Positions 1-64,000 of a stretch of 64,000 bases of DNA are shown in pieces. Position 1 is the stretch's first letter, and each line of letters starts with the position of its first letter. The position numbers and the translations under genes were made by a program. This DNA is from Rhodospirillaceae bacterium (GTDB lineage: Bacteria; Pseudomonadota; Alphaproteobacteria; Rhodospirillales; Rhodospirillaceae), in contig JAVJSV010000021.1 of NCBI GenBank assembly GCA_040219235.1, forward strand, positions 124,001-188,000. The letters run 5' to 3'. The notes below the pieces were generated by a model, which was not told where the DNA came from, searched no databases, and was given only the letters and a program-made list of their open reading frames with translations.

Positions 1-2
1 AA

Positions 3-431
3 CGCACGGGCATGCTGCAACGTATTCTTGTCTCGTTGTTGTTGATGTTCAAAAAAGACGGTTCGCTCATCGCCGGGGCGGGCATGACCGCTTTAGCCAC
101 CAATGCCCTGGCGTCTGATCAATACCTGTCCATCGTGCTGACCAGCCGCATGTACGCCGACGAATTCAAAAAGCGCGGCCTTGATCCGGTCAATCTGTCG
201 CGCGCCGTGGAAGACTCCGGCACGGTCACGTCCGCCCTGGTGCCGTGGAACACCTGCGGCGCTTTCATGGCCGGAACCCTTGGCGTGCCGACGTTGGCCT
301 ACTTGCCGTTTTGTATTTTCAATTTGGCCAGTCCGGTGATTTCAATGATCTATGCCGCGACCGGCTTTAAAATCAGACGGCTAGAAGCCGGCCCAACGGA
401 CTCACCTGCGGTGAGATCTAAAGCCGCTTAA
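3..431 (+). CDS. nhaC: NhaC-family Na+/H+ antiporter, C-terminal part
   Basis: Only the last ~143 codons are inside the window; the frame is open to the left edge and the first ATG at 12 is internal. The visible part has the NhaC C-terminal signature: alternating hydrophobic helices around the conserved TNALASDQYLSIVL and EDSGTVTSALVPWNTCGAFM stretches, then a last membrane helix and a short polar tail. The family exchanges Na+ for H+ across the inner membrane, although some members are organic ion or amino-acid antiporters. It ends 22 bp before the nitrilase-fold gene on the same strand, so co-transcription with the next three genes is likely. Family assignment is firm; the substrate is not determinable. 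Confidence 0.85.
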   Translation, partial: RTGMLQRILVSLLLMFKKDGSLIAGAGMTALATNALASDQYLSIVLTSRMYADEFKKRGLDPVNLSRAVEDSGTVTSALVPWNTCGAFMAGTLGVPTLAYLPFCIFNLASPVISMIYAATGFKIRRLEAGPTDSPAVRSKAA

Positions 432-453
432 GGTCGAATTGGGGAAGGGACCC

Positions 454-1491
454 ATGATGATTGCGTATCGCGCTTGTGCACTTCAATTCGCCTGCTACCC
501 CATTAACGGCGCAGCAGATCAAGCCTCGGCCCGCGCCATGATCATGGATGCCATCGCCCGCGCTGCGGCCCTGGTGCCCGGCACGAAAGTCATGGGCGGC
601 GAAGACATGAAGCTGGTGGTCCTGCCCGAATATGTGTTCACCAATTTCTCTATGGGCACGTCGCCCGCCCAGTGGCGCGATTGGGCAGCGTTTCATCCCG
701 ATGGGCCAGAATACGATGCCCTGGCCAAGATCGCCCAAGATAATGGCGTCTATCTGGTCACCAATGCCTATGAGCAGGATGACAATTTTCCAGATACATA
801 TTTTCAAGCTTGCGTCATTTTTGATGACACGGGCAACGTTGTACTGCGCTACCGCCGTTTGAATTCCATCTACACGCCCACGCCCCACGACTATTGGGAT
901 CGTTATCTTGAGCTCTATGGATTGGACGGCGTGTTCCCGGTGGCCAAAACCCCGATCGGTAATTTGTGCGCGGTGGCCTCAGAGGAGATGCAGTATCCGG
1001 AACTGATCCGCACCTTTGCCCTGCGGGGGGCGGAGGTGCTGTGTCATCCCTGCGCCGACCCGTTGAACCTCGCGCATAATCCGAAGAACGTCATGAAGCA
1101 GGCGCGCGCCATTGAAAACCTGATGTATGTGATTTCGGCCAACCTCTCCACTCACAAGCCGTTCCCCATGGGCGAGCACACCTGCGATGGCGGCTCCCGG
1201 GTGATTGATTTTCAAGGCCGTGTTTTGGCGGAAGCCGGCCAGGGCGAAAGTATGACGGCTCTGGCCGACATCAACATCTCCGCCTTGCGCCGCTATCGCA
1301 ATCGTCCGGAGATTAACAACTTCCTGACCCGTCAGCGCATGGACTTGTATCGCGATACCTATGCGCAAGATATCTGGCCGAAGAACAGCCTGGCTGACCG
1401 TGCGCCTGCACGGGGTCACATGGCTGGCGTGCAGCAAGATGTCCTGGCGCGGCTGAAAGCGGCGGGCATCATCGAAGCGGAGGACAGCTGA
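454..1491 (+). CDS. Nitrilase-superfamily (carbon-nitrogen hydrolase fold) protein lacking the catalytic Cys
   Basis: A full-length nitrilase-fold protein of 345 residues. The frame is open from a TTG at 439, but a GGGGAAGGGA stretch at 441-450 points to ATG 454 or 457. Nitrilases use a Glu-Lys-Cys triad. The Glu is present (E59 in LPEY). The Lys of the usual YRK motif is Arg (R135 in RYRRL). The Cys position, seven residues before the Glu of the PE motif, is Ser (S176 in ASEEMQYPE). Ordinary amidase or nitrilase chemistry is therefore doubtful. It could be a non-catalytic homologue, a serine variant, or part of an uncharacterised subgroup with this substitution. Its stop overlaps the next start (TGATG), so translation with the SDR is probably coupled. 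Confidence 0.85.
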   Translation: MMIAYRACALQFACYPINGAADQASARAMIMDAIARAAALVPGTKVMGGEDMKLVVLPEYVFTNFSMGTSPAQWRDWAAFHPDGPEYDALAKIAQDNGVYLVTNAYEQDDNFPDTYFQACVIFDDTGNVVLRYRRLNSIYTPTPHDYWDRYLELYGLDGVFPVAKTPIGNLCAVASEEMQYPELIRTFALRGAEVLCHPCADPLNLAHNPKNVMKQARAIENLMYVISANLSTHKPFPMGEHTCDGGSRVIDFQGRVLAEAGQGESMTALADINISALRRYRNRPEINNFLTRQRMDLYRDTYAQDIWPKNSLADRAPARGHMAGVQQDVLARLKAAGIIEAEDS

Positions 1492-2270
1492 TGTCGCCCA
1501 CGATATTACTGACAGGTGCGAACCGTGGTCTGGGGCTCGGTTTTGCCAGAGTTTACCTCGATGCCGGATGGCGTGTGCGGGCGGCTGTGCGCGATCCTGA
1601 TGGCGCGGCCGATCTCAAAACCCTGGGCGCAGGCTATGGTGGCCAGCTTTCAATTCATCGTCTGGATCTGGCTGACTTTGCCACAGTGGATGACCTGGCA
1701 GAGGAGTTAAACGGCGTTCCCATCGATGTGCTGCTGGGCAACGCGGCCAAAACCAACAATCCCATGAGCACGGTCGGTGATACGGATTACGACGCCTGGG
1801 CCGAAGCGTTTCGCGTCAACTGCATGGGCCAAATGAAACTGGCTGAGGCTTTTGTCAGTCACCTCGAAGCTGGCACTCATAAAAAAATGTATTTCGTCTC
1901 CAGCCGCATCGGTGCGAAGCCGCCCGCTGGAATGATTTTGTTCCGCTCCTCAAAGTCGGCATTAAATCAGGTCGTGATGCAACTCTCTTTGTTGCTTGCC
2001 CCGCGCGGTATTGCGGTGGCCTGTGGTCATCCGGGATTTGTAAAATCCAAATCTACCGAAGGCATGGGTGTGTTTGAAGCGGAAGAAAGCGCCGGGTATT
2101 TGAAAAAAATTATCGACGCTTTAACACTGGAAACCGCCGGTCATTTTTTTGAACCCGATGGTTCTACGTTGCCGATCGTCACCCGGCAAATAAATCCCCA
2201 GGCGTTTGGTGCAAAAGCTCCCGATGCCTGGGACGCCCAAGCCAAGAAGCGAGATGCAAACAAAACGTGA
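1491..2270 (+). CDS. Short-chain dehydrogenase/reductase with Tyr-to-Phe substitution
   Basis: A classical-size SDR of 259 residues. The N-terminal Rossmann motif is TGANRGLGLG and the NAA-like motif is GNAAK at about 83. Ser137/138 match the catalytic Ser. The YxxxK motif reads F151-R-S-S-K155: Lys is kept but the proton-donating Tyr is Phe. Normal SDR oxidoreduction needs that Tyr, so activity may be low, altered or absent. The start overlaps the previous stop by one base, and the stop overlaps the next GTG start by three. The gene is thus locked in an operon between the nitrilase-fold gene and the ZIP-like transporter. Cytoplasmic, with no signal peptide. Confidence 0.88.
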   Translation: MSPTILLTGANRGLGLGFARVYLDAGWRVRAAVRDPDGAADLKTLGAGYGGQLSIHRLDLADFATVDDLAEELNGVPIDVLLGNAAKTNNPMSTVGDTDYDAWAEAFRVNCMGQMKLAEAFVSHLEAGTHKKMYFVSSRIGAKPPAGMILFRSSKSALNQVVMQLSLLLAPRGIAVACGHPGFVKSKSTEGMGVFEAEESAGYLKKIIDALTLETAGHFFEPDGSTLPIVTRQINPQAFGAKAPDAWDAQAKKRDANKT

Positions 2271-2983
2271 GTACACTGCAAACAGCTTTGCTCTACGCGA
2301 CGCTTGCCGGGATAACGATTCCCCTTGGCGGGCTGTGCGCGTGCTTTGAAAACATCCGGTCGAAGTGGCTTGAGCAGGAACTGCGTCATAGCGTTATCGC
2401 GTTTGGCGGCGGCGTTCTCTTTGCCGCCATTGCGCTGGTGCTGGTGCCGGAAGGCATGGCCAATGTCTCCCTCTCGCTTGGTGTCGCGATGTTTGTTGCT
2501 GGAGGAGTGGTCTTCTTTGTGGTCGACCGGGCCATCCAGTCACAGGGCGGAGCTGGGGCGCAACTGATGGCGATGCTGCTTGATTTTGTGCCCGAATCGA
2601 TGGCGCTTGGCGCGATGCTCGCAACGCAAAACGCAACAGCCTTGCTGCTTGCTGGACTGATCGCGTTGCAGAATTTTCCCGAGGGCTTTAACGCCTATCG
2701 TGAACTGGTGGCCGGTGCCAAACATAAACCCCGCGTGATTCTGTTGGCGTTATGGGGTGTCGTGGTGCTGGGTCCACTCAGCGCGTGGCTTGGCTATGAA
2801 TTTCTGCGTGCGTCTCCGCAGGTGCTTGGGGCCATCATGCTGTTTGCGGCGGGCGGTATTTTGTATCTCACGTTTCAAGATATCGCGCCTCAAGCGAGAC
2901 TGAAACACCATTGGGCGCCCTCTCTGGCAGCTGTAGCTGGCTTTACGCTTGGCCTTCTTGGGGACGGGCTGGTTCATGCTTAA
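2267..2983 (+). CDS. ZIP-family-like metal transporter
   Basis: A 238-residue polytopic protein with about seven to eight hydrophobic segments. It begins with GTG inside the preceding stop (GTGA). ZIP-type signatures are visible as LVPEGM, DFVPESMALG and QNFPEGFNAY, the last two being the paired PE helices that line the metal path in ZIP proteins. The His normally before NxPEG is Gln here and the His of the other motif is Asp, so metal preference may differ from ZupT-like zinc importers. The family moves Zn2+, Fe2+ or other divalent cations into the cytoplasm. It is the last gene of the operon and converges on the mgtE-like gene, another divalent-cation transporter. Confidence 0.75.
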   Translation: MSTLQTALLYATLAGITIPLGGLCACFENIRSKWLEQELRHSVIAFGGGVLFAAIALVLVPEGMANVSLSLGVAMFVAGGVVFFVVDRAIQSQGGAGAQLMAMLLDFVPESMALGAMLATQNATALLLAGLIALQNFPEGFNAYRELVAGAKHKPRVILLALWGVVVLGPLSAWLGYEFLRASPQVLGAIMLFAAGGILYLTFQDIAPQARLKHHWAPSLAAVAGFTLGLLGDGLVHA

Positions 2984-3011
2984 GCAGCACTACTCTATCA
3001 ATTGAAAGAGT

Positions 3012-3044
3012 CAGCGCCATGACAGCGCCATGTCAGCGCCATGA
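3012..3044. repeat. 11-bp tandem repeat, three copies
   Basis: CAGCGCCATG(A/T) is repeated three times head to tail with exact 11-bp spacing, in the short gap between the convergent ZIP-like and MgtE-like genes. One base differs in the middle copy. No coding role is evident. Confidence 0.9.
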
Positions 3045-3083
3045 CCACACGGCTAAGCCTTCAGCCGCAGCGTTGCGCAACAC

Positions 3084-4100
3084 TCATATCACCAAGGCGG
3101 TAACCAAGAGGAAGTAAACGGTCAAACTGCCAACGTCTTGAATAATGGTGCACATGGGCCCACTGCCTAGGGCCGGGTCAGTGCCGAACTTCTGAAACAC
3201 CCAAGGCAAGCCAAATCCGACAACGGCAGATAAAGCCCCACCGCCGAGAACAGAGAGACCAACGGCCAGGGCCAGCGGGGCATTGTCGAAACTTAACATC
3301 ACCCCCACATAAGCGATGCAGCCCAGAGCTGCGCCAATGGTGATGCCGATCACCAATTCTTCCCGCAGCAGGCGTCCGATGGGAAGACCTTCTGTCGCCA
3401 GACCCCGCACCGCAACGGATACGGCCTGGGTGCCGATCGCACCTGCGATGTACACCAACGATGGAATGAAGAAGGCCACCGCCACATTGGCTTCCAAGGT
3501 GTGTTCAAACCCACTCATCAACAGCGTGATGACCGATGAGGCCAGCAGGCCAAATATTAGCCAGGGCAGGCGACGTTTTGCGCGGTCCAACAACGACGCA
3601 TCAATGGCCACAGCCGGACCATCGTCGTGGGTCATAATCCCGGCAACGCGCTGCAAATCTTCCATGTGTTCGTGGCGCAGAATTTTGAATAAGGCTTCTG
3701 GCGGTACGGCGCCAATCAATACCCCTTGGGCATCCACCACCGGCACCGCAATCATGTTCAACTGCATGGCCAGAACGGCGATCTGTTCCTGGTCATCTTC
3801 TGGGCGTACCGCTTCATGTTCCGGTTCCATGATTTCCCCGATGGCGGGGGTCCCTCCGCCGCCATTTCCAGCGGCCAGCAGGTCGTTGATGCGGACGATG
3901 CCTTCCAGTCCCCCGTGCGCGTCCGTCACGAACACAGTGTCGGCACACTCAAAATGTTCGCCTTGAAGGGTGGCAATGACGTCCTTCACCGGGGTGTTCG
4001 GGTGGGCGCGAGGAATGCCAGTGACCATATGCTGTGCGGCTGTGTCTCGGATATAGCGTTTGGTAAGTTGGGCTGTGGGAGTCACATCTTCAATCCTCAC
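3084..4100 (-). CDS. mgtE: MgtE-type divalent-cation (Mg2+) transporter without the N-terminal helical domain
   Basis: A 338-residue protein with two CBS domains (about 22-150), a connecting helix, and a five-helix C-terminal membrane domain. The last helices keep the MgtE signature TDPALGSGPM followed by IIQD, which lies by the Mg2+ site in the pore. Typical MgtE is about 450 residues and starts with a ~120-residue helical gating domain, which is absent here. The earliest start is GTG 4100, preceded by an in-frame stop, so the short form appears real. Mg2+ or Co2+ uptake is the family role; gating by Mg2+ between the N and CBS domains would have to differ. It lies downstream of the two IclR genes and converges with the ZIP-like gene. 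Confidence 0.85.
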   Translation of the reverse strand: MRIEDVTPTAQLTKRYIRDTAAQHMVTGIPRAHPNTPVKDVIATLQGEHFECADTVFVTDAHGGLEGIVRINDLLAAGNGGGGTPAIGEIMEPEHEAVRPEDDQEQIAVLAMQLNMIAVPVVDAQGVLIGAVPPEALFKILRHEHMEDLQRVAGIMTHDDGPAVAIDASLLDRAKRRLPWLIFGLLASSVITLLMSGFEHTLEANVAVAFFIPSLVYIAGAIGTQAVSVAVRGLATEGLPIGRLLREELVIGITIGAALGCIAYVGVMLSFDNAPLALAVGLSVLGGGALSAVVGFGLPWVFQKFGTDPALGSGPMCTIIQDVGSLTVYFLLVTALVI

Positions 4101-4211
4101 TCAATTGGTGCCGTCTTATTATGGCCATGTTTATTGAAGTGCGTGGCATTTATTTGCATAGCGCGTCAGCGCTTTGGACATATTTTCGCGTCAGCTACAG
4201 AAGTCTTGTGC

Positions 4212-4988
4212 CTAAAGCGGGTAAATGCGCTCCAGGTTTTTTCCGAGTGTCGCCGCGCAGGCATGCAAGGGCGCGAGGAACCGGCCAACCGCTTCAGATA
4301 ATGTGACCGCTGTTGGATGAAAGCGATTGGACAGGGAATATTCGACGCTGCCATTCACGGAAACAGGGACAGACAGCGTGGACCAATTCATTCCGGCAAG
4401 CTTGGTTGCCGCATATCCTTGGGCCACGACCTGCGTGAGCAGTTCATCCAGTGACTCATGGTCGTAAGGCGTGCGCGACAATAAATTGCGGTCTTGCAGC
4501 AGGGCCGAGCGAATAATATCGTCCCGCACCTCTTTTGTTTTATGGGCCAGTAGGACGTGCCCGGCAGAGCGTCCAAGCAACGGCAGAACCAGATGCTCGC
4601 GCATCGGATACACAATCAGCGGAGATTCCGTATCCGTGTTTTCCAGCACCGCCAATCGGCTATTATGGATTGTGCCAAAACTGAGCGGCCAACCCATAGT
4701 CTTGCAGGCTTCGACGATAATCGGTCGTACAACCGTTGCCGCCCAGTCATTGCGGGGGGCTCCAGCGGAGAGCTCTAGCACTTTGGGTGTGACGGTGTAC
4801 TTGCGTGAAGTGTTGTCCCGCGCAACAAATCCCAATTCAATGAGGGTCACCAAGTAACGATTCACCGCCGCGCGCGGCACGTTCGATAACTTAGCCAATT
4901 CAGAGACCGTCACACCATCGAAAGCGTTCAGCGTACGTAATACGGTGACGATGCGTTCCACGACATCCAGGGATTGCACACCGCTCAT
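4212..4988 (-). CDS. IclR-family transcriptional regulator (second of a tandem pair)
   Basis: A 258-residue IclR protein. A winged helix-turn-helix (about 1-65, with VTVSELAKLSNVPRAAVNRY) is followed by a GAF-like effector domain containing the family's LLGRSAGHVLLAH segment. It resembles the upstream neighbour throughout: both have RAAVNRYLVTL / RSAVNRYMVTL in the recognition helix and the same LGR(S/A)AGHVLLAH motif. This indicates an old tandem duplication. Its ATG overlaps the TGA of the neighbour, so the two are translationally coupled. IclR proteins commonly control catabolic genes for aromatic or carboxylic acids. The effector is unknown. Confidence 0.92.
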   Translation of the reverse strand: MSGVQSLDVVERIVTVLRTLNAFDGVTVSELAKLSNVPRAAVNRYLVTLIELGFVARDNTSRKYTVTPKVLELSAGAPRNDWAATVVRPIIVEACKTMGWPLSFGTIHNSRLAVLENTDTESPLIVYPMREHLVLPLLGRSAGHVLLAHKTKEVRDDIIRSALLQDRNLLSRTPYDHESLDELLTQVVAQGYAATKLAGMNWSTLSVPVSVNGSVEYSLSNRFHPTAVTLSEAVGRFLAPLHACAATLGKNLERIYPL

Positions 4989-5809
4989 AGGGCGCTACCG
5001 GGAAGCGGTTGGTCTTCACCCGCATCTAGCCAGCGATCCGTATCAATATCCTTGAGCCGCTCAGAGATATTATTTGCGCACGCTTGCAAAGGGGTCAAAA
5101 AGCGCTCGGTAACCTGTTCCAAACTCAGGATCGATGCGGTTGCGCCCGCCGACAGAACAAAGGGAAAGGTGTCTTTAATCCGCACCGGAACCGCAACGGT
5201 GTTGAGTTGGGCCTTTGCCGTCGTGTAAGCGCCGTACCCGAGCCGCTGCACCTCCCCCAGCAGAGCAGTCACATCGCCGGGGTCGATGCCAGCGTCCGCA
5301 TAGAGGGCCGGGTTCTGTTGCAACGCAATCTTAAGCACGTCAGTGCGGACGGAAGGCAGCAGATGCGCCAGCAGCACATGTCCGGCAGCGCGTCCAAGCA
5401 GGGGCCGCATCAGCATGGTACCGCGTTTCTTTTTCGCCAACGGGGAAATATCGTCCGTATGGGCGATCAGGGTGACCTGTGCGTTTTTTAAAGTTGAAAA
5501 ATTAAGTGACCATCCCAACGTCCGGCACGCGGCTTGCAAAGGCGGTAATACGATCTGACGGATTTTTTGATCACGTGTTACGCCGCGCGACAGGTCCAGG
5601 GTTTTAGAGGTCGGCCTGTATCTCTTTGTGCGCTCGTCCCGATAGACATAACCCAACTCCGCGAGGGTCACCATATAGCGGTTGACCGCGGACCTGGAGA
5701 GACCCGCTTTGCGAGTCAATTCAGACATGGTTATGCCGTCGCCTGCATTTACGGCGCTGAGGATTGTTGTAAAGCGTGCAACGCTTTCAAGCGGTTGGAT
5801 CCCAGCCAA
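4985..5809 (-). CDS. IclR-family transcriptional regulator (first of a tandem pair)
   Basis: A 274-residue IclR regulator with an N-terminal winged HTH (ITMSELTRKAGLSRSAVNRY) and a C-terminal effector-binding domain, plus a short polar tail absent from its partner. It is transcribed away from the TonB receptor gene at 6122. The 312-bp gap between them carries a perfect palindrome and a second similar half-copy. The pair therefore probably regulates itself and/or the receptor. Paralogous regulators encoded with a 4-bp overlap could act as a heteromer; that part is inference. Confidence 0.92.
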   Translation of the reverse strand: MAGIQPLESVARFTTILSAVNAGDGITMSELTRKAGLSRSAVNRYMVTLAELGYVYRDERTKRYRPTSKTLDLSRGVTRDQKIRQIVLPPLQAACRTLGWSLNFSTLKNAQVTLIAHTDDISPLAKKKRGTMLMRPLLGRAAGHVLLAHLLPSVRTDVLKIALQQNPALYADAGIDPGDVTALLGEVQRLGYGAYTTAKAQLNTVAVPVRIKDTFPFVLSAGATASILSLEQVTERFLTPLQACANNISERLKDIDTDRWLDAGEDQPLPGSAL

Positions 5810-5864
5810 AATCGACTCCCAAAGTGAGCAACAAGCGTTCGAGCCAAGGGTTAGAGATTAGCGT

Positions 5865-5948
5865 TAATCATTGAGCGAGCATAGAGCGCGGCCAAGAGCG
5901 TGTGGACCGAAGCTCAAGCTCTAATCGCTGAGCGATTATTTTTATGCG
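5865..5948. promoter_or_regulatory. Operator-like palindrome and direct repeat in the IclR/TonB divergent region
   Basis: The gap 5810-6121 has no gene. It contains a perfect 17-bp palindrome at 5932-5948 (TAATCGCT-G-AGCGATTA). A second sequence at 5865-5878, TAATCATTGAGCGA, matches the first 14 bases of the palindrome at 12 positions and lies 67 bp away. The placement between the divergent IclR genes and the TonB receptor suggests IclR binding sites. The palindrome is followed by several T residues, so a hairpin is an alternative reading. I see nothing else in the rest of the gap except the receptor's Shine-Dalgarno (GGAGAG before 6122). Confidence 0.5.
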
Positions 5949-6121
5949 AGAATGCTCGCCAGATGTGGAGTTTGCCGGATCCCGAGGCTACCTGTACTCA
6001 ACCACCGAGCAAGTAATGGTTTCAAGTTCATAACAGCCACTGGAATGAGAGAAAACCAACATAAGACTAGGTCTCACACCAGCTCACTTAGCCATCATCG
6101 AGACATTCCGGGAGAGAACAC

Positions 6122-8236
6122 ATGAAATTCAGAACACTTCTACTCGCCACCGTTGCCGCTTCAATCGCCATACCTGCATCAGCGCAGCAGATCGCCGTTG
6201 AGGAAATCACAGTTACAGCGCGGAAGCGCTCTGAAACCCTGCTGGAAATTCCGCTCACTGTGTCGGCTTTCACGGCAGATGATATCGAGCAAGCGGGCTA
6301 CACCACCATTACAGATTTAGTGGAAGCCGTTCCTGGTGTGACCTATGGCAGCTTTGAAGCGGAAGGCCGTGGCGACTCTGCCAGCTTCCGGGGCATTGCC
6401 ACCAATACCGGCGACCCGACCCTGCAAAACTCATCGAAATTTATTGATGGTGTTTATGTGTCCGGCTCGCTGTTCACGGCGCTGCTGTCAGATCTCGAAC
6501 GTGTTGAAGTGATCAAGGGTCCGCAAAGCGCCCTCTATGGCCGCGCCACCTTCTCTGGCGCGATTAACTACATCACCAAAAAGCCGACCGATGAGTTCGA
6601 AGGCTCCATCAACGCGACGGTCGCTGAGTATGATGAAATCCAACTCAGCGGCACACTCAGTGGTCCGATTGTCGAGGACCGTCTGGCCATGCGTGTCAGC
6701 GGCGGATACCTGACCAAAGGCAGTGAGTACACCAACATCACCAACGGCGCGGAAATGGGTGAGGACGACATTTTCTCCCTCAGCACCGCCCTGCGGTTTA
6801 CCCCAACCGATGCGCTGACCGCTGATCTGAACGTGAGTTATTCAGAAGCAGATCTCGGCGAAGCCCCGCGTGCCACGACCGCGCTGAACATGGGCGAGCT
6901 TGAGTTTCCTCTGACCTCGGTCATTGGTGGCAACGTCGATCAGCTGGATGATCCGGGCATTCAATCAGACACCTTCCGCGCCAGCCTGTCGGTCAACTAT
7001 GACATCAACGGCTATACGCTGACGTCCATCACCGGCTACGGCAAGGAAGACACGGTCAATCAGGCTGATGGTAACTACGATCCGGTCAAAAACACGTTCC
7101 TGTCGTTCCTGTGCAACGCTGGGCCATTCGTCGGTCCGGGCTGCAGCATCTTCCAAACCGTGACCGAGCGTGAACTCGAATCGACGTTCCAGGAATTCCG
7201 TGTTACGTCTCCGGAAGACGGTCCGATCAGCTGGATCGCGGGCGCGTCTTATTTCGATGAAGATTTTTATACCTTTCGTCAACGCAACTTCCGCCAAGCG
7301 CCAAATATAAAAACCTCTGAAAATATGTCGGTGTTTGGCTCGGTGACATTCGATGCCTCTGAGCAACTCTCGGTCAGTTTTGATGGCCGGTATCAGACCG
7401 AAGACATTAAGGTTGAAAACCTGGACACAGGTGCCATTCAAGAAGGCGAGTTTAACTCTTTCCTGCCGCGCTTCATCGTCGAATACACGCCGTCTGACGA
7501 TACGTTGATCTACGCCAGCGCGGCCAAGGGTAACAAGCCCGGCACCTTTAATACCACCGGCCCGGCCCAGTTCGCTGTGGTCGATGAAGAAACCCTGTGG
7601 ACCTATGAAGTCGGCACCAAGGTCAACGCGTTGAACGATGTGCTGACCATTCAAGCGGCGGGTTATCTCATCGATTGGACCAATCAGGTGTTCCGCTTTA
7701 ACGACCCTGATCCCACGGTCGGCAGCTACTTTGTCAATGCCGGTGAAACCGAAGTGTGGGGCGCAGACTTCTCGCTCAACGCTCAGTTCAACGCATACTT
7801 CAGTGGCGCTCTGTCCTACTCCTACGTCGATACCGAGTTTAAGGTGTTTGAGTCGGCCAATGCGTTGACGATTTTGGGAGACGCGGATGTATCCGGAAAT
7901 CAAACGCCGCGCACCGCCGGAAACTCCCTCTATGCCTCGCTCGAATACCAAGCGCCGTTCACGGCGCTCGGCGATGGCTATGACTGGTTTGCCCGCGCGG
8001 ACCTGAGCTACCGCGATGAAATGTTCATCGATGAACTCAACCTGGAAACCCTGGGACCACAAACCCTGGTCAACCTGCGGGTCGGCCTCGATACTGGCCC
8101 GGCGCGCGTGACCCTGTTTGTCGATAACGTCACCAACAGCGATGCGCTGACATCAGGCTTTAGGTTCGGGGCTGTGGCCCTGGTGGGTCTGCCACAGAGC
8201 CGTCAGTTTGGTGTTTCGGCGTCCTATAAGTTCTAG
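6122..8236 (+). CDS. TonB-dependent outer-membrane receptor
   Basis: A 704-residue receptor. The signal peptide ends near ASAQQ. A TonB-box-like VEEITVTARK segment follows, then the plug domain (about 40-160, with ERVEVIKGPQSALYGR) and a C-terminal 22-strand-type barrel ending in an aromatic residue (SASYKF), as required for BAM insertion. The start is well supported by GGAGAG at 6110-6115. These receptors import scarce ligands such as iron chelates, vitamins, glycans or aromatics, using TonB-ExbBD. The ligand cannot be read from sequence. It lies divergent to the IclR pair and upstream of the small-protein/methyltransferase operon. A second receptor at 10287 shares the overall layout. Confidence 0.93.
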   Translation: MKFRTLLLATVAASIAIPASAQQIAVEEITVTARKRSETLLEIPLTVSAFTADDIEQAGYTTITDLVEAVPGVTYGSFEAEGRGDSASFRGIATNTGDPTLQNSSKFIDGVYVSGSLFTALLSDLERVEVIKGPQSALYGRATFSGAINYITKKPTDEFEGSINATVAEYDEIQLSGTLSGPIVEDRLAMRVSGGYLTKGSEYTNITNGAEMGEDDIFSLSTALRFTPTDALTADLNVSYSEADLGEAPRATTALNMGELEFPLTSVIGGNVDQLDDPGIQSDTFRASLSVNYDINGYTLTSITGYGKEDTVNQADGNYDPVKNTFLSFLCNAGPFVGPGCSIFQTVTERELESTFQEFRVTSPEDGPISWIAGASYFDEDFYTFRQRNFRQAPNIKTSENMSVFGSVTFDASEQLSVSFDGRYQTEDIKVENLDTGAIQEGEFNSFLPRFIVEYTPSDDTLIYASAAKGNKPGTFNTTGPAQFAVVDEETLWTYEVGTKVNALNDVLTIQAAGYLIDWTNQVFRFNDPDPTVGSYFVNAGETEVWGADFSLNAQFNAYFSGALSYSYVDTEFKVFESANALTILGDADVSGNQTPRTAGNSLYASLEYQAPFTALGDGYDWFARADLSYRDEMFIDELNLETLGPQTLVNLRVGLDTGPARVTLFVDNVTNSDALTSGFRFGAVALVGLPQSRQFGVSASYKF

Positions 8237-8259
8237 AAAAAGTTCTATAAAAAGACCCG

Positions 8260-8295
8260 ATGGGGCGGCGTGGCTTTCATGCTGAGTCGCCCCAT
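8260..8295 (+). terminator. Possible stem-loop after the TonB receptor
   Basis: ATGGGGCG (8260-8267) and CGCCCCAT (8288-8295) can pair into an 8-bp GC-rich stem with a 20-base loop, 24 bp after the receptor stop. No clear T-tract follows, so intrinsic termination is uncertain. Confidence 0.45.
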
Positions 8296-8408
8296 TACCG
8301 TCCTCATGGTTGATGCGGGGGCTTGCGGCTGATCAGTCAGTGGGCATCGTTCGCGCTCCAGCTTGGTCAAACCATCCATGAGACTCATCTGCGCGTATAG
8401 AGCTATAC

Positions 8409-8414
8409 TATAAT
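8409..8414 (+). promoter_or_regulatory. Candidate -10 box for the 8446 operon
   Basis: A perfect TATAAT lies 32 bp before the ATG at 8446, followed by AAGGAGAG at 8431-8438 as Shine-Dalgarno. No good TTGACA-like -35 stands at the expected distance. Confidence 0.4.
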
Positions 8415-8445
8415 CTCACTCGCCCCACTTAAGGAGAGATCGATC

Positions 8446-8796
8446 ATGGCAGACGTTACCAAACCCGTAGCAACCCATCGCGGGGACTCTATAGAGCCCC
8501 GGGCCGACGATGTATTTCTCTCCAACGCGGCGCTGGACAACGTCATGTCGGCGGTCATTGCCCTGGGCAGTGAATTCTGGGCGCTGCAAAAACGCATGAA
8601 CGTGATTGAGACCCTGCTGGAAGAGAAGGGCTCGGTCTCCAAAGATATGATCGAAGCCTACCGTCCCAGCGCGGCGGATCACGCCGCCTGGGAAGCGCAA
8701 CGCGAGCGCTTCATCAAGCGTGTCTATGGGTTCCTTGAGAACACGCCGCAAAACACCAGCGGCAACCCGGACACCCACTCCACCACCGCCGGTTAA
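8446..8796 (+). CDS. Small helical protein, paralogue of the protein at 56926
   Basis: A soluble, probably all-helical protein of 116 residues with no signal peptide or membrane segment and no family I can name. It is clearly related to the 107-residue product at 56926. The shared core is a helix with repeating hydrophobics (DNVMSAVIAL / DRLITMVMEL), a KG(S/V)xS segment, the motif EA(Y/F)RP, then W-x(3)-R-x-(R)F and a final helix. The flanks differ and are low complexity (a Ser/Thr/Pro-rich tail here). It lies 11 bp before the Tat-methyltransferase gene with strong Shine-Dalgarno sequences for both, so they form an operon. Function unknown; a partner or adaptor protein is possible. Confidence 0.8.
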   Translation: MADVTKPVATHRGDSIEPRADDVFLSNAALDNVMSAVIALGSEFWALQKRMNVIETLLEEKGSVSKDMIEAYRPSAADHAAWEAQRERFIKRVYGFLENTPQNTSGNPDTHSTTAG

Positions 8797-8807
8797 GGGA
8801 GAGCCCC

Positions 8808-10028
8808 ATGATTGATCGTCGCACTCTGTTTGGCGGCACCGCCGCTGTGTTTGGCGCAACGGCCGCCGTTGCCTCCAGCTTGTCGGCGGTGTTTAAAAGC
8901 CGCTCTGCCGCCGCTGCTCCAACCGTCTCAGCCTTACCAAAAGATGTCGAAGTCCGAGGCAATTACACCGAAGGCCGTCTTGAACGTCTGCCCGAGATGG
9001 ACATGGAAAGCCGCCTGGAATTTGCCCAGAGCTTCCGCAAATGGTCGTTGCGCGATTTCGGTCGCAAAAGCTCACGTCGCATCAACGAACTGGTTGAAAA
9101 CGCAGGCTACGATCCCAAGGTTTCACCCCCCATCGAAGACGTGCTGAAAATTATCGGCGACGATCTGACCGTGTGGTCCAACGTGCGCTGCAAAACCACA
9201 TCACAGCAAATCATGTGGAACGCTTTGGTCGATGGTTTTCATGCCAATCGCGACGGCTATCTGGAAGAACTCGAAGCTGCTGATAGTTCTGGTCCCGGCA
9301 CCTTGGAGCTGAATGCCGGTTTGAGTATTCCGGATTACACCAAGCATGAAATTCACATTCAACCGGGTGGTTACATTGGCGATCCGTTAGGCGGCTACGT
9401 TTATCACTACGGGGTCAACGTCTTCACGCTTGATCTGGAATCAGAAGATGTGTTCCATCGTGATCTGGCCGCCATCATTCCCGTGCCCGAAGACGGCAAA
9501 ATGGAAAAGTTTCTCGACATCGGCACCGGTGTTGCCCAACTGCCCATGGCGGTTAAAGAGCGGTTCCCCGACACAGACGTCTGGGGCATCGACGTTGGTG
9601 CGCCGATGTTGCGCTACGGTCATATGCGGGCCGCTGAACAGGGCCTCGATATCAATCTGGCACAACGTCTGGCCGAAGACACCGGCTTTGCTGACAACAG
9701 CTTCGACGTCATCACGGCTTATATTCTATTCCACGAAGTGCCGACGGAAGACGCCAAGAAAATCCTCGCCGAAGTGAAACGTATTCTGCGTCCCGGCGGG
9801 GTGTTCTTCCCGGTCGATTTCAAGACCTATACCCAATCCCAGCCGTCCGCCAGCGGGCGCTTTAACCAATGGTGGGATCACGTGCACAACAACGAAGTGT
9901 GGACCGAAGAATACCGCAGCTCTGATTTCCTCCAGATGATGGCCGAGGCTGGACTGACCGTGCGTGAAGACGCACCGACCCTTGCGCCGACCTTTTGGAA
10001 CAGCGTCATGGCGGTCAAATCGGCTTAA
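8808..10028 (+). CDS. SAM-dependent methyltransferase-fold protein with a Tat signal
   Basis: 406 residues. The N-terminus carries a twin-arginine signal (DRRTLFGG followed by an Ala-rich hydrophobic stretch to about residue 38). A helical region (about 50-140) and the segment IPDYTKHEIHIQPGGY come before a class I methyltransferase domain (SAM motif FLDIGTGVAQL, later FADNSFDVITAY and VKRILRPGG). The same layout without the signal occurs in the protein at 14959. SAM is cytoplasmic, so a methyltransferase exported folded through Tat is odd. It may carry bound SAM, be a non-methylating Rossmann protein, or have an unprocessed N-terminus acting as a membrane anchor. Start fixed by AAGGGAGAG upstream. 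Confidence 0.85.
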   Translation: MIDRRTLFGGTAAVFGATAAVASSLSAVFKSRSAAAAPTVSALPKDVEVRGNYTEGRLERLPEMDMESRLEFAQSFRKWSLRDFGRKSSRRINELVENAGYDPKVSPPIEDVLKIIGDDLTVWSNVRCKTTSQQIMWNALVDGFHANRDGYLEELEAADSSGPGTLELNAGLSIPDYTKHEIHIQPGGYIGDPLGGYVYHYGVNVFTLDLESEDVFHRDLAAIIPVPEDGKMEKFLDIGTGVAQLPMAVKERFPDTDVWGIDVGAPMLRYGHMRAAEQGLDINLAQRLAEDTGFADNSFDVITAYILFHEVPTEDAKKILAEVKRILRPGGVFFPVDFKTYTQSQPSASGRFNQWWDHVHNNEVWTEEYRSSDFLQMMAEAGLTVREDAPTLAPTFWNSVMAVKSA

Positions 10029-10075
10029 CGGTTGCGCTCCGTCCTGGGCGTTTGACGGCGGGCCACAAAGTCAAA

Positions 10076-10117
10076 CCCAGACTCAAACCCAGACTCAAAC
10101 TCAAATCCAGACTCAAA
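10076..10117. repeat. Short tandem repeat of CCCAGACTCAAA units
   Basis: Two perfect 12-bp units (10076-10087, 10088-10099), a 7-base partial, then an 11-base copy lacking one C (10107-10117). They lie just after the methyltransferase stop, in non-coding DNA. Confidence 0.85.
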
Positions 10118-10186
10118 CACAGCCTGTTTTCGTCTTTGCTGGGTTGATCTCTGCTTGTTTTGATCTTTGGTAATCGCTATGTCCCC

Positions 10187-10229
10187 AATTCATTGATGTA
10201 ATGAATTTGACACACAGGACTCCTGTGTG
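10187..10229 (+). promoter_or_regulatory. Two adjacent perfect palindromes upstream of the second TonB receptor
   Basis: AATTCATT-5-AATGAATT (10187-10207) and CACACAGG-ACT-CCTGTGTG (10211-10229) lie three bases apart, 58-100 bp before the receptor start. Both arms are perfect 8-mers. They may be operators for a repressor/activator pair or RNA hairpins in the leader; neither has a T-tract. The remainder of the gap 10029-10286 holds only the CCCAGACTCAAA repeat and a GGAGAG Shine-Dalgarno. Confidence 0.5.
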
Positions 10230-10286
10230 CGAAACGACCCGCGATAAACGCATTTAACCAATAGAATCAGACCCTTGGAGAGATAC

Positions 10287-12467
10287 ATGCCAACCTTGAG
10301 CCACACCATGACAAAGCGCTTACGCACGCCTTTGATTGCCAAACTTTTGGCTTCCGCTGCCGTTGTGGCGAGCGCCTCAACAGCCCTACCTGTCACCAGT
10401 GCTTTGGCTCAGAACGTCGCGCTGGAAGAAATTGTCGTCACCGCAGAGCGTCGCGTCGGCAACCTGCAGACCACGCCGGTCACGGTCTCGGCCTTCACGG
10501 CTGATAAGCTTGAGAAGCTCCAGGTCGAAGAAACATTGGACCTCGCTAACAACGTTCCAAACCTGGTGTTGTACACCGGTGTGTCAAACCCGGGCATGGT
10601 CAACCTGTACATGCGCGGTGCAGGCGAGCAGATCGGCGGTCTGGTGACCTCTGAATCCGCAGTCGGCCTGTATGTCGATAACGTTTACAACGCACGCCTG
10701 TCTGCCGCGAACTTTGATCTGGTCGATATCGAACGCATTGAAGTCCTGCGCGGCCCACAAGGCACACTCTATGGCCGGAACTCCATGACCGGTGCGTTGA
10801 AAATCGTTACCCGCGAAGCCGATGGCGAAACCTGGGCCAAGGGCTCAATCGGCTATGGCCGTTTTGATGAACTGACAGTGTCAGCCGGTGTCGGTTTTGC
10901 CCTGGTCGAAGATGTATTGGGCATGACCGTATCAGCCCAATACCGTGACCAGAATGATGGCTGGCTCGAAAACCGCGCCACCGGCGAAGATCGTGGTGTG
11001 CGGGAAGTGTTCTCCCTGCGCGGTAAAATGTCTTACTTCGGCTCCGATGACTTCAAGGCCACCGTCTCTGGCTATTATTCAGACGATGACAACGATGGTC
11101 TGACACCGGTGTCCGTGAACTCGGTCACCTTGGAAAACCAAACCGGTGGCCCGCGCATTGTTCAGTCCCCCACTCAATCCTCTGGCTACACCGAACAATA
11201 CGGTGGCTCTTTAGATATGGAATGGCTCATCGGCGATGTCACCTTGCAGTCCATCACCGCGTACATTGATGTCAAAGATGGCTTCCGTTTCGATCTCTCC
11301 GGTGGTGTTGAAACCACGCCAGGCAACTTCGTTACCCTGATTGACCGCACCAGCGTGGCGTCGTCTTCGCAATGGTCGCAAGAACTGCAGTTGAGCGGTC
11401 AGTCGTTTGATGAGCGCCTCGACTGGATTCTCGGGGCCTTCTATTTTGAAGAGCAAGCCGATCAGCAGATTGATGACGTGATTTTCTTCAATCCTTTGGT
11501 GCCGACAATTATCGACCAGAAGACAAAGTCCTATGCGGTGTTCGCGCAAGGGTCCTATCAAGTCACGGATCGCCTCAGCGCCACAGCTGGGATCCGCTGG
11601 ACCGAAGATAAGAAATCCCTCAACGGTCAGATCGACACTTTCTTCGGCTCGGGTATTCCATCTCTGGTGGATCGTGAAGACAGTTGGTCCGTATTTACAC
11701 CGCGCGTTGGGCTTGATTACCAAGTGTCGGATGATGTGTTTGTGTACACTTCGTTGTCACGTGGCTTCCGCGCGGGTGGGTACAATGGCCTGACCGTTGC
11801 TAACCCAACGTCGTTTAACACGCCGTTTGATCCAGAAACCGTGTGGGCGCTTGAAGCGGGCAGCAAGGCGGATCTGTTCGACAGTCGTGTGCGCGTGAAT
11901 ACGGCGTTGTTCCTCAATAAGTTCAAAGACATTCAACAGTCCTCAACATTGGGCGGCGGTGCGACGGCCATCCAAAACGTGGGTAAAGTTGATGTCTACG
12001 GCATTGAAACGGAAGTCACCGCCATTGTGACCGATGCTCTGGAAATCTTTGCCCATGTGACCGTGCAGGATGACAACTACAAAGAACTCGATCCGGGTTC
12101 TGTGGCCGCGACCCAAGGTTTGGGCCGGTTGTCTCACCTGTCTAAATTCCAGTCGCAGGTTGGATTTAACTACACCTATGACCTTAATAGCTCGGGCGAC
12201 ATTGTTCTTGGCGCGGACTACAGCCATCGCAGTAACTACTTCTCCGATGCGGCCAACCAACCCATCAACCGCTCAGGCACGATCGATCTGGTCAACGGCT
12301 TTGTGTCTTACCAGGCCGATAGCGGAAAGTGGAAAGCCACCCTGTCCGGTAAAAACCTGACCGGTGATGACTACTCGAAAATCGGCTTGGTGCTTGCCGC
12401 ACCAAACGGCATTCGTTTTGTCAACGAGCCAACCACCTGGAAGCTGAACTTCGAAGTCAGCCTCTAA
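10287..12467 (+). CDS. TonB-dependent outer-membrane receptor
   Basis: 726 residues from ATG 10287, chosen because GGAGAG at 10277-10282 sits five bases before it; a TTG four codons upstream lacks a better site. The long signal peptide ends near SALAQN. It is followed by VALEEIVVTAERR (TonB box region), a plug domain with RIEVLRGPQGTLYGRNSM, and a barrel ending LNFEVSL. It resembles the receptors typical of sphingomonads and related alphaproteobacteria. It is a separate transcription unit from the methyltransferase, judging by the palindromes in between, and is closed by a strong terminator at 12514. The ligand is unknown; the adjacent PQQ dehydrogenase suggests an oxidisable organic substrate, which is inference. 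Confidence 0.93.
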   Translation: MPTLSHTMTKRLRTPLIAKLLASAAVVASASTALPVTSALAQNVALEEIVVTAERRVGNLQTTPVTVSAFTADKLEKLQVEETLDLANNVPNLVLYTGVSNPGMVNLYMRGAGEQIGGLVTSESAVGLYVDNVYNARLSAANFDLVDIERIEVLRGPQGTLYGRNSMTGALKIVTREADGETWAKGSIGYGRFDELTVSAGVGFALVEDVLGMTVSAQYRDQNDGWLENRATGEDRGVREVFSLRGKMSYFGSDDFKATVSGYYSDDDNDGLTPVSVNSVTLENQTGGPRIVQSPTQSSGYTEQYGGSLDMEWLIGDVTLQSITAYIDVKDGFRFDLSGGVETTPGNFVTLIDRTSVASSSQWSQELQLSGQSFDERLDWILGAFYFEEQADQQIDDVIFFNPLVPTIIDQKTKSYAVFAQGSYQVTDRLSATAGIRWTEDKKSLNGQIDTFFGSGIPSLVDREDSWSVFTPRVGLDYQVSDDVFVYTSLSRGFRAGGYNGLTVANPTSFNTPFDPETVWALEAGSKADLFDSRVRVNTALFLNKFKDIQQSSTLGGGATAIQNVGKVDVYGIETEVTAIVTDALEIFAHVTVQDDNYKELDPGSVAATQGLGRLSHLSKFQSQVGFNYTYDLNSSGDIVLGADYSHRSNYFSDAANQPINRSGTIDLVNGFVSYQADSGKWKATLSGKNLTGDDYSKIGLVLAAPNGIRFVNEPTTWKLNFEVSL

Positions 12468-12513
12468 GCGCTAAAACAACACGCCTTTCATACATAAGGC
12501 TTCTCACACCACA

Positions 12514-12559
12514 CCCGGCCGGACCACTTTTCATTTGGTCTGGCCGGGTTTTTCTTTTT
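12514..12559 (+). terminator. Rho-independent terminator
   Basis: CCCGGCCGGACCA (12514-12526) pairs with TGGTCTGGCCGGG (12536-12548) with one G-T mismatch. A T-rich run reaches 12559. It terminates the TonB receptor gene and separates it from the PQQ dehydrogenase. Confidence 0.92.
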
Positions 12560-12616
12560 ACGTCACTGGGTTTTTCTTTATATGACGTATGTCAGTTGTT
12601 AGCAGGAGAGTCTTCC

Positions 12617-14584
12617 ATGGCCACACCACAGTCTCCAGTGTCGCGGTTCGTGTCGCTGATTGCGATGGCGGTTTTACTGCTGGGCTCAGTGTCGGCCTTT
12701 GCGGCTGACTCCTCAACACATGCAGCACTTACTGAGAACACCTCATGGCCGTCCTTTGGAGGGGCGCCCTCGGGGGGGCAATACTCTGCCTTAGATCAAA
12801 TCACGGCTGCCAATGTGGCAAACCTTGAGCGCGCTTGGGTTCATCACACTGGCGATGTTGTTGAAGGGTCCGCAGCAGACGGTGGCTCCTCGTTTCAGGC
12901 GACCCCCGTGATCTGGGACGACACCCTTTATGTCTGTACGCCGAAGAACCGCGTGCTGGCCTTAAACCCAACAACCGGTAAAGAGATTTGGGCATTTGAT
13001 GGCTACGGCGTTTTGCCCGAGGGTATGCCCGTGTTTGCGGCAAACTGCCGGGGTGTTGCGCTTTGGGCAGAAGGGGCCGATACACCGCGAGAGATGCAAA
13101 GCCACACCTGTTCTGCGCGCGTCATTCATCCTGATATTTTTGGCAATCTCTATGCGCTTGATGCCAAAACCGGCGCCCTGTGCGCGGACTTCGGCACGGG
13201 CGGCATTCTGAATCTCAATGCCTTTGACTACGGTGGGACCGGCGGCATTTTCATGTCCTCTCCGCCGTCTATTATCGGCGACATTATCGTTGTCGGCGGT
13301 GGTGTTGGCGACAATATGTATGCCGATGCGGCAGACGGTATCGTGCGCGGTCTTGATGTCCGCACCGGCGAAGAACTGTGGTCCTTCAATCCCATTCCCG
13401 CCGAGCTCAGCGATAAGACCGGCGGTGCCAATGTGTGGTCGATGATGGCGGTTGATGACGCCGCGGGCCTTGTGTATCTGCCCACGTCCAGTCCCAGCGT
13501 TGATCCTTATGGGGGCTTACGCCTCGCGCCCATCCCGTATGCCAATGCCCTGGTTGCGCTGGACGCAGGCACGGGTGCGGTCGTCTGGCACCAGCAGATC
13601 ATCCATCACGATGTGTTCGATTATGACCTGCCGAGCCAACCCATTCTCCTTGACCTCGAGCGTGAGGGAACCTCTGTGCCCGCCGTCGTGCAGATCACCA
13701 AAATGGGCTTCGTGTTTGTGTTCAATCGCCTCACGGGTGAACCGCTGTTTGATATTGAAGAAATCGCAGTTCCAGTGACGGATGTGCCCGGCGAACGCAC
13801 GTCGCCCACCCAACCACGCCCTATCGCGCCCGCGCCCTTCGCCCGTCAGGATATTTCCCAAGACGAGGTGTGGGGCCTGACGTTCTGGGATCGCGGGCAA
13901 TGCCGTCAGCGCTTTTCCGAATTGCGCTACGAGGGCCTGTATACGCCGCCAAGTCTTGAAGGCTCGTTGCAACTTCCCTCGGCCCTGGGTGGCGGTAACT
14001 GGGGCGGGGCTGCGGTTGACCCCAAAACCGCTACGTTGATTGTCAAAACCCAGAACCTCGCCACCATCATCAAGCTGGTGCCCGCCGATCTTAATGAAGA
14101 ACGGCCTTTGGGTCCGCCGGTTGAGTTTTTGCAGAAGCCGCTCAACGGTACGCCGTATCGTCTGGACGGCGAATTTTTTCTGTCTCCGCTCGGGGTGCCC
14201 TGCACGCCACCGCCGTGGGGCGAACTCATCGCCATCGATTTGAATAGCGGCGATCACTTGTGGCGTCAGCCCCTGGGCCGCATTGAGGTGGGGCCGTTTA
14301 AAACACCAAAGGCATGGGGCTCTCCAAACATCGCGGGTCCGATTGTCACGGCTGGGGGTCTGATCTTTATTGGCGCGGGCATGGACTCCGCCTTTCATGC
14401 TTTGGATATGAATACGGGCGCGGCGTTGTGGCGCGATGATGATTTGCCTGCGCCAGCCATGGCTGTGCCCATGACCTATATGATCGATGGTGTGCAGTAT
14501 GTGGTGGTGGCTGCCGGTGGCAATGGCATGGCAGAAACCAGGCAGTCCGACGCGATCATCGCTTACCGGCTGGCCACGCCATAG
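12617..14584 (+). CDS. PQQ-dependent periplasmic dehydrogenase (quinoprotein, glucose/quinate dehydrogenase-like)
   Basis: 655 residues from ATG 12617 (AGGAGAG at 12604-12610). A signal peptide ends near AFAADS and no five-helix membrane anchor is present, so the enzyme should be soluble in the periplasm. The start of the eight-bladed propeller is WPSFGGAPSGGQYSAL. DVFDYDLPSQPILLDL and FVFNRLTGEPLF match the conserved core of membrane glucose/quinate/shikimate dehydrogenases. Several repeats of the type GxxxWxxD/xxxALDxxTG mark the blades. It would oxidise an alcohol or polyol with PQQ and feed ubiquinone or a cytochrome. No cytochrome domain is fused and no PQQ biosynthesis genes are nearby. 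The substrate is unknown. Confidence 0.88.
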   Translation: MATPQSPVSRFVSLIAMAVLLLGSVSAFAADSSTHAALTENTSWPSFGGAPSGGQYSALDQITAANVANLERAWVHHTGDVVEGSAADGGSSFQATPVIWDDTLYVCTPKNRVLALNPTTGKEIWAFDGYGVLPEGMPVFAANCRGVALWAEGADTPREMQSHTCSARVIHPDIFGNLYALDAKTGALCADFGTGGILNLNAFDYGGTGGIFMSSPPSIIGDIIVVGGGVGDNMYADAADGIVRGLDVRTGEELWSFNPIPAELSDKTGGANVWSMMAVDDAAGLVYLPTSSPSVDPYGGLRLAPIPYANALVALDAGTGAVVWHQQIIHHDVFDYDLPSQPILLDLEREGTSVPAVVQITKMGFVFVFNRLTGEPLFDIEEIAVPVTDVPGERTSPTQPRPIAPAPFARQDISQDEVWGLTFWDRGQCRQRFSELRYEGLYTPPSLEGSLQLPSALGGGNWGGAAVDPKTATLIVKTQNLATIIKLVPADLNEERPLGPPVEFLQKPLNGTPYRLDGEFFLSPLGVPCTPPPWGELIAIDLNSGDHLWRQPLGRIEVGPFKTPKAWGSPNIAGPIVTAGGLIFIGAGMDSAFHALDMNTGAALWRDDDLPAPAMAVPMTYMIDGVQYVVVAAGGNGMAETRQSDAIIAYRLATP

Positions 14585-14624
14585 GCTGCAGCACTGTTTT
14601 TGGGTATTTAATCATGGCCGAATT

Positions 14625-14644
14625 ATAACAATCAAAATTGTTAA
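14625..14644. promoter_or_regulatory. Palindrome resembling the S24-repressor sites at 58.6 and 59.6 kb
   Basis: ATAACAA-N6-TTGTTAA, 40 bp past the PQQ gene. It differs by one base from the perfect ATAACAA-N6-TTGTTAT at 59550. It does not lie in front of a gene, so it may be a coincidence or a weak hairpin. Confidence 0.3.
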
Positions 14645-14739
14645 CATCAACATGAATCTATCTTTACCGGCGAAAAGCAGCGTTTGAAAGTGTGCCCGGC
14701 GGCGTGCCGGGTGGTTTGCCTGCTGGTTTGCCCAGTTGG

Positions 14740-14918
14740 GTGCATGGGTGGCGTGCCCGGTTTCGTGCATGGGCTCGTTCCAAGGGGGTCTCAAAACCCG
14801 GCTCCATGGGCTCGTTCCTAAAATCATACGTGCATAGGCTCGTTTGAGTGGAACCAGTCGTGCATGGGCTCGAACCCAGGTGAGAGCCCCATCAAAAGAA
14901 TCTCGAACCCAGGTGAGG
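14740..14918. repeat. Degenerate interspersed repeats between convergent genes
   Basis: The 374-bp gap 14585-14958 has no credible gene. Five copies of a GTGCATGGGCTCGTTCC-like unit lie at 14740 (short), 14765, 14802, 14830 and 14860, spaced 25-37 bp. CTCGAACCCAGGTGAG occurs twice, at 14869 and 14902. Copies differ by one to three bases. The repeats create a fortuitous minus-strand open frame with repeated LTWVR, which I do not accept as a gene. Confidence 0.75.
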
Positions 14919-14958
14919 GGCCAAGAAAAAACAAGCATCTAGTTGAAAGCGGAAAGCC

Positions 14959-16047
14959 CTAAAGTGGTTTTGTTGCCACATCGACCCAAGGGTATCCTTG
15001 AGGACCCAGATTATGGGACTGAATATCCACAAAGCCGGTCTCTGCAAGCACGTCGCTCCATTCCGTGCTGCACGTCTCAGAAAAGTACGGCTCTCCGCGA
15101 TTGTCGGTTTCCCAATCCAAAATGACAGATTGGAACGGATGAACGCCGGCGAAGGGCGGCAGATCGTTGATCACCACATCGCCCCCGGGTTTCAAAATGC
15201 GGAAGGCTTCCTTGATGATCTCTTTACCCACACTCACCGGTGTTTCGTGCAGGACGCAATACATTACCACCGCATCAAAACTGTTGTCGGGCTCTCCGGT
15301 GTGGCGCACGTCGCATTGCCGGAAGTGAATCGGAATGCCTGCGGCTCGGGCGGAGTCATTGCCGTTTTTCACATTCGCAGCCGACAGGTCACCGCCGACG
15401 AGTTCCGCGTCTGGATAATGTTTATGAAACGCGGCCAGGGTCATTGCCCCACCGCAGCCCATATCGTAGATGCGGTCATAGTGATCTTTGGGCAGCAGTT
15501 GCGCGGCGTTAGAGCGGTGATGCCGTACGTCTTCGTCAACTTCCACAGCTGCCCAGCCGCCTTTGCTCATGACGTAAGGGTGGATGGCGGACATGAACAT
15601 CGGACCGGAGAGGTCGTAGCCATCCCACCCGCCGGGTTCCAGGTGCCACTCTACGCCTTCGTGATAGTCCGGGACGGGCAAGGCCGCATCAAGTGTGAGT
15701 GATCCGCCACAGTCTTTGAGGTCGCCAAAGCCCATTTTCTCTGCTGCGGCGCGCCGTTCCTCTATGGCCGGAATAGCGCGCACAAAATTTTCTTCCGCCA
15801 CATAGCGTTGATAAAATCGCTCAAATTTATAGGCGACAGATTTTTCGGCAACGGCCCGGGCGCGGGCAATCCGGGCATCCCAGGGTTCGTTTGAGCCGCC
15901 GCGATCATGCTCGGCCACCAGAGCGGCGCCGTCAGGGTCCGTCTCGAAGTCTGTGCGTGCAATGTCGCGCACCCGGCGCGAGATGTAAGGCTGCAAAGAC
16001 CCAAGAAACTGCAGGCCAGACCGGCCTCTTTGCGACAGGTTCAACAT
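14959..16047 (-). CDS. SAM-dependent methyltransferase, cytoplasmic paralogue of the 8808 protein
   Basis: 362 residues from ATG 16047, preceded by AAGGAG ten bases upstream; the frame is open further to 16101 without a better site. An N-terminal helical region leads to VPDYHEGVEWHLEPGGW, which matches the IPDYTKHEIHIQPGGY segment of the Tat-methyltransferase. A class I domain follows, with IYDMGCGGAMTLAAF, a DNSFDAVVMY motif and FRILKPGG. No signal peptide. Two relatives of one unusual methyltransferase subfamily flanking TonB receptors and a quinoprotein suggest related steps in one pathway. The substrate is unknown. It converges on the PQQ gene across the repeat tract. Confidence 0.86.
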   Translation of the reverse strand: MLNLSQRGRSGLQFLGSLQPYISRRVRDIARTDFETDPDGAALVAEHDRGGSNEPWDARIARARAVAEKSVAYKFERFYQRYVAEENFVRAIPAIEERRAAAEKMGFGDLKDCGGSLTLDAALPVPDYHEGVEWHLEPGGWDGYDLSGPMFMSAIHPYVMSKGGWAAVEVDEDVRHHRSNAAQLLPKDHYDRIYDMGCGGAMTLAAFHKHYPDAELVGGDLSAANVKNGNDSARAAGIPIHFRQCDVRHTGEPDNSFDAVVMYCVLHETPVSVGKEIIKEAFRILKPGGDVVINDLPPFAGVHPFQSVILDWETDNRGEPYFSETCSTEWSDVLAETGFVDIQSHNLGPQGYPWVDVATKPL

Positions 16048-16200
16048 ACTCTTGGGTCTCCTTTTTGCGTGCCCCCTAAGCCTGACATCTTCGTCCAGCA
16101 TAGCAGTCCAGGTAAAGGGTCTTGTTGATTGCGGGGGGCCGTTACTGGGGGATAGCGAGGGGGAACGGGTTTTCTGAGTTGCAGAAAATGGCTGTTTTAT

Positions 16201-16277
16201 TGGTCGGAGTGAGAGGATTCGAACCTCCGGCCCCTGCCTCCCGAAGGCAGTGCTCTACCAGGCTGAGCTACACTCCG
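16201..16277 (-). tRNA. tRNA-Pro (anticodon CGG)
   Basis: 77 bases including an encoded CCA. The acceptor stem CGGAGTG/CACTCCG pairs fully and the discriminator is A. The anticodon stem CTGCC/GGCAG encloses the loop TTCGGGA, giving anticodon CGG. The T-arm contains GTTCGAATC. A weak stem-loop (TTTTCTG/CAGAAAA, 16170-16188) lies downstream without a T-tract. Confidence 0.97.
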
Positions 16278-16412
16278 TTCCTCGCCCTAAAGAGTCATGG
16301 CTGACGATCATTGAAGGCGGATCGGCTTATACCGCTGGCGTGGCTTTGGTGCAAGCGGGGGCTCAGTATTGTCGCAGTCGTGTTGCTCAGGGCAGGGCCA
16401 ACCGCAATTGAT

Positions 16413-17501
16413 TTAATAAGCCCGCTTAATGCAGAAATCGATGATGTCCAGCAGCGCCGTTTTGACAGGGCTTTTCGGAAAAATCCCCAGCGCGTCCCGG
16501 GCCACATCGCCATAGTGTGCGGCACGGTTGACGGTGTCTGTCAGGCTGTTGTGCTTTTCCATTAAGGTCAGCGCGTGGGCTAATTCGTCTTCGCCCTGCT
16601 CCATGTCGTGCAGGCAGCGGCGCCAGAAAGCGCGCTCCTCAGCATCGCCACGGCGGAAGGCGAGAATGACCGGCAGCGTGATTTTACCTTCGCGGAAATC
16701 ATCACCGATGGTTTTGCCCAACTCGGCTTGCTTGGCGGAGTAATCCAGCACGTCGTCAATCAACTGAAACGCAATCCCCAGATTCAAGCCGTACACCTGC
16801 AAGGCTTCCTCTTCGACCTCGGGGCGATCAGCCACCACAGCCCCAATGCGCGCCGCAGCCGCAAACAGCTCGGCGGTTTTCGCCTGCACCACTTCTAAAT
16901 ACTGCGCTTCGCTGGTTTCTGTGTCGTTGGTGGTCATCAACTGATGGACTTCACCTTCGGCGATAATCGAGGACGCGCTGGATAAAATGCCGAGCACTTT
17001 CAGTGAGCCATCTTCAACCATCAACTCGAAGGCGCGGCTGAACAGGAAGTCGCCGACGAGCACGCTGGGTTGATTGCCCCACAGCGCATTGGCGCTTGAC
17101 CGGCCGCGCCGCAGATCGCTGTCATCAACCACATCGTCATGCAGCAGGGTTGCGGTGTGAATGAACTCAACACAGGTGGCCAGCTTGATATGGCGCTTTT
17201 CAGTGTAGCCACAGAGCTGGGCGGCTGCCAGGGTCAGAACCGGGCGCAGGCGCTTACCACCGGCGGCCACAATATGCCCGGCCAATTGTGGAATGAGGGC
17301 CACAGGGCTGTGCATGCGCTCAATAATCGTCTCATTCACCGCCTGCAAATCATCTTTCACAAGCGCAGTCAGCGCTTCAAGCGCCTGGTCTGATCCTGTG
17401 CGTCGGTTGTCCAGTTGAACGACGGTCGCCACGTGCAAATACCCTTCTGATCTGGGGGTTAAGAGTGACTCCACCATAGGAGGATGCCCGGTCAGGGGCA
17501 A
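16413..17501 (-). CDS. ispB: Polyprenyl (octaprenyl-type) diphosphate synthase
   Basis: A trans-prenyltransferase that condenses isopentenyl diphosphate onto an allylic primer to make the side chain of ubiquinone. The first aspartate-rich motif is LLHDDVVDDSD, preceded by GGKRLRP. The second is LIDDVLDY, followed by GDDFREGKITLP. The extreme C-terminus KRAY is typical of IspB. The start is ambiguous. TTG 17501 has an AGGGG at good distance. An internal GTG giving MATVVQLDN, preceded by GAAGGG, would give a product about 22 residues shorter and closer to the usual family start. Normal housekeeping gene, divergent from the DUF2007 gene. Confidence 0.93.
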   Translation of the reverse strand: MPLTGHPPMVESLLTPRSEGYLHVATVVQLDNRRTGSDQALEALTALVKDDLQAVNETIIERMHSPVALIPQLAGHIVAAGGKRLRPVLTLAAAQLCGYTEKRHIKLATCVEFIHTATLLHDDVVDDSDLRRGRSSANALWGNQPSVLVGDFLFSRAFELMVEDGSLKVLGILSSASSIIAEGEVHQLMTTNDTETSEAQYLEVVQAKTAELFAAAARIGAVVADRPEVEEEALQVYGLNLGIAFQLIDDVLDYSAKQAELGKTIGDDFREGKITLPVILAFRRGDAEERAFWRRCLHDMEQGEDELAHALTLMEKHNSLTDTVNRAAHYGDVARDALGIFPKSPVKTALLDIIDFCIKRAY

Positions 17502-17523
17502 GCGAACCCCTCAGTCTTTGGCA

Positions 17524-17551
17524 GTTTCTGACTTGCCGTTTCTGACTTGCC
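17524..17551. repeat. 14-bp tandem duplication
   Basis: GTTTCTGACTTGCC occurs twice head to tail in the ispB / DUF2007 divergent gap. Probably a recent slippage duplication. Confidence 0.85.
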
Positions 17552-17584
17552 ATTGGGGCCAGTTCCCGCCACCGTGGGCTCATT

Positions 17585-17800
17585 ATGAAAGAACTCCTGC
17601 GCAGTAATAACATCGTTGCCATCTCGGCCCTCAAGGCGGCCCTGTCCGCCGAGGGTATTGAGGTGTTTGAATTTGATGGGGACATTGCCAGCACCTACGC
17701 GGGCATCGATACTTTTCCGCGCCGATTGATGGTCCGCACCGAGGATCTCGCCGCTGCCGCAGAAGTGGCTCTGGCGATCTGCCCTGATCTGGTGTCATGA
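17585..17800 (+). CDS. DUF2007 family protein
   Basis: A 71-residue ferredoxin-like-fold protein of the DUF2007 family, recognised from the pattern MKELLRSNNIVAISALKAAL, a Gly-Ile-E-V-F-x-F-D-x-D segment and a central RLMVR strand. These proteins are sometimes called putative signal-transducing proteins, but no function is established. It overlaps the next gene by four bases (ATGA), so it is co-translated with the tRNA methyltransferase, as in many alphaproteobacteria. Confidence 0.88.
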   Translation: MKELLRSNNIVAISALKAALSAEGIEVFEFDGDIASTYAGIDTFPRRLMVRTEDLAAAAEVALAICPDLVS

Positions 17801-18591
17801 CCTCTGCCAAAGTGGAAACAGGGCCTGCAACCGAGGGGCTTATAACCGAGGGGCCTGTAAGCGAAACCACGGTTGATCACTTCTTCGAAGGCCGGCTGCA
17901 GTTGGTGCAACCCAAGACCGGTTATCGCATTGCGATTGATCCGTTATTGCTCGCGGCGGCTGTAGATGTTCCTGAGGGCGCACGGGTGCTGGATGTCGGC
18001 TGCGGCACCGGCGCGGCCCTGCTGAGCCTGCTGACGCGTCGTGAGGATGTTCAGGGCGTCGGTCTTGAACGGCATGTTCCATTCCTTGAGTTGGCCCGGC
18101 ATAGCATCACCCTCAACGGCTTCTCAGATCGGGCGTCTCTCATCCAAGGCGATCTGGCCTGTCCATCAGCCGCCCTATTGACCAGCGGCTATGATGCGGT
18201 GATGACCAATCCGCCATTTTTTGAGGCGGGGACGGTGCCCGACCGGCCTGACGTTGACTCACCCCACGCCGTGACCGAACTGCCGCTCGTGATTTGGGTG
18301 CACAAATGCCTCAACCTTCTTGTCACGGGCGGTCTTTTTGCCATCATCCACCGTGCCGAGCGGGTGGCCGAGATCATACAGGCACTTAAGGGCTGCGGGT
18401 CGGTGACTGTGATTCCGCTATGGCCCAAGGCTGATCGTCCGGCCAGCCGCGTGATCGTCACAGCCCTGAAAGACCGTAAGTCCCCCGCTGTCATCCACCC
18501 TGGTCTGATTTTGCATCAAAACGATGGCACCTACACTGAGGCTGCAGCGGCCATTTTAAGATATGGGTATGCTTTGGATTCTTTGACTTAA
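17797..18591 (+). CDS. trmN6: tRNA1(Val) adenine-37 N6-methyltransferase-like protein
   Basis: 264 residues with a class I SAM fold: VLDVGCGTGAALLSL is motif I and MTNPPFF is the NPPF/Y motif of N6-adenine methyltransferases. It has the usual length of the YfiC/TrmN6 group, which methylates A37 of tRNA1(Val); related members act on rRNA. The N-terminal extension before TVDHFFEGRL is a short, poorly conserved stretch with an internal near-duplication (TEGLITEGPVSETT). It starts within the stop of the DUF2007 gene. Confidence 0.85.
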   Translation: MTSAKVETGPATEGLITEGPVSETTVDHFFEGRLQLVQPKTGYRIAIDPLLLAAAVDVPEGARVLDVGCGTGAALLSLLTRREDVQGVGLERHVPFLELARHSITLNGFSDRASLIQGDLACPSAALLTSGYDAVMTNPPFFEAGTVPDRPDVDSPHAVTELPLVIWVHKCLNLLVTGGLFAIIHRAERVAEIIQALKGCGSVTVIPLWPKADRPASRVIVTALKDRKSPAVIHPGLILHQNDGTYTEAAAAILRYGYALDSLT

Positions 18592-18622
18592 CCTGAGCCC
18601 CTCAGACGTCTATGGTGCGCGC

Positions 18623-19492
18623 ATGGCTATACTTGATCATTTCAACGAATTCGCGGCGCGGGTCGCAGGTCCTTTGGTGAGGCGTGATATCCCGCTTGTC
18701 AGTGTTGTCCGCCTCAACGGTGTTATCGGCTCCGTAGGCATGGGCCGCAAAGGATTGACCTTGGCGAGCCTGGAAGTGCCGTTACGAAAAGCCTTTAGCA
18801 AGAAGGGAATTGATGCCGTCGCGCTGCTCATTAACTCGCCCGGCGGCTCGCCAGTTCAATCAGCGCATATTGCCGGGCGCATTCGTCAGCTGTCAGACGA
18901 GAAAGAAATTCCGGTCTACGCCTTTGCGGAGGATGTCGCGGCTTCTGGCGGGTATTGGTTGGCCTGTTCTGCCGATGAAATCTACGCCAGCCCCATGTCG
19001 ATTGTGGGGTCCATCGGTGTGATTGCGGCGACGTTTGGTTTTACGGGATTGATCGACAAAATTGGGGTCGAGCGCCGTGTGTATGCGCAAGGCGACAACA
19101 AAAGCATGCTTGATCCGTTTAAGGCTGAAAACCCGGATGACGTGAAACGGCTGCTTGAGTTGCAGAAAGATATTCACGGCCAGTTCAAGGCCTACGTCAA
19201 AGACCGCCGTGCTGACAAACTCCAAGGTGCGGATAAAACCTTATTCAACGGCGATGTCTGGACTGGCGAACGCGCCCTTAAGAACGGTCTGATTGATGGT
19301 CTTGGCGAGATGCGCGCGGTGATGCGCGAGAAACTCGGTGAGAAGACCAAGTTTATCCAGGTGCAACCCCAAACCAGTTGGCTGCAGCGTAAACTTGGCG
19401 GCGGCGTCGCGTTTAGCGTTTCTGAAACCTGGGCAAATGATCTGATATCGGCTGCCGAAGAGCGAGCCCTTTGGGCCCGCTTTGGGCTTTAG
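18623..19492 (+). CDS. S49-family serine peptidase (SppA/SohB-like)
   Basis: 289 residues, single-domain S49 type. A Ser-Lys dyad is expected at Ser108 (DVAASGGYWLA) and Lys160 (GDNKSMLDPF). INSPGGSPVQSAHI and SIVGSIGVI are the other family hallmarks. There is no clear signal peptide, although a short hydrophobic patch occurs near residues 24-37. Members digest signal peptides or membrane-associated fragments. It sits in the conserved order DUF2007-trmN-S49-small protein-glyQS. Confidence 0.9.
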   Translation: MAILDHFNEFAARVAGPLVRRDIPLVSVVRLNGVIGSVGMGRKGLTLASLEVPLRKAFSKKGIDAVALLINSPGGSPVQSAHIAGRIRQLSDEKEIPVYAFAEDVAASGGYWLACSADEIYASPMSIVGSIGVIAATFGFTGLIDKIGVERRVYAQGDNKSMLDPFKAENPDDVKRLLELQKDIHGQFKAYVKDRRADKLQGADKTLFNGDVWTGERALKNGLIDGLGEMRAVMREKLGEKTKFIQVQPQTSWLQRKLGGGVAFSVSETWANDLISAAEERALWARFGL

Positions 19493-19503
19493 GAGCGCAG
19501 GGC

Positions 19504-19782
19504 ATGCTTGGATTTAGCCTGTCGAAAATCCTCTTTACGGCTGTAATGATTTTCGCTGTGTGGTGGGTCTACCGCCAAATCAACCTGCTGTCCTCTGGGG
19601 AAAGGAAACCCAAATCGCGCGTCGATGCCGCCCGCAAGGCGGCTGAAGATGTGACGAAAGCCAGAACACAAGGTGTTGAAGATCTGACAGCCTGCCCCGC
19701 GTGCGGAGCCTATGTGGCGGCGGGTCTCAATCCCGGATGCGGTCGTTCCGCCAAAGATTGCCCGATGCAGGGGGCGAAATAA
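19504..19782 (+). CDS. Small single-pass membrane protein with C-terminal zinc-ribbon-like cysteines
   Basis: 92 residues from ATG 19504, 11 bp after the peptidase stop, with AGGAG upstream. One N-terminal membrane helix (about 4-23) is followed by a basic linker and a C-terminal segment with ACPACGAYV and two further Cys (GCG, DCP) that could bind a metal. No named family is recognised beyond similar short proteins seen after S49 genes. Probably co-transcribed with the peptidase. Confidence 0.8.
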   Translation: MLGFSLSKILFTAVMIFAVWWVYRQINLLSSGERKPKSRVDAARKAAEDVTKARTQGVEDLTACPACGAYVAAGLNPGCGRSAKDCPMQGAK

Positions 19783-19921
19783 CTCTTTAGTTCGCGCAAG
19801 TGTCGCCGCAAACCCAGATTCCCCTAACCTTGATTCTGAGAGACTCCGCGAGTAGCTTGCGCGCAGCCTGATACTCTACACTCGTCAGGCACAGTTTTTA
19901 CCCTCTAGCGGAAGTCATCGC

Positions 19922-20806
19922 ATGGCCGCCTCGCACACTCAGGCGCTCAGTTTTCAGGGCCTTATTCTTAAGCTTCAGTCTTTCTGGGCCGCGCAGGGGT
20001 GCGTCATTCTGCAGCCCTACGATATGGAGATGGGGGCGGGCACCTTTCATCCTGCAACGACATTACGCGCTTTGGGCCCGAAACCGTGGAAAGCGGCCTA
20101 TGTGCAGCCCTCGCGGCGGCCGACCGATGGCCGCTACGGCGAGAATCCTAATCGCTTGCAGCATTACTATCAGTACCAAGTGATTCTGAAGCCCTCGCCA
20201 GATAACGCGCAGGACCTTTATTTGCAAAGCCTTGCAGCGATTGGCATTGATGCGCTGGCGCACGACATTCGCTTTGTGGAAGACGATTGGGAAAGCCCCA
20301 CGCTCGGAGCCTGGGGCCTCGGCTGGGAAGTCTGGTGCGATGGTATGGAAGTGACGCAGTTCACCTATTTCCAGCAGGTCGGCGGCATTGATTGTTCGCC
20401 GGTGGCGGTTGAACTGACGTATGGCCTTGAGCGTTTGGCTATGTACGTTCAGGGCGTGGAGCGGGTTTATGACCTGGCTTTCAATGATGACGGCGTAAAG
20501 TACGGCGATATTTTTCTGCAAGCCGAGCAAGAATATTCGGCCCATAACTTTGAGTATGCCAATACAGAAATGCTGTTGCGCCACTTTGCTGATGCAGAGG
20601 CGGAGTGTCAGTCGTTGTTGTCGAAAAAAGTGGCGCTGCCCGCCTATGATCAGTGCATTAAGGCTAGTCATTCGTTTAACCTGTTAGACGCGCGGGGCGT
20701 CATCAGTGTGACGGAGCGTGCCGGGTATATTGGCCGGGTGCGGGCGTTGGCGAAATCCTGTTGCGAAGCCTGGCTCGAAAGCCAGGGTTCAAACCAGGAG
20801 GCTTAA
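19922..20806 (+). CDS. glyQ: Glycyl-tRNA synthetase, alpha subunit
   Basis: 294 residues, the standard length. The class II catalytic subunit of the alpha2beta2 bacterial enzyme is recognised by [36 protein letters not shown]-like [16 protein letters not shown], and [15 protein letters not shown]. It makes glycyl-adenylate and transfers glycine to tRNA-Gly together with GlyS. glyS follows three bases after its stop. The 139-bp upstream gap probably holds the promoter; no box stands out. Confidence 0.98.
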
Positions 20807-20809
20807 ACC

Positions 20810-22894
20810 ATGCCTCACGCCACATCTGAACTCCTGCTTGAACTCCTCTCGGAAGAAATTCCTGCCCGCATGCAAGTGCGTGCCGCCGAGGATTTAAAAC
20901 GTTTGCTGTCCGACGGTCTCAAACAGTCCGGATTGACGTTTTCACGGTTAGACACGTTCTCTGGCCCGCGCCGATTAACGGTTGTCTGCGATGGACTGCC
21001 GGATGCGCAGCCGGACGTAACAGAAGAGCGCAAAGGTCCGGGCGTTGATGCCCCGGAGCGGGCGATTGAAGGCTTTCTCAAGGCCAACGGACTAGCGTCT
21101 GTTGAGGAGGCTGAAAAGCGCGAGTTGCCCAAGGGCACGTTCTACTTCGTCGTGATCGAACGTAAAGGACGACCCACCGCGGATGTTCTGAAAGATGTGA
21201 TCGAGGCGGCATTGGCAGCCTTGCCGTGGCCTAAGTCTATGCGCTGGGGTGCAGGAGATACCCGCTGGGTACGTCCCTTGCACAGCATGCTTTGTGTGTT
21301 CGGTGGGGCTATTGTGCCTATTTCTTATGCCGGTGTGATCGCCTCCAACACCACGGTTGGGCATCGATTCCTGGCACCGAATGAGCTTCAAATCTCAGAT
21401 TTTGCGTCGTACAGGGATGCTATGAACTCCGCCAAGGTGATGGTTGAGGCCAGTCAACGCCGTCAAGTGATTGCCGACGCTGCCGACGCTTTGGCACAGG
21501 CGGAAGGACTGAAGGTCACAAATGATCCAGGGCTTCTTGATGAAGTGGCGGGCCTGGTTGAATGGCCAGTCCCTTTGTTGGGAACCATTGACGATGAGTT
21601 TATGGATGTACCGACTGAAGTTCTGACCTCCGCCATGCGGAAGCATCAGAAGTACTTCGCCCTTGAAACCAAAGACGGCACGTTTTCAAATCGCTTTGCT
21701 GTGGTCGCCAACATCGAGACGTCGGACGCCGGAGCGGCAATTGTCGCCGGCAACGAGCGTGTGCTGCGGGCCCGGCTGTCAGACGCTAAGTTCTTCTGGG
21801 ATCAAGATCGTCAGCAATCTTTGGCAAGCCGTGTGGATAAGCTCAGTGAACGGGTCTTTCAGGCTGATCTCGGTACGGTGCGGGATAAGGTTACCCGCCT
21901 CGAACGCCTGGCGGGGTCAATTGCCGGTCATATGGACGGTGCGCTGCTTGAACAGGTTAAGCGGGCTGCGACGTTATGTAAGGCGGATCTTTCAACCGGT
22001 ATGGTCGCTGAATTCCCCGATCTGCAGGGCATTATGGGCCGTTACTACGCGGCCAATGACAAAGAAGACGCTGCCGTTTGTAATGCAATAGCCTCGCATT
22101 ATGCCCCTCAAGGTCCGTCTGATGTCTGCCCGTCAGACCCCGTGAGTGTTGCTGTTTCTCTGGCCGATAAAGTCGACACTCTGGTTGGTTTTTTCGCGAT
22201 TGATCAAAAGCCGACAGGTTCTAAAGACCCTTATGCGCTGCGCCGGGCTGCGCTAGGGGCGATCCGGCTGGTCTTAGAGAATAAACTCCGCCTTTCGTTG
22301 AGCGACATTTTCGCACAGTCCTATGACGCCTATTCTGTGCAGCTAAAAACCGGCCGTCAAACCGTTGCGGATGAGTTGCTGGCGTTCTTTGCTGACCGCC
22401 TCAAAGTTTTCCTCAAAGAACGCGGTGTGCGCCACGATCTGATTAGCGCTGTTTTCGCTGTGGGCAATGAGGACGACCTTGTGCGTCTGATGTCTCGTGT
22501 GGATGCGCTCGCTACCTTCTTAGGCAGCGACGATGGTGCGAACCTGCTGACGGCGTGCAAGCGGGCCGCGAACATCGTGCGCATTGAAGAAAAGAAAGAT
22601 GGCGTGACTTTTGGTCAGTCCACTGATGCCTCTCACCTCGCAGTTGATGATGCCAAGACCCTTGCGGACACGCTCAAGGGCGTTGAAGTCACTGTTCAAA
22701 CGGCAGTCTTAAAAGAAGATTTTGGGGCTGCAATGTCTGCTCTGGCGACTTTGCGTCAGCCCCTGGACGTGTTCTTCGACAAAGTGACTGTGAATGCGGA
22801 CGATCCTAAAGCGCGCGTCGCAAATTTGAACCTTTTGGCCCGAATCGGTAAATCTATGGACCGCGTCGCCGTTTTTTCCCATATTGAAGGGTGA
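20810..22894 (+). CDS. glyS: Glycyl-tRNA synthetase, beta subunit
   Basis: 694 residues, normal for the beta chain, which contributes tRNA binding and contains an HD-like domain and a C-terminal anticodon-binding (DALR-like) domain. The N-terminus LLLELLSEEIPARMQ and the internal KSMRWG, MRKHQKYFAL and DLQGIMGRYYA segments are diagnostic. AGGAGG lies before the ATG. A small imperfect hairpin (CCAGC-GAC-GCTGG, 22915-22927) follows the stop without a T-run. Confidence 0.97.
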   Translation: MPHATSELLLELLSEEIPARMQVRAAEDLKRLLSDGLKQSGLTFSRLDTFSGPRRLTVVCDGLPDAQPDVTEERKGPGVDAPERAIEGFLKANGLASVEEAEKRELPKGTFYFVVIERKGRPTADVLKDVIEAALAALPWPKSMRWGAGDTRWVRPLHSMLCVFGGAIVPISYAGVIASNTTVGHRFLAPNELQISDFASYRDAMNSAKVMVEASQRRQVIADAADALAQAEGLKVTNDPGLLDEVAGLVEWPVPLLGTIDDEFMDVPTEVLTSAMRKHQKYFALETKDGTFSNRFAVVANIETSDAGAAIVAGNERVLRARLSDAKFFWDQDRQQSLASRVDKLSERVFQADLGTVRDKVTRLERLAGSIAGHMDGALLEQVKRAATLCKADLSTGMVAEFPDLQGIMGRYYAANDKEDAAVCNAIASHYAPQGPSDVCPSDPVSVAVSLADKVDTLVGFFAIDQKPTGSKDPYALRRAALGAIRLVLENKLRLSLSDIFAQSYDAYSVQLKTGRQTVADELLAFFADRLKVFLKERGVRHDLISAVFAVGNEDDLVRLMSRVDALATFLGSDDGANLLTACKRAANIVRIEEKKDGVTFGQSTDASHLAVDDAKTLADTLKGVEVTVQTAVLKEDFGAAMSALATLRQPLDVFFDKVTVNADDPKARVANLNLLARIGKSMDRVAVFSHIEG

Positions 22895-22988
22895 GGTCGC
22901 TTTAGGATTGGTGCCCAGCGACGCTGGATTCCCGCCATTTCCCAACGGCATCTCATTTCCCCATATTCAGCCTTTTCTTGCAGGAAAA

Positions 22989-23055
22989 ATGTAAGTAAAG
23001 CTTGCCTCGTCTTACGTAAGTAAGGCTTAACTTACATGTAAGTTGTGACTTACAT
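22989..23055 (+). promoter_or_regulatory. Cluster of TTAC/GTAA operator-like sites before the HTH-PPDK gene
   Basis: Within 67 bp the octamer ATGTAAGT or its complement ACTTACAT occurs four times: 22989-22996, 23030-23037 with 23036-23043 (together the perfect 14-bp palindrome ACTTACATGTAAGT), and 23048-23055. A second perfect palindrome, CTTACGTAAG, is at 23011-23020. The array ends 21 bp before the ATG at 23077. This is the layout of binding sites for a small HTH repressor, and the gene behind them begins with such a domain. Binding by that domain is inference. Confidence 0.65.
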
Positions 23056-23076
23056 TTCTGCATAAGCGGGGCCTTA

Positions 23077-25968
23077 ATGCGCGATTCAGCACTCGAAAAA
23101 GCAATTACAGCAGCCGGTGGCACAGCCTCTCTGGCGCGTTCAATTAACGTAACGCCCCAGGCGATTAGCCAATGGGAGCGCGTGCCAGCCGAACGTGTCA
23201 TCGCTGTTGAAGAAGCAACTGGCGGTAAAATAAGCCGCAGCGACTTACGGCCAGATCTTTATCCAAATGGTGGCGCAGTTGGTTCGATTGGCGTGGCTGG
23301 AACGGATGGCAAGTGGGTCTACTTCTTCGGCGATGGCGAGGCAGAAGGCTGCGCAGAGATGAAAAACCTGCTCGGCGGGAAGGGCGCAAACCTTGCTGAA
23401 ATGAGTGCGATTGGTATTCCGGTTCCGCCTGGCTTCACGGTTACAACAGGTGTCTGCACCTACTTTTATGACAATGGCCGCGTGTATCCCGATGACCTCA
23501 CTGAACAGGTTAATGCGGGCTTGGCCCGCATTGAAGCGACCATCGGTGCTAAATTTGGTGACCCGATTAATCCGCTTCTTGTGTCCGTCCGCTCGGGCGC
23601 GCGTGCTTCAATGCCGGGTATGATGGACACAGTCCTAAATCTAGGCTTGAACGATGAAACGGTTGAGGGATTGGCTAAGCACTCCGGCGATGCCCGTTTT
23701 GCCTATGACAGCTATCGTCGTTTTATCCAAATGTACTCAGATGTTGTCCTTGGTGTTGATCACTACACTTTTGAGGAGCTGCTGGACCTTGCCAAAGAGG
23801 ATAAGGGTGTTCATCAAGACACAGATCTAACGGCAGACGATCTAAAAGACCTGGTGGCGCTGTATAAAGCCACTGTCGAAAAAGATAGCGGCAAGCCGTT
23901 TCCACAAGACCCCCACGATCAATTGTGGGGCGCTGTCGGCGCTGTGTTCGGAAGTTGGATGAACCAACGCGCCAACACGTATCGCGCACTTCATAATATT
24001 CCTGACGCCTGGGGCACGGCTGTTAACGTCCAGGCTATGGTGTTCGATAATATGAGCGATGATTGCGCCACCGGAGTTTGTTTCTCGCGCGATCCATCCG
24101 TTGGTGACAACGATTTTTACGGTGAATATCTGGTCAATGCGCAGGGCGAGGATGTCGTCGCTGGAATTCGTACACCTCAGCAAATCACCATTGCGGGCAA
24201 GCAGGCCCAGGACTCAGACTTGCCAGCCATGGAAGAAGCCATGCCTGAGATGTATCGGGAATTGGTTGCGCTGCGCGATAAGCTTGAGCGTCATTATCGC
24301 GATATGCAGGACATGGAATTCACCATCCAAAAGGGCAAGCTTTGGATGCTGCAAACACGTAATGGCAAACGCACGTCGAAGGCGTCTCTCAAAATTGCCG
24401 TCGATATGGCCAATGAAGGTCTGATCACGCGCCAAGAAGCCGTCGAACGCATAGACCCAGCCCAATTAGATCAACTGCTACATCCCACGCTGGACCCCAA
24501 CGCGAAGCGCACGATTTTATCGCGAGGTTTACCGGCGTCACCAGGGGCGGCTTCGGGCAAAATCGTATTTACCGCTGAGGACGCTGAAGACTGGGTGCAA
24601 AAGGGCGAGAAGGTTATTTTGGTGCGCCGGGAAACCAGCCCAGAGGATATCGGTGGCATGCACGTCGCCGAGGGTATTCTCACCACTCGCGGTGGCATGA
24701 CCAGTCATGCGGCCGTGGTGGCCCGTGGCATGGGAACGCCTTGCGTTTCTGGGGCCGGTGACATTCAGGTTGATGTCAAAGAAAAGTATCTTCGTGTGCG
24801 GGATGAAATCCTTCATGAGGGCGATATCATGACGTTGGATGGCTCTACCGGCGAAGTTTTCTTAGGCCGGGTTGCGACGATTGAGCCAGAAATGACCGGA
24901 GACTTTGGCACACTCATGGAATGGGTCGATGACATTCGGACTCTCAAAGTGCGGACCAATGCAGAGACCCCCAAAGATGCTGAAACAGCCCGTAAATTTG
25001 GGGCTGAAGGCATTGGCCTGTGCCGCACGGAACACATGTTCTTTGAGCAGGATCGCATCATCAGTGTGCGCCAGATGATTCTGGCGGCTGACGAAGGTGG
25101 CCGGGCGGCGGCGCTCAATCGGCTGTTACCCCATCAACGCGGCGATTTTGTCTCCCTGTTCAAGATCATGGGTGGTCTGCCGGTCACAATTCGCCTGCTT
25201 GATCCGCCCTTGCACGAATTTCTGCCGCACAGCGAAGCAGAGATTGCAGAAGTCGCTGCATCGTCTGGTGTGTCTGTCGAAACAGTGCATAACGCGCTCA
25301 ACCGGTTGAGCGAATTGAACCCAATGTTGGGGCATCGCGGGTGCCGTTTAGGGGTTACCTATCCAGAGATCTATGCCATGCAGGCCCGCGCCATATTTGA
25401 GGCCGCCATAGAGGTTGCCAATAAAGGAACGAGTGTCTTACCGGAAATTATGATTCCACTTGTGAGCACCAAGCTGGAACTCGACCTGATGAAGACGGTT
25501 GTGGATGACGTTGCCGCAGATGTGTTTGAAAAAGCAGGTCAGTCGGTCGCCTATATGGTGGGGACAATGATCGAATTACCGCGTGCCGCACTCAAGGCTG
25601 GAGAAATTGCAGAAAGTGCTGAATTTTTCAGTTTTGGCACCAACGATCTCACGCAAACCACATTGGGGATGTCTCGGGACGACTGTGCGCCGGTGTTGGA
25701 GGTCTATATGGCGAAAGGGATTTATGAACGTGATCCGTTCGCCACGCTGGACCGTGAGGGTGTTGGTGAGTTGATCGAAATTGCTGTTGAACGTGGCCGC
25801 AAAACCCGAAGTGATATCAAGCTTGGCATCTGCGGTGAGCATGGTGGTGATCCGGACTCCATTGCCTTTTGCCAGGAGGTCGGCCTTGATTACGTCTCCT
25901 GTTCGCCGTATCGCGTTCCGGTCGCAAGACTGGCGGCAGCGCAGGCGGCTCTCAAGAGTCGGTCGTAA
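23077..25968 (+). CDS. ppdK: Pyruvate phosphate dikinase with an N-terminal Cro/YdaS-like HTH domain
   Basis: 963 residues. Residues ~77-963 are a complete PPDK: KWVYFFGDG start, the nucleotide-binding domain with NLLGGKGANLAEM, the swivelling phosphohistidine domain (GGMTSHAAVVARG, His544), and the C-terminal PEP/pyruvate TIM barrel with LGICGEHGGD (Cys919). It interconverts pyruvate + ATP + Pi and PEP + AMP + PPi, supporting gluconeogenesis. Residues 1-62 are extra and form a Cro/YdaS-like helix-turn-helix (ASLARSINVTPQAISQWER). The frame is continuous with no stop or start needed between them, though a second start near 23300 is conceivable. An operator-like array lies immediately upstream. 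Confidence 0.95.
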   Translation: MRDSALEKAITAAGGTASLARSINVTPQAISQWERVPAERVIAVEEATGGKISRSDLRPDLYPNGGAVGSIGVAGTDGKWVYFFGDGEAEGCAEMKNLLGGKGANLAEMSAIGIPVPPGFTVTTGVCTYFYDNGRVYPDDLTEQVNAGLARIEATIGAKFGDPINPLLVSVRSGARASMPGMMDTVLNLGLNDETVEGLAKHSGDARFAYDSYRRFIQMYSDVVLGVDHYTFEELLDLAKEDKGVHQDTDLTADDLKDLVALYKATVEKDSGKPFPQDPHDQLWGAVGAVFGSWMNQRANTYRALHNIPDAWGTAVNVQAMVFDNMSDDCATGVCFSRDPSVGDNDFYGEYLVNAQGEDVVAGIRTPQQITIAGKQAQDSDLPAMEEAMPEMYRELVALRDKLERHYRDMQDMEFTIQKGKLWMLQTRNGKRTSKASLKIAVDMANEGLITRQEAVERIDPAQLDQLLHPTLDPNAKRTILSRGLPASPGAASGKIVFTAEDAEDWVQKGEKVILVRRETSPEDIGGMHVAEGILTTRGGMTSHAAVVARGMGTPCVSGAGDIQVDVKEKYLRVRDEILHEGDIMTLDGSTGEVFLGRVATIEPEMTGDFGTLMEWVDDIRTLKVRTNAETPKDAETARKFGAEGIGLCRTEHMFFEQDRIISVRQMILAADEGGRAAALNRLLPHQRGDFVSLFKIMGGLPVTIRLLDPPLHEFLPHSEAEIAEVAASSGVSVETVHNALNRLSELNPMLGHRGCRLGVTYPEIYAMQARAIFEAAIEVANKGTSVLPEIMIPLVSTKLELDLMKTVVDDVAADVFEKAGQSVAYMVGTMIELPRAALKAGEIAESAEFFSFGTNDLTQTTLGMSRDDCAPVLEVYMAKGIYERDPFATLDREGVGELIEIAVERGRKTRSDIKLGICGEHGGDPDSIAFCQEVGLDYVSCSPYRVPVARLAAAQAALKSRS

Positions 25969-25985
25969 GCTGTTCGTATCTGCGG

Positions 25986-26735
25986 TTAAGGCACTGTGTC
26001 GAACGCGTTCGTATAAACACCGATCGCGCGGTTGAGATATTGACCCCCTTCACTCAATTCGAGCACGAGCGCCGCGAAATCTGCATAACCGAGAATGCTC
26101 GACGGGTTTGGCGTGGGAACGCCGTCTGAGATCAAGAGATTGTTCTTCTTGGGGTGATCGCGAAACCCGCGCGGGCGCAAGATCACGTATTCCAGATCGC
26201 TGTTGGAAACGATCCGTTCCATGCGCTGCATGTCTAGGTATAAGCCGCGCTTTTGCCAGACAAAGTTCTCAGAAAAACCCTCCGTGGTTGGCTTTTCATC
26301 GGGAATCATCTCGACGCCGCCAGAACTGGTGACAATAAGCCGTTCATTTCCTTTGCGGCGCATGGCGGTAATAATTGCAGCCGTGCCGACCGAGTAGAGA
26401 TCGACAGACGTCACTTCTTTGCCGGGCACGTAGGATGGGCCAACCAAAGAAATGACTACTTCATCCCCACGCATCGCGTTGGCAAGGCTGTCGACGTCAT
26501 AAACATCCCCTTCGACCGCCATAAAGTTAGCATGGTTAATCTCAATGCGCTCCGGGGATCGCGCGAGACCCGTCACGCGTCGCCCCTGGTCTAATGCTTG
26601 CAACATGATTTGCGGGGCAGACCTTGCCGTCGCGCCAATAACCAATATCGGTTTGAGGTCTGCGGCAATGGCATCGGTGGTTAAGTTTGCCATGCCAAAG
26701 CCCGCACACAGGACCGTGATGAAAAAGCGGATCAC
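25986..26735 (-). CDS. Exported atypical-SDR / NAD(P)-binding-like protein with a degraded glycine motif
   Basis: 249 residues from GTG 26735 (GGAGAG six bases upstream, one base after the ygfZ stop). The first ~24 residues form a Sec-type signal peptide ending near AIAADL. The mature part has an NmrA/atypical-SDR Rossmann fold starting PILVIGATARSAPQIM. The usual GATGxxG has become GATARSA, so dinucleotide binding is doubtful. VTSSGGVEM and YVILRPRGF are the usual later motifs. It is one of three exported members of this fold in the window (others at 38907 and 41028). Probably co-transcribed with ygfZ; role unknown. Confidence 0.8.
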   Translation of the reverse strand: MIRFFITVLCAGFGMANLTTDAIAADLKPILVIGATARSAPQIMLQALDQGRRVTGLARSPERIEINHANFMAVEGDVYDVDSLANAMRGDEVVISLVGPSYVPGKEVTSVDLYSVGTAAIITAMRRKGNERLIVTSSGGVEMIPDEKPTTEGFSENFVWQKRGLYLDMQRMERIVSNSDLEYVILRPRGFRDHPKKNNLLISDGVPTPNPSSILGYADFAALVLELSEGGQYLNRAIGVYTNAFDTVP

Positions 26736-26736
26736 A

Positions 26737-27645
26737 TTAACTCTCCGATTGCTCGGGTAGAACCATCCATGAGGATGGCTGTACCTTTACGGTGCCAACT
26801 ATACTGGTGAGATCACCTTCTGAAGCAGCACGCCAAGTTGCCAGACGTATAAGCGCGAGCCCACGACCATCAGCAGAACTTTTCATTTCACCGGCATCCT
26901 TACCATCGACTGTTAGAGGTGAGCCAAGGGGAGGAGCTTTGCCTTGAAATGTCACGGGAAGAAGGCGCTTCTTGATCAAAGCGCGGTAATGGGTTCGAGC
27001 GGTTAACTCCTGGCCAATGTAACAGCCCTTTTTGAAATCGACGCCGCCGAGCTCCTCGAAGCCGTTTTCCAACAGCAAGGCTTTTTCCACTTCTAAATCC
27101 CTGCTGCCATCAGGCAAGCCGAGCGCTATGCGGTGTGCATCGTAATCGGATTGGCTTGCTAACGTCCACTTCTGGGCTTGCTGCACTTGTGTCAGAGCGT
27201 CGTGAGTGCCAATCAAACGCAGGCCAGCATCTGCCAAACGCGGGTCATAATAAATATGCAGACCGTCAAGGTTGAAAGTGCGGCCTGCCTCAGATTCGAG
27301 GGGCAGATCAGCACCAGGGGTGTCGCCCCAAACGGCAGCAACGCTCAACGATGTCGCGACCTCCAGTTCGACCTTAGACCGCAAGCGAAACCGCTTAAGC
27401 CGCATCATCAGATCGTCCGCCCGGTCCGCCTCGCAGTCCAGATAGAGTCCGTTTGGTTGATGAACCATCATGAACTCGTGCAGAAATTTACCCTGGGGTG
27501 TCAGAAAGGCGGACCAGATGGAGTGAGCCGCTGTCACCTTCTCGACATCGTTCGACACCAGTCCCTGCAAGAAAGAGACTGCATCCTCACCATTTACAAC
27601 AAGAATTGCGCGGCCTTCAAGGCGGGTATAATGCGGTTGTGACAT
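26737..27645 (-). CDS. ygfZ: YgfZ-type folate-binding protein (Fe-S cluster maturation)
   Basis: 302 residues with the GcvT-like fold and the YgfZ signature KGCYIGQELTARTHYRA (K-G-C-Y-x-G-Q-E), which contains the conserved Cys. The N-terminal VNGEDAVSFLQGLVSNDV segment is typical. YgfZ/IBA57-type proteins bind tetrahydrofolate and assist assembly or repair of certain Fe-S enzymes in the cytoplasm. It is the first gene of a minus-strand unit with the exported SDR-like gene, and divergent from the glycosyltransferase cluster. Confidence 0.92.
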   Translation of the reverse strand: MSQPHYTRLEGRAILVVNGEDAVSFLQGLVSNDVEKVTAAHSIWSAFLTPQGKFLHEFMMVHQPNGLYLDCEADRADDLMMRLKRFRLRSKVELEVATSLSVAAVWGDTPGADLPLESEAGRTFNLDGLHIYYDPRLADAGLRLIGTHDALTQVQQAQKWTLASQSDYDAHRIALGLPDGSRDLEVEKALLLENGFEELGGVDFKKGCYIGQELTARTHYRALIKKRLLPVTFQGKAPPLGSPLTVDGKDAGEMKSSADGRGLALIRLATWRAASEGDLTSIVGTVKVQPSSWMVLPEQSES

Positions 27646-27777
27646 AGGTGACGGATGCTTTCAGACTGTCTTTAAAGGAAGTACTGAATTTAAGTCTTTG
27701 ATATCATAGAACAAGACTCCGCACAGATTTGTGCTGTTTGTTGGAATTTTTTGACTGAGACAGGTATAACCCGCAGC

Positions 27778-28875
27778 ATGAATATAGTGATGTTTGATGA
27801 TTCCGTGCCGTTCGACGGCTTCACCGCAGCGACTAAGCCGCTCGGAGGGGCCGAGAAGGCTTTTGCGGCGCTGGCTGGGGCTTTGGCAAAAGCTGGGCAC
27901 ACGGTCACCGTTATCAACCGCTGCAAGCATGCCTTGATGGCTGAGGGTGCCCGCTGGCGGCCCTGGGATGCGAACCGTCCTGCTGAGGCAGATGTTCTGA
28001 TCGCGTTGAAGACGCCAGAGCTCTTGGGTGGTGTGCGGCGGGTGGATTCCCGCGTGCTGTTGGTCCCTGGAGACCCAAAATATCTTGGAACCGCGCAAAA
28101 CGCTGAACTGCTGGCCTCTTATGCGCCGCGTTTACTGTTCCTCACGGAGCGTCAGGCTGAGATGTATGGTGGCAGACTGTCTGCGGTCATCGCCCCACCT
28201 GGTGTGAACAAAGCTTTTTTCCCCGAGAAAAAAGAAATTGATTTGTACTCCGACGCCAATCATCCCGCGATTCCGCCCGATGAACCGGAGAAGCCGGAAG
28301 AAGACGTGCAGCCTGAGTTGCCGCCACCTCATGCGGTCGTGACCACACATCCGTTGCACGGGTTATCGCGTGTTCTTGAGTTATGGCGGGATAAAATCAA
28401 TCCAGCCAATGCGAACGCGTCTCTGACGGTCTACTCCGCTGTCCTCGCTAAAGGTATGGTCGGTGAGGAAGTGCCCGATGTGATCGCGCCCGTGTTAGAA
28501 TTGGTGAAATCCTGTGCTGACGCGAATGTTGGCGTCTCGGCACCAAAGGGAGACCGGGCGATGGCTGAAGCCTACCGTCAATCCCGCGTGCACCTGTATC
28601 CCGGACATCCCCGTGACTTTGCCTGCTGGACACTGCGCGACAGCCAAGCTTCGGGCCTACCTGCCGTCGCGTTTAACAAAGGTGGCGTTGAAGATGTGAT
28701 CGACAATGGAAAAACCGGCTTCATCGTTCCAGATGATGATGCCTTTGCCAATGTTGCGCTCCAACTTCTAAATGATGATGCTGTTTATCAGTCTTTTAGT
28801 GAAGCGGCATCCGCAGTTGAACGCCGCAAGACCTGGGCGGCGACAGCAGATATCGTCACCCAACTTTGGTTGTAG
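27778..28875 (+). CDS. Glycosyltransferase family 4-like
   Basis: 365 residues from ATG 27778 (MNIVMFDDS); the frame is open from TTG 27751 but that adds no conserved sequence. A GT-B fold is visible, with the N-terminal KPLGGAEKAFAAL region and a C-terminal donor site of the GT4 kind (FACWTLRDSQASGLPAVA, GGVEDVIDNGKTGFIV). A Pro/Glu-rich insertion of about 20 residues (near 165-185) separates the two halves. It heads a plus-strand run of three glycosyltransferases and an asparagine synthase, so a role in LPS or other surface polysaccharide is likely. Confidence 0.82.
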   Translation: MNIVMFDDSVPFDGFTAATKPLGGAEKAFAALAGALAKAGHTVTVINRCKHALMAEGARWRPWDANRPAEADVLIALKTPELLGGVRRVDSRVLLVPGDPKYLGTAQNAELLASYAPRLLFLTERQAEMYGGRLSAVIAPPGVNKAFFPEKKEIDLYSDANHPAIPPDEPEKPEEDVQPELPPPHAVVTTHPLHGLSRVLELWRDKINPANANASLTVYSAVLAKGMVGEEVPDVIAPVLELVKSCADANVGVSAPKGDRAMAEAYRQSRVHLYPGHPRDFACWTLRDSQASGLPAVAFNKGGVEDVIDNGKTGFIVPDDDAFANVALQLLNDDAVYQSFSEAASAVERRKTWAATADIVTQLWL

Positions 28876-28892
28876 GCTCAGGTCAATCTGCC

Positions 28893-29795
28893 ATGCGCAT
28901 CCTGTTTATAACGGCGACACGCATTGGTGATGCCGTTATTTCGACAGGTTTGCTTGACCACCTGGTTCAGACATACCCAAACGCGAAGTTAACAATTGCT
29001 TGTGGCCCTTTGGCGGCCAGCCTTTTTGCAGATGTTCCCAACTTGGAGCGAGTCATCGTTCTGGCCAAGAAACCCTACGGACAACATTGGTTCAGTCTGT
29101 GGCAAGAGGTTCGAAAAGTGAAATGGGATGTGGTCGTTGATCTGCGCCGGTCTCTGATTCCGTATCTTGTGCATACGCGCCAGCGGTATAGGCTAGGTCC
29201 AGATGATGATCGCTCGCATCGTGTTCAACTGCTGAGCGGCCTGTTCGGTTTATCTCCGCCCGCTGATCCCAAAATATGGTTGAGCGATCACCATAAGACC
29301 GGAGCGTTGGACATTCTGGGCGGTGACGAACCTTACATTGCGCTATGCCCTATTGCTGCACGGCCAGAAAAAACCTGGTCTTCCGAGAATTTCACGGCTT
29401 TGGCGCGGACAATCCTCGCAGAAGAAGGTTGGTTTGCAGACAACAAGATTCTGCTTGTTGGTGCAGAAGCGGATCGCTCAATTTTGACTCAGATGGCACA
29501 GGCGCTTCCACAGGAAAGATGCGGGCTGTTAATTGGATGCTCTGACCTGTTGACCGTCGCCGCCGTGCTGGCCAAGTGTCAGTTCACAATTGCGAATGAC
29601 TCAGGCTTAGCGCATTTATCAGCCGCCGTTGGATCCCCCACAGTAGCGTTGTTCGGGCCGACACGTGCTGATTTATATCGTCCCTGGGGGGCACGCGTAA
29701 CCGTTGTGCAGGCCCCGAATATCTCAAACGGTCGTGCCATGTCAGATATTTCAGTTGGTGAGGTTTTGGACGCCTGTCACGCTGTTGTGACGTGA
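28893..29795 (+). CDS. Glycosyltransferase family 9 (heptosyltransferase-like)
   Basis: 300 residues from ATG 28893. The GT9 pattern is clear: MRILFITATRIGDAV at the start, CPIAARPEKTWSSENF for the donor-binding loop, TIANDSGLAHLSAAVGSPTVALFGPT near the end, and a final PWG. Members transfer heptose or related sugars from ADP-sugars to lipid A-core. It lies 17 bp after the GT4 gene and precedes a second GT4 gene, consistent with LPS core or O-chain assembly at the inner membrane. Confidence 0.9.
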   Translation: MRILFITATRIGDAVISTGLLDHLVQTYPNAKLTIACGPLAASLFADVPNLERVIVLAKKPYGQHWFSLWQEVRKVKWDVVVDLRRSLIPYLVHTRQRYRLGPDDDRSHRVQLLSGLFGLSPPADPKIWLSDHHKTGALDILGGDEPYIALCPIAARPEKTWSSENFTALARTILAEEGWFADNKILLVGAEADRSILTQMAQALPQERCGLLIGCSDLLTVAAVLAKCQFTIANDSGLAHLSAAVGSPTVALFGPTRADLYRPWGARVTVVQAPNISNGRAMSDISVGEVLDACHAVVT

Positions 29796-29930
29796 GGCAC
29801 TCACCAGATTTTGGCGTCAGCCACTTAAGCCTGCTATAAGATGCGTTCTGGCATAGTGAGCGCGTTTGAGTTCTGAGGGCAGAGGCTGCTCGCTGAGGTG
29901 CTAGAAGGGGGGAAGTTGGGCGCACATCCG

Positions 29931-30998
29931 ATGAAGATACTGCATGCCATATCCAGCAGTGACGACGGCGCTGTCCAACGCGCTTTTGAGCAGACAGTCA
30001 CGGCATTGGCGCGCACTGATCATGCGCAACGCGTTGTGATACCCAAAGATGAACGGCTTGCAATGCGATTGCGATCTGTAGGGCTTGAGTCCTTGGAATT
30101 GCCTTTTCGGGCACGGTTCGATTTTTCCAGTAAGAGACGATTGAACAACGAGATTTCAGCATTTGATGCGGATTTAGTGCTGAGTTGGACCCCTGAGGTC
30201 TCCAACGATGTTACGCCAGCACATGGTGGGCGTGGACAGGCGAAACACCTTGGTGTTGTTGGCGAAGCTTTCGCATCTTCGCAATATGAGTCTTGTGATC
30301 ACCTCCTTACTTTCAGCCAACAGCGCGTCGATCGCGTTATTTCGGCAGGTTGGCCACCTGAAAAAGTCACTAAGCTCCCTCCAATTATCGTCTCTGATGG
30401 GATTAAACCCCATGACAGGAAAATGTTTTTTACACCTGCTACAGCAAAGTTGGTGGTTGTGGTTGGCAATCTAACAACGGGACAAGGCTTTCAGATGTTA
30501 ATGGAAGCTATTGGCCGGATTTCTGGCATCTATGTATGGATCGTTGGTGAGGGGCCAGATAAAAAGAAATTAGATGATCAGGCTCTTGAAATTGGCATTA
30601 AACCACGGACCCGGTTTTTGGGCGCGCAGAGCGACATCATGCCACTTATTGCGGCTGCCGATATTGTGATCTCTCCCGCAACTAAAGATGATGTTGGTGA
30701 GCAAGTGCTTCGCGCCTGGGGGTGCGGAAAGGCCGTTATTGCCGCAGATGCCATCGGGCCGGGGTTGCTCGTGCGCCATCGTGAGACGGGTGTTCTGGTG
30801 CCTGTTGAGGATGCACGCAGCTTGGCCGAAGCCATCAAATGGGTAAATCAAGATTCTGATTTTTCAAGTCGTATTGCCGTTGCTGGAGCCGAGGAGTTTG
30901 CTAAATCTCATAGTGAAGCTGTGGTTATTCCAAAGTACGAGGCTCTTTTTCAAACCATTGTAACCAGTCGCGCAGATCCCGCGCCATCTGATCAGTAA
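29931..30998 (+). CDS. Glycosyltransferase family 4
   Basis: 355 residues from ATG 29931 (MKILHAISS), the natural GT-B start; the frame extends to GTG 29898. The donor half shows VVGNLTTGQGFQMLMEA, IVGEGPDKKKLDDQA and a C-terminal GEQVLRAWGCGKAVIA followed by GVLVPVEDARSLAEAI, all characteristic of GT4. The GC content is visibly lower than in the 8-16 kb block. It ends 15 bp before asnB and belongs to the same polysaccharide cluster. Confidence 0.87.
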   Translation: MKILHAISSSDDGAVQRAFEQTVTALARTDHAQRVVIPKDERLAMRLRSVGLESLELPFRARFDFSSKRRLNNEISAFDADLVLSWTPEVSNDVTPAHGGRGQAKHLGVVGEAFASSQYESCDHLLTFSQQRVDRVISAGWPPEKVTKLPPIIVSDGIKPHDRKMFFTPATAKLVVVVGNLTTGQGFQMLMEAIGRISGIYVWIVGEGPDKKKLDDQALEIGIKPRTRFLGAQSDIMPLIAAADIVISPATKDDVGEQVLRAWGCGKAVIAADAIGPGLLVRHRETGVLVPVEDARSLAEAIKWVNQDSDFSSRIAVAGAEEFAKSHSEAVVIPKYEALFQTIVTSRADPAPSDQ

Positions 30999-31013
30999 GT
31001 CGACAAAAAGAGT

Positions 31014-32762
31014 ATGTGTGGTATTGCCGGGGGCATGACAACGAATGGCGCGGTGCCTTTGGATTCCGTGCTCACGTCTTTGCAGACATCCTTACGACAT
31101 CGCGGCCCAGATGGTTCTGGACGTCATACTGCTGATGCGGTCGGTCTGGTTCACACGCGACTTGCGATCATTGATCCGGCCCATGGGGCCCAGCCATTCG
31201 TGTCAGAGCAAGGTGTTGCGGTCATCGCGAACGGCGAAATCTACAACGACCTAGAAATCCGCCAAACACTTGCATCACAGACTTATCGGACACAAAGCGA
31301 CAATGAATCTATTTTGCACGCTTACTTAAGTGAGGGGGTGGCGTATACGAGCTTGCTGCGGGGTATGTTTGCGGTTGCAGTGTATGACCCAAGATCAAGA
31401 ACGTTGATTTTGTCGCGTGATCCATTTGGAATTAAACCGCTCTATTATACGGAAACCTCCACCGGATTCTGGTTTGCGTCTGAAGCACAAGCGCTTGTGA
31501 AAGCAGGGCTATTAGCAGCGACCGAAAACACAACCGCACGGGATGAATTGCTCGCACTGCAGTTTAGTAATGGCGACGAAACAGCTTTGGCCGGTATTCG
31601 GCGCGTTCCGCCCGGGACCACACTGCTCGTCCGAAACGGAAAAATTCTAGATCGGATCCAGATTGATGCGATTGCTCGTCAGGCTGAGGCAAGCGGTGAC
31701 GCCGCATCTGAGTTTGAGGCGTTATTGTTTGATTCCGTTCGCGTTCATCTTCGGTCTGACGTTCCCTATGGCATCTTCCTCTCTGGTGGGCTCGATTCGG
31801 CAGCCGTTCTGACAGCTATGGCTGAATTCGAAGAGCAACCGGTGATCGCCTATACAGCTGGTTTTGCGAACTCCAGTGTCCATGATGAGCGCACACAGGC
31901 GGCCTTGGTTGCGGCAGCGACAGGCGCAGACCACAGGCCCATAGAAATTTCCGAAAGCGACTTTTGGAACACACTGCCGGCCATTGCTGCTTGTCTGGAT
32001 GATCCGGTGGCCGATTATGCGGCCATTCCAACTTATCATTTAGCCAGAGCGGCCTCTCAAGATGTGAAAGTGGTTCTGACCGGCGAGGGGGGTGATGAAG
32101 TCCTTGGGGGGTATGGCCGCTATCGTAGCGGTCAGCGCCCTTGGCCGTTTCGGAAAGCGCCCTGGGCCCGACATGCGCTTGCGCGCGTCAACGTTTTGCG
32201 ATCGTCGAGTAAAACGTGGCGTAGCGCAATTGTGGCACAGGAAAAAGACATTGAGGCGCAGCTCTGGTCGCGTTTGCAGAAGCTGCAGGGATTAGACATC
32301 GCGACGTGGTTGCCGAATGATCTCCTGACGAAAGTTGATAGGTGCCTCATGGCCCATGGCGTTGAGGGGCGCGTTCCGTTTTTAGACCGCTCATTCGCCT
32401 CTTTTGCTTTTCATCTGAAAGACAGCGAGAAAATTTCAGGCCGCCTTGGTAAAAATATTCTCAGACAATGGTTGGCGGAAAAGATGCCGGTCTCACAACC
32501 CTTTGCGCGCAAAAGAGGTTTCTCCGTACCTGTCGGCGCGTGGATTCAGTCCCACGGGAAAGTGTTGGGGCCCTTGGTTGCGAATCAGCCCGGAGTCGTC
32601 CGCATTTGTGAGCCATCCCGCGTAACTGACTTGTTTAAGTCGATAAACACCCGCACCGCCTTCTCAGCCTGGGTGCTGTTGTTTTATGCGCTTTGGCATC
32701 AATGTCATATTTTAGGCATTGGCCACGCTGGTTCAGTCGCCGAGGTGTTGGCGGAGAGCTGA
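31014..32762 (+). CDS. asnB: Glutamine-hydrolysing asparagine synthase-family amidotransferase
   Basis: 582 residues. MCGIAGG gives the N-terminal nucleophile Cys2 after Met removal. The glutaminase domain contains LRHRGPDGSG and SRDPFGIKPLYY. The synthetase domain begins with the PP-loop SGGLDSAAVL and contains GEGGDEVLGGYGRY. It would make asparagine from aspartate, glutamine and ATP. Within glycosyltransferase clusters, homologues instead amidate sugar acids or peptide parts of surface glycans, so either role is possible. It is the last gene of the cluster and converges with the secreted hydrolase gene. Confidence 0.93.
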   Translation: MCGIAGGMTTNGAVPLDSVLTSLQTSLRHRGPDGSGRHTADAVGLVHTRLAIIDPAHGAQPFVSEQGVAVIANGEIYNDLEIRQTLASQTYRTQSDNESILHAYLSEGVAYTSLLRGMFAVAVYDPRSRTLILSRDPFGIKPLYYTETSTGFWFASEAQALVKAGLLAATENTTARDELLALQFSNGDETALAGIRRVPPGTTLLVRNGKILDRIQIDAIARQAEASGDAASEFEALLFDSVRVHLRSDVPYGIFLSGGLDSAAVLTAMAEFEEQPVIAYTAGFANSSVHDERTQAALVAAATGADHRPIEISESDFWNTLPAIAACLDDPVADYAAIPTYHLARAASQDVKVVLTGEGGDEVLGGYGRYRSGQRPWPFRKAPWARHALARVNVLRSSSKTWRSAIVAQEKDIEAQLWSRLQKLQGLDIATWLPNDLLTKVDRCLMAHGVEGRVPFLDRSFASFAFHLKDSEKISGRLGKNILRQWLAEKMPVSQPFARKRGFSVPVGAWIQSHGKVLGPLVANQPGVVRICEPSRVTDLFKSINTRTAFSAWVLLFYALWHQCHILGIGHAGSVAEVLAES

Positions 32763-32853
32763 AACCTATTCATGTTGTCAGGCAGGGCAATGGAGTGAGG
32801 GGGCAACCATAATCGCCTTGCAGACTATATTTATAGGAATCCCTTACGTCATA

Positions 32854-34977
32854 TCAGTCCACGAGGTTAGCGAACCTACAGCTCTCATCCGCAGGATTGT
32901 GACTCATGACTTGATCATAAAAGTACCCGGCCTTCTCAATCATTGGATTAATATCCATCCCCAGAATGAGTTCCTGATTGGCCAGTTCGAGCGTCGCCTC
33001 AGCGTAGGCATTTGTATAATCAGTTCTTGAAGTGTAGCGCTCTGTTATTGCCGGACGCGGATCGCCTGTCGCATTGCGCTCTGTGACGGTGCGGGAAAAG
33101 GGAATAAAGCTGCCTGACCAGCGTGCCAGTCTGTTCGGTGCTCCGGTATCTGCAGTTTGTGGATTCCAGCCTGTGTGGGCCCCTAAAGGAACCTCAATAT
33201 CAGGCAGACGAATGCCAGCGATGTCCAGGCCATCTTCATTTGAGGCGGGCACGCGGGTTTCATAGGGTTTCCCATGAAGAGGCGGAACATTGTCTGCGAT
33301 ACCTTCGCTCGCAAATCTGGGTCCATGATCGAGGCGAGGCGGTAACAATTGATATTTTGGCGTTCGCATAAAGGCGGCATCGGGAAACCCAGTGCGATAT
33401 TGATCAGTCGTCACAAGGCTTCCATCAGCGATTTTCGGATATTGGCTTGGTGGAGGCGCACGGTCTACCGTGATCCAAGCGTCGATATGCGATAGCAGCG
33501 CCCGCAGTACAGGACGGTGATCGAGTGGGCTACGACAGTGAACAAGAGCGCCGCGTTTATCGGACGTGCCAATCGCGTGCTGGCCTCCAGCAATCATATA
33601 AAGCCTGACACTTGGGTCTGGAGTAATATCTGTGCTGCCAAGCGTGTCCGTGTGCACAAGCGAGGCAGATCTGGCCCAGTATTCTGAGGCCGTGTTGATG
33701 ATAAATATTCTTGGCACCGCGTTTAATCTGCGGGCTTCATCTAACAGGCTGCTTTGTTCATTGGTGACCGTATCGACCTGTTCGACGGTTGAAAATGGAA
33801 AAAAGTCTGTCGGAAAGTCTAAGTCTTGGTCCGGGCTAAAATGTCGAGAGGTTTGGGCAAACCGGAAGTTGAAACTGCCTTTTCCAGCGCCAGCGCCGTC
33901 GATCAGCAGTCCGTCGAATACGGAACGACCTTGCTCATCCACATGCAGACCTTCCCACAAGAGCGTGTTCAACAATCGGCCAGATTGCGAGTGGCCATAG
34001 GCCACGGTGGCTTGTGGCAACCCCCCACCTTGCGATGTCAGTGGGTTTGCATTGCCATAGGAGTCTCCCGTCTCATAACTGAAAAAAGAGACGGCATCGC
34101 GCAAGGCGGACAGCCCCAAGCCAACGATGGGCGGGTTCTGGGAGCCGTATGCCAATCTGTACACTTTTCCCGGAACAAATCCTGTGTCCAACGTGACCCA
34201 ATTGGGGTCTCTTAGGAGTGGAGACGCAGAGTCCTCCTCCAGAGGAAGGCCGAATTGCCATCTTTGACGCGGAATGGTTTCGTAGGTTCCGCTTTGTGGA
34301 CCACGAACCGACAACTGAGCGGCCTGAGGATTCCAGACCGTTGGTGTGTAGCCTAAAGCGCCGAGTCCGATATGCTTCAGGCTTTTTGATGATTCTGTCG
34401 GTGCCATTTCGCTGATAACCTGCCCGGTAATAACAGTGCCGTCAGGCTGCGTTGCGACCGGCAGGTCGATGGTCAGTGTGTTTGGGCGCCTCACCACATC
34501 CCAATTCCAAGCGGTCCAAAGAACCGCATAACCTTGTTCCATCAGGAAGCCGTTCCCTAAATCCGCTGCACTGCGTGCAGCTGTCCGCCCAGTGGCATTG
34601 TTAAATCGGTTGAGCGCCACCATATTGCCGCGATTGGTCACGTCATAAAGAAGACGGCCATTGCCCCGCTCTGGGTCAAGCGGCATCAATAAAACGAAGT
34701 CACCGCTATATGTCACAAGGCCCCGGGCATCTGTTGGCGCAAACTCAAGATCATGAATGGACGCATTAAAGTCTGATTGAGGATCGATCGCATAATGAAG
34801 ACGGCCAGCGATTCTGACATACGGCCCCACACGGCCATAATTCTGACCATCAGAGACAAGCATGCGGTCCAGAATTTCTATGCGTTCAACTGCGGCATAG
34901 GCACTAGATATGCCCAGACTGACGCATATACTTAAAAAACTGCCGATCAGGCATGACAACTGACGTGGGCGGTTCAC
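32854..34977 (-). CDS. Secreted alpha/beta-hydrolase-domain protein
   Basis: 707 residues with a Sec signal peptide ending near SSAYAAV. It belongs to the large exported family often labelled 'alpha/beta hydrolase domain-containing protein': an N-terminal beta-rich part with LLYDVTNRGNMVALNRFN, then a hydrolase core. The core has the nucleophile elbow GHSQSGRLLNTLL (Ser) and a late GGQHAIGT segment holding a candidate catalytic His. Substrates in this family are mostly unassigned; esters are plausible. It is a monocistronic minus-strand gene, divergent from the GST gene. Confidence 0.83.
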   Translation of the reverse strand: MNRPRQLSCLIGSFLSICVSLGISSAYAAVERIEILDRMLVSDGQNYGRVGPYVRIAGRLHYAIDPQSDFNASIHDLEFAPTDARGLVTYSGDFVLLMPLDPERGNGRLLYDVTNRGNMVALNRFNNATGRTAARSAADLGNGFLMEQGYAVLWTAWNWDVVRRPNTLTIDLPVATQPDGTVITGQVISEMAPTESSKSLKHIGLGALGYTPTVWNPQAAQLSVRGPQSGTYETIPRQRWQFGLPLEEDSASPLLRDPNWVTLDTGFVPGKVYRLAYGSQNPPIVGLGLSALRDAVSFFSYETGDSYGNANPLTSQGGGLPQATVAYGHSQSGRLLNTLLWEGLHVDEQGRSVFDGLLIDGAGAGKGSFNFRFAQTSRHFSPDQDLDFPTDFFPFSTVEQVDTVTNEQSSLLDEARRLNAVPRIFIINTASEYWARSASLVHTDTLGSTDITPDPSVRLYMIAGGQHAIGTSDKRGALVHCRSPLDHRPVLRALLSHIDAWITVDRAPPPSQYPKIADGSLVTTDQYRTGFPDAAFMRTPKYQLLPPRLDHGPRFASEGIADNVPPLHGKPYETRVPASNEDGLDIAGIRLPDIEVPLGAHTGWNPQTADTGAPNRLARWSGSFIPFSRTVTERNATGDPRPAITERYTSRTDYTNAYAEATLELANQELILGMDINPMIEKAGYFYDQVMSHNPADESCRFANLVD

Positions 34978-35065
34978 ATAAAACTCCTAAAAACTGCCGA
35001 GATGGCTGACTTGCTTTATAGTGAACCTCAAGGATTCGTCCAGACCGTAAAAATTGAAGGTGATT

Positions 35066-35689
35066 ATGATTGATTTATACAGCGTGCCGACAGCAAACGG
35101 CCAGCGGGTACACATTATGCTCGAAGAAACGGGGTTGCCGTATACCGCGCATCTGGTCGATCTCGTCGGCGGGCAGCACCTAAAGCCAGATTTTATAAAA
35201 ATGAATCCTTTTGGGCGCGCACCTGTCTTAGTCGACCATGATGGTCCCAAAAATGAAGAAATCACGGTCTTCGAGGGGCACGGTATGCTGTTTTATCTGG
35301 CCGAAAAATCCGGTCAGTTTTACCCAAAGAACCTAGCGGTGAGAGCCGAAATCCACACCTGGATGAGCGCTATTTCATCCAATCTTAGCCCAGCATTTGC
35401 AGCGCAATTCTGGTTTACGACAATCGCACCTGAGCCGAGCCGGGTGGCGCTTGATCGCGCCATATCAGAAGCGCACAGAGGCTTGTCGGCAATAGAGTCT
35501 CACCTCAAGGGTCGTGAGTTTATGGTCGGAGAGGAGTACACGATCGCGGATATTCACACCTACCCTGTTGCGGCGACGTCGGCCTCTCGGCTCGAAGGTG
35601 GATTGAAAAAATACCCTGAGATTGCGCGCTGGATGGAAGCTATCTCGCAGCGTGATGGTGTTGCGCGTGGAATGCGTATTCTGACATGA
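35066..35689 (+). CDS. Glutathione S-transferase
   Basis: 207 residues from ATG 35066; the GAAGG at 35056-35060 favours this start over TTG 35054. The N-terminal thioredoxin-like domain has DLYSVPTANGQRVHIMLEE, the cis-Pro region NPFGRAPVLVD and the glutathione-binding pair FEGHGMLFYLAE. The C-terminal helical domain contains EEYTIADIHTYPVA, the N-capping box motif. This pattern resembles the Ure2p-like/Nu class. The family conjugates or reduces electrophiles with glutathione in the cytoplasm. Confidence 0.92.
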   Translation: MIDLYSVPTANGQRVHIMLEETGLPYTAHLVDLVGGQHLKPDFIKMNPFGRAPVLVDHDGPKNEEITVFEGHGMLFYLAEKSGQFYPKNLAVRAEIHTWMSAISSNLSPAFAAQFWFTTIAPEPSRVALDRAISEAHRGLSAIESHLKGREFMVGEEYTIADIHTYPVAATSASRLEGGLKKYPEIARWMEAISQRDGVARGMRILT

Positions 35690-35714
35690 GTGCCAGGGAG
35701 GCTTACCAAAGCGG

Positions 35715-36656
35715 CTAAGATAAAACGATTTTCCCGCAGGTTTCACAGACATGTCTGCGACGCTTAACTTCTTCCGCAAGAATCTGGTTCACTGATTGAT
35801 CTGTAAGCATGTATTCGTGCTGGGCCGCTTTAAGGCTGGCAAGTTCGCCGTCATCAAGTTGCCCATCCTGTAGTGCCAAGTCTACTCTGCGGCGATACTC
35901 TTCACGCCGGTGATGAAGTTCTTCTGAAAAGCGTGAGGCCAGCATGCCAGCGGGAAGGGCAACCAAGCCGATTCCCAAGATCATGATCACCACGGCGATC
36001 ACACGGCCTAAAACAGTAACTGGTGTAACGTCTCCATACCCAACGGTGGTGACGGTCACGGAAGCCCACCACATCGCGGACGGGATGCTGCCAAAATCCT
36101 TTGGTTGAACATCACGTTCCACCAAGTACATACCGCTCGCGGCGATGACCATGAGAACCAGGACAATGAAAATCGCTCCTAACATGGCCGGACCTTCAGA
36201 CCTTATAACGCGCCAAAGCACACCGAGTGGCGCGAAGAATCTTGCCAGTTGCAGTAACCGTAGCAGCCTCAGCGCGATCAGACTTTGGGCACTCACGATA
36301 CCGAAAATGGACAAGTAAAGCGGCGCGATAGCGATCACGTCAATGACTGGTAAAGGTGATAAAACATATCGCAGCCTTGCTTTGAACGGCGTGACGCCAA
36401 AGTACTCTGCGCGTTCGACGCTGGCCCAGGCGCGTAAAATCCATTCTGCAGTAAAGAAAACAGCGGAGACGACCTCAATCATCAGGAACCAAAGGTTGTA
36501 GGCTTGATTGAGTTCCTTAACCGACGACAGAATGACCGCGACAACATTGATAACAATCATCGCTGTAATGAGTGCTGTAACGGCTACAGATGCGGTTTGC
36601 CGTGGAGGCTCATTGGACAACAGTACGTGAATACGGTGTCTTAAAGTGTTAGACAT
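35715..36656 (-). CDS. Voltage-gated-type potassium channel (6TM)
   Basis: 313 residues from ATG 36656, preceded by GGAGGGG; the frame runs open to 36737 without support. Six membrane helices are visible. S4 is LIALRLLRLLQLARFF (three Arg, about three residues apart). The pore helix and selectivity filter are TVTTVGYGD, followed by S6. The C-terminal cytoplasmic tail of ~90 residues is helical, highly charged, and ends in CETCGK, a CxxC that might bind metal or sense redox. K+ flux across the inner membrane is the family role. It is divergent from the fatty-acid oxidation gene. Confidence 0.9.
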   Translation of the reverse strand: MSNTLRHRIHVLLSNEPPRQTASVAVTALITAMIVINVVAVILSSVKELNQAYNLWFLMIEVVSAVFFTAEWILRAWASVERAEYFGVTPFKARLRYVLSPLPVIDVIAIAPLYLSIFGIVSAQSLIALRLLRLLQLARFFAPLGVLWRVIRSEGPAMLGAIFIVLVLMVIAASGMYLVERDVQPKDFGSIPSAMWWASVTVTTVGYGDVTPVTVLGRVIAVVIMILGIGLVALPAGMLASRFSEELHHRREEYRRRVDLALQDGQLDDGELASLKAAQHEYMLTDQSVNQILAEEVKRRRHVCETCGKIVLS

Positions 36657-36795
36657 TATGTTCCCCTCCAGCGCCACAGCGGCACACCCATAGCTATTCA
36701 ACCACACATGGTCAGGCAACGGAATCGGCCTTTCCATCTGAGGACCACAGGGTTAAACCATATGACCATTTTTCTGCATATGATCGAAGTCATAT

Positions 36796-38910
36796 ATGTC
36801 TGCCTTGGTTGAGTATTCCGTTGAAAACGGCGTTGCCGTTCTTCTTTTAAACAATCCGCCTGTGAATGCGTTATCGCAGGCCGTGCGGCAGGAAATTAAG
36901 ACTCGCCTTATCCAATCTGAAGCAGACTCTGCAGTATCGTCTGTAGTGATAGCAGGTGCGGGACGCTTGTTTAGTGGTGGCGCAGACATCCGTGAGTTTG
37001 ATGCCCCTGTCAAAGAGCCGTCATTGCCGGATCTGATTGACCGCATTGAGCAATGTGAGAAACCCGTTGTCATTGCGCTGCATGGCAGTACCCTTGGCGG
37101 TGGGTTTGAATTGGCCATGGGGTGCCATTATCGCGTCGCACACCAGGGTGGTGTGGTTGGATTGCCAGAGGTTCACCTCGGCATTATCCCAGGGGCTGGC
37201 GGCACGCAACGTCTGCCGCGATTGATTGGCGCTGAGGCGGCCATAGACGCGATTGCGACAGGTCGTCATATTCCCGTCGCGGAGGCTAAAGCGCTTGGGG
37301 CCATTGATATGGTGGTCACGACAGATGTCACTCAAGCCGCCATAGAAGTCGCGCGAGCCTTCAAAGATCGTTGCAACATACGCCGCACGTGTGATCTTAG
37401 GGTTGAGCCAAGCTCTTTTTCAGACTCGTTGTTTGAGGAAGCCAGGTCCCTATTCGCTAAATGTCGTAGAGACTTTGAGGCTCCACCTGCTGCTGTGAGT
37501 GCGATTGAGTGGGCCTGCACTTTACCGATTAAGGATGGTCTTAAGAATGAACGTAGCCTTTCAACCGAACTGAAGGTGTCACTCCAATCTAAAGCGCAAC
37601 GCCACTTATTTTTTTCTGAGCGTTTGGCGCTTAAAATTCCAGACATTCCCAAAGAGACCGTTCAATTTAAGATTGCCGCAGTTGGCGTCGTTGGTGCGGG
37701 CACGATGGGGGCAGGGATTGCCATCTGTCTTTTGTCCGCAGGTTTGGATGTGATTTTGGTGGACCGTCAAGCTGACTTATTAGAGCGCGGCTTAAATCAT
37801 ATACAGAAAACCATACGCCGGGATGCTGAGCGTGGTCGTTTATCGTCTGAGGCGTGTGAGGATCACCTGAGCAGACTGAGGGGAACTTTGTCACTGGAAG
37901 ATCTCAGGGACGTGGATCTTGTAATCGAATCAGTGTTTGAATCGCTGAGCCTAAAGAAAGCTATCTTTCAAGAACTAGATCAATTTTGTGAGCGGGCTGC
38001 AGTGTTGGCAACAAACACATCGACGCTCGATATTAATGAGATTGCAGCTTGCACGACGCGGCCTGAGCGTGTTCTCGGGACTCACTTTTTTTCACCGGCC
38101 AATATCATGAAGCTGCTCGAAGTTGTGCGAGCGGATAAGACATCAAAAGAAGTTGTGATGACGATCATGACCCTTGGCCGCAAAATTGGAAAAGTGCCGG
38201 TTTTATCGGGTGTCGGGTATGGGTTCATCGGTAACAGAATGTTGGAAGACTACGTCCGCGAATCTCAAATGCTTCTGTTAGAGGGAGCCACGCCGGCGCA
38301 GGTCGATGGGGCTTTGGAAGCTTGGGGGATGGCCATGGGGCCATGTGCTGTCATGGACCTCGCAGGCCACGACGTGACTTTTTTAACGCGAGATCAAAAC
38401 AGGCATCTCCTGCCTGACGATCCGCTGTATTGTGTTCCCGGCGATCTCATGTATCGCGAAGGACGATATGGTCAAAAGACTGGTTATGGCTTTTACCGAT
38501 ACGCAGATGGGCGCACCCGTGAAGTTGACGGAGGCGCGATCTCACTTATTCAATCAGCTGCGTTTGATCTCAATGTTTCTCAACGCACTGATATATCTGA
38601 TGCAGAAATTCAGCAGCGCTGCTTGTATGCCCTTGTCAACCGTGGCGCGCAGTTGCTTGAGGATGGTATCGCGCTGCGCGCCAGCGATATTGATGTTGTT
38701 TGGGCTTCAGGCTACGGCTTCCCAGCCTATCGTGGCGGTCCGATGTTTTACGGTGATACGCTGGGCCTAGGTCAGATCGTAAAAGCCTTCAATGATTTTG
38801 CGGGCTCATTTGGCAATGAGTATGGCTACTGGACTCCGGCACCGTTGCTGACTCGGTTAGCAAATGCGGGGAGAACTTTCGCCGCCTTTGACAAAGCCAG
38901 CGGTTCTTAG
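36796..38910 (+). CDS. fadJ: Fused enoyl-CoA hydratase / 3-hydroxyacyl-CoA dehydrogenase
   Basis: 704 residues. The N-terminal crotonase domain (about 1-190) has FSGGADIREFD, the oxyanion-hole region STLGGGFELAMGCHYR and LPEVHLGIIPGAGGTQRLP with its catalytic Glu. A linker leads to the NAD-binding dehydrogenase domain starting GVVGAGTMGAGIA, with the catalytic His in GTHFFSPA, and a C-terminal dimer domain with WASGYGFPAYRGGPM. It performs hydration and oxidation steps of beta-oxidation. The thiolase at 42814 would supply the last step. No thiolase is adjacent, and the fusion resembles FadJ or the peroxisomal type. Confidence 0.92.
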   Translation: MSALVEYSVENGVAVLLLNNPPVNALSQAVRQEIKTRLIQSEADSAVSSVVIAGAGRLFSGGADIREFDAPVKEPSLPDLIDRIEQCEKPVVIALHGSTLGGGFELAMGCHYRVAHQGGVVGLPEVHLGIIPGAGGTQRLPRLIGAEAAIDAIATGRHIPVAEAKALGAIDMVVTTDVTQAAIEVARAFKDRCNIRRTCDLRVEPSSFSDSLFEEARSLFAKCRRDFEAPPAAVSAIEWACTLPIKDGLKNERSLSTELKVSLQSKAQRHLFFSERLALKIPDIPKETVQFKIAAVGVVGAGTMGAGIAICLLSAGLDVILVDRQADLLERGLNHIQKTIRRDAERGRLSSEACEDHLSRLRGTLSLEDLRDVDLVIESVFESLSLKKAIFQELDQFCERAAVLATNTSTLDINEIAACTTRPERVLGTHFFSPANIMKLLEVVRADKTSKEVVMTIMTLGRKIGKVPVLSGVGYGFIGNRMLEDYVRESQMLLLEGATPAQVDGALEAWGMAMGPCAVMDLAGHDVTFLTRDQNRHLLPDDPLYCVPGDLMYREGRYGQKTGYGFYRYADGRTREVDGGAISLIQSAAFDLNVSQRTDISDAEIQQRCLYALVNRGAQLLEDGIALRASDIDVVWASGYGFPAYRGGPMFYGDTLGLGQIVKAFNDFAGSFGNEYGYWTPAPLLTRLANAGRTFAAFDKASGS

Positions 38911-39698
38911 CTGTCTTCCGGAGGCAGGTCTGCAACATCCTGACGCCAGTCATAGGAAGGAGATCCATCGTCATTGAGCAGGGCAAAGGTTTTACCCCGG
39001 AGAACCGGTTCGGTCAGGCTTGCGACAGCCACCGTCGCGACATCACCGATATCCACAACCCGTTCCGCCATTGGCAGCTTTATGTAATCCGGACGTCTTG
39101 CCGCCCGAATGGCTTTTGTACCACCTTCAGTATCCACCAGCCCAGCTGGGCCAATGATGGTGAAGGGAACGCCACTTTCCTTTAATCGGTTTTCTGCTTT
39201 CGTTTTCCAATAGCCTACGTAGCCGAACAGCGGGTTTAGCTTTTGGTCTCTTGCTGGTCCGGCTGAGCCAGATGAAATCAACACGAAATGTTTTGCTTTT
39301 TCAGCTTTTGCCGCATCAACCAAATGACGGACGCCCAGGTAATCCACAAATTGGCCGCCGTTGGGGCCTGCAAACTCTGTATAGCCAATGGCGCAGATTA
39401 CAGCGTCCATGCCATTGACGGCCCGCGCTACGTCGTTGGGATTGCGGACGTCGCAACTCATCCAGTCCACGATCTCGCCAAAGCGAGCTTTTGCCCGCTC
39501 GGCATCGCGGGTTAATCCGCGCACCCGATATCCGTCCGCGAGCAAGGCCGCGACAATGCGTTGACCGGTGCGTCCGGTCGCGCCTGCGACAACGACAGTA
39601 GAAACCTGCTTTTGCCCATAGACAGATCTGCTGAGGCCCGTTATGCCAACCACGCCGAGTGCAAAGGAGCGCCGAGAGAGTGTGAGGGTGCGTTTCAT
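38907..39698 (-). CDS. Tat-exported NAD(P)-binding atypical SDR
   Basis: 263 residues. The N-terminus is a twin-arginine signal (LSRRSFALG then a hydrophobic stretch to about residue 27). The mature protein is an NmrA/atypical-SDR Rossmann protein with an intact VAGATGRTGQRIV glycine motif, a CDVRNPNDVARAV segment, a HFVLISSGSAG strand and FTIIGPAGLVD. Tat export moves folded proteins, which fits a pre-loaded dinucleotide. The start overlaps the stop of the upstream gene (ATGA), so the two are coupled. The stop overlaps the fadJ stop from the other side. Role unknown; two related exported proteins lie at 25986 and 41028. Confidence 0.85.
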   Translation of the reverse strand: MKRTLTLSRRSFALGVVGITGLSRSVYGQKQVSTVVVAGATGRTGQRIVAALLADGYRVRGLTRDAERAKARFGEIVDWMSCDVRNPNDVARAVNGMDAVICAIGYTEFAGPNGGQFVDYLGVRHLVDAAKAEKAKHFVLISSGSAGPARDQKLNPLFGYVGYWKTKAENRLKESGVPFTIIGPAGLVDTEGGTKAIRAARRPDYIKLPMAERVVDIGDVATVAVASLTEPVLRGKTFALLNDDGSPSYDWRQDVADLPPEDS

Positions 39699-40129
39699 TT
39701 GTCAGCGTCTCCCTTTGAAAGTCGGTGACAGGTGGCGAGTCCACCAGCCGTCAACTCGGCGTCCTCTGAGAATCCCACTTGGAAAACCCATTGATTCAGG
39801 TTCGGCCAGAAATCGAGCATCACATGCGTGGCTTGACTCAGTGTGCAGAACCACCCTTCTGTCTCAGGAAGTGGCACGGTTTGGCCGCGCATTCCCTGAC
39901 TGGTAAGAAAGAAACGGCGGATCGGCGCATCTGGCCCATCTAAGGCATCAATCTCCGCGAGGGCGGGTAAATCCATCGGCATATCAATAGATTTCGGCTG
40001 ATTTTGCTCAGGAATATGCTGAGCCAGAACGGCGGGGAAAAATGAGTTACTGAGCAGGGCGACAGCGAGAAAAACGCAGGCCCCCAATCCGGGCCAGAAA
40101 TTCTTCCGTCGTTTCATCTCGGTGTTCAT
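39695..40129 (-). CDS. Hypothetical exported protein
   Basis: 144 residues with a Sec signal peptide or anchor (FWPGLGACVFLAVALLSNS) followed by a Pro- and acid-rich region. The C-terminal half has several aromatic residues and two Cys (FCTLSQATH and ATCHR) that could form a disulphide. No family recognised. It is coupled to the Tat-exported SDR downstream and divergent from the CpeT-like gene. Confidence 0.75.
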   Translation of the reverse strand: MNTEMKRRKNFWPGLGACVFLAVALLSNSFFPAVLAQHIPEQNQPKSIDMPMDLPALAEIDALDGPDAPIRRFFLTSQGMRGQTVPLPETEGWFCTLSQATHVMLDFWPNLNQWVFQVGFSEDAELTAGGLATCHRLSKGDADK

Positions 40130-40302
40130 TTGATCAATGCTCCCAAAACCTATGAAAACTTATGGGAAATTACTGGTTGCCGCAAATCGGTCACGGCTCA
40201 CCCTATAACGTTGAAATCAGTTAAGCCGTCTCGACATGTATCGTGTAACACGTCAGAATTTGGCTCAATGTGCATCTGCAACGCTGATTTCCGGAGGATG
40301 CT

Positions 40303-41031
40303 GTGAGCTTCAAGAAACGTCTCATTTTCTTTGTGGTTGGGCTTGGAGTGTCTCTGCTCACCTATAACTTGGTGTTTGCCTCTGAAACCAACACCTCTGG
40401 TGCCACTGAGTCTCAGCGTATTCTCGATGCTGTAAAGGTGTGGGTGAATGGCCGCTACGACAGTTCTGAACAGGTTCAGCGCGATATCGACAATAACGTT
40501 CCCGAGAACCTTCAGCATCGCCTGATGCATCAACTTTTTTTACCGGTAGAGCTGCCTTTCCTTGACGGAGTCACAATCTATCAACAATCTTCTATTGATG
40601 GTTCAGACGATAAAGAGTGGATCATCCGCCGTGGAGTCTTGCATTTTTTTGTGAGTCCAGAGACCGGACAGGTTCATCAACGTGAATTATCCTTTGTGGA
40701 CGAAGAGAAATTTTACAACGTCCACCGTAATCCAGAACAATTGGACGGATTGACCATCGAAGATTTCACTTGGCGTCTTGGCTGTGACTTTAAGCTAAGT
40801 TTGCGAGAGGACGGTAAGGTCATCTCAGGCCCAATGGATTTTGGCCCCTGCCGGATGATTAATCCCGGCAGTGGTGAAGATATGATCGCGGAAGATTCAA
40901 TTCATATCACCCCTAATGAATATTGGTTTCTTGGGCGCTATCGTGACAAAGAGGGGCAGATCGTTTGGGGTACGGAGAGTGATGAAATGAATAAACTGAA
41001 ACGCGTTAGCACATTAGAGGTTGGACAATGA
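40303..41031 (+). CDS. Exported CpcT/CpeT-like protein
   Basis: 242 residues from GTG 40303, supported by GGAGGA at 40293-40298. A signal peptide or N-anchor (about 5-26) precedes a domain resembling the CpcT/CpeT bilin-lyase family. It has VNGRYDSSEQV near the start of the domain, GCDFKL in the middle, a GPCRMINPG segment and a final LGRYRDKEGQIVWG, which parallel the conserved CpeT blocks. In cyanobacteria the family attaches bilins to phycobiliproteins. Non-photosynthetic homologues exist without known function and may bind other small molecules. It overlaps the next gene by four bases, coupling it to an exported NAD(P)-binding protein. Confidence 0.72.
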   Translation: MSFKKRLIFFVVGLGVSLLTYNLVFASETNTSGATESQRILDAVKVWVNGRYDSSEQVQRDIDNNVPENLQHRLMHQLFLPVELPFLDGVTIYQQSSIDGSDDKEWIIRRGVLHFFVSPETGQVHQRELSFVDEEKFYNVHRNPEQLDGLTIEDFTWRLGCDFKLSLREDGKVISGPMDFGPCRMINPGSGEDMIAEDSIHITPNEYWFLGRYRDKEGQIVWGTESDEMNKLKRVSTLEVGQ

Positions 41032-41762
41032 TCACTTCTCTCAGGCATACCGTTTTAGCCTTGGTCGCGGTTATGGCTATGACTTTTCCATCCCACACGT
41101 TTGCCCAGGATGAGTATGCGCCTGCGGACGGGTCAGCACCAGATGGTATTCTCGTCTTTGGTGGAACACGCGGTACAGGTTTAGAGGTTATCAAAATTCT
41201 TGCGGCGCGCGGAGATGCTGTCACGGCTTTTGTCAGGCCGACGTCAGATGTGGCGGAGCTTCAATCTTTGGGCGTTGAGTTGTTCGAAGGTGATGCCCTT
41301 GAAGCAGACTCGGTACAAGCAGCCTTTGAGTCTGGCTCCTACCAGGCCGTGATCAGTTCACTTGGCAGCAGCGGAGGCGATAGTCCTGTTGATGACGTTG
41401 GCACGATCAATATTGCAACAGCTGCCGTTGCATCTGGTGTGAACCGTATGCTGATGGTCAGTTCCATTGGTGCTGGGGAAAGCCTACAGGCGTTACCATT
41501 CTTTGTGCGTTGGGTATTGGGGTCTGCCCTAGAACGCAAAACCACGGCTGAAAACTACATTAAGGCCAGTACGTTGGATTATACGATTATCCGTCCCGGT
41601 GGCTTGGGCGAAGGGCCAGCAACCGGAACTGGCTTTCTGGTTGAGGACACCCAGCGTTTCGACTGGGGACGAATCCCGCGCGCTGAAGTCGCCCGTTTAT
41701 TGGTTATAGCCTTTGATGATCCCACGAGTCTGCGCAAGGTTTATCATGCCGTGCCTGATTAG
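41028..41762 (+). CDS. Exported NAD(P)-binding atypical SDR
   Basis: 244 residues. The Sec-type signal peptide ends near HTFAQDE. The mature part begins ILVFGGTRGTGLEVIKIL, a good dinucleotide-binding motif. It continues with VELFEGDALEADSVQAAF, an AVISSLG strand, MLMVSSIGAGES and YTIIRPGGLGEGP, typical of NmrA-like atypical SDRs. Translation is coupled to the CpeT-like gene (ATGA overlap), and it faces the divergent pair containing the Tat-exported relative. Redox or ligand-binding work outside the cytoplasm is inferred; no substrate is evident. Confidence 0.85.
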   Translation: MITSLRHTVLALVAVMAMTFPSHTFAQDEYAPADGSAPDGILVFGGTRGTGLEVIKILAARGDAVTAFVRPTSDVAELQSLGVELFEGDALEADSVQAAFESGSYQAVISSLGSSGGDSPVDDVGTINIATAAVASGVNRMLMVSSIGAGESLQALPFFVRWVLGSALERKTTAENYIKASTLDYTIIRPGGLGEGPATGTGFLVEDTQRFDWGRIPRAEVARLLVIAFDDPTSLRKVYHAVPD

Positions 41763-41786
41763 GGTGGAAGGCGCTTTTGTTTGCTT

Positions 41787-41816
41787 TTGGTCTAATTCTT
41801 GTAGCAGAGTTATAAT
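41787..41816 (+). promoter_or_regulatory. Candidate promoter for the 41912 gene
   Basis: TTGGTC (41787-41792), an 18-bp spacer and a perfect TATAAT (41811-41816), about 95 bp before the ATG. Confidence 0.4.
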
Positions 41817-41911
41817 AATTCTTCGCTAAAGCACAGTAGCTCTGAGGTGATGGGTTCAATGGGAAGCGCCTGTTAAGCAGCTACGATTTCTGGGTAAGGG
41901 GGAAGCCAAGT

Positions 41912-42817
41912 ATGTCAGAATCGGGTTCTGTTACTCCTCAGTTGGGAATTCTCCAGCGCTACTATCGACCGCCCTATATCGGCCTTCTGGCGTTTGTAGC
42001 TGTGCTGCTCGCTGTACCGCTGGCCCATTCATTAGTTATCGCTGTAAGGGATATTGTTGGCTACGAGAATGCGGGTGGTTTGTTCCTGTCCATTGGGGTC
42101 ATCGCGGCGGTGATGTTGTATATCGGCGCGCGCCGTAATGAAGAGGTAAGTGGAACGCTACTCGGTTTCACGGCAGGCATGCTGATATGGATTGGCTGGG
42201 CGTCCTACTCGTTCAAGTTTAATGAAATCTCTTTGGCGATGCCTATGGCAGAAGTTGCTCCGGGCGTGAAGTGGCCAGCTCATTTGCTCTTTATACAAGG
42301 GTCTTTGGGCATTTGTGTTGCGACGCTGCTCTTCTTTGTTTTCAACAAAGATACAAGATGCAACGCATTCCGGTGGTTGCAAAAAGTACTGCGGATGAAT
42401 CTAGGAGACCCATCACCTGCCAAAGACCGCAATTTTTGCCGGATCACATTTTTGGAAACAATTTACGTTACCTGGTTTTGCTATGCGACCTCACTGTTGC
42501 TCGGTGACCAGAGGTTTTTGGGTTATGATCATCCTGTCACGTATGGGATTGCTGGGGGATTGGCGATCTGGGGACTCTACTTATTATGGCGGCTATGCCA
42601 TTACACGCGGGTTATGGCCGCAGTCCGATACGCAATCCCAACCAAAGCAATTTTCTGGATTCCTTTTGGCGAATTGGCTCCACGCTATGGATTTTATGAG
42701 GAGGTCTGGCTGAATCCACTACAGTACTCAGCGGCTATGTGGACTGTACTCGTTGCTTTCCTTGTTCTTATTATTGCGACCGGCCTAGTACCCCAGCGTC
42801 GGCAGTCTAAGCGTTAG
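41912..42817 (+). CDS. Hypothetical multi-pass membrane protein
   Basis: 301 residues with about seven hydrophobic segments. The N-terminal one starts near residue 21, and the last ends ~8 residues before a basic C-terminal tail (QRRQSKR), suggesting a cytoplasmic C-terminus. AAGGGGG lies before the ATG. Conserved-looking polar features are sparse; two Cys (NFCRI, WFCYA) flank a membrane segment. No family recognised. Its stop overlaps the end of the convergent thiolase gene. Confidence 0.75.
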   Translation: MSESGSVTPQLGILQRYYRPPYIGLLAFVAVLLAVPLAHSLVIAVRDIVGYENAGGLFLSIGVIAAVMLYIGARRNEEVSGTLLGFTAGMLIWIGWASYSFKFNEISLAMPMAEVAPGVKWPAHLLFIQGSLGICVATLLFFVFNKDTRCNAFRWLQKVLRMNLGDPSPAKDRNFCRITFLETIYVTWFCYATSLLLGDQRFLGYDHPVTYGIAGGLAIWGLYLLWRLCHYTRVMAAVRYAIPTKAIFWIPFGELAPRYGFYEEVWLNPLQYSAAMWTVLVAFLVLIIATGLVPQRRQSKR

Positions 42818-44004
42818 TGGATGGCCTCAATGATACCCGCGATCCCCTGACCACCCCCGATACACATTGTGATCAATCCATAGCGCCCCTTAATACGATG
42901 CAGTTCGTAGATGGCTTTTACCGTTAGAATAGCACCGGTTGCGCCAACCGGGTGGCCAAGCGCAATCGCACCGCCATTGGGATTGGTTTTGTCTTCTGGA
43001 AACCCAAGATCACGCGCCACAGCACAGGCTTGCGCTGCAAACGCTTCATTAGATTCAATCACATCCATGTCTTGAATAGACAGCCCGGTTTTTTGCAGCA
43101 AACGTTGCACGGCAGGTACAGGGCCAATGCCCATCTCTGATGGGTCGACGGCAGCATGCGCATAACCGACCAATCGCGCGATTGGCTTTGCTCCTACTCG
43201 TGCAGCCGCTTCTTCTTCCATCATGACCAATGCGGCAGCGCCGTCGTTGATACCTGACGCATTGCCGGGTGTCACAACCCCATCTTTCTTAAAGGCGGGA
43301 CGCAGCGCACCTAGGTCTTCTATTGTGACGTCACCGCGTACATGTTCGTCTTGGTCAAAGGTCACTGTGTCTCTGCCCTGTTTTACGTCCAGAGACAGAA
43401 TTTGATTGGCGAACCGCCCCTCGGCCTGGGCCGTTGCTGCGCGTCTGTGACTCTCGACAGCAATCGCGTCCTGTGTATACCGGTCAATGTTCCATTTTGC
43501 GGCGATGTTCTCTGCCGTGATACCCATATGTCCGTTGCCAAAGGGGTCATTGAGTGCGCCCAATAGTGTGTCGATCATGGCAGCGTCGCCCATCTTTTGA
43601 CCCCAACGCTGCGCAGGCAGCAAATAAGGTGCGCGGCTCATACATTCAGCACCACCGGCAATTGCCGTATCTATGTCCCCTAAAAGAATCTGTTGTGCAG
43701 CAGAGACCACTGCCTGAAAGCCGCTGCCGCACAATCGATTGACGGTGACGGCTGGCGTGACAATCGGCAGCCCACCTTCCAGGGCGGCAACGCGCGCCAG
43801 ATACGGATCGCGTGTATCGGTTGGTACAACATTGCCAAAGACCACGCTTTCAACGGAGTCTGGGGCAATGTTAGCGCGCGCGACGGCTTCACGAGTCACG
43901 GCTGCTGCCAAAGCCGTAGGGGGATGGTCTTTAAGGCTTCCCCCAAAGCTACCGATGGCCGTTCTAACGCCAGAGACAAATACGACGTGTCGTTTGTGAG
44001 ACAT
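42814..44004 (-). CDS. Acetyl-CoA C-acyltransferase (thiolase)
   Basis: 396 residues, standard thiolase II length. The nucleophilic Cys is in VNRLCGSGFQAV (near residue 90), the catalytic His in GGAIALGHPVGATGA, and the second Cys in ITMCIGGGQGIA. It cleaves 3-ketoacyl-CoA in beta-oxidation or condenses acetyl-CoA (AtoB/PhaA activity); sequence alone does not separate the two. It could complete the pathway started by the fused FadJ-type protein 4 kb away. Monocistronic, minus strand. Confidence 0.94.
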   Translation of the reverse strand: MSHKRHVVFVSGVRTAIGSFGGSLKDHPPTALAAAVTREAVARANIAPDSVESVVFGNVVPTDTRDPYLARVAALEGGLPIVTPAVTVNRLCGSGFQAVVSAAQQILLGDIDTAIAGGAECMSRAPYLLPAQRWGQKMGDAAMIDTLLGALNDPFGNGHMGITAENIAAKWNIDRYTQDAIAVESHRRAATAQAEGRFANQILSLDVKQGRDTVTFDQDEHVRGDVTIEDLGALRPAFKKDGVVTPGNASGINDGAAALVMMEEEAAARVGAKPIARLVGYAHAAVDPSEMGIGPVPAVQRLLQKTGLSIQDMDVIESNEAFAAQACAVARDLGFPEDKTNPNGGAIALGHPVGATGAILTVKAIYELHRIKGRYGLITMCIGGGQGIAGIIEAIH

Positions 44005-44055
44005 GATTTCTCTCCTGCATTTTTGAGGGTCGGTGTTGGCGGTAAATTCACAGTC

Positions 44056-44094
44056 TAAAGAAAAAGGGCCTCAGCTGTGTAGCTAAAGACCCTT
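44056..44094 (-). terminator. Intrinsic terminator behind tRNA-Asp
   Basis: Read on the minus strand: an AAGGG...CCCTT stem with an inner AGCT pairing, followed by a T-rich run (TTTTTCTTT). It lies 23 bp downstream of the tRNA and upstream of the thiolase gene. Confidence 0.75.
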
Positions 44095-44116
44095 ATCAAA
44101 ACTCTATGCCATAAAG

Positions 44117-44193
<77 letters not shown>

Positions 44194-44340
44194 TAACTGG
44201 GCTCCGCAAATTCACCAAAAAGGCGCGGCGTCCTGCGGAAGGAGCGGGGTTGTAACAGGCATGGCACGGCGGCGCAAGAGGTCTGGCACTCGGATTATCA
44301 ATGTTGCGGATCGCGCCACGGCGCGGACTTTCAAAATAGG

Positions 44341-44679
44341 TTAATGGCGGTGTCGTGCCGACCAATATCTGATCGAGATGAGACCTAGGGTGGCACCTAG
44401 AGCGTCTGCGAAGAGATCCCATAAATCCGGGTGCCGCCCAGGTGAAAAAGCCTGACCGGCCTCTATCAAACCACCATACAGTGTGCATGCCAAAAAGATC
44501 AGGAAAACATGAGGTTTTGGACATGTCAGCCGCATAAGAATGGCTAAAACAGCAAAGGCGGTGCCATGCTCCAGCTTGTCATAGCCTCCCGTTGAGATCG
44601 CTGTTTCGGCTGGTAAGAGTGACAAAATGGCAATCCCCAAAGCCCAGGACGCGCATAAAATGGCTGTCAGTCTAGGCAT
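44341..44679 (-). CDS. VanZ-like small membrane protein
   Basis: 112 residues with three to four membrane helices. The family pattern is visible: a first helix ending in LLPA, then YDKLEHGTAFAVLA, then GGLIEAGQAFSPGRHPDLWDLFADALGATLG. VanZ-fold proteins occur widely in Gram-negative bacteria with unknown function; only the enterococcal protein is linked to teicoplanin tolerance. It is read towards tRNA-Asp and lies apart from other genes. Confidence 0.82.
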   Translation of the reverse strand: MPRLTAILCASWALGIAILSLLPAETAISTGGYDKLEHGTAFAVLAILMRLTCPKPHVFLIFLACTLYGGLIEAGQAFSPGRHPDLWDLFADALGATLGLISIRYWSARHRH

Positions 44680-44882
44680 TAGAACGGACTCCGCGAAGAT
44701 GCACTCATTCTTCTAATAACCTTGCGGTACCATCAGAGTTCCAGTTTTCATATTGTTGAAGTGCAATATACACGTATTAGTTTAGTAATCGTGTGGACAA
44801 ACTTTTTGGTGGACGTCCCGCGTTTAGGAAACTATTTTTTAGTCTAAACTAGTTTTGATCCTTGAATAGGATTCCTCCACGT

Positions 44883-46430
44883 ATGCTTGCCGCAGACGTT
44901 CATAGTGCAGTGTCGCCAAAAGGGACAGACGCAGAAGATGGCGCAGGCTTGCTATCGCTTGCTGAGACCATTGGCAATATGGGGCATTGGCACTGGCAGG
45001 TCGATGCTGACACCATGACATGGTCGCCCCAAGTCTTTAGCATTTTTGATGAAAACCCCTCTTTTTTTACGCCCTCTCTCAGCCATTTTGTAGACTCGTT
45101 TTATGCCACAGATCGTCAGCGTGTTGCTGCGTATTTGAATAAGGCCACAGCAGATGCCGTAAGTTTTGAATTTGACGCACGGATCGTGACGCGGACGAGT
45201 GCTTTAAAAAACATCATCGTTAAAGGTCAGGCTGAGTTTGATCAAAGCGGCAAGGCCAGCGCTCTGGTTGGAGTGATTACGGATGTCACTGCCGCTTTCA
45301 AAACGTTGCAAGCTGTGCGTGATCAGAAAGATATGCTTGATCTTGCTGCGCAGGTATCTGGCCTAGGGCATTGGGTTTGGGATCCGGAACAGGCCAGCCT
45401 AGCCTTTTGTTCTGACCATCTCTGCTGCATGTTCGCCACCCAACTCGAAAAGTTGCTGTCCGGTATTTCGCATCCATCTGAGTTTTCCCGGTTTGTTCAT
45501 GAAGATGACCGGAGCGTCTATGTTAACACCCTCTCAAGCAGCATCGTTGCTGCGCGCCCCTATGATCTTGAATATCGGTGTGCACCATCGATCGGCGTGC
45601 GTTTTTATAGGGAAATAGGTCAGCCAGTTGTAGACAAAGCGGGAAACCTGAAACGCTATATTACGACGGTTCAAGATATCACGGCAGCTAAGATTCGTGA
45701 GACCGAGTTAGATAAAGCGCGTCAAGAACTCCAGCAGTCTGTGCAGGCAAAAGACCAATTATTTTCAATCATTGGTCACGACCTCAAGAGTCCGTTTAAC
45801 AACATCATTGGGTTCGCATCTTTGCTCTCTAGCGAAGACGTTAAGCTCCCGCCTGAAAAGGTTAAAGAGTATGGCGCGTTGATTGTAGAGGCGGCCCAGA
45901 ATACGAATGCACTGCTTGATAACCTGTTGGCATGGGCTGCAGTTGAAAGTGCTGACTTACCATTTCGGTGCACAAAATTTGAGCTTGAAAGTGCTGTTGA
46001 AGAAAGTATTCGTCCGTTGCAACTTTTGGCTCGGGCAAAGGGCGTCGAAATTAGACATGCATTAGAGCACATGCAGGTCACTGCAGACCGTAATATGGTG
46101 CAGACTGTGTTTCGTAATCTTATAAATAACGCTATTAAGTTCTGTGAGACAGGAAATCAGATTGCAATTTCTGCGCAGATTAAAAAGGACGCCCCTGAGC
46201 ATGTACATATCACCGTCACAGACGACGGCGTCGGCATGGATGCTGATAAAGTGGAGGCGTTTCTTCAAAGTCGCAAACTTTCGACCACACTCGGCACGGG
46301 TGGAGAGACCGGATACGGTCTCGGACTCAGGCTTTGCCTCAATTTGGTGCATCGCCATGGCGGCGACCTATGGGTTGAGTCCAATCCTGGATCGGGCTGT
46401 AAATTCCATTTCACTCTCCCTACCGGCTAA
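44883..46430 (+). CDS. Soluble PAS-containing sensor histidine kinase
   Basis: 515 residues from ATG 44883. Two PAS domains (about 15-130 and 140-270) each start with a G(H)W-type strand (GNMGHWHWQVD, SGLGHWVWDPE). A short coiled coil and a HisKA domain with the phospho-acceptor in SIIGHDLKSPFNN (His299) follow, then an HATPase domain with N-box NLINNAIKF, G1 DDGVGMD and G2 GYGLGL. There are no membrane helices, so it senses a cytoplasmic signal. No response regulator is adjacent, which makes it an orphan kinase. The 203-bp gap upstream is AT-rich. Confidence 0.92.
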   Translation: MLAADVHSAVSPKGTDAEDGAGLLSLAETIGNMGHWHWQVDADTMTWSPQVFSIFDENPSFFTPSLSHFVDSFYATDRQRVAAYLNKATADAVSFEFDARIVTRTSALKNIIVKGQAEFDQSGKASALVGVITDVTAAFKTLQAVRDQKDMLDLAAQVSGLGHWVWDPEQASLAFCSDHLCCMFATQLEKLLSGISHPSEFSRFVHEDDRSVYVNTLSSSIVAARPYDLEYRCAPSIGVRFYREIGQPVVDKAGNLKRYITTVQDITAAKIRETELDKARQELQQSVQAKDQLFSIIGHDLKSPFNNIIGFASLLSSEDVKLPPEKVKEYGALIVEAAQNTNALLDNLLAWAAVESADLPFRCTKFELESAVEESIRPLQLLARAKGVEIRHALEHMQVTADRNMVQTVFRNLINNAIKFCETGNQIAISAQIKKDAPEHVHITVTDDGVGMDADKVEAFLQSRKLSTTLGTGGETGYGLGLRLCLNLVHRHGGDLWVESNPGSGCKFHFTLPTG

Positions 46431-46457
46431 AGTCGTTGACGCCATAGGCCATCTCAA

Positions 46458-47090
46458 ATGACGGTTGTCTATTCAGCCACAGAGGGCAGCTCTCCCGGAT
46501 ATCTTATTTGGGAAGATGCTGAAAAAGAAACTTGGTGGTTGGCCCGCAGTCACAGCGACGGTTTCACATTTGTTATCGCCCCCGATAGCATTACTTCGCA
46601 CATTTTGGTGCTCAGGCAAGCCGAAGGCGGTAAAGACCATCGCATCATTGTTGCCGTGCCTTTAACACTTCACGGTGATTTGGTTTCTGCAATTGCTGAA
46701 GCAAAAAGATTAGCTGTGAGATGGGTGAGTGAAGCGAACTCCCCAGAAATTATAAGTGCCGTTCGATCATGGCGGGCAAAGCGATGGACTAGAATTGCGC
46801 TGAAGGAGGTTCCTTTGGCCTTTGTTGCCGTGATGATCGGTGTCGCCCTGTCTTTTTTTGTCTCAGCGTTTTTTATCATGACGAATTTTACTGGCTGGAC
46901 GATGGTTGTTGTCGGCACGCTTTTGGGTCTGGCATCAGGGTGGCTGTTAAAATGGGCAGCGGACCGGAAGTTCACCAGTTTAATGGGACCGCTCGGTCGT
47001 TTCATTACGGTGGTCGGCGGCGCGACCCTGGGCGCACTTTTAACCGTGTCGTCTTTCTTGGTTTTGTTTAGCGGCGCACCGCCGGTTTAA
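46458..47090 (+). CDS. Hypothetical protein with a C-terminal membrane domain
   Basis: 210 residues. The N-terminal ~105 residues are soluble (WEDAEKETWWLARSHSDGF and an ITSHILVLRQ strand). Then come a basic linker (VRSWRAKRWTR) and three membrane helices. No family recognised. It starts 27 bp after the histidine kinase stop and may be co-transcribed. Its last codons and stop lie inside the first copy of a 22-bp tandem repeat. Confidence 0.72.
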   Translation: MTVVYSATEGSSPGYLIWEDAEKETWWLARSHSDGFTFVIAPDSITSHILVLRQAEGGKDHRIIVAVPLTLHGDLVSAIAEAKRLAVRWVSEANSPEIISAVRSWRAKRWTRIALKEVPLAFVAVMIGVALSFFVSAFFIMTNFTGWTMVVVGTLLGLASGWLLKWAADRKFTSLMGPLGRFITVVGGATLGALLTVSSFLVLFSGAPPV

Positions 47091-47135
47091 AGGCGGCGCA
47101 CCGCCGACTTAAATGATGCGCACCGCCGATTTAAA
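47070..47135. repeat. 22-bp tandem repeat, three copies, beginning inside a gene end
   Basis: Three head-to-tail 22-bp units (47070, 47092, 47114) share GCGCACCGCCG followed by an A/T-rich TTTAAA-like end. The first copy encodes the C-terminus and TAA stop of the upstream gene; the next two are non-coding and carry the corresponding TTAAA. This is a serial duplication of a gene's 3' end. Confidence 0.9.
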
Positions 47136-47152
47136 CAACCGTGCCTGTGTCT

Positions 47153-49822
47153 CTAAGCAGGTTTGTCAGGGTCGTAGTTGAGGTTAGGAGCGAGCCAGCG
47201 CTCCATGGTTTTAATGTCAAAACCTTTGCGGACGGCATAATCCTCGACTTGATCCCGCTCAATTTTGCCGACCCCAAAATATTGGCTGTCGGGATGTCCA
47301 AAATAGAAACCAGAGACAGAGGAAGCGGGCCACATCGCGAAGCTCTCAGTTAAAGACACGCCCGTATGTTTTTCAGCATCCAGCAACTCCCACAGCAGAG
47401 CTTTTTCCGTATGATCGGGGCATGCCGGGTAGCCTGGTGCGGGCCTGATTCCTCTATACTGCTCCTGTATGAGGTCTTCATTTTTCAAGTTTTCGTCAGA
47501 CGCATAACCCCAAAGTTCTTTGCGGACCTTTTGATGCATGCGTTCGGCAAATGCCTCCGCAAGCCTATCCGCTAAGGCTTTAAGAAGGATTGAGTTGTAG
47601 TCATCCTGGTCGTCTTCAAACTTCTTGACCGGCGCATCAATACCTAGCCCTGTTGTGACGACAAAGGCACCCAGCGTGTCTATAAGGCCGCTGTCTTTTG
47701 GAGCGATAAAGTCAGCCAGAGCCAGGTTGGCGCGGTCTCTGCCTTTGCGGGGCATTTGTTGACGCAGTGTATGGAAAGTCTGCAGGGTTTTTGAGCGCGA
47801 TTCATCGCTATAAACTTCGATGTCATCACCCACTGCGTTGGCGGGCCAAAGACCGACGACCGCTTTCGCCGTGAGCCATTTTTCGCCGATCAGTCTCTGC
47901 AGCATGGCTTGGGCATCATTATAAAGCGAACGCGCTGTCTCTCCCACGTAACTATCATTAAAAATATTGGGGTAAGTGCCCTTCAATTCCCATGTCGCAA
48001 AAAACGGCGACCAATCAATGCTGGTGGTTAGCTCAGCAAGGTCATAGTCATCGTAGATTGTAAGGCCAGGCGCTTTCGGTTTAGTTGTCTCGTATGACCC
48101 CCAGTCAATCTGTTGTTTATTGGCGCGAGCATCAGCGAGGGGTAGTCGTGTTTTTGCTCTCTGACCTTTTTCATGAGCATCGCGAACAGAGTTATATTCT
48201 TCACGCACAGACGCCATGAAGTCGTCTCTTAGCGAAGGCGATAAAAGGTTGCTGGCGACCCCGACTGCGCGTGATGCATCGGTCACATATATGGTTGCGC
48301 CGTCATACTTAGGCGCAACTTTTACAGCTGTATGGACTTTGGAGGTTGTTGCCCCCCCAATAAGTAATGGCGTGTTCATGCCAAGACGTTTCATCTCGCT
48401 GGCAACGTAAGACATTTCCTCAAGGCTTGGCGTGATGAGGCCGGAGAGGCCGATTATGTTTGCGTTTTCAGCTTTTGCTGCCGCCAGAATCTTCTCACAA
48501 GACACCATGACGCCAAGATCAACGATGTCGAAGTTGTTACACTGTAAAACTACACCGACAATATTCTTGCCAATGTCATGTACGTCGCCTTTTACAGTGG
48601 CAAGTACGATTTTTCCTTTTGAGCCCGTGTCTGAGTTCGGGTTGTTTGCTTTTTCTTCCTCAATAAAGGGAATCAAATAAGCCACAGCTTTTTTCATAAC
48701 CCGGGCGCTTTTCACCACTTGGGGCAGGAACATCTTTCCTGAGCCAAACAGGTCGCCAACAATGTTCATCCCGTCCATCAACGGGCCTTCGATCACATCA
48801 AGCGGTCGATCTGTGTTTTGACGAGCTTCTTCTGTGTCTTCTTCGATGAAATCAGTGACACCGTTTACAAGCGCATGGCTGAGGCGATCGTTGACAGACT
48901 TCTCGCGCCAGGACAGATCAACCACCCGCTTCTTGCCTTCGCCACGATACTGATCCGCGATTTCCAACAAGCGGTCTGTGGCGTCAGGACGACGGTTAAG
49001 AATGACGTCTTCAACGCGCTCCTTCAGGTCTTCGGGAATGTCGGCATACACGGCCAGCTGTCCGGCGTTGACGATGCCCATGTCCATCCCGGCTTGAATG
49101 GCATGATACAGAAAGACGGAATGCATAGCTTCGCGGATAGGTTCATTGCCGCGGAAGGAGAACGATATATTCGAGACGCCGCCGGAGATATGGCAGTGCG
49201 GCAGGGTTTCTTTAATTCTGCGCGTGGCTTCAATAAAGTCCAGTGCATAGCCGTTGTGCTCTTCGATGCCGGTCGCTACGGCAAAGATATTGGGATCGAA
49301 AATAATATCTTCAGGCGGGAACCCGATTTTCTCGGTCAGCAATTTGTAGGACCGGGTGCAGATTTCTACTTTACGGTCAGCGGTGTCGGCTTGGCCGTTT
49401 TCATCGAACGCCATCACGACTACGGCCGCGCCATAGCGTTTCAGCTTACGGGCCTGCTCGAAAAACGGCGCTTCGCCCTCTTTTAGGCTGATGGAATTAA
49501 CAACAGATTTGCCCTGAACACATTTTAGTCCGGCTTCAATGACCGACCATTTAGAAGAGTCGATCATGATGGGCACGCGGCTGATGTCTGGTTCTGATGC
49601 AATCAGGTTCAGGAATCGCACCATGGCGGCTTCTGAATCCAGCATGGCTTCGTCCATGTTTATGTCGATGATCTGAGCACCGTTTACAACTTGATCGCGG
49701 GCAACATCCAGGGCGGCCTCAAAGTCATCATTGAGGATCAGCTTTTTGAATTTTGCCGACCCGGTGACGTTGGTCCGTTCACCGATATTAACAAATGTGG
49801 TTGAGGCTGACGATGTGCTCAT
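47153..49822 (-). CDS. metH: Cobalamin-dependent methionine synthase, folate/B12/activation part
   Basis: 889 residues comprising three of the four MetH modules. They are the pterin-binding barrel ([16 protein letters not shown]), the cap and cobalamin domain with the B12-ligand His in [12 protein letters not shown], and the C-terminal SAM-binding reactivation domain. The homocysteine module is encoded by the next gene upstream, overlapping by four bases. The enzyme transfers a methyl group from methyl-THF through cobalamin to homocysteine. Split MetH is known in several alphaproteobacteria, so this is a genuine two-subunit form rather than a frameshift. Confidence 0.95.
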
Positions 49823-50889
49823 GATGCTAAAGCAAATGGCTCTAACCCAGAGAGACGCAGTTTGCGTTCGATCTTTGGGATTTTACGTGGGGCTTTGCCG
49901 GCGACAGCCGCTGCAATAGCGGCGATATGATCTGGGGTCGTGCCGCAGCACCCGCCAATCGCGTTGAGCAATCCATCTTCGGCCCATTGGCCAATCAGGC
50001 TCCCCATTTCCTCTGGGGTCTGATCGTACTCGCCAAATTCGTTGGGCAGTCCGGCATTAGGATAAGTGCAGACATAGGTGTCAGCGATACGGGAAATCTC
50101 CGCCACATAAGGCCGCAGTTGTTCAGCCCCGAGTGCGCAGTTCAGGCCAATTGTGAAGGGTTCGACATGACGCACGGAGTTCCAAAACGCTTCAGCGGTT
50201 TGTCCGGATAAAGTTCGGCCTGATTGATCTGTGATTGTGCCAGAGATCATGACCGGTAGTTTATCGCCCGTTCTTTCAAAGACATCTTCAATCGCAAAAA
50301 GCGCAGCCTTGGCATTTAACGTATCAAACACGGTCTCAACCAAGATCATATCTACGCCACCCTCGATTAAACCTTCCACAGCTTCCTCGTAGGCCCCCCG
50401 CAGTTCGTCGAAGGTTGTGTTGCGTTTGCCTGGGTCATTGACGTCTGGTGAGATCGAGGCTGTACGATTTGTCGGGCCGAGGGCACCGGCAACAAAGCGC
50501 GGCTTACTTGGATTTTTAGCTGTTACTTCATCACAGACTTCGCGCGCGATCCGTGCTGATTCTAAATTCAATTCACGGGCATAATTTTGTAAGCCATAAT
50601 CCGCTTGCGCGATTGAGGTCGAACTGAACGTATTGGTTTCAAGAATATCAGCGCCAGCGTCTAAGTAGGCCCTATGGATCTCTTTTAATATCTCTGGCTG
50701 GGTCAGGCACAGCAGATCATTGTTGCCACGCAGATCGTGGCTCCAGTCCTTAAAACGCCCGCCGCGAAATCCAGCTTCATCAAGCTGATAGGATTGGATC
50801 ATCGTTCCCATGGCCCCATCAAGCACGAGAATCGATTTATCAATGGCTGCTTTAAGTTGGGCGCGACGGTCCTGCCGGGGAGCGGACAT
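49819..50889 (-). CDS. metH: Methionine synthase, homocysteine-binding subunit
   Basis: 356 residues forming the N-terminal homocysteine S-methyltransferase barrel. [15 protein letters not shown] opens the domain; NCALG and the C-terminal [11 protein letters not shown] provide the zinc-binding Cys residues. The start is preceded by GAAGGAAG. It is translationally coupled (ATGA overlap) to the gene carrying the remaining modules. I looked for a SAM or cobalamin riboswitch in the 129-bp upstream gap and did not recognise one. Confidence 0.95.
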
Positions 50890-51018
50890 GGGGTACTTCC
50901 TTCACCAAAACTGGCTCTATATAGATTGTTTCAGAGGTTCGTTTATAGAATTCGGACATTCTATGCAAACGCTGTGAGGCGTATACAGAGATCCCCTGGC
51001 TATATTTGGGTCATAGAT

Positions 51019-51438
51019 CTACGCCATTATTTTCTGAAGATTGGCCAGCCAGTCTAAAACGCGTCTCCGGTTTACCCCAAAATCACTGTGTCCATATTGC
51101 GACCGGCTGTAGACCGCCAAAGAGCATTCCGTTTCACCTTTTGCGATGAACTGAACGGATATAATGTCTGGGTATCCAACCAACAGAGAGCGCTGAACAT
51201 AGGTTCGACTCAACCCATCGTCAGACCTATCATGCTCAATGGTACGGGGCTGATCGCTTATCATTGCCTCCCAGTTGGTTATCAGCAAAGCACAATGGCA
51301 AGTATAAATGGGTGCTTCCTGGTCCGGTGGCGAGGCGCTAAAATCTGCGGGGCACAACAAAAAGGTATTAGGAGACGCTGGCCGGGACAGATCAGCGAAA
51401 TCCATTGCGGGTATCGGTTTTAGACTCAACAGGTTCAT
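51019..51438 (-). CDS. DUF1499 family protein
   Basis: 139 residues. The pattern ADLSRPASPNTFLLCPAD at the N-terminus, YVQRSLLVGYPDIISVQFI in the middle and YSRSQYGHSDFGVNRRRV at the end is the DUF1499 signature. Cytoplasmic by sequence, although relatives are often preceded by a membrane helix. No function is established for the family. It is monocistronic, and an overlapping plus-strand frame is its shadow. Confidence 0.85.
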   Translation of the reverse strand: MNLLSLKPIPAMDFADLSRPASPNTFLLCPADFSASPPDQEAPIYTCHCALLITNWEAMISDQPRTIEHDRSDDGLSRTYVQRSLLVGYPDIISVQFIAKGETECSLAVYSRSQYGHSDFGVNRRRVLDWLANLQKIMA

Positions 51439-51488
51439 ACCGTTTACTCTAGAGACATAATTTCAGAATTGAAATCCGGAGAACATCG

Positions 51489-52073
51489 ATGCCTCAACCC
51501 TCACATGTCATGGCCCTCAAAACGCCCACGGAGTTGGAATTGGAGGAAAGCCTTGATGAGAATATGAAAAAATACTTCAACGTCTGTAAAGAGAAACTCG
51601 GTATTCTGCCAAATGTTTTGCAGTCTTATGCCTCTCGGCCAGAAAAGCTCAAAACATTCGTGTCCTTCTATAATGAGTTGATGTTGGGAGAGAGTGGGCT
51701 CAGCAAGTTGGAACGCGAGATGATCGCTGTTGTGGTCTCGTCAACCAACCACTGTTTCTATTGTGTTGCGGCCCATGGCCAAGCTGTGCGCCAACTCTCT
51801 GATGATCCAGAGCTTGGTGAGATGCTTGCCATAAATTATCGTGTGGCTGATTTGTCAAAACGTCACGCTGCTATGTTAGACTTCGCTTATAAAATGACAT
51901 CGGCACCCAGTGAAGTCGGAGATGCAGATCGACAAGCTTTGCGCGACGCCGGGTTTGGCGATGATGAGATTTTTGATATCGCGGATACGGCAGGCTTCTT
52001 TAATATGTCGAACCGTGTGGCGACAGCTGTCGATATGATGCCCAATCCCGAATACCACGGACGTAATCGCTAG
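51489..52073 (+). CDS. AhpD-like / carboxymuconolactone decarboxylase-family peroxidase-related protein
   Basis: 194 residues of all-helical AhpD fold. The active motif NHCFYCVAAHGQAV holds a CxxC and the downstream His (CxxCxxxH-like) used for peroxidase or disulphide chemistry. LSKLEREMIAVVVSS and the N-terminal PNVLQSYASRPE are typical of the 'peroxidase-related enzyme' subgroup. It probably reduces hydroperoxides in the cytoplasm. It is followed one base later by the aldehyde dehydrogenase start, so the two form an operon. Confidence 0.9.
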   Translation: MPQPSHVMALKTPTELELEESLDENMKKYFNVCKEKLGILPNVLQSYASRPEKLKTFVSFYNELMLGESGLSKLEREMIAVVVSSTNHCFYCVAAHGQAVRQLSDDPELGEMLAINYRVADLSKRHAAMLDFAYKMTSAPSEVGDADRQALRDAGFGDDEIFDIADTAGFFNMSNRVATAVDMMPNPEYHGRNR

Positions 52074-52074
52074 G

Positions 52075-53544
52075 ATGCCTGATATGAACCTGAACGACCC
52101 AAGGCTTCTCAAAAACCAAGCTTATATCAATGGCGCCTGGCACAGTGGCGAGCAGGATTCTACTTTTGCTGTCAGCAATCCTGCAACGGGCGACGTGATC
52201 ACTGAGGTCACCGAGTGCGGCGCTGATGCGGCCACAGCCGCTGTCGAGGCGGCACAGGCCGCGCAAAAGCAATGGCAGTCTAAAACGGCCAAGGAACGTG
52301 CCGCTATTCTGCGTCGGTGGTTTGATTTGATGCTCCAGCACCAAGACGACTTGGCGGTTATTATGACGGCGGAGCAAGGCAAACCCTTAAAGGAATCCAA
52401 GGGCGAAATCGCGTATGGCGCGAGCTTTGTTGAATGGTTTTCTGAAGAAGCCAAACGGATCTATGGCGATGTCATTCCCAGCCATCAGCCCGGTAAACAG
52501 ATCATTGTGCTTAAGCAACCAATTGGCGTTGTTGGGGCGATTACACCCTGGAATTTCCCCAATGCGATGATTGCCAGGAAGGCCGCGCCTGCGCTTGCTG
52601 CGGGGTGCACGTTTGTCGTTAAGCCAGCCGCTCAAACCCCCTTATCTGCCTTGGCCATGGCTGAGCTTGGTGAGCGTGCGGGATTGCCCGCAGGCGTTTT
52701 CAATGTGGTAACGACATCTAAGTCGCGGCCTGTGGGTGAGGTTTTGACAACGCATCCAGCGGTACGAAAGTTCACCTTTACCGGATCGACCGAGGTGGGC
52801 AAACAGTTGATGTCGCAATGTTCAGGCACGGTTAAGAAGGTGTCCCTCGAATTAGGCGGCAATGCACCGTTCATTGTTTTTGATGATGCTGATTTAGACG
52901 CCGCCGTTGAGGGGGCGATGGCTTCTAAGTACCGCAATAGCGGGCAAACCTGTGTCTGCGCCAACCGGTTCTTGGTGCAAGATGGCGTTTATGATGCCTT
53001 TGCCGCCAAACTGGCAGAGGCGGTCAAAGCTTTGAAGGTTGGCAATGGCTTGGAAGAGGGGGTCGATCAAGGACCACTTATTGATCAAAGTGCATTGGAG
53101 AAAGTTGAATCTCTCGTCAATGAGGCTGTTTCTGGAGGGGCCAAAGTTTTGACTGGCGGAAAACGGCATGAGCTTGGCAAGACTTACTATCAGCCGACGG
53201 TTCTGACGGATGTCAAAGCGGATATGCCGCTGGCCAATGAGGAGATTTTTGGTCCGGTCGCGCCTTTGTTCCGTTTTTCAACAGAAGAAGAGGCGATTGA
53301 GCTGGCCAACGCCACACAATACGGATTAGCAGCTTATTTTTATGGCCGAGACCTAGGGAAAGTCTGGCGTGTTGCCGAGTCGCTAGAATACGGCATGATC
53401 GGGATTAATGAGGGCATTATCTCAACAGAAGTTGCGCCTTTTGGTGGTGTTAAAGAATCTGGCATTGGCCGGGAAGGGTCTCGCTACGGCATAGAAGAGT
53501 ACATAGAAATCAAGTACTTACTGATGGGCGGGCTAACGCATTAG
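52075..53544 (+). CDS. gabD: Succinate-semialdehyde dehydrogenase-type aldehyde dehydrogenase
   Basis: 489 residues, standard for GabD. The NAD(P) domain has TPWNFPNAMIARKAAPALAA, the glutamate motif LELGGNAPFIVFDDAD and the catalytic Cys in NSGQTCVCANR; KESGIGREGS and the C-terminal EYIEIKYL complete the SSADH pattern. It oxidises succinate semialdehyde to succinate, feeding the TCA cycle. The extra Cys two residues after the catalytic one also occurs in redox-controlled SSADHs. Start ATG 52075; ATG 52084 is an alternative. Operon with the AhpD-like gene. Confidence 0.92.
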   Translation: MPDMNLNDPRLLKNQAYINGAWHSGEQDSTFAVSNPATGDVITEVTECGADAATAAVEAAQAAQKQWQSKTAKERAAILRRWFDLMLQHQDDLAVIMTAEQGKPLKESKGEIAYGASFVEWFSEEAKRIYGDVIPSHQPGKQIIVLKQPIGVVGAITPWNFPNAMIARKAAPALAAGCTFVVKPAAQTPLSALAMAELGERAGLPAGVFNVVTTSKSRPVGEVLTTHPAVRKFTFTGSTEVGKQLMSQCSGTVKKVSLELGGNAPFIVFDDADLDAAVEGAMASKYRNSGQTCVCANRFLVQDGVYDAFAAKLAEAVKALKVGNGLEEGVDQGPLIDQSALEKVESLVNEAVSGGAKVLTGGKRHELGKTYYQPTVLTDVKADMPLANEEIFGPVAPLFRFSTEEEAIELANATQYGLAAYFYGRDLGKVWRVAESLEYGMIGINEGIISTEVAPFGGVKESGIGREGSRYGIEEYIEIKYLLMGGLTH

Positions 53545-53685
53545 ATTGGTAGGTTTCGGCTGAAAACGGCTTTATCCCTAGGAGAAATCGGTGCTTTTGA
53601 TTGAATTTGCCGCTTGTTAATTGTATAAAAAGGATGACGCAGAAGCCGTCAGAAGAAATCCCGTCGCTTAGAAAGGGCGATGACC

Positions 53686-54870
53686 ATGACCGAAGTCGTG
53701 ACAGATACAGCTGCTTCTTTGCAGCAATCCCTCGTAGCTGAACGTCAGCAACGGGCTTTTAGTGTTTCCGGCGGAAGCCAGGAAAGCCTATCCCAAAATA
53801 CTGCGAGCTTGGCTGTGCAAAAAGGTGCGCTAGCAGCAGATGCTGTGGTCCGGCAATCAAAGTCAGAACAATCTCAATCCGAAAGCCGCAACAAGCAGCA
53901 AGCTGCAGAGCAGCAGATCAAAAGAGATGCACCTGATCCTGCTGATCAGCCGCGTCCATCTCGCTCAGTTTCGGCAGATCCCGTCGATAAAATTGAAATT
54001 AAAGATTTCGACGTTGGCCGCCGCGCTGCTGAAGTGGTTGGCACCGCAGACGTCGTTCAGCGCTTTGATAATAATCTTGATGGTCGTGTTGACCTTCTGG
54101 AATCTCAGCGTGCGACCAGGGCGCGTGATACATCCTTCACATATGCCGCTCGTGGCCAGGCTCATACGGATACACCAACCGTGGCAGAGCAGGTTCAGGA
54201 TAAAGAGATCTCAAAATCTGTGTTGGCACCTGTCGCCCAGAATGCGCCAGTGAACACGAGCACACAGGCACAATCGGAGTCTGACGCGAACATTCCGCGC
54301 AAAATCTTCAATGATGTTCAGGTGAATTCCGCTGGCACGGAAGCAGACGGTGTGGTGCCGAAGAAGCTGTTTGCAGCTGAAGACATAGCCGATCAAGGCG
54401 CGGTGACAGATGGTGTGCCGGTTCAGCAGAAATTCTTTGGCGAGGGAGCTGAGGTTGTTCTCGGGCGCTTTGCAACGGATGCTGATGTCCAACAGAAGCT
54501 ATCCGAAAAAGCAGAGCAGTTTGAAACGGGTCGTTTCTATGAAGGCGAGACCGGCGAAGAGAAGCTCTACGACAAAGTGGCACAATCTGAGCCTGGGCGT
54601 TTCGCGCCAGAAGAAGACGGCAAGCTTTATGGTGATAACGTCGGCGAAGAGGTGCCTTTCTCAGGTAATTCTGGCGGCGGCACTGAAGAAGAGCTTTCTC
54701 TGTATGAGAAAGCGCAACAAGTGGCGCAGCGCACTGATGGCGCGTCAGTCGAGGAGCAGCCCGACAAAAAGATTTACGGAGAGCTTGAGCTCTATTCGGA
54801 TGTCGCCGGATTCGGCGAGGCCGCTGTTGACCCTGTTACTGGTCAGCCTATTCCGGCAGTAACCGCTTAA
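53686..54870 (+). CDS. Acidic low-complexity protein with 22-residue repeats and an EF-hand loop
   Basis: 394 residues from ATG 53686 (AAAGGG eight bases upstream; ATG 53680 is also in frame). No signal peptide or membrane helix. The N-terminal third is Gln/Ser-rich and probably disordered. At 128-139 lies a canonical EF-hand loop, DNNLDGRVDLLE. From residue 206 on, a K-[aliphatic/F]-[F/Y/S] motif recurs at 206, 227, 249, 271, 293, 313 and 362. A GRF motif recurs exactly every 22 residues at 260, 282 and 304, embedded in Glu/Asp-rich linkers. No family recognised. A calcium-responsive, repeat-based scaffold is one guess. Single gene between gabD and the ABC exporter. Confidence 0.75.
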   Translation: MTEVVTDTAASLQQSLVAERQQRAFSVSGGSQESLSQNTASLAVQKGALAADAVVRQSKSEQSQSESRNKQQAAEQQIKRDAPDPADQPRPSRSVSADPVDKIEIKDFDVGRRAAEVVGTADVVQRFDNNLDGRVDLLESQRATRARDTSFTYAARGQAHTDTPTVAEQVQDKEISKSVLAPVAQNAPVNTSTQAQSESDANIPRKIFNDVQVNSAGTEADGVVPKKLFAAEDIADQGAVTDGVPVQQKFFGEGAEVVLGRFATDADVQQKLSEKAEQFETGRFYEGETGEEKLYDKVAQSEPGRFAPEEDGKLYGDNVGEEVPFSGNSGGGTEEELSLYEKAQQVAQRTDGASVEEQPDKKIYGELELYSDVAGFGEAAVDPVTGQPIPAVTA

Positions 54871-55048
54871 GTCGTTCGAGAGTCACCTTCTTAGAGGTGA
54901 AGACTGGTCGTTAGGAGAGGCGCAGGCGTTGTCTGCGCCTTTTCCATTTGTGTTTCGAAGAACACGTTCATATGTTGCACTGAACTCTCTGGCCATGCGA
55001 CAAGCAGTCGGCTGAAGTCTGATCGGTCAATCGAGAGGTTATCTAAAC

Positions 55049-56902
55049 GTGCGCCAAGCACAGAGCCCCCTTCCAGAAGACAACACCCGGCGCCGTGGCG
55101 ACCTGGATGTTCTGAAGTCCTTATGGCCCTTCTTGTGGCCGAAAGGCGATCTTGAAATCCGCACGCGCGTGGTTTTTGCAATGCTGGCGATTATCGCGGC
55201 GAAAGTCGCGATTGTCTTCGTGCCGTATTTTTTAAAACTCGCTGTTGATGCGCTGGAAGGTGACCTTCTGAGCCTGCCGTTGTGGGTGATCTTGGCCTAC
55301 GGAATGGCGCGTTTGCTTTCTCTGGTGTTCGGTCAGGTGCGCGATGCCGTTTTCGCAAAAGTTGGCGTGCGTGCCGTCCGAAAATCAGCGTTAGCGATTC
55401 TTGAGCATCTGCATCGCCTCTCCCTGCGCTACCATTTGCAACGTCAGACAGGGGGGCTGTCGCGTTCAATAGAGCGTGGCACGATTGCCATTCAAAGCCT
55501 GCTGTCGATTACCCTCTTCAACTTGTTTCCGACGCTGTTCGAGGTCGGTCTGGTCACCGTGATTCTGTGGGGTGCATTTGATGCCTGGTTTGCCGTGGTG
55601 ACGTTCGCAACCGTCGCGATCTACGTCTTCTTTACGGCCTATACAACGGAATGGCGGCTCAAGTTCCGCCGCGAAATGAACCAACTGGACAACAAGGCCA
55701 ATACGCGCGCCATTGATAGCTTGCTCAACTATGAAACCGTCAAAGCCTTTGGTAATGAAAAGCTGGAAACCTCTGAATACGATTCAGTCATGGAAGAGTA
55801 CGAGCACGCCGCTGTGCGCACCCAGGTTTCGCTCGCCTACATGAACATCGGCCAGTCCGCGATTATCTCAATCGGTGTGACCTTGCTGATGGTGATGGCG
55901 GGTTACGGCGTGGTGAACGGCACGATGACCCAAGGCGATTTTGTTATGGTCAACACCTACATGCTGCAACTGGCCCAGCCCCTCAATTTTTTTGGCTTTG
56001 TGTATCGCAATATTAAGCAGGCTTTGGTTGACCTGGAGAAGATGTTTGAGATTCTGGATGAAGCGCCAGAGGTTGAGGATTCTGAAGAGGCCAAGCCGCT
56101 AGTCCTTGAGGGGGGAACCATTACCTTCGAGAATGTTACGTTTGCTTATGATGTCCGGCGTCCCATCTTGAAGGGCGTGTCTTTTGAAGTCCCTGCTGGC
56201 AAATCCGTTGCCATTGTCGGTCCAACAGGATCCGGTAAATCTACGATCGGTCGGCTATTGTTCCGTATGTATGACGTGACATCAGGTTGCATCAAGATTG
56301 ACGGGCAAGATATTTCCCAGGTGACACAAGATAGTCTTCGCGAGACTATTGGAATAGTACCCCAAGACACTGTCTTGTTTAACAACACATTGGATTACAA
56401 CTTATCTTATGCAAAGCCTGGATCGGACAAGAGCAGAATCGAAGATGCCGCTCGCATGGCGCATATCGACACGTTCATCGCTGCATTGCCGGATGGGTAC
56501 GAGACACTGGTTGGTGAGCGTGGTCTCAAGCTGTCTGGGGGTGAAAAACAGCGTGTTGCCATTGCGCGTGTCATACTAAAAGGCTCTCCCATTCTCATTT
56601 TTGACGAAGCAACGTCTGCCTTAGACACCCACACGGAAAAAGAAATCCAGGCCAACTTGGCGGAGGTCAGCGCGGGGCGGACGACGTTAATGATCGCGCA
56701 CCGCCTATCCACCATTGTTGATGCTGACGAAATTCTGGTCTTAGAAGAAGGTGAGGTGGTTGAGCGCGGCACGCATACAGCCCTCATTAACAGCGATGGG
56801 CCCTATGCTTCGGCGTGGCGAAGACAGCAAAAATCGTTTGCAGATGAAACGTCTGATGAGCTGACGCTTGAGGCAAGCAGCCCAGACACTGTAAAGGTTT
56901 AG
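55049..56902 (+). CDS. atm1: Atm1-type ABC exporter (heavy-metal tolerance / Fe-S family)
   Basis: 617 residues from GTG 55049 (GAGAGG upstream). A half-transporter: six membrane helices (about 30-320) fused to an ATPase with Walker A GPTGSGKST, signature LSGGEKQRVAIARV, Walker B ILIFDEATSALD and the switch His in IAHRLST. The Atm1/HMT1 subgroup is indicated by the helical-domain segment SLLNYETVKAFGNEKLE and the INxxE-type pore region. Members export glutathione polysulphides or metal-glutathione conjugates. The GC content drops near its 3' end. A small helical protein gene follows 23 bp later. Confidence 0.93.
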   Translation: MRQAQSPLPEDNTRRRGDLDVLKSLWPFLWPKGDLEIRTRVVFAMLAIIAAKVAIVFVPYFLKLAVDALEGDLLSLPLWVILAYGMARLLSLVFGQVRDAVFAKVGVRAVRKSALAILEHLHRLSLRYHLQRQTGGLSRSIERGTIAIQSLLSITLFNLFPTLFEVGLVTVILWGAFDAWFAVVTFATVAIYVFFTAYTTEWRLKFRREMNQLDNKANTRAIDSLLNYETVKAFGNEKLETSEYDSVMEEYEHAAVRTQVSLAYMNIGQSAIISIGVTLLMVMAGYGVVNGTMTQGDFVMVNTYMLQLAQPLNFFGFVYRNIKQALVDLEKMFEILDEAPEVEDSEEAKPLVLEGGTITFENVTFAYDVRRPILKGVSFEVPAGKSVAIVGPTGSGKSTIGRLLFRMYDVTSGCIKIDGQDISQVTQDSLRETIGIVPQDTVLFNNTLDYNLSYAKPGSDKSRIEDAARMAHIDTFIAALPDGYETLVGERGLKLSGGEKQRVAIARVILKGSPILIFDEATSALDTHTEKEIQANLAEVSAGRTTLMIAHRLSTIVDADEILVLEEGEVVERGTHTALINSDGPYASAWRRQQKSFADETSDELTLEASSPDTVKV

Positions 56903-56925
56903 GATAAGTAAAGACGGAGGGAAAA

Positions 56926-57249
56926 ATGCCAAAAGACGAAAACGACAGCTCAGCGGAGACCAACCAGATCAAAGGGCGCAATCCTCACTTTTTTGATGAC
57001 CCAAATACAGACCGCTTGATCACGATGGTTATGGAATTGGCGTCCGAAGTGTCAGTGATGCGGGATCGCCTAGATACCCACGAGCGCCTGGCCGCACAGA
57101 AGGGCGTCTATTCTGAACAAGATGTCGAAGCGTTCCGCCCGGATGAAGATGAAGCAAAAGCCCGGGCAGAGTGGCGCAGTCGTTTCTTAGATCGCATCCT
57201 TAAGGCGCTCTATACAGAGTATGACGGCAAGCCAACGGATACCGCTTAA
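56926..57249 (+). CDS. Small helical protein, paralogue of the protein at 8446
   Basis: 107 residues, no signal peptide, predicted helical. The core from about 28 to 95 aligns with the 8446 product: hydrophobic helix (DRLITMVMELASEVSVM), KGVYSEQDVEAFRPD, then WRSRFLDRILKALY. A strong GGAGGG precedes the ATG. It follows the Atm1-type exporter, while the paralogue precedes a Tat-exported methyltransferase, so the neighbour is not conserved between copies. No family recognised. Confidence 0.8.
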   Translation: MPKDENDSSAETNQIKGRNPHFFDDPNTDRLITMVMELASEVSVMRDRLDTHERLAAQKGVYSEQDVEAFRPDEDEAKARAEWRSRFLDRILKALYTEYDGKPTDTA

Positions 57250-57281
57250 AGCGTCCGAGCCTTTCTGTATTTTTCTGCTGC

Positions 57282-57740
57282 TCAAATGTATTTGACGGGC
57301 AGCGCTGTTGTGAATTTCATGTCTTCCATGGCGAAGCTTGAACTAACGTCAGAAAACTCGACCTTTTTGATCAGTCGCTTGTAGACCTCATCATAAGCTT
57401 CGATATTCGGCACAACGATGCGCAACAGGTAGTCGACTTCTCCAGATAAGCGATAGGCTTCAACAACCTCCGGAATTTCTTCAAGCGCATTTTTAAATTT
57501 ATCCAGCCAGTCCATCACGTGATGGCGGGTTTTTACGGCCACAAAGACGGTCACACCCACGTTAAGTTTATGCCGATCTAACAGCGCAACCCTCTTGCGG
57601 ATCACACCTTCTTCTTCAAGCTTTTGAATACGCCGCCAGCAGGGTGTTGTAGAGAGGCCGACATGACTGGCGACTTCTGCGACTGGCATCATCGCATCTT
57701 CTTGCAATAGTGTCAGAATCTTCCGATCTTTATCATCCAT
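57282..57740 (-). CDS. Lrp/AsnC-family transcriptional regulator
   Basis: 152 residues, full length. The N-terminal HTH is MDDKDRKILTLLQEDAMMPVAEVASHVGLSTTPCWRRIQKL; the C-terminal RAM domain contains VVEAYRLSGEVDYLLRIVV, the amino-acid-binding and oligomerisation face. Such proteins are dimer-based octamers responding to amino acids. It is monocistronic and opposite to its neighbours; the likely target is itself or the gene at 57874 read away from it. Confidence 0.95.
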   Translation of the reverse strand: MDDKDRKILTLLQEDAMMPVAEVASHVGLSTTPCWRRIQKLEEEGVIRKRVALLDRHKLNVGVTVFVAVKTRHHVMDWLDKFKNALEEIPEVVEAYRLSGEVDYLLRIVVPNIEAYDEVYKRLIKKVEFSDVSSSFAMEDMKFTTALPVKYI

Positions 57741-57873
57741 GGAACGGGATTACCCTATTAGCCGTAATGTTAGAACATTGTACCCTGTATTCTGAGATAT
57801 ACGGCATCAGATCGCAAACAAATTTTGTCTGTGAGGCGCTATAATTCCTTACCGTTCAAAAAAGAGGTTATTC

Positions 57874-58131
57874 ATGTCTGGACTAAAGAAATTGTTTTGT
57901 CAGCACCCAGAGTCTGTCAACGAAACATATTTTGAGCATCTCTTGTTTGCGACAGGTTTTGGCGGGCGCATGATCATCGCTGCCTTGGCCTGTATGGTCC
58001 ACGGGGTTTTTCCTTTTCTTTTTAAGACCACCGGCAGCGAATGTATTCGCGGTCTGAATCAGCACCTGAACGAGTGTGGCCGGTCCAAATCAACTGCCCA
58101 GGTTGATTCTAACCAAGTTGCTCAAAACTAG
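57874..58131 (+). CDS. DUF6356 family protein
   Basis: 85 residues. The pattern HPESVNETYFEHLLFATGFGGRMI with an internal hydrophobic helix (about 35-55), then TTGSECIRGLNQHL, matches a short family common in alphaproteobacteria. One membrane-associated helix is probable. No function is known; the divergent Lrp regulator may control it. Confidence 0.8.
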   Translation: MSGLKKLFCQHPESVNETYFEHLLFATGFGGRMIIAALACMVHGVFPFLFKTTGSECIRGLNQHLNECGRSKSTAQVDSNQVAQN

Positions 58132-58142
58132 AGGGTCTGCCG

Positions 58143-58286
58143 CTAACGCTCCGTTTTGAGTGTTTTAATGCGCATCACATAAGCCTTTCGTTTTGTTGAT
58201 CCATTCTCGTCTTTTCTAAATACGCGGTGCGCCAGACGCTGGGCTGCGGCCTTGGCAAGAGCCTGCTTTTCAGGCGTGTCCCGCAT
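58143..58286 (-). CDS. Small basic protein, start uncertain
   Basis: 47 codons from the only available ATG. Coding-like sequence continues upstream in the same frame for about 21 further codons (ending LKYDGPPPLW) to a stop just before the end of the 58339 gene, with no ATG, GTG or TTG. Either translation begins at a rare codon such as ATC near 58334, or a frameshift separates it from the 58339 gene. It is basic, Arg/Lys/Ala-rich and probably helical. No family recognised. Confidence 0.45.
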   Translation of the reverse strand: MRDTPEKQALAKAAAQRLAHRVFRKDENGSTKRKAYVMRIKTLKTER

Positions 58287-58338
58287 CCAGAGAGGCGGTG
58301 GGCCATCATACTTTAGGTCTAACTGATCCTGGGTGATC

Positions 58339-58563
58339 TCAGGATACTCTCAGTCTGACCCGCCCGACCGTTGTGATCACGGCATCGAAAGATTCGTCGG
58401 CCCCGAATACCTCAATGCGGTCATTATTTCTAAACACGTCGCGCGCGTCTTCAAAGTAACCAGAGTTATGAATTTCCGTGGCATCATCATCGGTCACATA
58501 ATGCCAAAGCGTGTAGCCATCTGCGTAGGCCAGAACAGTAAGATCGTTGGGTTGAAACGGCAT
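58339..58563 (-). CDS. Small conserved-looking protein
   Basis: 74 residues, beginning MPFQPNDLTVLAYADGYTLW with a later NSGYFEDARDVFRNNDRIEVF; predicted mixed alpha/beta and cytoplasmic. It resembles short hypothetical proteins often found near phage-like regulators. AAGGGAG precedes the ATG, but part of it lies in a hairpin stem (58573-58590), and a repressor-like palindrome and TATAAT box lie further upstream. It is probably transcribed with the small reading frame behind it. Confidence 0.72.
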   Translation of the reverse strand: MPFQPNDLTVLAYADGYTLWHYVTDDDATEIHNSGYFEDARDVFRNNDRIEVFGADESFDAVITTVGRVRLRVS

Positions 58564-58572
58564 CGCGGACTC

Positions 58573-58590
58573 CCTTGTTGCTTAACAAGG
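58573..58590 (-). promoter_or_regulatory. Leader hairpin overlapping the Shine-Dalgarno of the 58339 gene
   Basis: On the minus strand CCTTGTT-AAGC-AACAAGG forms a 7-bp stem with a 4-base loop. The 3' arm contributes the AAGG of the AAGGGAG ribosome site, six bases before the ATG. The stem could mask translation initiation, or the symmetric sequence could be a DNA operator. Confidence 0.5.
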
Positions 58591-58594
58591 AAAT

Positions 58595-58614
58595 TATACA
58601 ATAAAATTTGTTAT
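58595..58614 (-). promoter_or_regulatory. Operator-like palindrome at the promoter of the 58339 gene
   Basis: Minus strand: ATAACAA-N6-TTGTATA, sharing the whole left arm and the 6-base spacer with the perfect site at 59550. A TATAAT -10 box overlaps its right arm. This is a plausible site for the S24 repressor encoded next door. Confidence 0.5.
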
Positions 58615-58747
58615 ATAAAACCATAAATAAACGCTACGCTAAAAATATCGCTAAAATCACGCTTACAGGGGTGAAGACTTTACGGTTTCACTCGCGCGTT
58701 TGGCTTAATAAACTAAATAAATCAATACCTTATGCGTATTCTTTAGT

Positions 58748-59494
58748 CTAGCCGATGCTGCGGCTTAGCCAAACCACTCGTCCTACAATATGCAGATCAT
58801 CATCTTGCAGGCTCATTTGTGATGGATAATTTGGGTTGTCGCTTTTCACAATTAACAATTTTGAGCTGGGGTGGCGGATGAGGCGCTTTACCATAACTTC
58901 GTCGCCATCCTGGTAACGAATTACGTAGAGGCCATCCCGGCTACACTGCTGGACCGCACGGTCAACCAAGATGAAGTCACCATCCTGAAGGGTATCCCAC
59001 ATGGAATCGCCTGCAACACGCATCACGGCCAGATTGTCTGCTGAACTCGGCGTCACGGTTTTAAGCCAATCCTGGCGGAACACGTTGTGATACATCGGCT
59101 GAGGCGCATCTACGTTGAGCGCCCCAGGTCCAGCAGACGCGCGCGCATCATACACAGGCACCAGGGCAAAGGCCTGACCATCAAGCTCGAAGTGTACTTT
59201 TTCGCCAGATTTGCCCGCCACCGTATCGACATCAGGCTCAAATGCCCAAGCCGGCGCAGCGTCCGGCCGACCGCTGGTCTGGTGCGACAGGTGGACTTGT
59301 CCTTTACCGTGGCGCAACCAGTCCATTGGAACATTTAGGGTTTCTGCCAGTTCCACAATGTATCGCGGTCGGCTGACCTTGCCCGATTCGAGTTGATCTA
59401 CAGACTGTTGTTTGACGCCAATCTTGTTGGCGAGCTCGGCTTGGCTCCAACTGAGGGCCAATCGGCATTGTCTAACGCGGGCGCCCAGAGTCAT
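58748..59494 (-). CDS. XRE/S24-family (CI/LexA-like) transcriptional repressor
   Basis: 248 residues. The N-terminal lambda-repressor-type HTH has LSWSQAELANKIGVKQQSVDQLESGK. After a linker comes an S24 domain with Ser164 in AGDSMWDTL and Lys203 in VMVKRL as the self-cleavage dyad, and a possible Ala121-Gly122 scissile bond (ASAGPG). In the family, RecA or stress stimulates self-cleavage, but many chromosomal CI-like proteins are not cleaved. A perfect palindrome overlaps its own promoter (59550-59578), and a similar one lies before the 58339 gene. No phage genes are near. Confidence 0.93.
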   Translation of the reverse strand: MTLGARVRQCRLALSWSQAELANKIGVKQQSVDQLESGKVSRPRYIVELAETLNVPMDWLRHGKGQVHLSHQTSGRPDAAPAWAFEPDVDTVAGKSGEKVHFELDGQAFALVPVYDARASAGPGALNVDAPQPMYHNVFRQDWLKTVTPSSADNLAVMRVAGDSMWDTLQDGDFILVDRAVQQCSRDGLYVIRYQDGDEVMVKRLIRHPSSKLLIVKSDNPNYPSQMSLQDDDLHIVGRVVWLSRSIG

Positions 59495-59549
59495 CCCAGA
59501 TACCCCTTAGTAGTGAATACTTACTGGAACCTATCAAGTTGCAGTAGAG

Positions 59550-59578
59550 ATAACAACATATATTGTTATTCGACTCAA
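59550..59578 (-). promoter_or_regulatory. Promoter and operator of the S24 repressor gene
   Basis: ATAACAA-N6-TTGTTAT (59550-59569) is a perfect inverted repeat. On the minus strand TTGAGT (59573-59578), a 17-bp spacer and TGTTAT (59550-59555) form a plausible promoter. The palindrome covers the -10 and most of the spacer, as expected for autorepression. The rest of the gap to 59706 shows no other clear signal. Confidence 0.6.
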
Positions 59579-59706
59579 ATAGACTTTTACCCAACTGAGC
59601 CCATAACTGCTGATTTTCCTGGTCCTCGGGAAGACTTTGTTAATAGTCTGTGGATAACCTTGCCGCGAGAGAAGGGGTTTTTCGTTAACAATAAAAAGAG
59701 CCGAAC

Positions 59707-62700
59707 ATGGCTAAAGACGCACGCATCGGCGCGGGAGTAACTCGCGCGGCAACTGATTCGACCGGATCATCGGCGAAACCGAACGGCACGGCTAAGTCGC
59801 CGCCGGGGACTGCAACGCCTGAGCCAAAACGCTCACGCTTCTGGCCTAAAGCCGGCACGCCATTTGATCCCAAGCCCAATGTAACGGCTAAGCCCGCCGC
59901 AGTTCAGGATAGTCCGGTCGACGCGGCTGTTGCGCCGGTCAGCCCCATGACTTGGACCAACGCGAACAAACCCATCTCAGTCGGGATCGGACTGAGTGTT
60001 TTTTGGCTCGCTATATTTTCTTTTTACGTCACGCGAACCTTAGGCTGGTCTGAACTGTTCTTGCTGCTTCCGCCAGAGTTTGGGGGCCTGTTCGCGGTTG
60101 GACTGATGCCAATTGCGTTCTTGTGGTTGTTGATCGCCTTTATCGATCGCGGACGTCAGCTTTCTCAAGAAGGGGAAGCCCTGCGACTTCACCTCGCGCA
60201 ATTAACCTACCCATCCGCAGATGCAGCACAGCAAGTTGAAGCTGTTACAGCATCCCTGAAACGTCAGGCGGATGCTCTGACAGAAGCCAGTAAAGTCGTC
60301 ACAGAACGGTTGCAAGACCTGCAAAGCCAGTTCGTGCGGAACACCGATAAATTGTCCACGGTAACCGGCCAACTGGAAACAGGGGCCAGCACCTCTGCTG
60401 CCGCCGTGACGGAACAAGTGGACAAGTTGAAAGCGGCCATTGATGGGGCTGCCGGGGTCAATCACAAGATTGAAGATGCGCTTCGCCGCCAGCATGAATT
60501 TGTGGGCGCAGCGTCACAAAAGACCTTGGCCCAGGTTAACACCATGAGTCAGGCCCTTGAGACCCAGGTCGCGAGCCTGAACACCGCGACCGAGCGCGCC
60601 AAAGGTCTTTCTGCGGCGATAGCGCAACAAGTGGCGCAACAGGAAGAGACGCTCTCCAATTCTAATATCACGGCTAAGAGCCATTCTGAAGATATGGCCA
60701 AAGCGGTTGCCAAACATGTTGAAGAAATTGAGCAGGTTGCCAAGCGTGTTGAGGGCACGGTGAACGCCGTGGTGTCCGGCTTCAAAGGGCAGGCGAAAAG
60801 CCTTGATGAGTTGTTCGCCAAGCAGCGCGCAGAACTGACATCTGCAGGAGATCGTATCGATGATCTTAGCACCAAGGTTAACACACGCCTTGGGCAGCAA
60901 ACCGCCGGTCTGGATCAAGTGATGGAACGGGTGTTGTCCCGCGTAAAGATCGTCGAAGAAGCGCTATCAATCCAAACGAAGGAACTTTCAACAGCGTCTG
61001 ATGATGCCGTGGCGCGCCTCCGCGCCGTCGAGAATATGATCAAACAACAAGCTGATGCGGTTGGGGATGCGGCCTCTAAGGTGGAAGGTCGTTTGACCCG
61101 TTCCAGTGATGAGTTTGAAGGTAAGAGTAAAATCGTCACCGAGCGCTTTAAAACAGCAACGGCGGATCTTGATAAAGCGTCTGAGATCGCCATTGAGCGC
61201 GCCGAAGCCATGGGCACAGCCTCTGATGCGGTCATTCAAAAAATTGATTCCGTTGGCGTTCGTGTGCGCGAGCATGCCGAACAATTGTCGTCCAGCGCCG
61301 AACGGGCGGCGGCGCAAGCGGAAAGTATCCGCGAGACTTTACGCCGCCAGAATGACGAGCTTGAGTCAACAGCCAGCACATTGGCCACCCATGTCAAACT
61401 CAGCGAAACGTCCATGGCCCAGCAATCCCGCCAAATGGGTGCCACGTCTGAACAAGTACTCTCCCATGTCCGCAACATGTCGGATGTGTTGAGTCAAAAC
61501 TCATCTGAACTCATGCAGGCCAGTGCGCGGATCACCAAGGAGCTCGAGTCGATTCGCCAGGGCCTTGAGCAAACCGCAAACACCGCCATGGAAGTGGCCG
61601 ATCAATCGGTTGAGAAAACCAAAGCCGTGCGGCGTGAAATCGGAGTGGAGGTCACAGCCCTGTCGACGGTCACAGCGGAAGTAAATGAAGCCTTGAAGGG
61701 CTCTCTTGATGCGCTGGACCAGTCCAAAGAAACGCTGCAATCCGCAGCGTCTTCTGCAGGTATGAAGCTCGAACAATCCGCCAGCGTCTTTAGAGATCAT
61801 GCACAAACCATCGACAAAGCTGCGGATCAAGCGGCTGAACGCATGGCCGTTGTGGGCGATGGTGTTCGCCAAAGGTCTGAGGATCTTAAGTCGACGGCGG
61901 ATGACGCCCAGTCACGCTTGTCTGGTTTCCGCGAAAGCTTGCAGAAACTTATGCTCGACTTCGAAGATTCCACCAATCGCGGTGCCGCACAAGTCACGGT
62001 GGCCAGCGAGCAAATGCGCACCTCGTTGGATGAGTTCGGCCATACGTCCGAGCGCATCGCCTCTGGTGTACGTCAAACCGGTGAAGGCTTCCGCCAGCAA
62101 CTGCAAAATCTTGGCACGTCTGCTGATGAGGCCGTCGCCCGTGTTGAAGTGGTTCTGAAGACCTTGCGCAAGCATGCTGAAAGCTTGGTCGATGCCAGCA
62201 ATGAAATCACGGACCAAACGGCCAAAGCTGGGTACACCTTTAAGCGTCAAGTCGAAGAGCTTCTGGAGTCTGCTGGTAAAGCATCGACCAGTGCAAAGCA
62301 GTTGGACGACTCTCACGAAAAAGCACAGACAGCCAAGTTCCTGGAAGAAACCACTTACGTGATCGAGCAACTGCATTCCCTTGCTGTCGATATCGCCCGT
62401 ATTTTCCAGCCGTCTGTCGAGGAAGAGCTGTGGAAGCGGTACCACAAGGGTGACCAAGCTGTCTTCCTGCGCCACATCACCAAGACTCTGAGTCGTCAGA
62501 AAATGGCCGCGATCCAGAAAAAATACGAGACCGACGAGAAGTTCCGCACTTTTGTGATGCGGTATCTCAAAGAGTACTCTGCTTTGGTTAAGCACGCCCG
62601 CGCCACCGATCGCGCCGAAGTGCTGACCACAACTTTCTCGACCTCCGACATGGGTAAGCTTTACATGCTGCTGTCCAAGTCGATGGAAGGTGCTGCGGCT

Positions 62701-62715
62701 CCCGAGCCCAGCTAA
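59707..62715 (+). CDS. Large membrane-anchored coiled-coil protein
   Basis: 1002 residues. A Pro/Ala-rich, probably disordered cytoplasmic N-terminus (1-85) leads to two membrane helices (about 90-109 and 125-146). The remaining ~700 residues are an almost unbroken heptad-patterned coiled coil rich in Ala, Gln, Glu and Ser, with recurring motifs such as DALTEAS, ERLQDLQSQF and AERAAAQAESI. The last ~130 residues form a globular, less repetitive helical domain (FLEETTYVIEQLHSLAVDIARIFQ to the end). The layout recalls polarity proteins such as Caulobacter TipN, but no homology can be claimed. It overlaps the photolyase stop by four bases. Confidence 0.85.
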   Translation: MAKDARIGAGVTRAATDSTGSSAKPNGTAKSPPGTATPEPKRSRFWPKAGTPFDPKPNVTAKPAAVQDSPVDAAVAPVSPMTWTNANKPISVGIGLSVFWLAIFSFYVTRTLGWSELFLLLPPEFGGLFAVGLMPIAFLWLLIAFIDRGRQLSQEGEALRLHLAQLTYPSADAAQQVEAVTASLKRQADALTEASKVVTERLQDLQSQFVRNTDKLSTVTGQLETGASTSAAAVTEQVDKLKAAIDGAAGVNHKIEDALRRQHEFVGAASQKTLAQVNTMSQALETQVASLNTATERAKGLSAAIAQQVAQQEETLSNSNITAKSHSEDMAKAVAKHVEEIEQVAKRVEGTVNAVVSGFKGQAKSLDELFAKQRAELTSAGDRIDDLSTKVNTRLGQQTAGLDQVMERVLSRVKIVEEALSIQTKELSTASDDAVARLRAVENMIKQQADAVGDAASKVEGRLTRSSDEFEGKSKIVTERFKTATADLDKASEIAIERAEAMGTASDAVIQKIDSVGVRVREHAEQLSSSAERAAAQAESIRETLRRQNDELESTASTLATHVKLSETSMAQQSRQMGATSEQVLSHVRNMSDVLSQNSSELMQASARITKELESIRQGLEQTANTAMEVADQSVEKTKAVRREIGVEVTALSTVTAEVNEALKGSLDALDQSKETLQSAASSAGMKLEQSASVFRDHAQTIDKAADQAAERMAVVGDGVRQRSEDLKSTADDAQSRLSGFRESLQKLMLDFEDSTNRGAAQVTVASEQMRTSLDEFGHTSERIASGVRQTGEGFRQQLQNLGTSADEAVARVEVVLKTLRKHAESLVDASNEITDQTAKAGYTFKRQVEELLESAGKASTSAKQLDDSHEKAQTAKFLEETTYVIEQLHSLAVDIARIFQPSVEEELWKRYHKGDQAVFLRHITKTLSRQKMAAIQKKYETDEKFRTFVMRYLKEYSALVKHARATDRAEVLTTTFSTSDMGKLYMLLSKSMEGAAAPEPS

Positions 62716-64000
62716 GTCGTAGTGTCTGGATTGAGAGACTTGAGGGCGGCTAAGGCGCGGGCTCTGGCGGCAGAGTGATCAACGATGGGACGAGGATAGG
62801 TCGTTCCCAAGTCGATGTTGGCGTTCAGCAGTTCAACGGGTGTGGCCTCCCAGGGTTCGTGAATCACGGCGTTGGGTAACGCGGCAATCTCCGGCACCCA
62901 CTGTCTGACATAATCCCCATCTTCATCAAATTTCTGACCTTGCGTCATCGGATTGAAAATCCGGAAATAGGGCGCGGCATCCGCACCGCATCCGGCCACC
63001 CACTGCCAGTTGGCGGTGTTGCTGGCCAGGTCTGCATCCACCAGGGTGTCCCAAAACCAGGTTTCACCCGCGCGCCAATGCAGAAGTAGGTGTTTCACCA
63101 GAAACGACGCTACAATCATCCGCACCCGATTGTGCATGGTGCCTGTCGTCCAGAGTTCACGCATACCCGCATCGACGATGGGGTAGCCTGTCTGCCCACG
63201 CTGCCAGGCGTCCAAATAACTGTCGTTGGTTTGCCAGGGAAACCGTTTGAACTTTTCCTGGAGCGGAGTCGTCGGCATTTCCGGGTTGTAGTACAGCAGA
63301 TGATAACCAAACTCGCGCCACACGATCTCTTTCAAAAACGTCTCTGTGCCGCTGTTCGGTTCTCGCTGTGCGGTGGTTTGCCAAATTTGACGTGGACTGA
63401 TTTCACCAAAATGCAAATGCGGTGATAGACGAGACGTGGCCGGCTTGGCCGGAAAATCCCGGTCCGTTTTATAGGCATCAACAACCGTATCCAGAAACTG
63501 ATCTAAGAGTTCGGTCGCACCCACTTCGCCAGGGGTCCAGGTCTTTCGTAATCCACCTGCCCAATCCGGTTTGGTGGGCAGAAGCGCCCAATCCGCCAGT
63601 GCGTCGCCATTAATTTTATCTTTGTAACTTACAACAGAAGACGGCGCAGCGCGCGGTGGTGATGGCTCTCCTTGGGCCAGCACCATACGATAGAACGGTG
63701 TAAACACCCGGTAGGGTTTATCTTGCTTGGTGCTAATCTCCCACGGTTCATAGAGCAAACTGCCATTGAAACTCTCAACCGTGACACCTTTATCCTGCAG
63801 AGACGGCTTAATGGTTTTATCGCGATCAATCACACCGGGTTCATAGCAGCGGTTCCAATACACCGCGCCGGCTTCACTTTCCTTGATGATGCCTTTGAGA
63901 ACCTCATGGGCCGCTCCGCGTCTGAGGGTCAGCGTTAAGCCCAAGGTTTCCAGACATTCGGTTAGGGCCGTCAGAGAATGATGCAGCCACCACAACGAGG
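62712..64000 (-). CDS. phrB: Deoxyribodipyrimidine photolyase, 5' end outside the window
   Basis: About 429 codons are visible; the frame is open to the right edge, and the N-terminal ~45 residues are missing (visible start ...LWWLHHSLTAL). The antenna-binding alpha/beta domain is followed by the FAD-binding helical domain with TSRLSPHLHFGEISPRQIW, WREFGYHLLYY, a GYPIVDAGMREL segment, MHNRVRMIVASFLVKHLL, and DADLASNTANWQWVAGCGADAAPYFRIFNP. The enzyme splits cyclobutane pyrimidine dimers using light. The conserved motifs suggest an active class I CPD photolyase. Confidence 0.95.
   Translation of the reverse strand, partial: SLWWLHHSLTALTECLETLGLTLTLRRGAAHEVLKGIIKESEAGAVYWNRCYEPGVIDRDKTIKPSLQDKGVTVESFNGSLLYEPWEISTKQDKPYRVFTPFYRMVLAQGEPSPPRAAPSSVVSYKDKINGDALADWALLPTKPDWAGGLRKTWTPGEVGATELLDQFLDTVVDAYKTDRDFPAKPATSRLSPHLHFGEISPRQIWQTTAQREPNSGTETFLKEIVWREFGYHLLYYNPEMPTTPLQEKFKRFPWQTNDSYLDAWQRGQTGYPIVDAGMRELWTTGTMHNRVRMIVASFLVKHLLLHWRAGETWFWDTLVDADLASNTANWQWVAGCGADAAPYFRIFNPMTQGQKFDEDGDYVRQWVPEIAALPNAVIHEPWEATPVELLNANIDLGTTYPRPIVDHSAARARALAALKSLNPDTTT

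Follow-up and report, generated by a model that had tools for sequence, protein, structure and literature searches.

Comparison of the ppdK gene with its relatives suggests that the encoded pyruvate phosphate dikinase (PPDK) is probably a trigger enzyme, an enzyme that would bind the promoter of its own gene, most likely as a repressor. The coding sequence lies at 23077-25968 on the plus strand of the window (the whole 64-kb stretch of DNA that was analysed) and consists of a single continuous frame of 963 amino acids with an ATG start. The features of a trigger enzyme that can be read from sequence were found here, namely an intact enzyme, a DNA-binding domain in the same chain and a candidate operator at the enzyme's own gene, and the fusion was provisionally placed among the "trigger enzymes". 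The original prediction of a self-regulating enzyme gains strong support from the comparison of fusion genes with head-less ones, in which an upstream array accompanies the head (at least 2 CTTAC/GTAAG sites in 36 of 36 fusions vs 2 of 95 controls).

A Cro/YdaS-like helix-turn-helix had been predicted at the N-terminus, in frame with a full-length dikinase, and profile searches bore this out. YdaS (PF15943) matched residues 6-63 with an E-value of 2.1e-19 and 69.6 bits against a cut-off of 30, P22_Cro (PF14549) matched residues 8-55, and the PPDK equivalog TIGR01828 spanned residues 79-959 (1392.6 bits; cut-off 843.45). The head comprises residues 1-63 (23077-23265, plus strand), as delimited by PF15943 and an AlphaFold model, and is followed by a flexible linker of residues 64-78 (23266-23310, plus strand), which is 11-35 amino acids long in relatives and differs between them in sequence as well as in length. 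The dikinase domain occupies residues 79-963 (23311-25965, plus strand), and the alignment of PPDKs from the PDB to the fusion protein begins at residue 78/79. His544 (codon 24706-24708, plus strand) is invariant in alignment A1 and aligns with chain position 455 of the PDB PPDKs, presumably the phospho-carrier histidine; Cys919 (codon 25831-25833, plus strand) aligns with chain position 831, which we take to be a catalytic cysteine. The dikinase part is a predicted intact enzyme that resembles bacterial PPDKs (TIGR01828) in being full length and in retaining the catalytic His and Cys positions, whereas the fusion differs from them by an added 63-residue predicted DNA-binding head.

This is the one full-length PPDK of the genome, the four further matches being weaker relatives (28-33% identity), and its head is the sole YdaS match. 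Pyruvate kinase is also encoded, as is a PF03618 protein. A kinase/phosphatase known to regulate PPDK belongs to PF03618, and the fusion PPDK may therefore be under two-level control. The adjacent gene upstream is glyS (glycine--tRNA ligase beta; 20810-22894, plus strand; TIGR00211, 771.5 bits), which is a neighbour only and lies outside the proposed device.

The 67 bp from 22989 to 23055 hold four ACTTACAT/ATGTAAGT octamers and two palindromes, in agreement with the original prediction. The most distal half-site, ATGTAAGT as written on the plus strand, lies at 22989-22996 in minus-strand orientation, with GTAAG at 22991-22995. The sequence CTTACGTAAGTAAG at 23011-23024 (plus strand) is made up of the palindrome CTTACGTAAG (23011-23020) and an additional overlapping GTAAG. 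The second palindrome, ACTTACATGTAAGT at 23030-23043 (plus strand), contains the octamers at 23030-23037 and 23036-23043, and the half-site ACTTACAT at 23048-23055 (plus strand) lies 21 bp ahead of the start codon. These four octamers are the only ones in the 64-kb window, where 0.95 would be expected, and four anywhere were reached by 1 of 100 window shuffles. The sites are present as predicted, but 5-base half-sites of variable number and spacing describe the array better than two special palindromes do. A known RNA element was rejected as an explanation, its sole match being far under the gathering score.

The N-terminal extension recurs in ppdK homologues, as anticipated. Residues 1-108 were used to query 73 same-family genomes, and the head was matched in 36 of them, spread over eight genera; 31 of the 73 matched only closer to the PPDK start, and the 6 with no match were all less than 90% complete. 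The extension was found in all six other genomes examined of the same genus. Sites were then counted over the 220 bp that precede the start of the head, and 95 PPDK genes whose match to the fusion protein starts at residue 53 or later, mostly around 78, were used as controls (97 loci, from which L059 and L092 were removed by start and length filters). CTTAC/GTAAG was present in 36 of 36 fusion upstreams (2-8 copies, mean 5.6), whereas control upstreams had a mean of 0.08 (8 sites across 6 of 95 genes, maximum 2) and Markov-resampled fusion upstreams a mean of 0.46. The co-occurrence of array and extension was confirmed, with at least three sites in 35 of 36 fusion upstreams vs 0 of 95 non-fusion upstreams. 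Within the family, where 31 genomes have head-less PPDK genes, nine such genes were examined and CTTAC/GTAAG was absent from all nine. When no motif was preset, the top 6-mer was CTTACA, found in 35 of 36 fusions vs 1 of 95 controls (Fisher p 1.6e-29, with relatedness ignored).

Sites were found in every fusion gene of all eight genera, with spacing and orientation that differ among genes. A set of 11 upstreams, in which genus g19 was represented by four and each of the seven other genera by one, was compared at an E-value of 1e-3, and 2 of 55 pairs aligned, over 26 and 68 bp. Because upstreams of different genera scarcely align, the array appears to have been kept while its surroundings changed; leftover homology is excluded as its source, and the sites look kept by selection. 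glyS was found upstream of ppdK in 28 of the 36 fusion genomes, at 148-1912 bp, and was not found within 1500-2409 bp upstream in the other eight. The array remains at ppdK where other DNA separates it from glyS or where glyS was not found. In four g19 upstreams (L129-L131, L134), GTAAG...CTTAC pairs flank hairpin-like sequence, and CTTAC lies between a ribosome-site-like sequence and the start codon; the g19 repeat might also act in an RNA leader.

One caveat of this comparison is that the sampled fusions go back to a single event, and the 36 cases of co-occurrence are therefore not independent of one another. A whole-protein query matched from residue 1 or 2 in 13 of 41 genomes, the genome studied here included, while the remaining near-complete PPDK matches begin at residues 58-79. 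Full-length fusion homologues with 75-88% identity were found in 12 other genomes, and in a tree of 39 PPDK domains the 13 fusions form a single branch (support 100/99). Outside the family, PF15943 was found in no PPDK-sized frame among 317 genomes of the order (E-value up to 1e-3), nor among 385 of the class and 398 of the phylum (E-value up to 1e-8). A single origin of the PPDK fusion is the simplest reading of these data.

In the device proposed here, the head would read the CTTAC half-site. PPDK is a homodimer, and the dimer would present two heads that could grip two of the 2-8 half-sites. Because spacing and orientation vary, we favour half-sites read by flexibly tethered heads over one rigid palindrome, and the flexible linker would account for the variation. 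An occupied array would block ppdK transcription, and the cell would thereby count its PPDK molecules and hold their number steady. More speculatively, the catalytic state of the enzyme (phospho-histidine, PEP, pyruvate, ATP) may alter binding by the head and so provide feedback at the pyruvate/PEP node.

A different outcome of binding has to be considered, in which the main effect of a head bound to the array is activation of ppdK, tethering of the enzyme to DNA or control of a neighbouring gene. The array spans -88 to -22 relative to the start codon, where -35/-10 elements could not be recognised, and CTTAC abuts the start codon in some g19 relatives, both of which are compatible with activation or tethering. 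When 22850-23120 was scanned, no sigma-70 promoter or terminator was found, and because there is no sigma-70 consensus promoter around the array, its geometry cannot tell repression from activation. However, Cro-type proteins are classically repressors, and the constant neighbour of the array is ppdK, not glyS. We therefore consider these outcomes unlikely next to self-repression.

When the head alone was modelled with AlphaFold, five helices were predicted (pLDDT 76.8). The closest solved structure was Xfaso 1 Cro (3bd1; E-value 5e-4, TM 0.67/0.80, 43% identity), and the second distinct protein among the structure matches was E. coli O157 YdaS (E-value 0.044). Structure prediction thus agrees with the proposed fold of the N-terminal part, residues 1-63 being modelled as Cro-like with 3bd1 as best match. 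In the full-length model the head and the dikinase are each folded, and residues 64-76 have pLDDT below 50. The likely recognition helix and its flank, TPQAISQW (residues 26-33; 23152-23175, plus strand), would contact DNA, and a helix is predicted at residues 27-31. V25, T26, Q28, A29, S31, Q32 and W33 are invariant in 25 head rows from 24 genomes, and residues 25-33 (VTxQAxSQW) rank among the best-conserved segments of those heads.

By profile, above the curated cut-off, and by the Cro-like helical fold of the predicted model, the head is the same domain as the YdaS/phage Cro family (PF15943, PF14549). It has been argued that YdaS is a Cro and not a toxin (PMC5917428). The fusion head differs from that family in that it sits on a metabolic enzyme by glyQ-glyS, outside a prophage immunity region; glyQ and glyS lie upstream, and the other ORFs in 17-31 kb of the window were judged for prophage context by eye only. 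Several phage relatives of the head adjoin CI-like genes. When six phage Cro relatives (47-54% identity) were examined for a CTTAC array, at most one CTTAC/GTAAG was found in the 170 bp before each. Because these six are without the array, the half-site reading is unconfirmed by an outgroup, and the lack of a CTTAC operator at the six speaks against a simple helix-to-site rule.

The motif was also sought elsewhere in the genomes. CTTAC-N0-3-GTAAG occurs at 8 places in the genome studied here vs 17 for the reversed control, and a three-fold CTTAC pattern at 6 places, 2 of them at ppdK (both strands), vs 9 for the control. Elsewhere in this genome CTTACGTAAG occurs at three sites, each within an open frame longer than 150 codons. 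In ten further fusion genomes, the three-fold pattern was found at ppdK in nine (G084 being without it), and matches elsewhere numbered 14 in total vs 59 for the control. A global regulator with many targets is unsupported for the patterns tested. The absence of the array at the phage relatives would fit a head that no longer reads DNA and serves as an assembly or stability aid, with a separate regulator owning the CTTAC array. However, the array is found with the head and is missing without it, as the nine head-less genes of the same family also show; conservation within the head is among the highest at the predicted recognition helix, and clusters elsewhere in the genomes are not above control. 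A head that has lost DNA reading is very unlikely.

The fusion itself is real. In 33 of the 36 head-bearing genomes, this one included, the frame that contains the head stays open for 965 or more amino acids, and in the other three (G068, G081, G088) the frame reaches the contig end. Uninterrupted frames in 33 separate assemblies rule out an assembly error or frameshift. When 33 of 35 linkers were scanned (L140 and L142 not included), no ATG was found in any of them, which speaks against an internal start after the head. GTG was found in 9 of the 33, at no common position and with a weak ribosome-site match in only one. The head has a median dN/dS of 0.047 (eight genomes; 17 of 28 pairs usable, with synonymous sites near saturation) and the first 500 dikinase codons, in a gap-free reading, of 0.026 (eight genomes; 8 of 28 pairs usable). 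These values are low in both, and therefore head and dikinase look under purifying selection. An artefact from a frameshift, mis-assembly or a translation start after residue 70, for which the GTG at codon 73 of the window gene might be invoked, is hardly credible for a head that evolves as a protein in uninterrupted frames with no shared internal start. A frame break, a late start and absence from close relatives had been named as grounds for rejecting the fusion, and none of these was found. Separately, in five genomes of genus g15 (G020, G061, G062, G064, G065) similarity to residues 69-108 crosses an in-frame stop before a head-less PPDK, and in G056 similarity to residues 45-108 crosses an in-frame stop 5' of a head-less PPDK; this may be chance extension or a decayed head.

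PF15943 scans of other alphaproteobacteria found the YdaS head at the N-terminus of five other unrelated protein families. In genus g48 (L154, L155, L156, L157, L161) it precedes a ketopantoate reductase PanE/ApbA, identified by Pfam on L156 and by eye on the other four. It also precedes chaperones of the TorD/nitrate-reductase-delta type (L152 4001-4792, L190, L191, L198-L203, L206, L223-L229), identified by Pfam on L152, L190, L199 and L203 and by eye on the others; in L152, formate dehydrogenase alpha follows two genes later. The other partners are an NAD(P)H-hydrate epimerase/dehydratase (L204, 1323-3047, minus strand; the one genome sampled from its taxonomic family), an EPSP/MurA-family enzyme (L205, 1005-2471, minus strand) and an RraA-like protein (L207, 794-1750, minus strand). 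Among 17 other genomes with YdaS in a class sample, 11 had the match in a frame of at least 271 amino acids, and in a phylum sample YdaS was in a frame of this length in 9 of 18 other class members vs 0 of 33 genomes outside the class (longest 167 amino acids).

Repeats were found upstream of some of these genes as well. CTACAA-N4-9-TGTA lies just upstream of 5 of 5 PanE fusions vs 0 of 95 PPDK controls, and CATAG-N6-8-CTAT upstream of 9 of 14 TorD fusions vs 0 of 95, where 190 bp were searched at TorD genes and 150 bp at controls, and the TorD count excludes three fusions whose head is different; both patterns were written after the sequences had been seen, and some of the genomes are close kin. 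Upstream of L204 are two GTAAGCATAACTT elements and, farther up, an 11-bp inverted repeat. The L204 head helix, RPQAVYQW, resembles the PPDK head helix and has GTAAG and CTTAC in front, though this is a single case. L205 and L207 have repeat-like sequence before the start that is no better than resampled at the 5% level, and when the other YdaS fusions were scored for inverted repeats one sequence at a time, the results were mixed, many being no better than resampled. The YdaS-headed proteins are alike in their N-terminal head, with a shared upstream repeat within the PanE and the TorD groups, and differ in having unrelated second domains and other repeats. We tentatively suggest, at somewhat less than even chances, that alphaproteobacteria have used the YdaS/Cro head as a plug-in module for self-control, grafting it repeatedly onto unrelated enzymes and chaperones, each with a matching operator at its own promoter, and that in PPDK the swivelling of the catalytic cycle adjusts how tightly the head holds DNA and so couples the PEP/pyruvate state directly to transcription.

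One account names five trigger enzymes of E. coli (PutA, BirA, NadR, PepA and PyrH) and describes PutA as binding the putA-putP spacer only and as repressing its own gene without proline (PMC8249747). The fusion PPDK as proposed would resemble PutA and the others described there in being an enzyme that also acts on transcription. It differs from PutA in the enzyme and in the DNA-binding fold, which in PutA is a ribbon-helix-helix, and on the PPDK side there is a short half-site array. No paper was found on PPDK with YdaS and, as judged by title and abstract start, none on PPDK fused to a helix-turn-helix or with an autoregulating DNA-binding domain, in a search outside which most subscription papers lay. 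Searches largely without subscription papers likewise found none on YdaS with ketopantoate reductase or on "carph-isopro", and no such fusion by title or abstract start for YdaS with TorD and YdaS domain architectures.

Few trigger enzymes are known, and the fusion PPDK, if the reading is true, would bring direct self-control of transcription to the pyruvate/PEP node. Because genes with the head and genes without it both occur naturally, the roles of head, array and enzyme can be told apart by experiment. That five other protein families carry the same head suggests a reusable route from phage repressors to metabolic self-regulators. If the module reading is true, a phage switch protein would have become a general means by which proteins count their own molecules.
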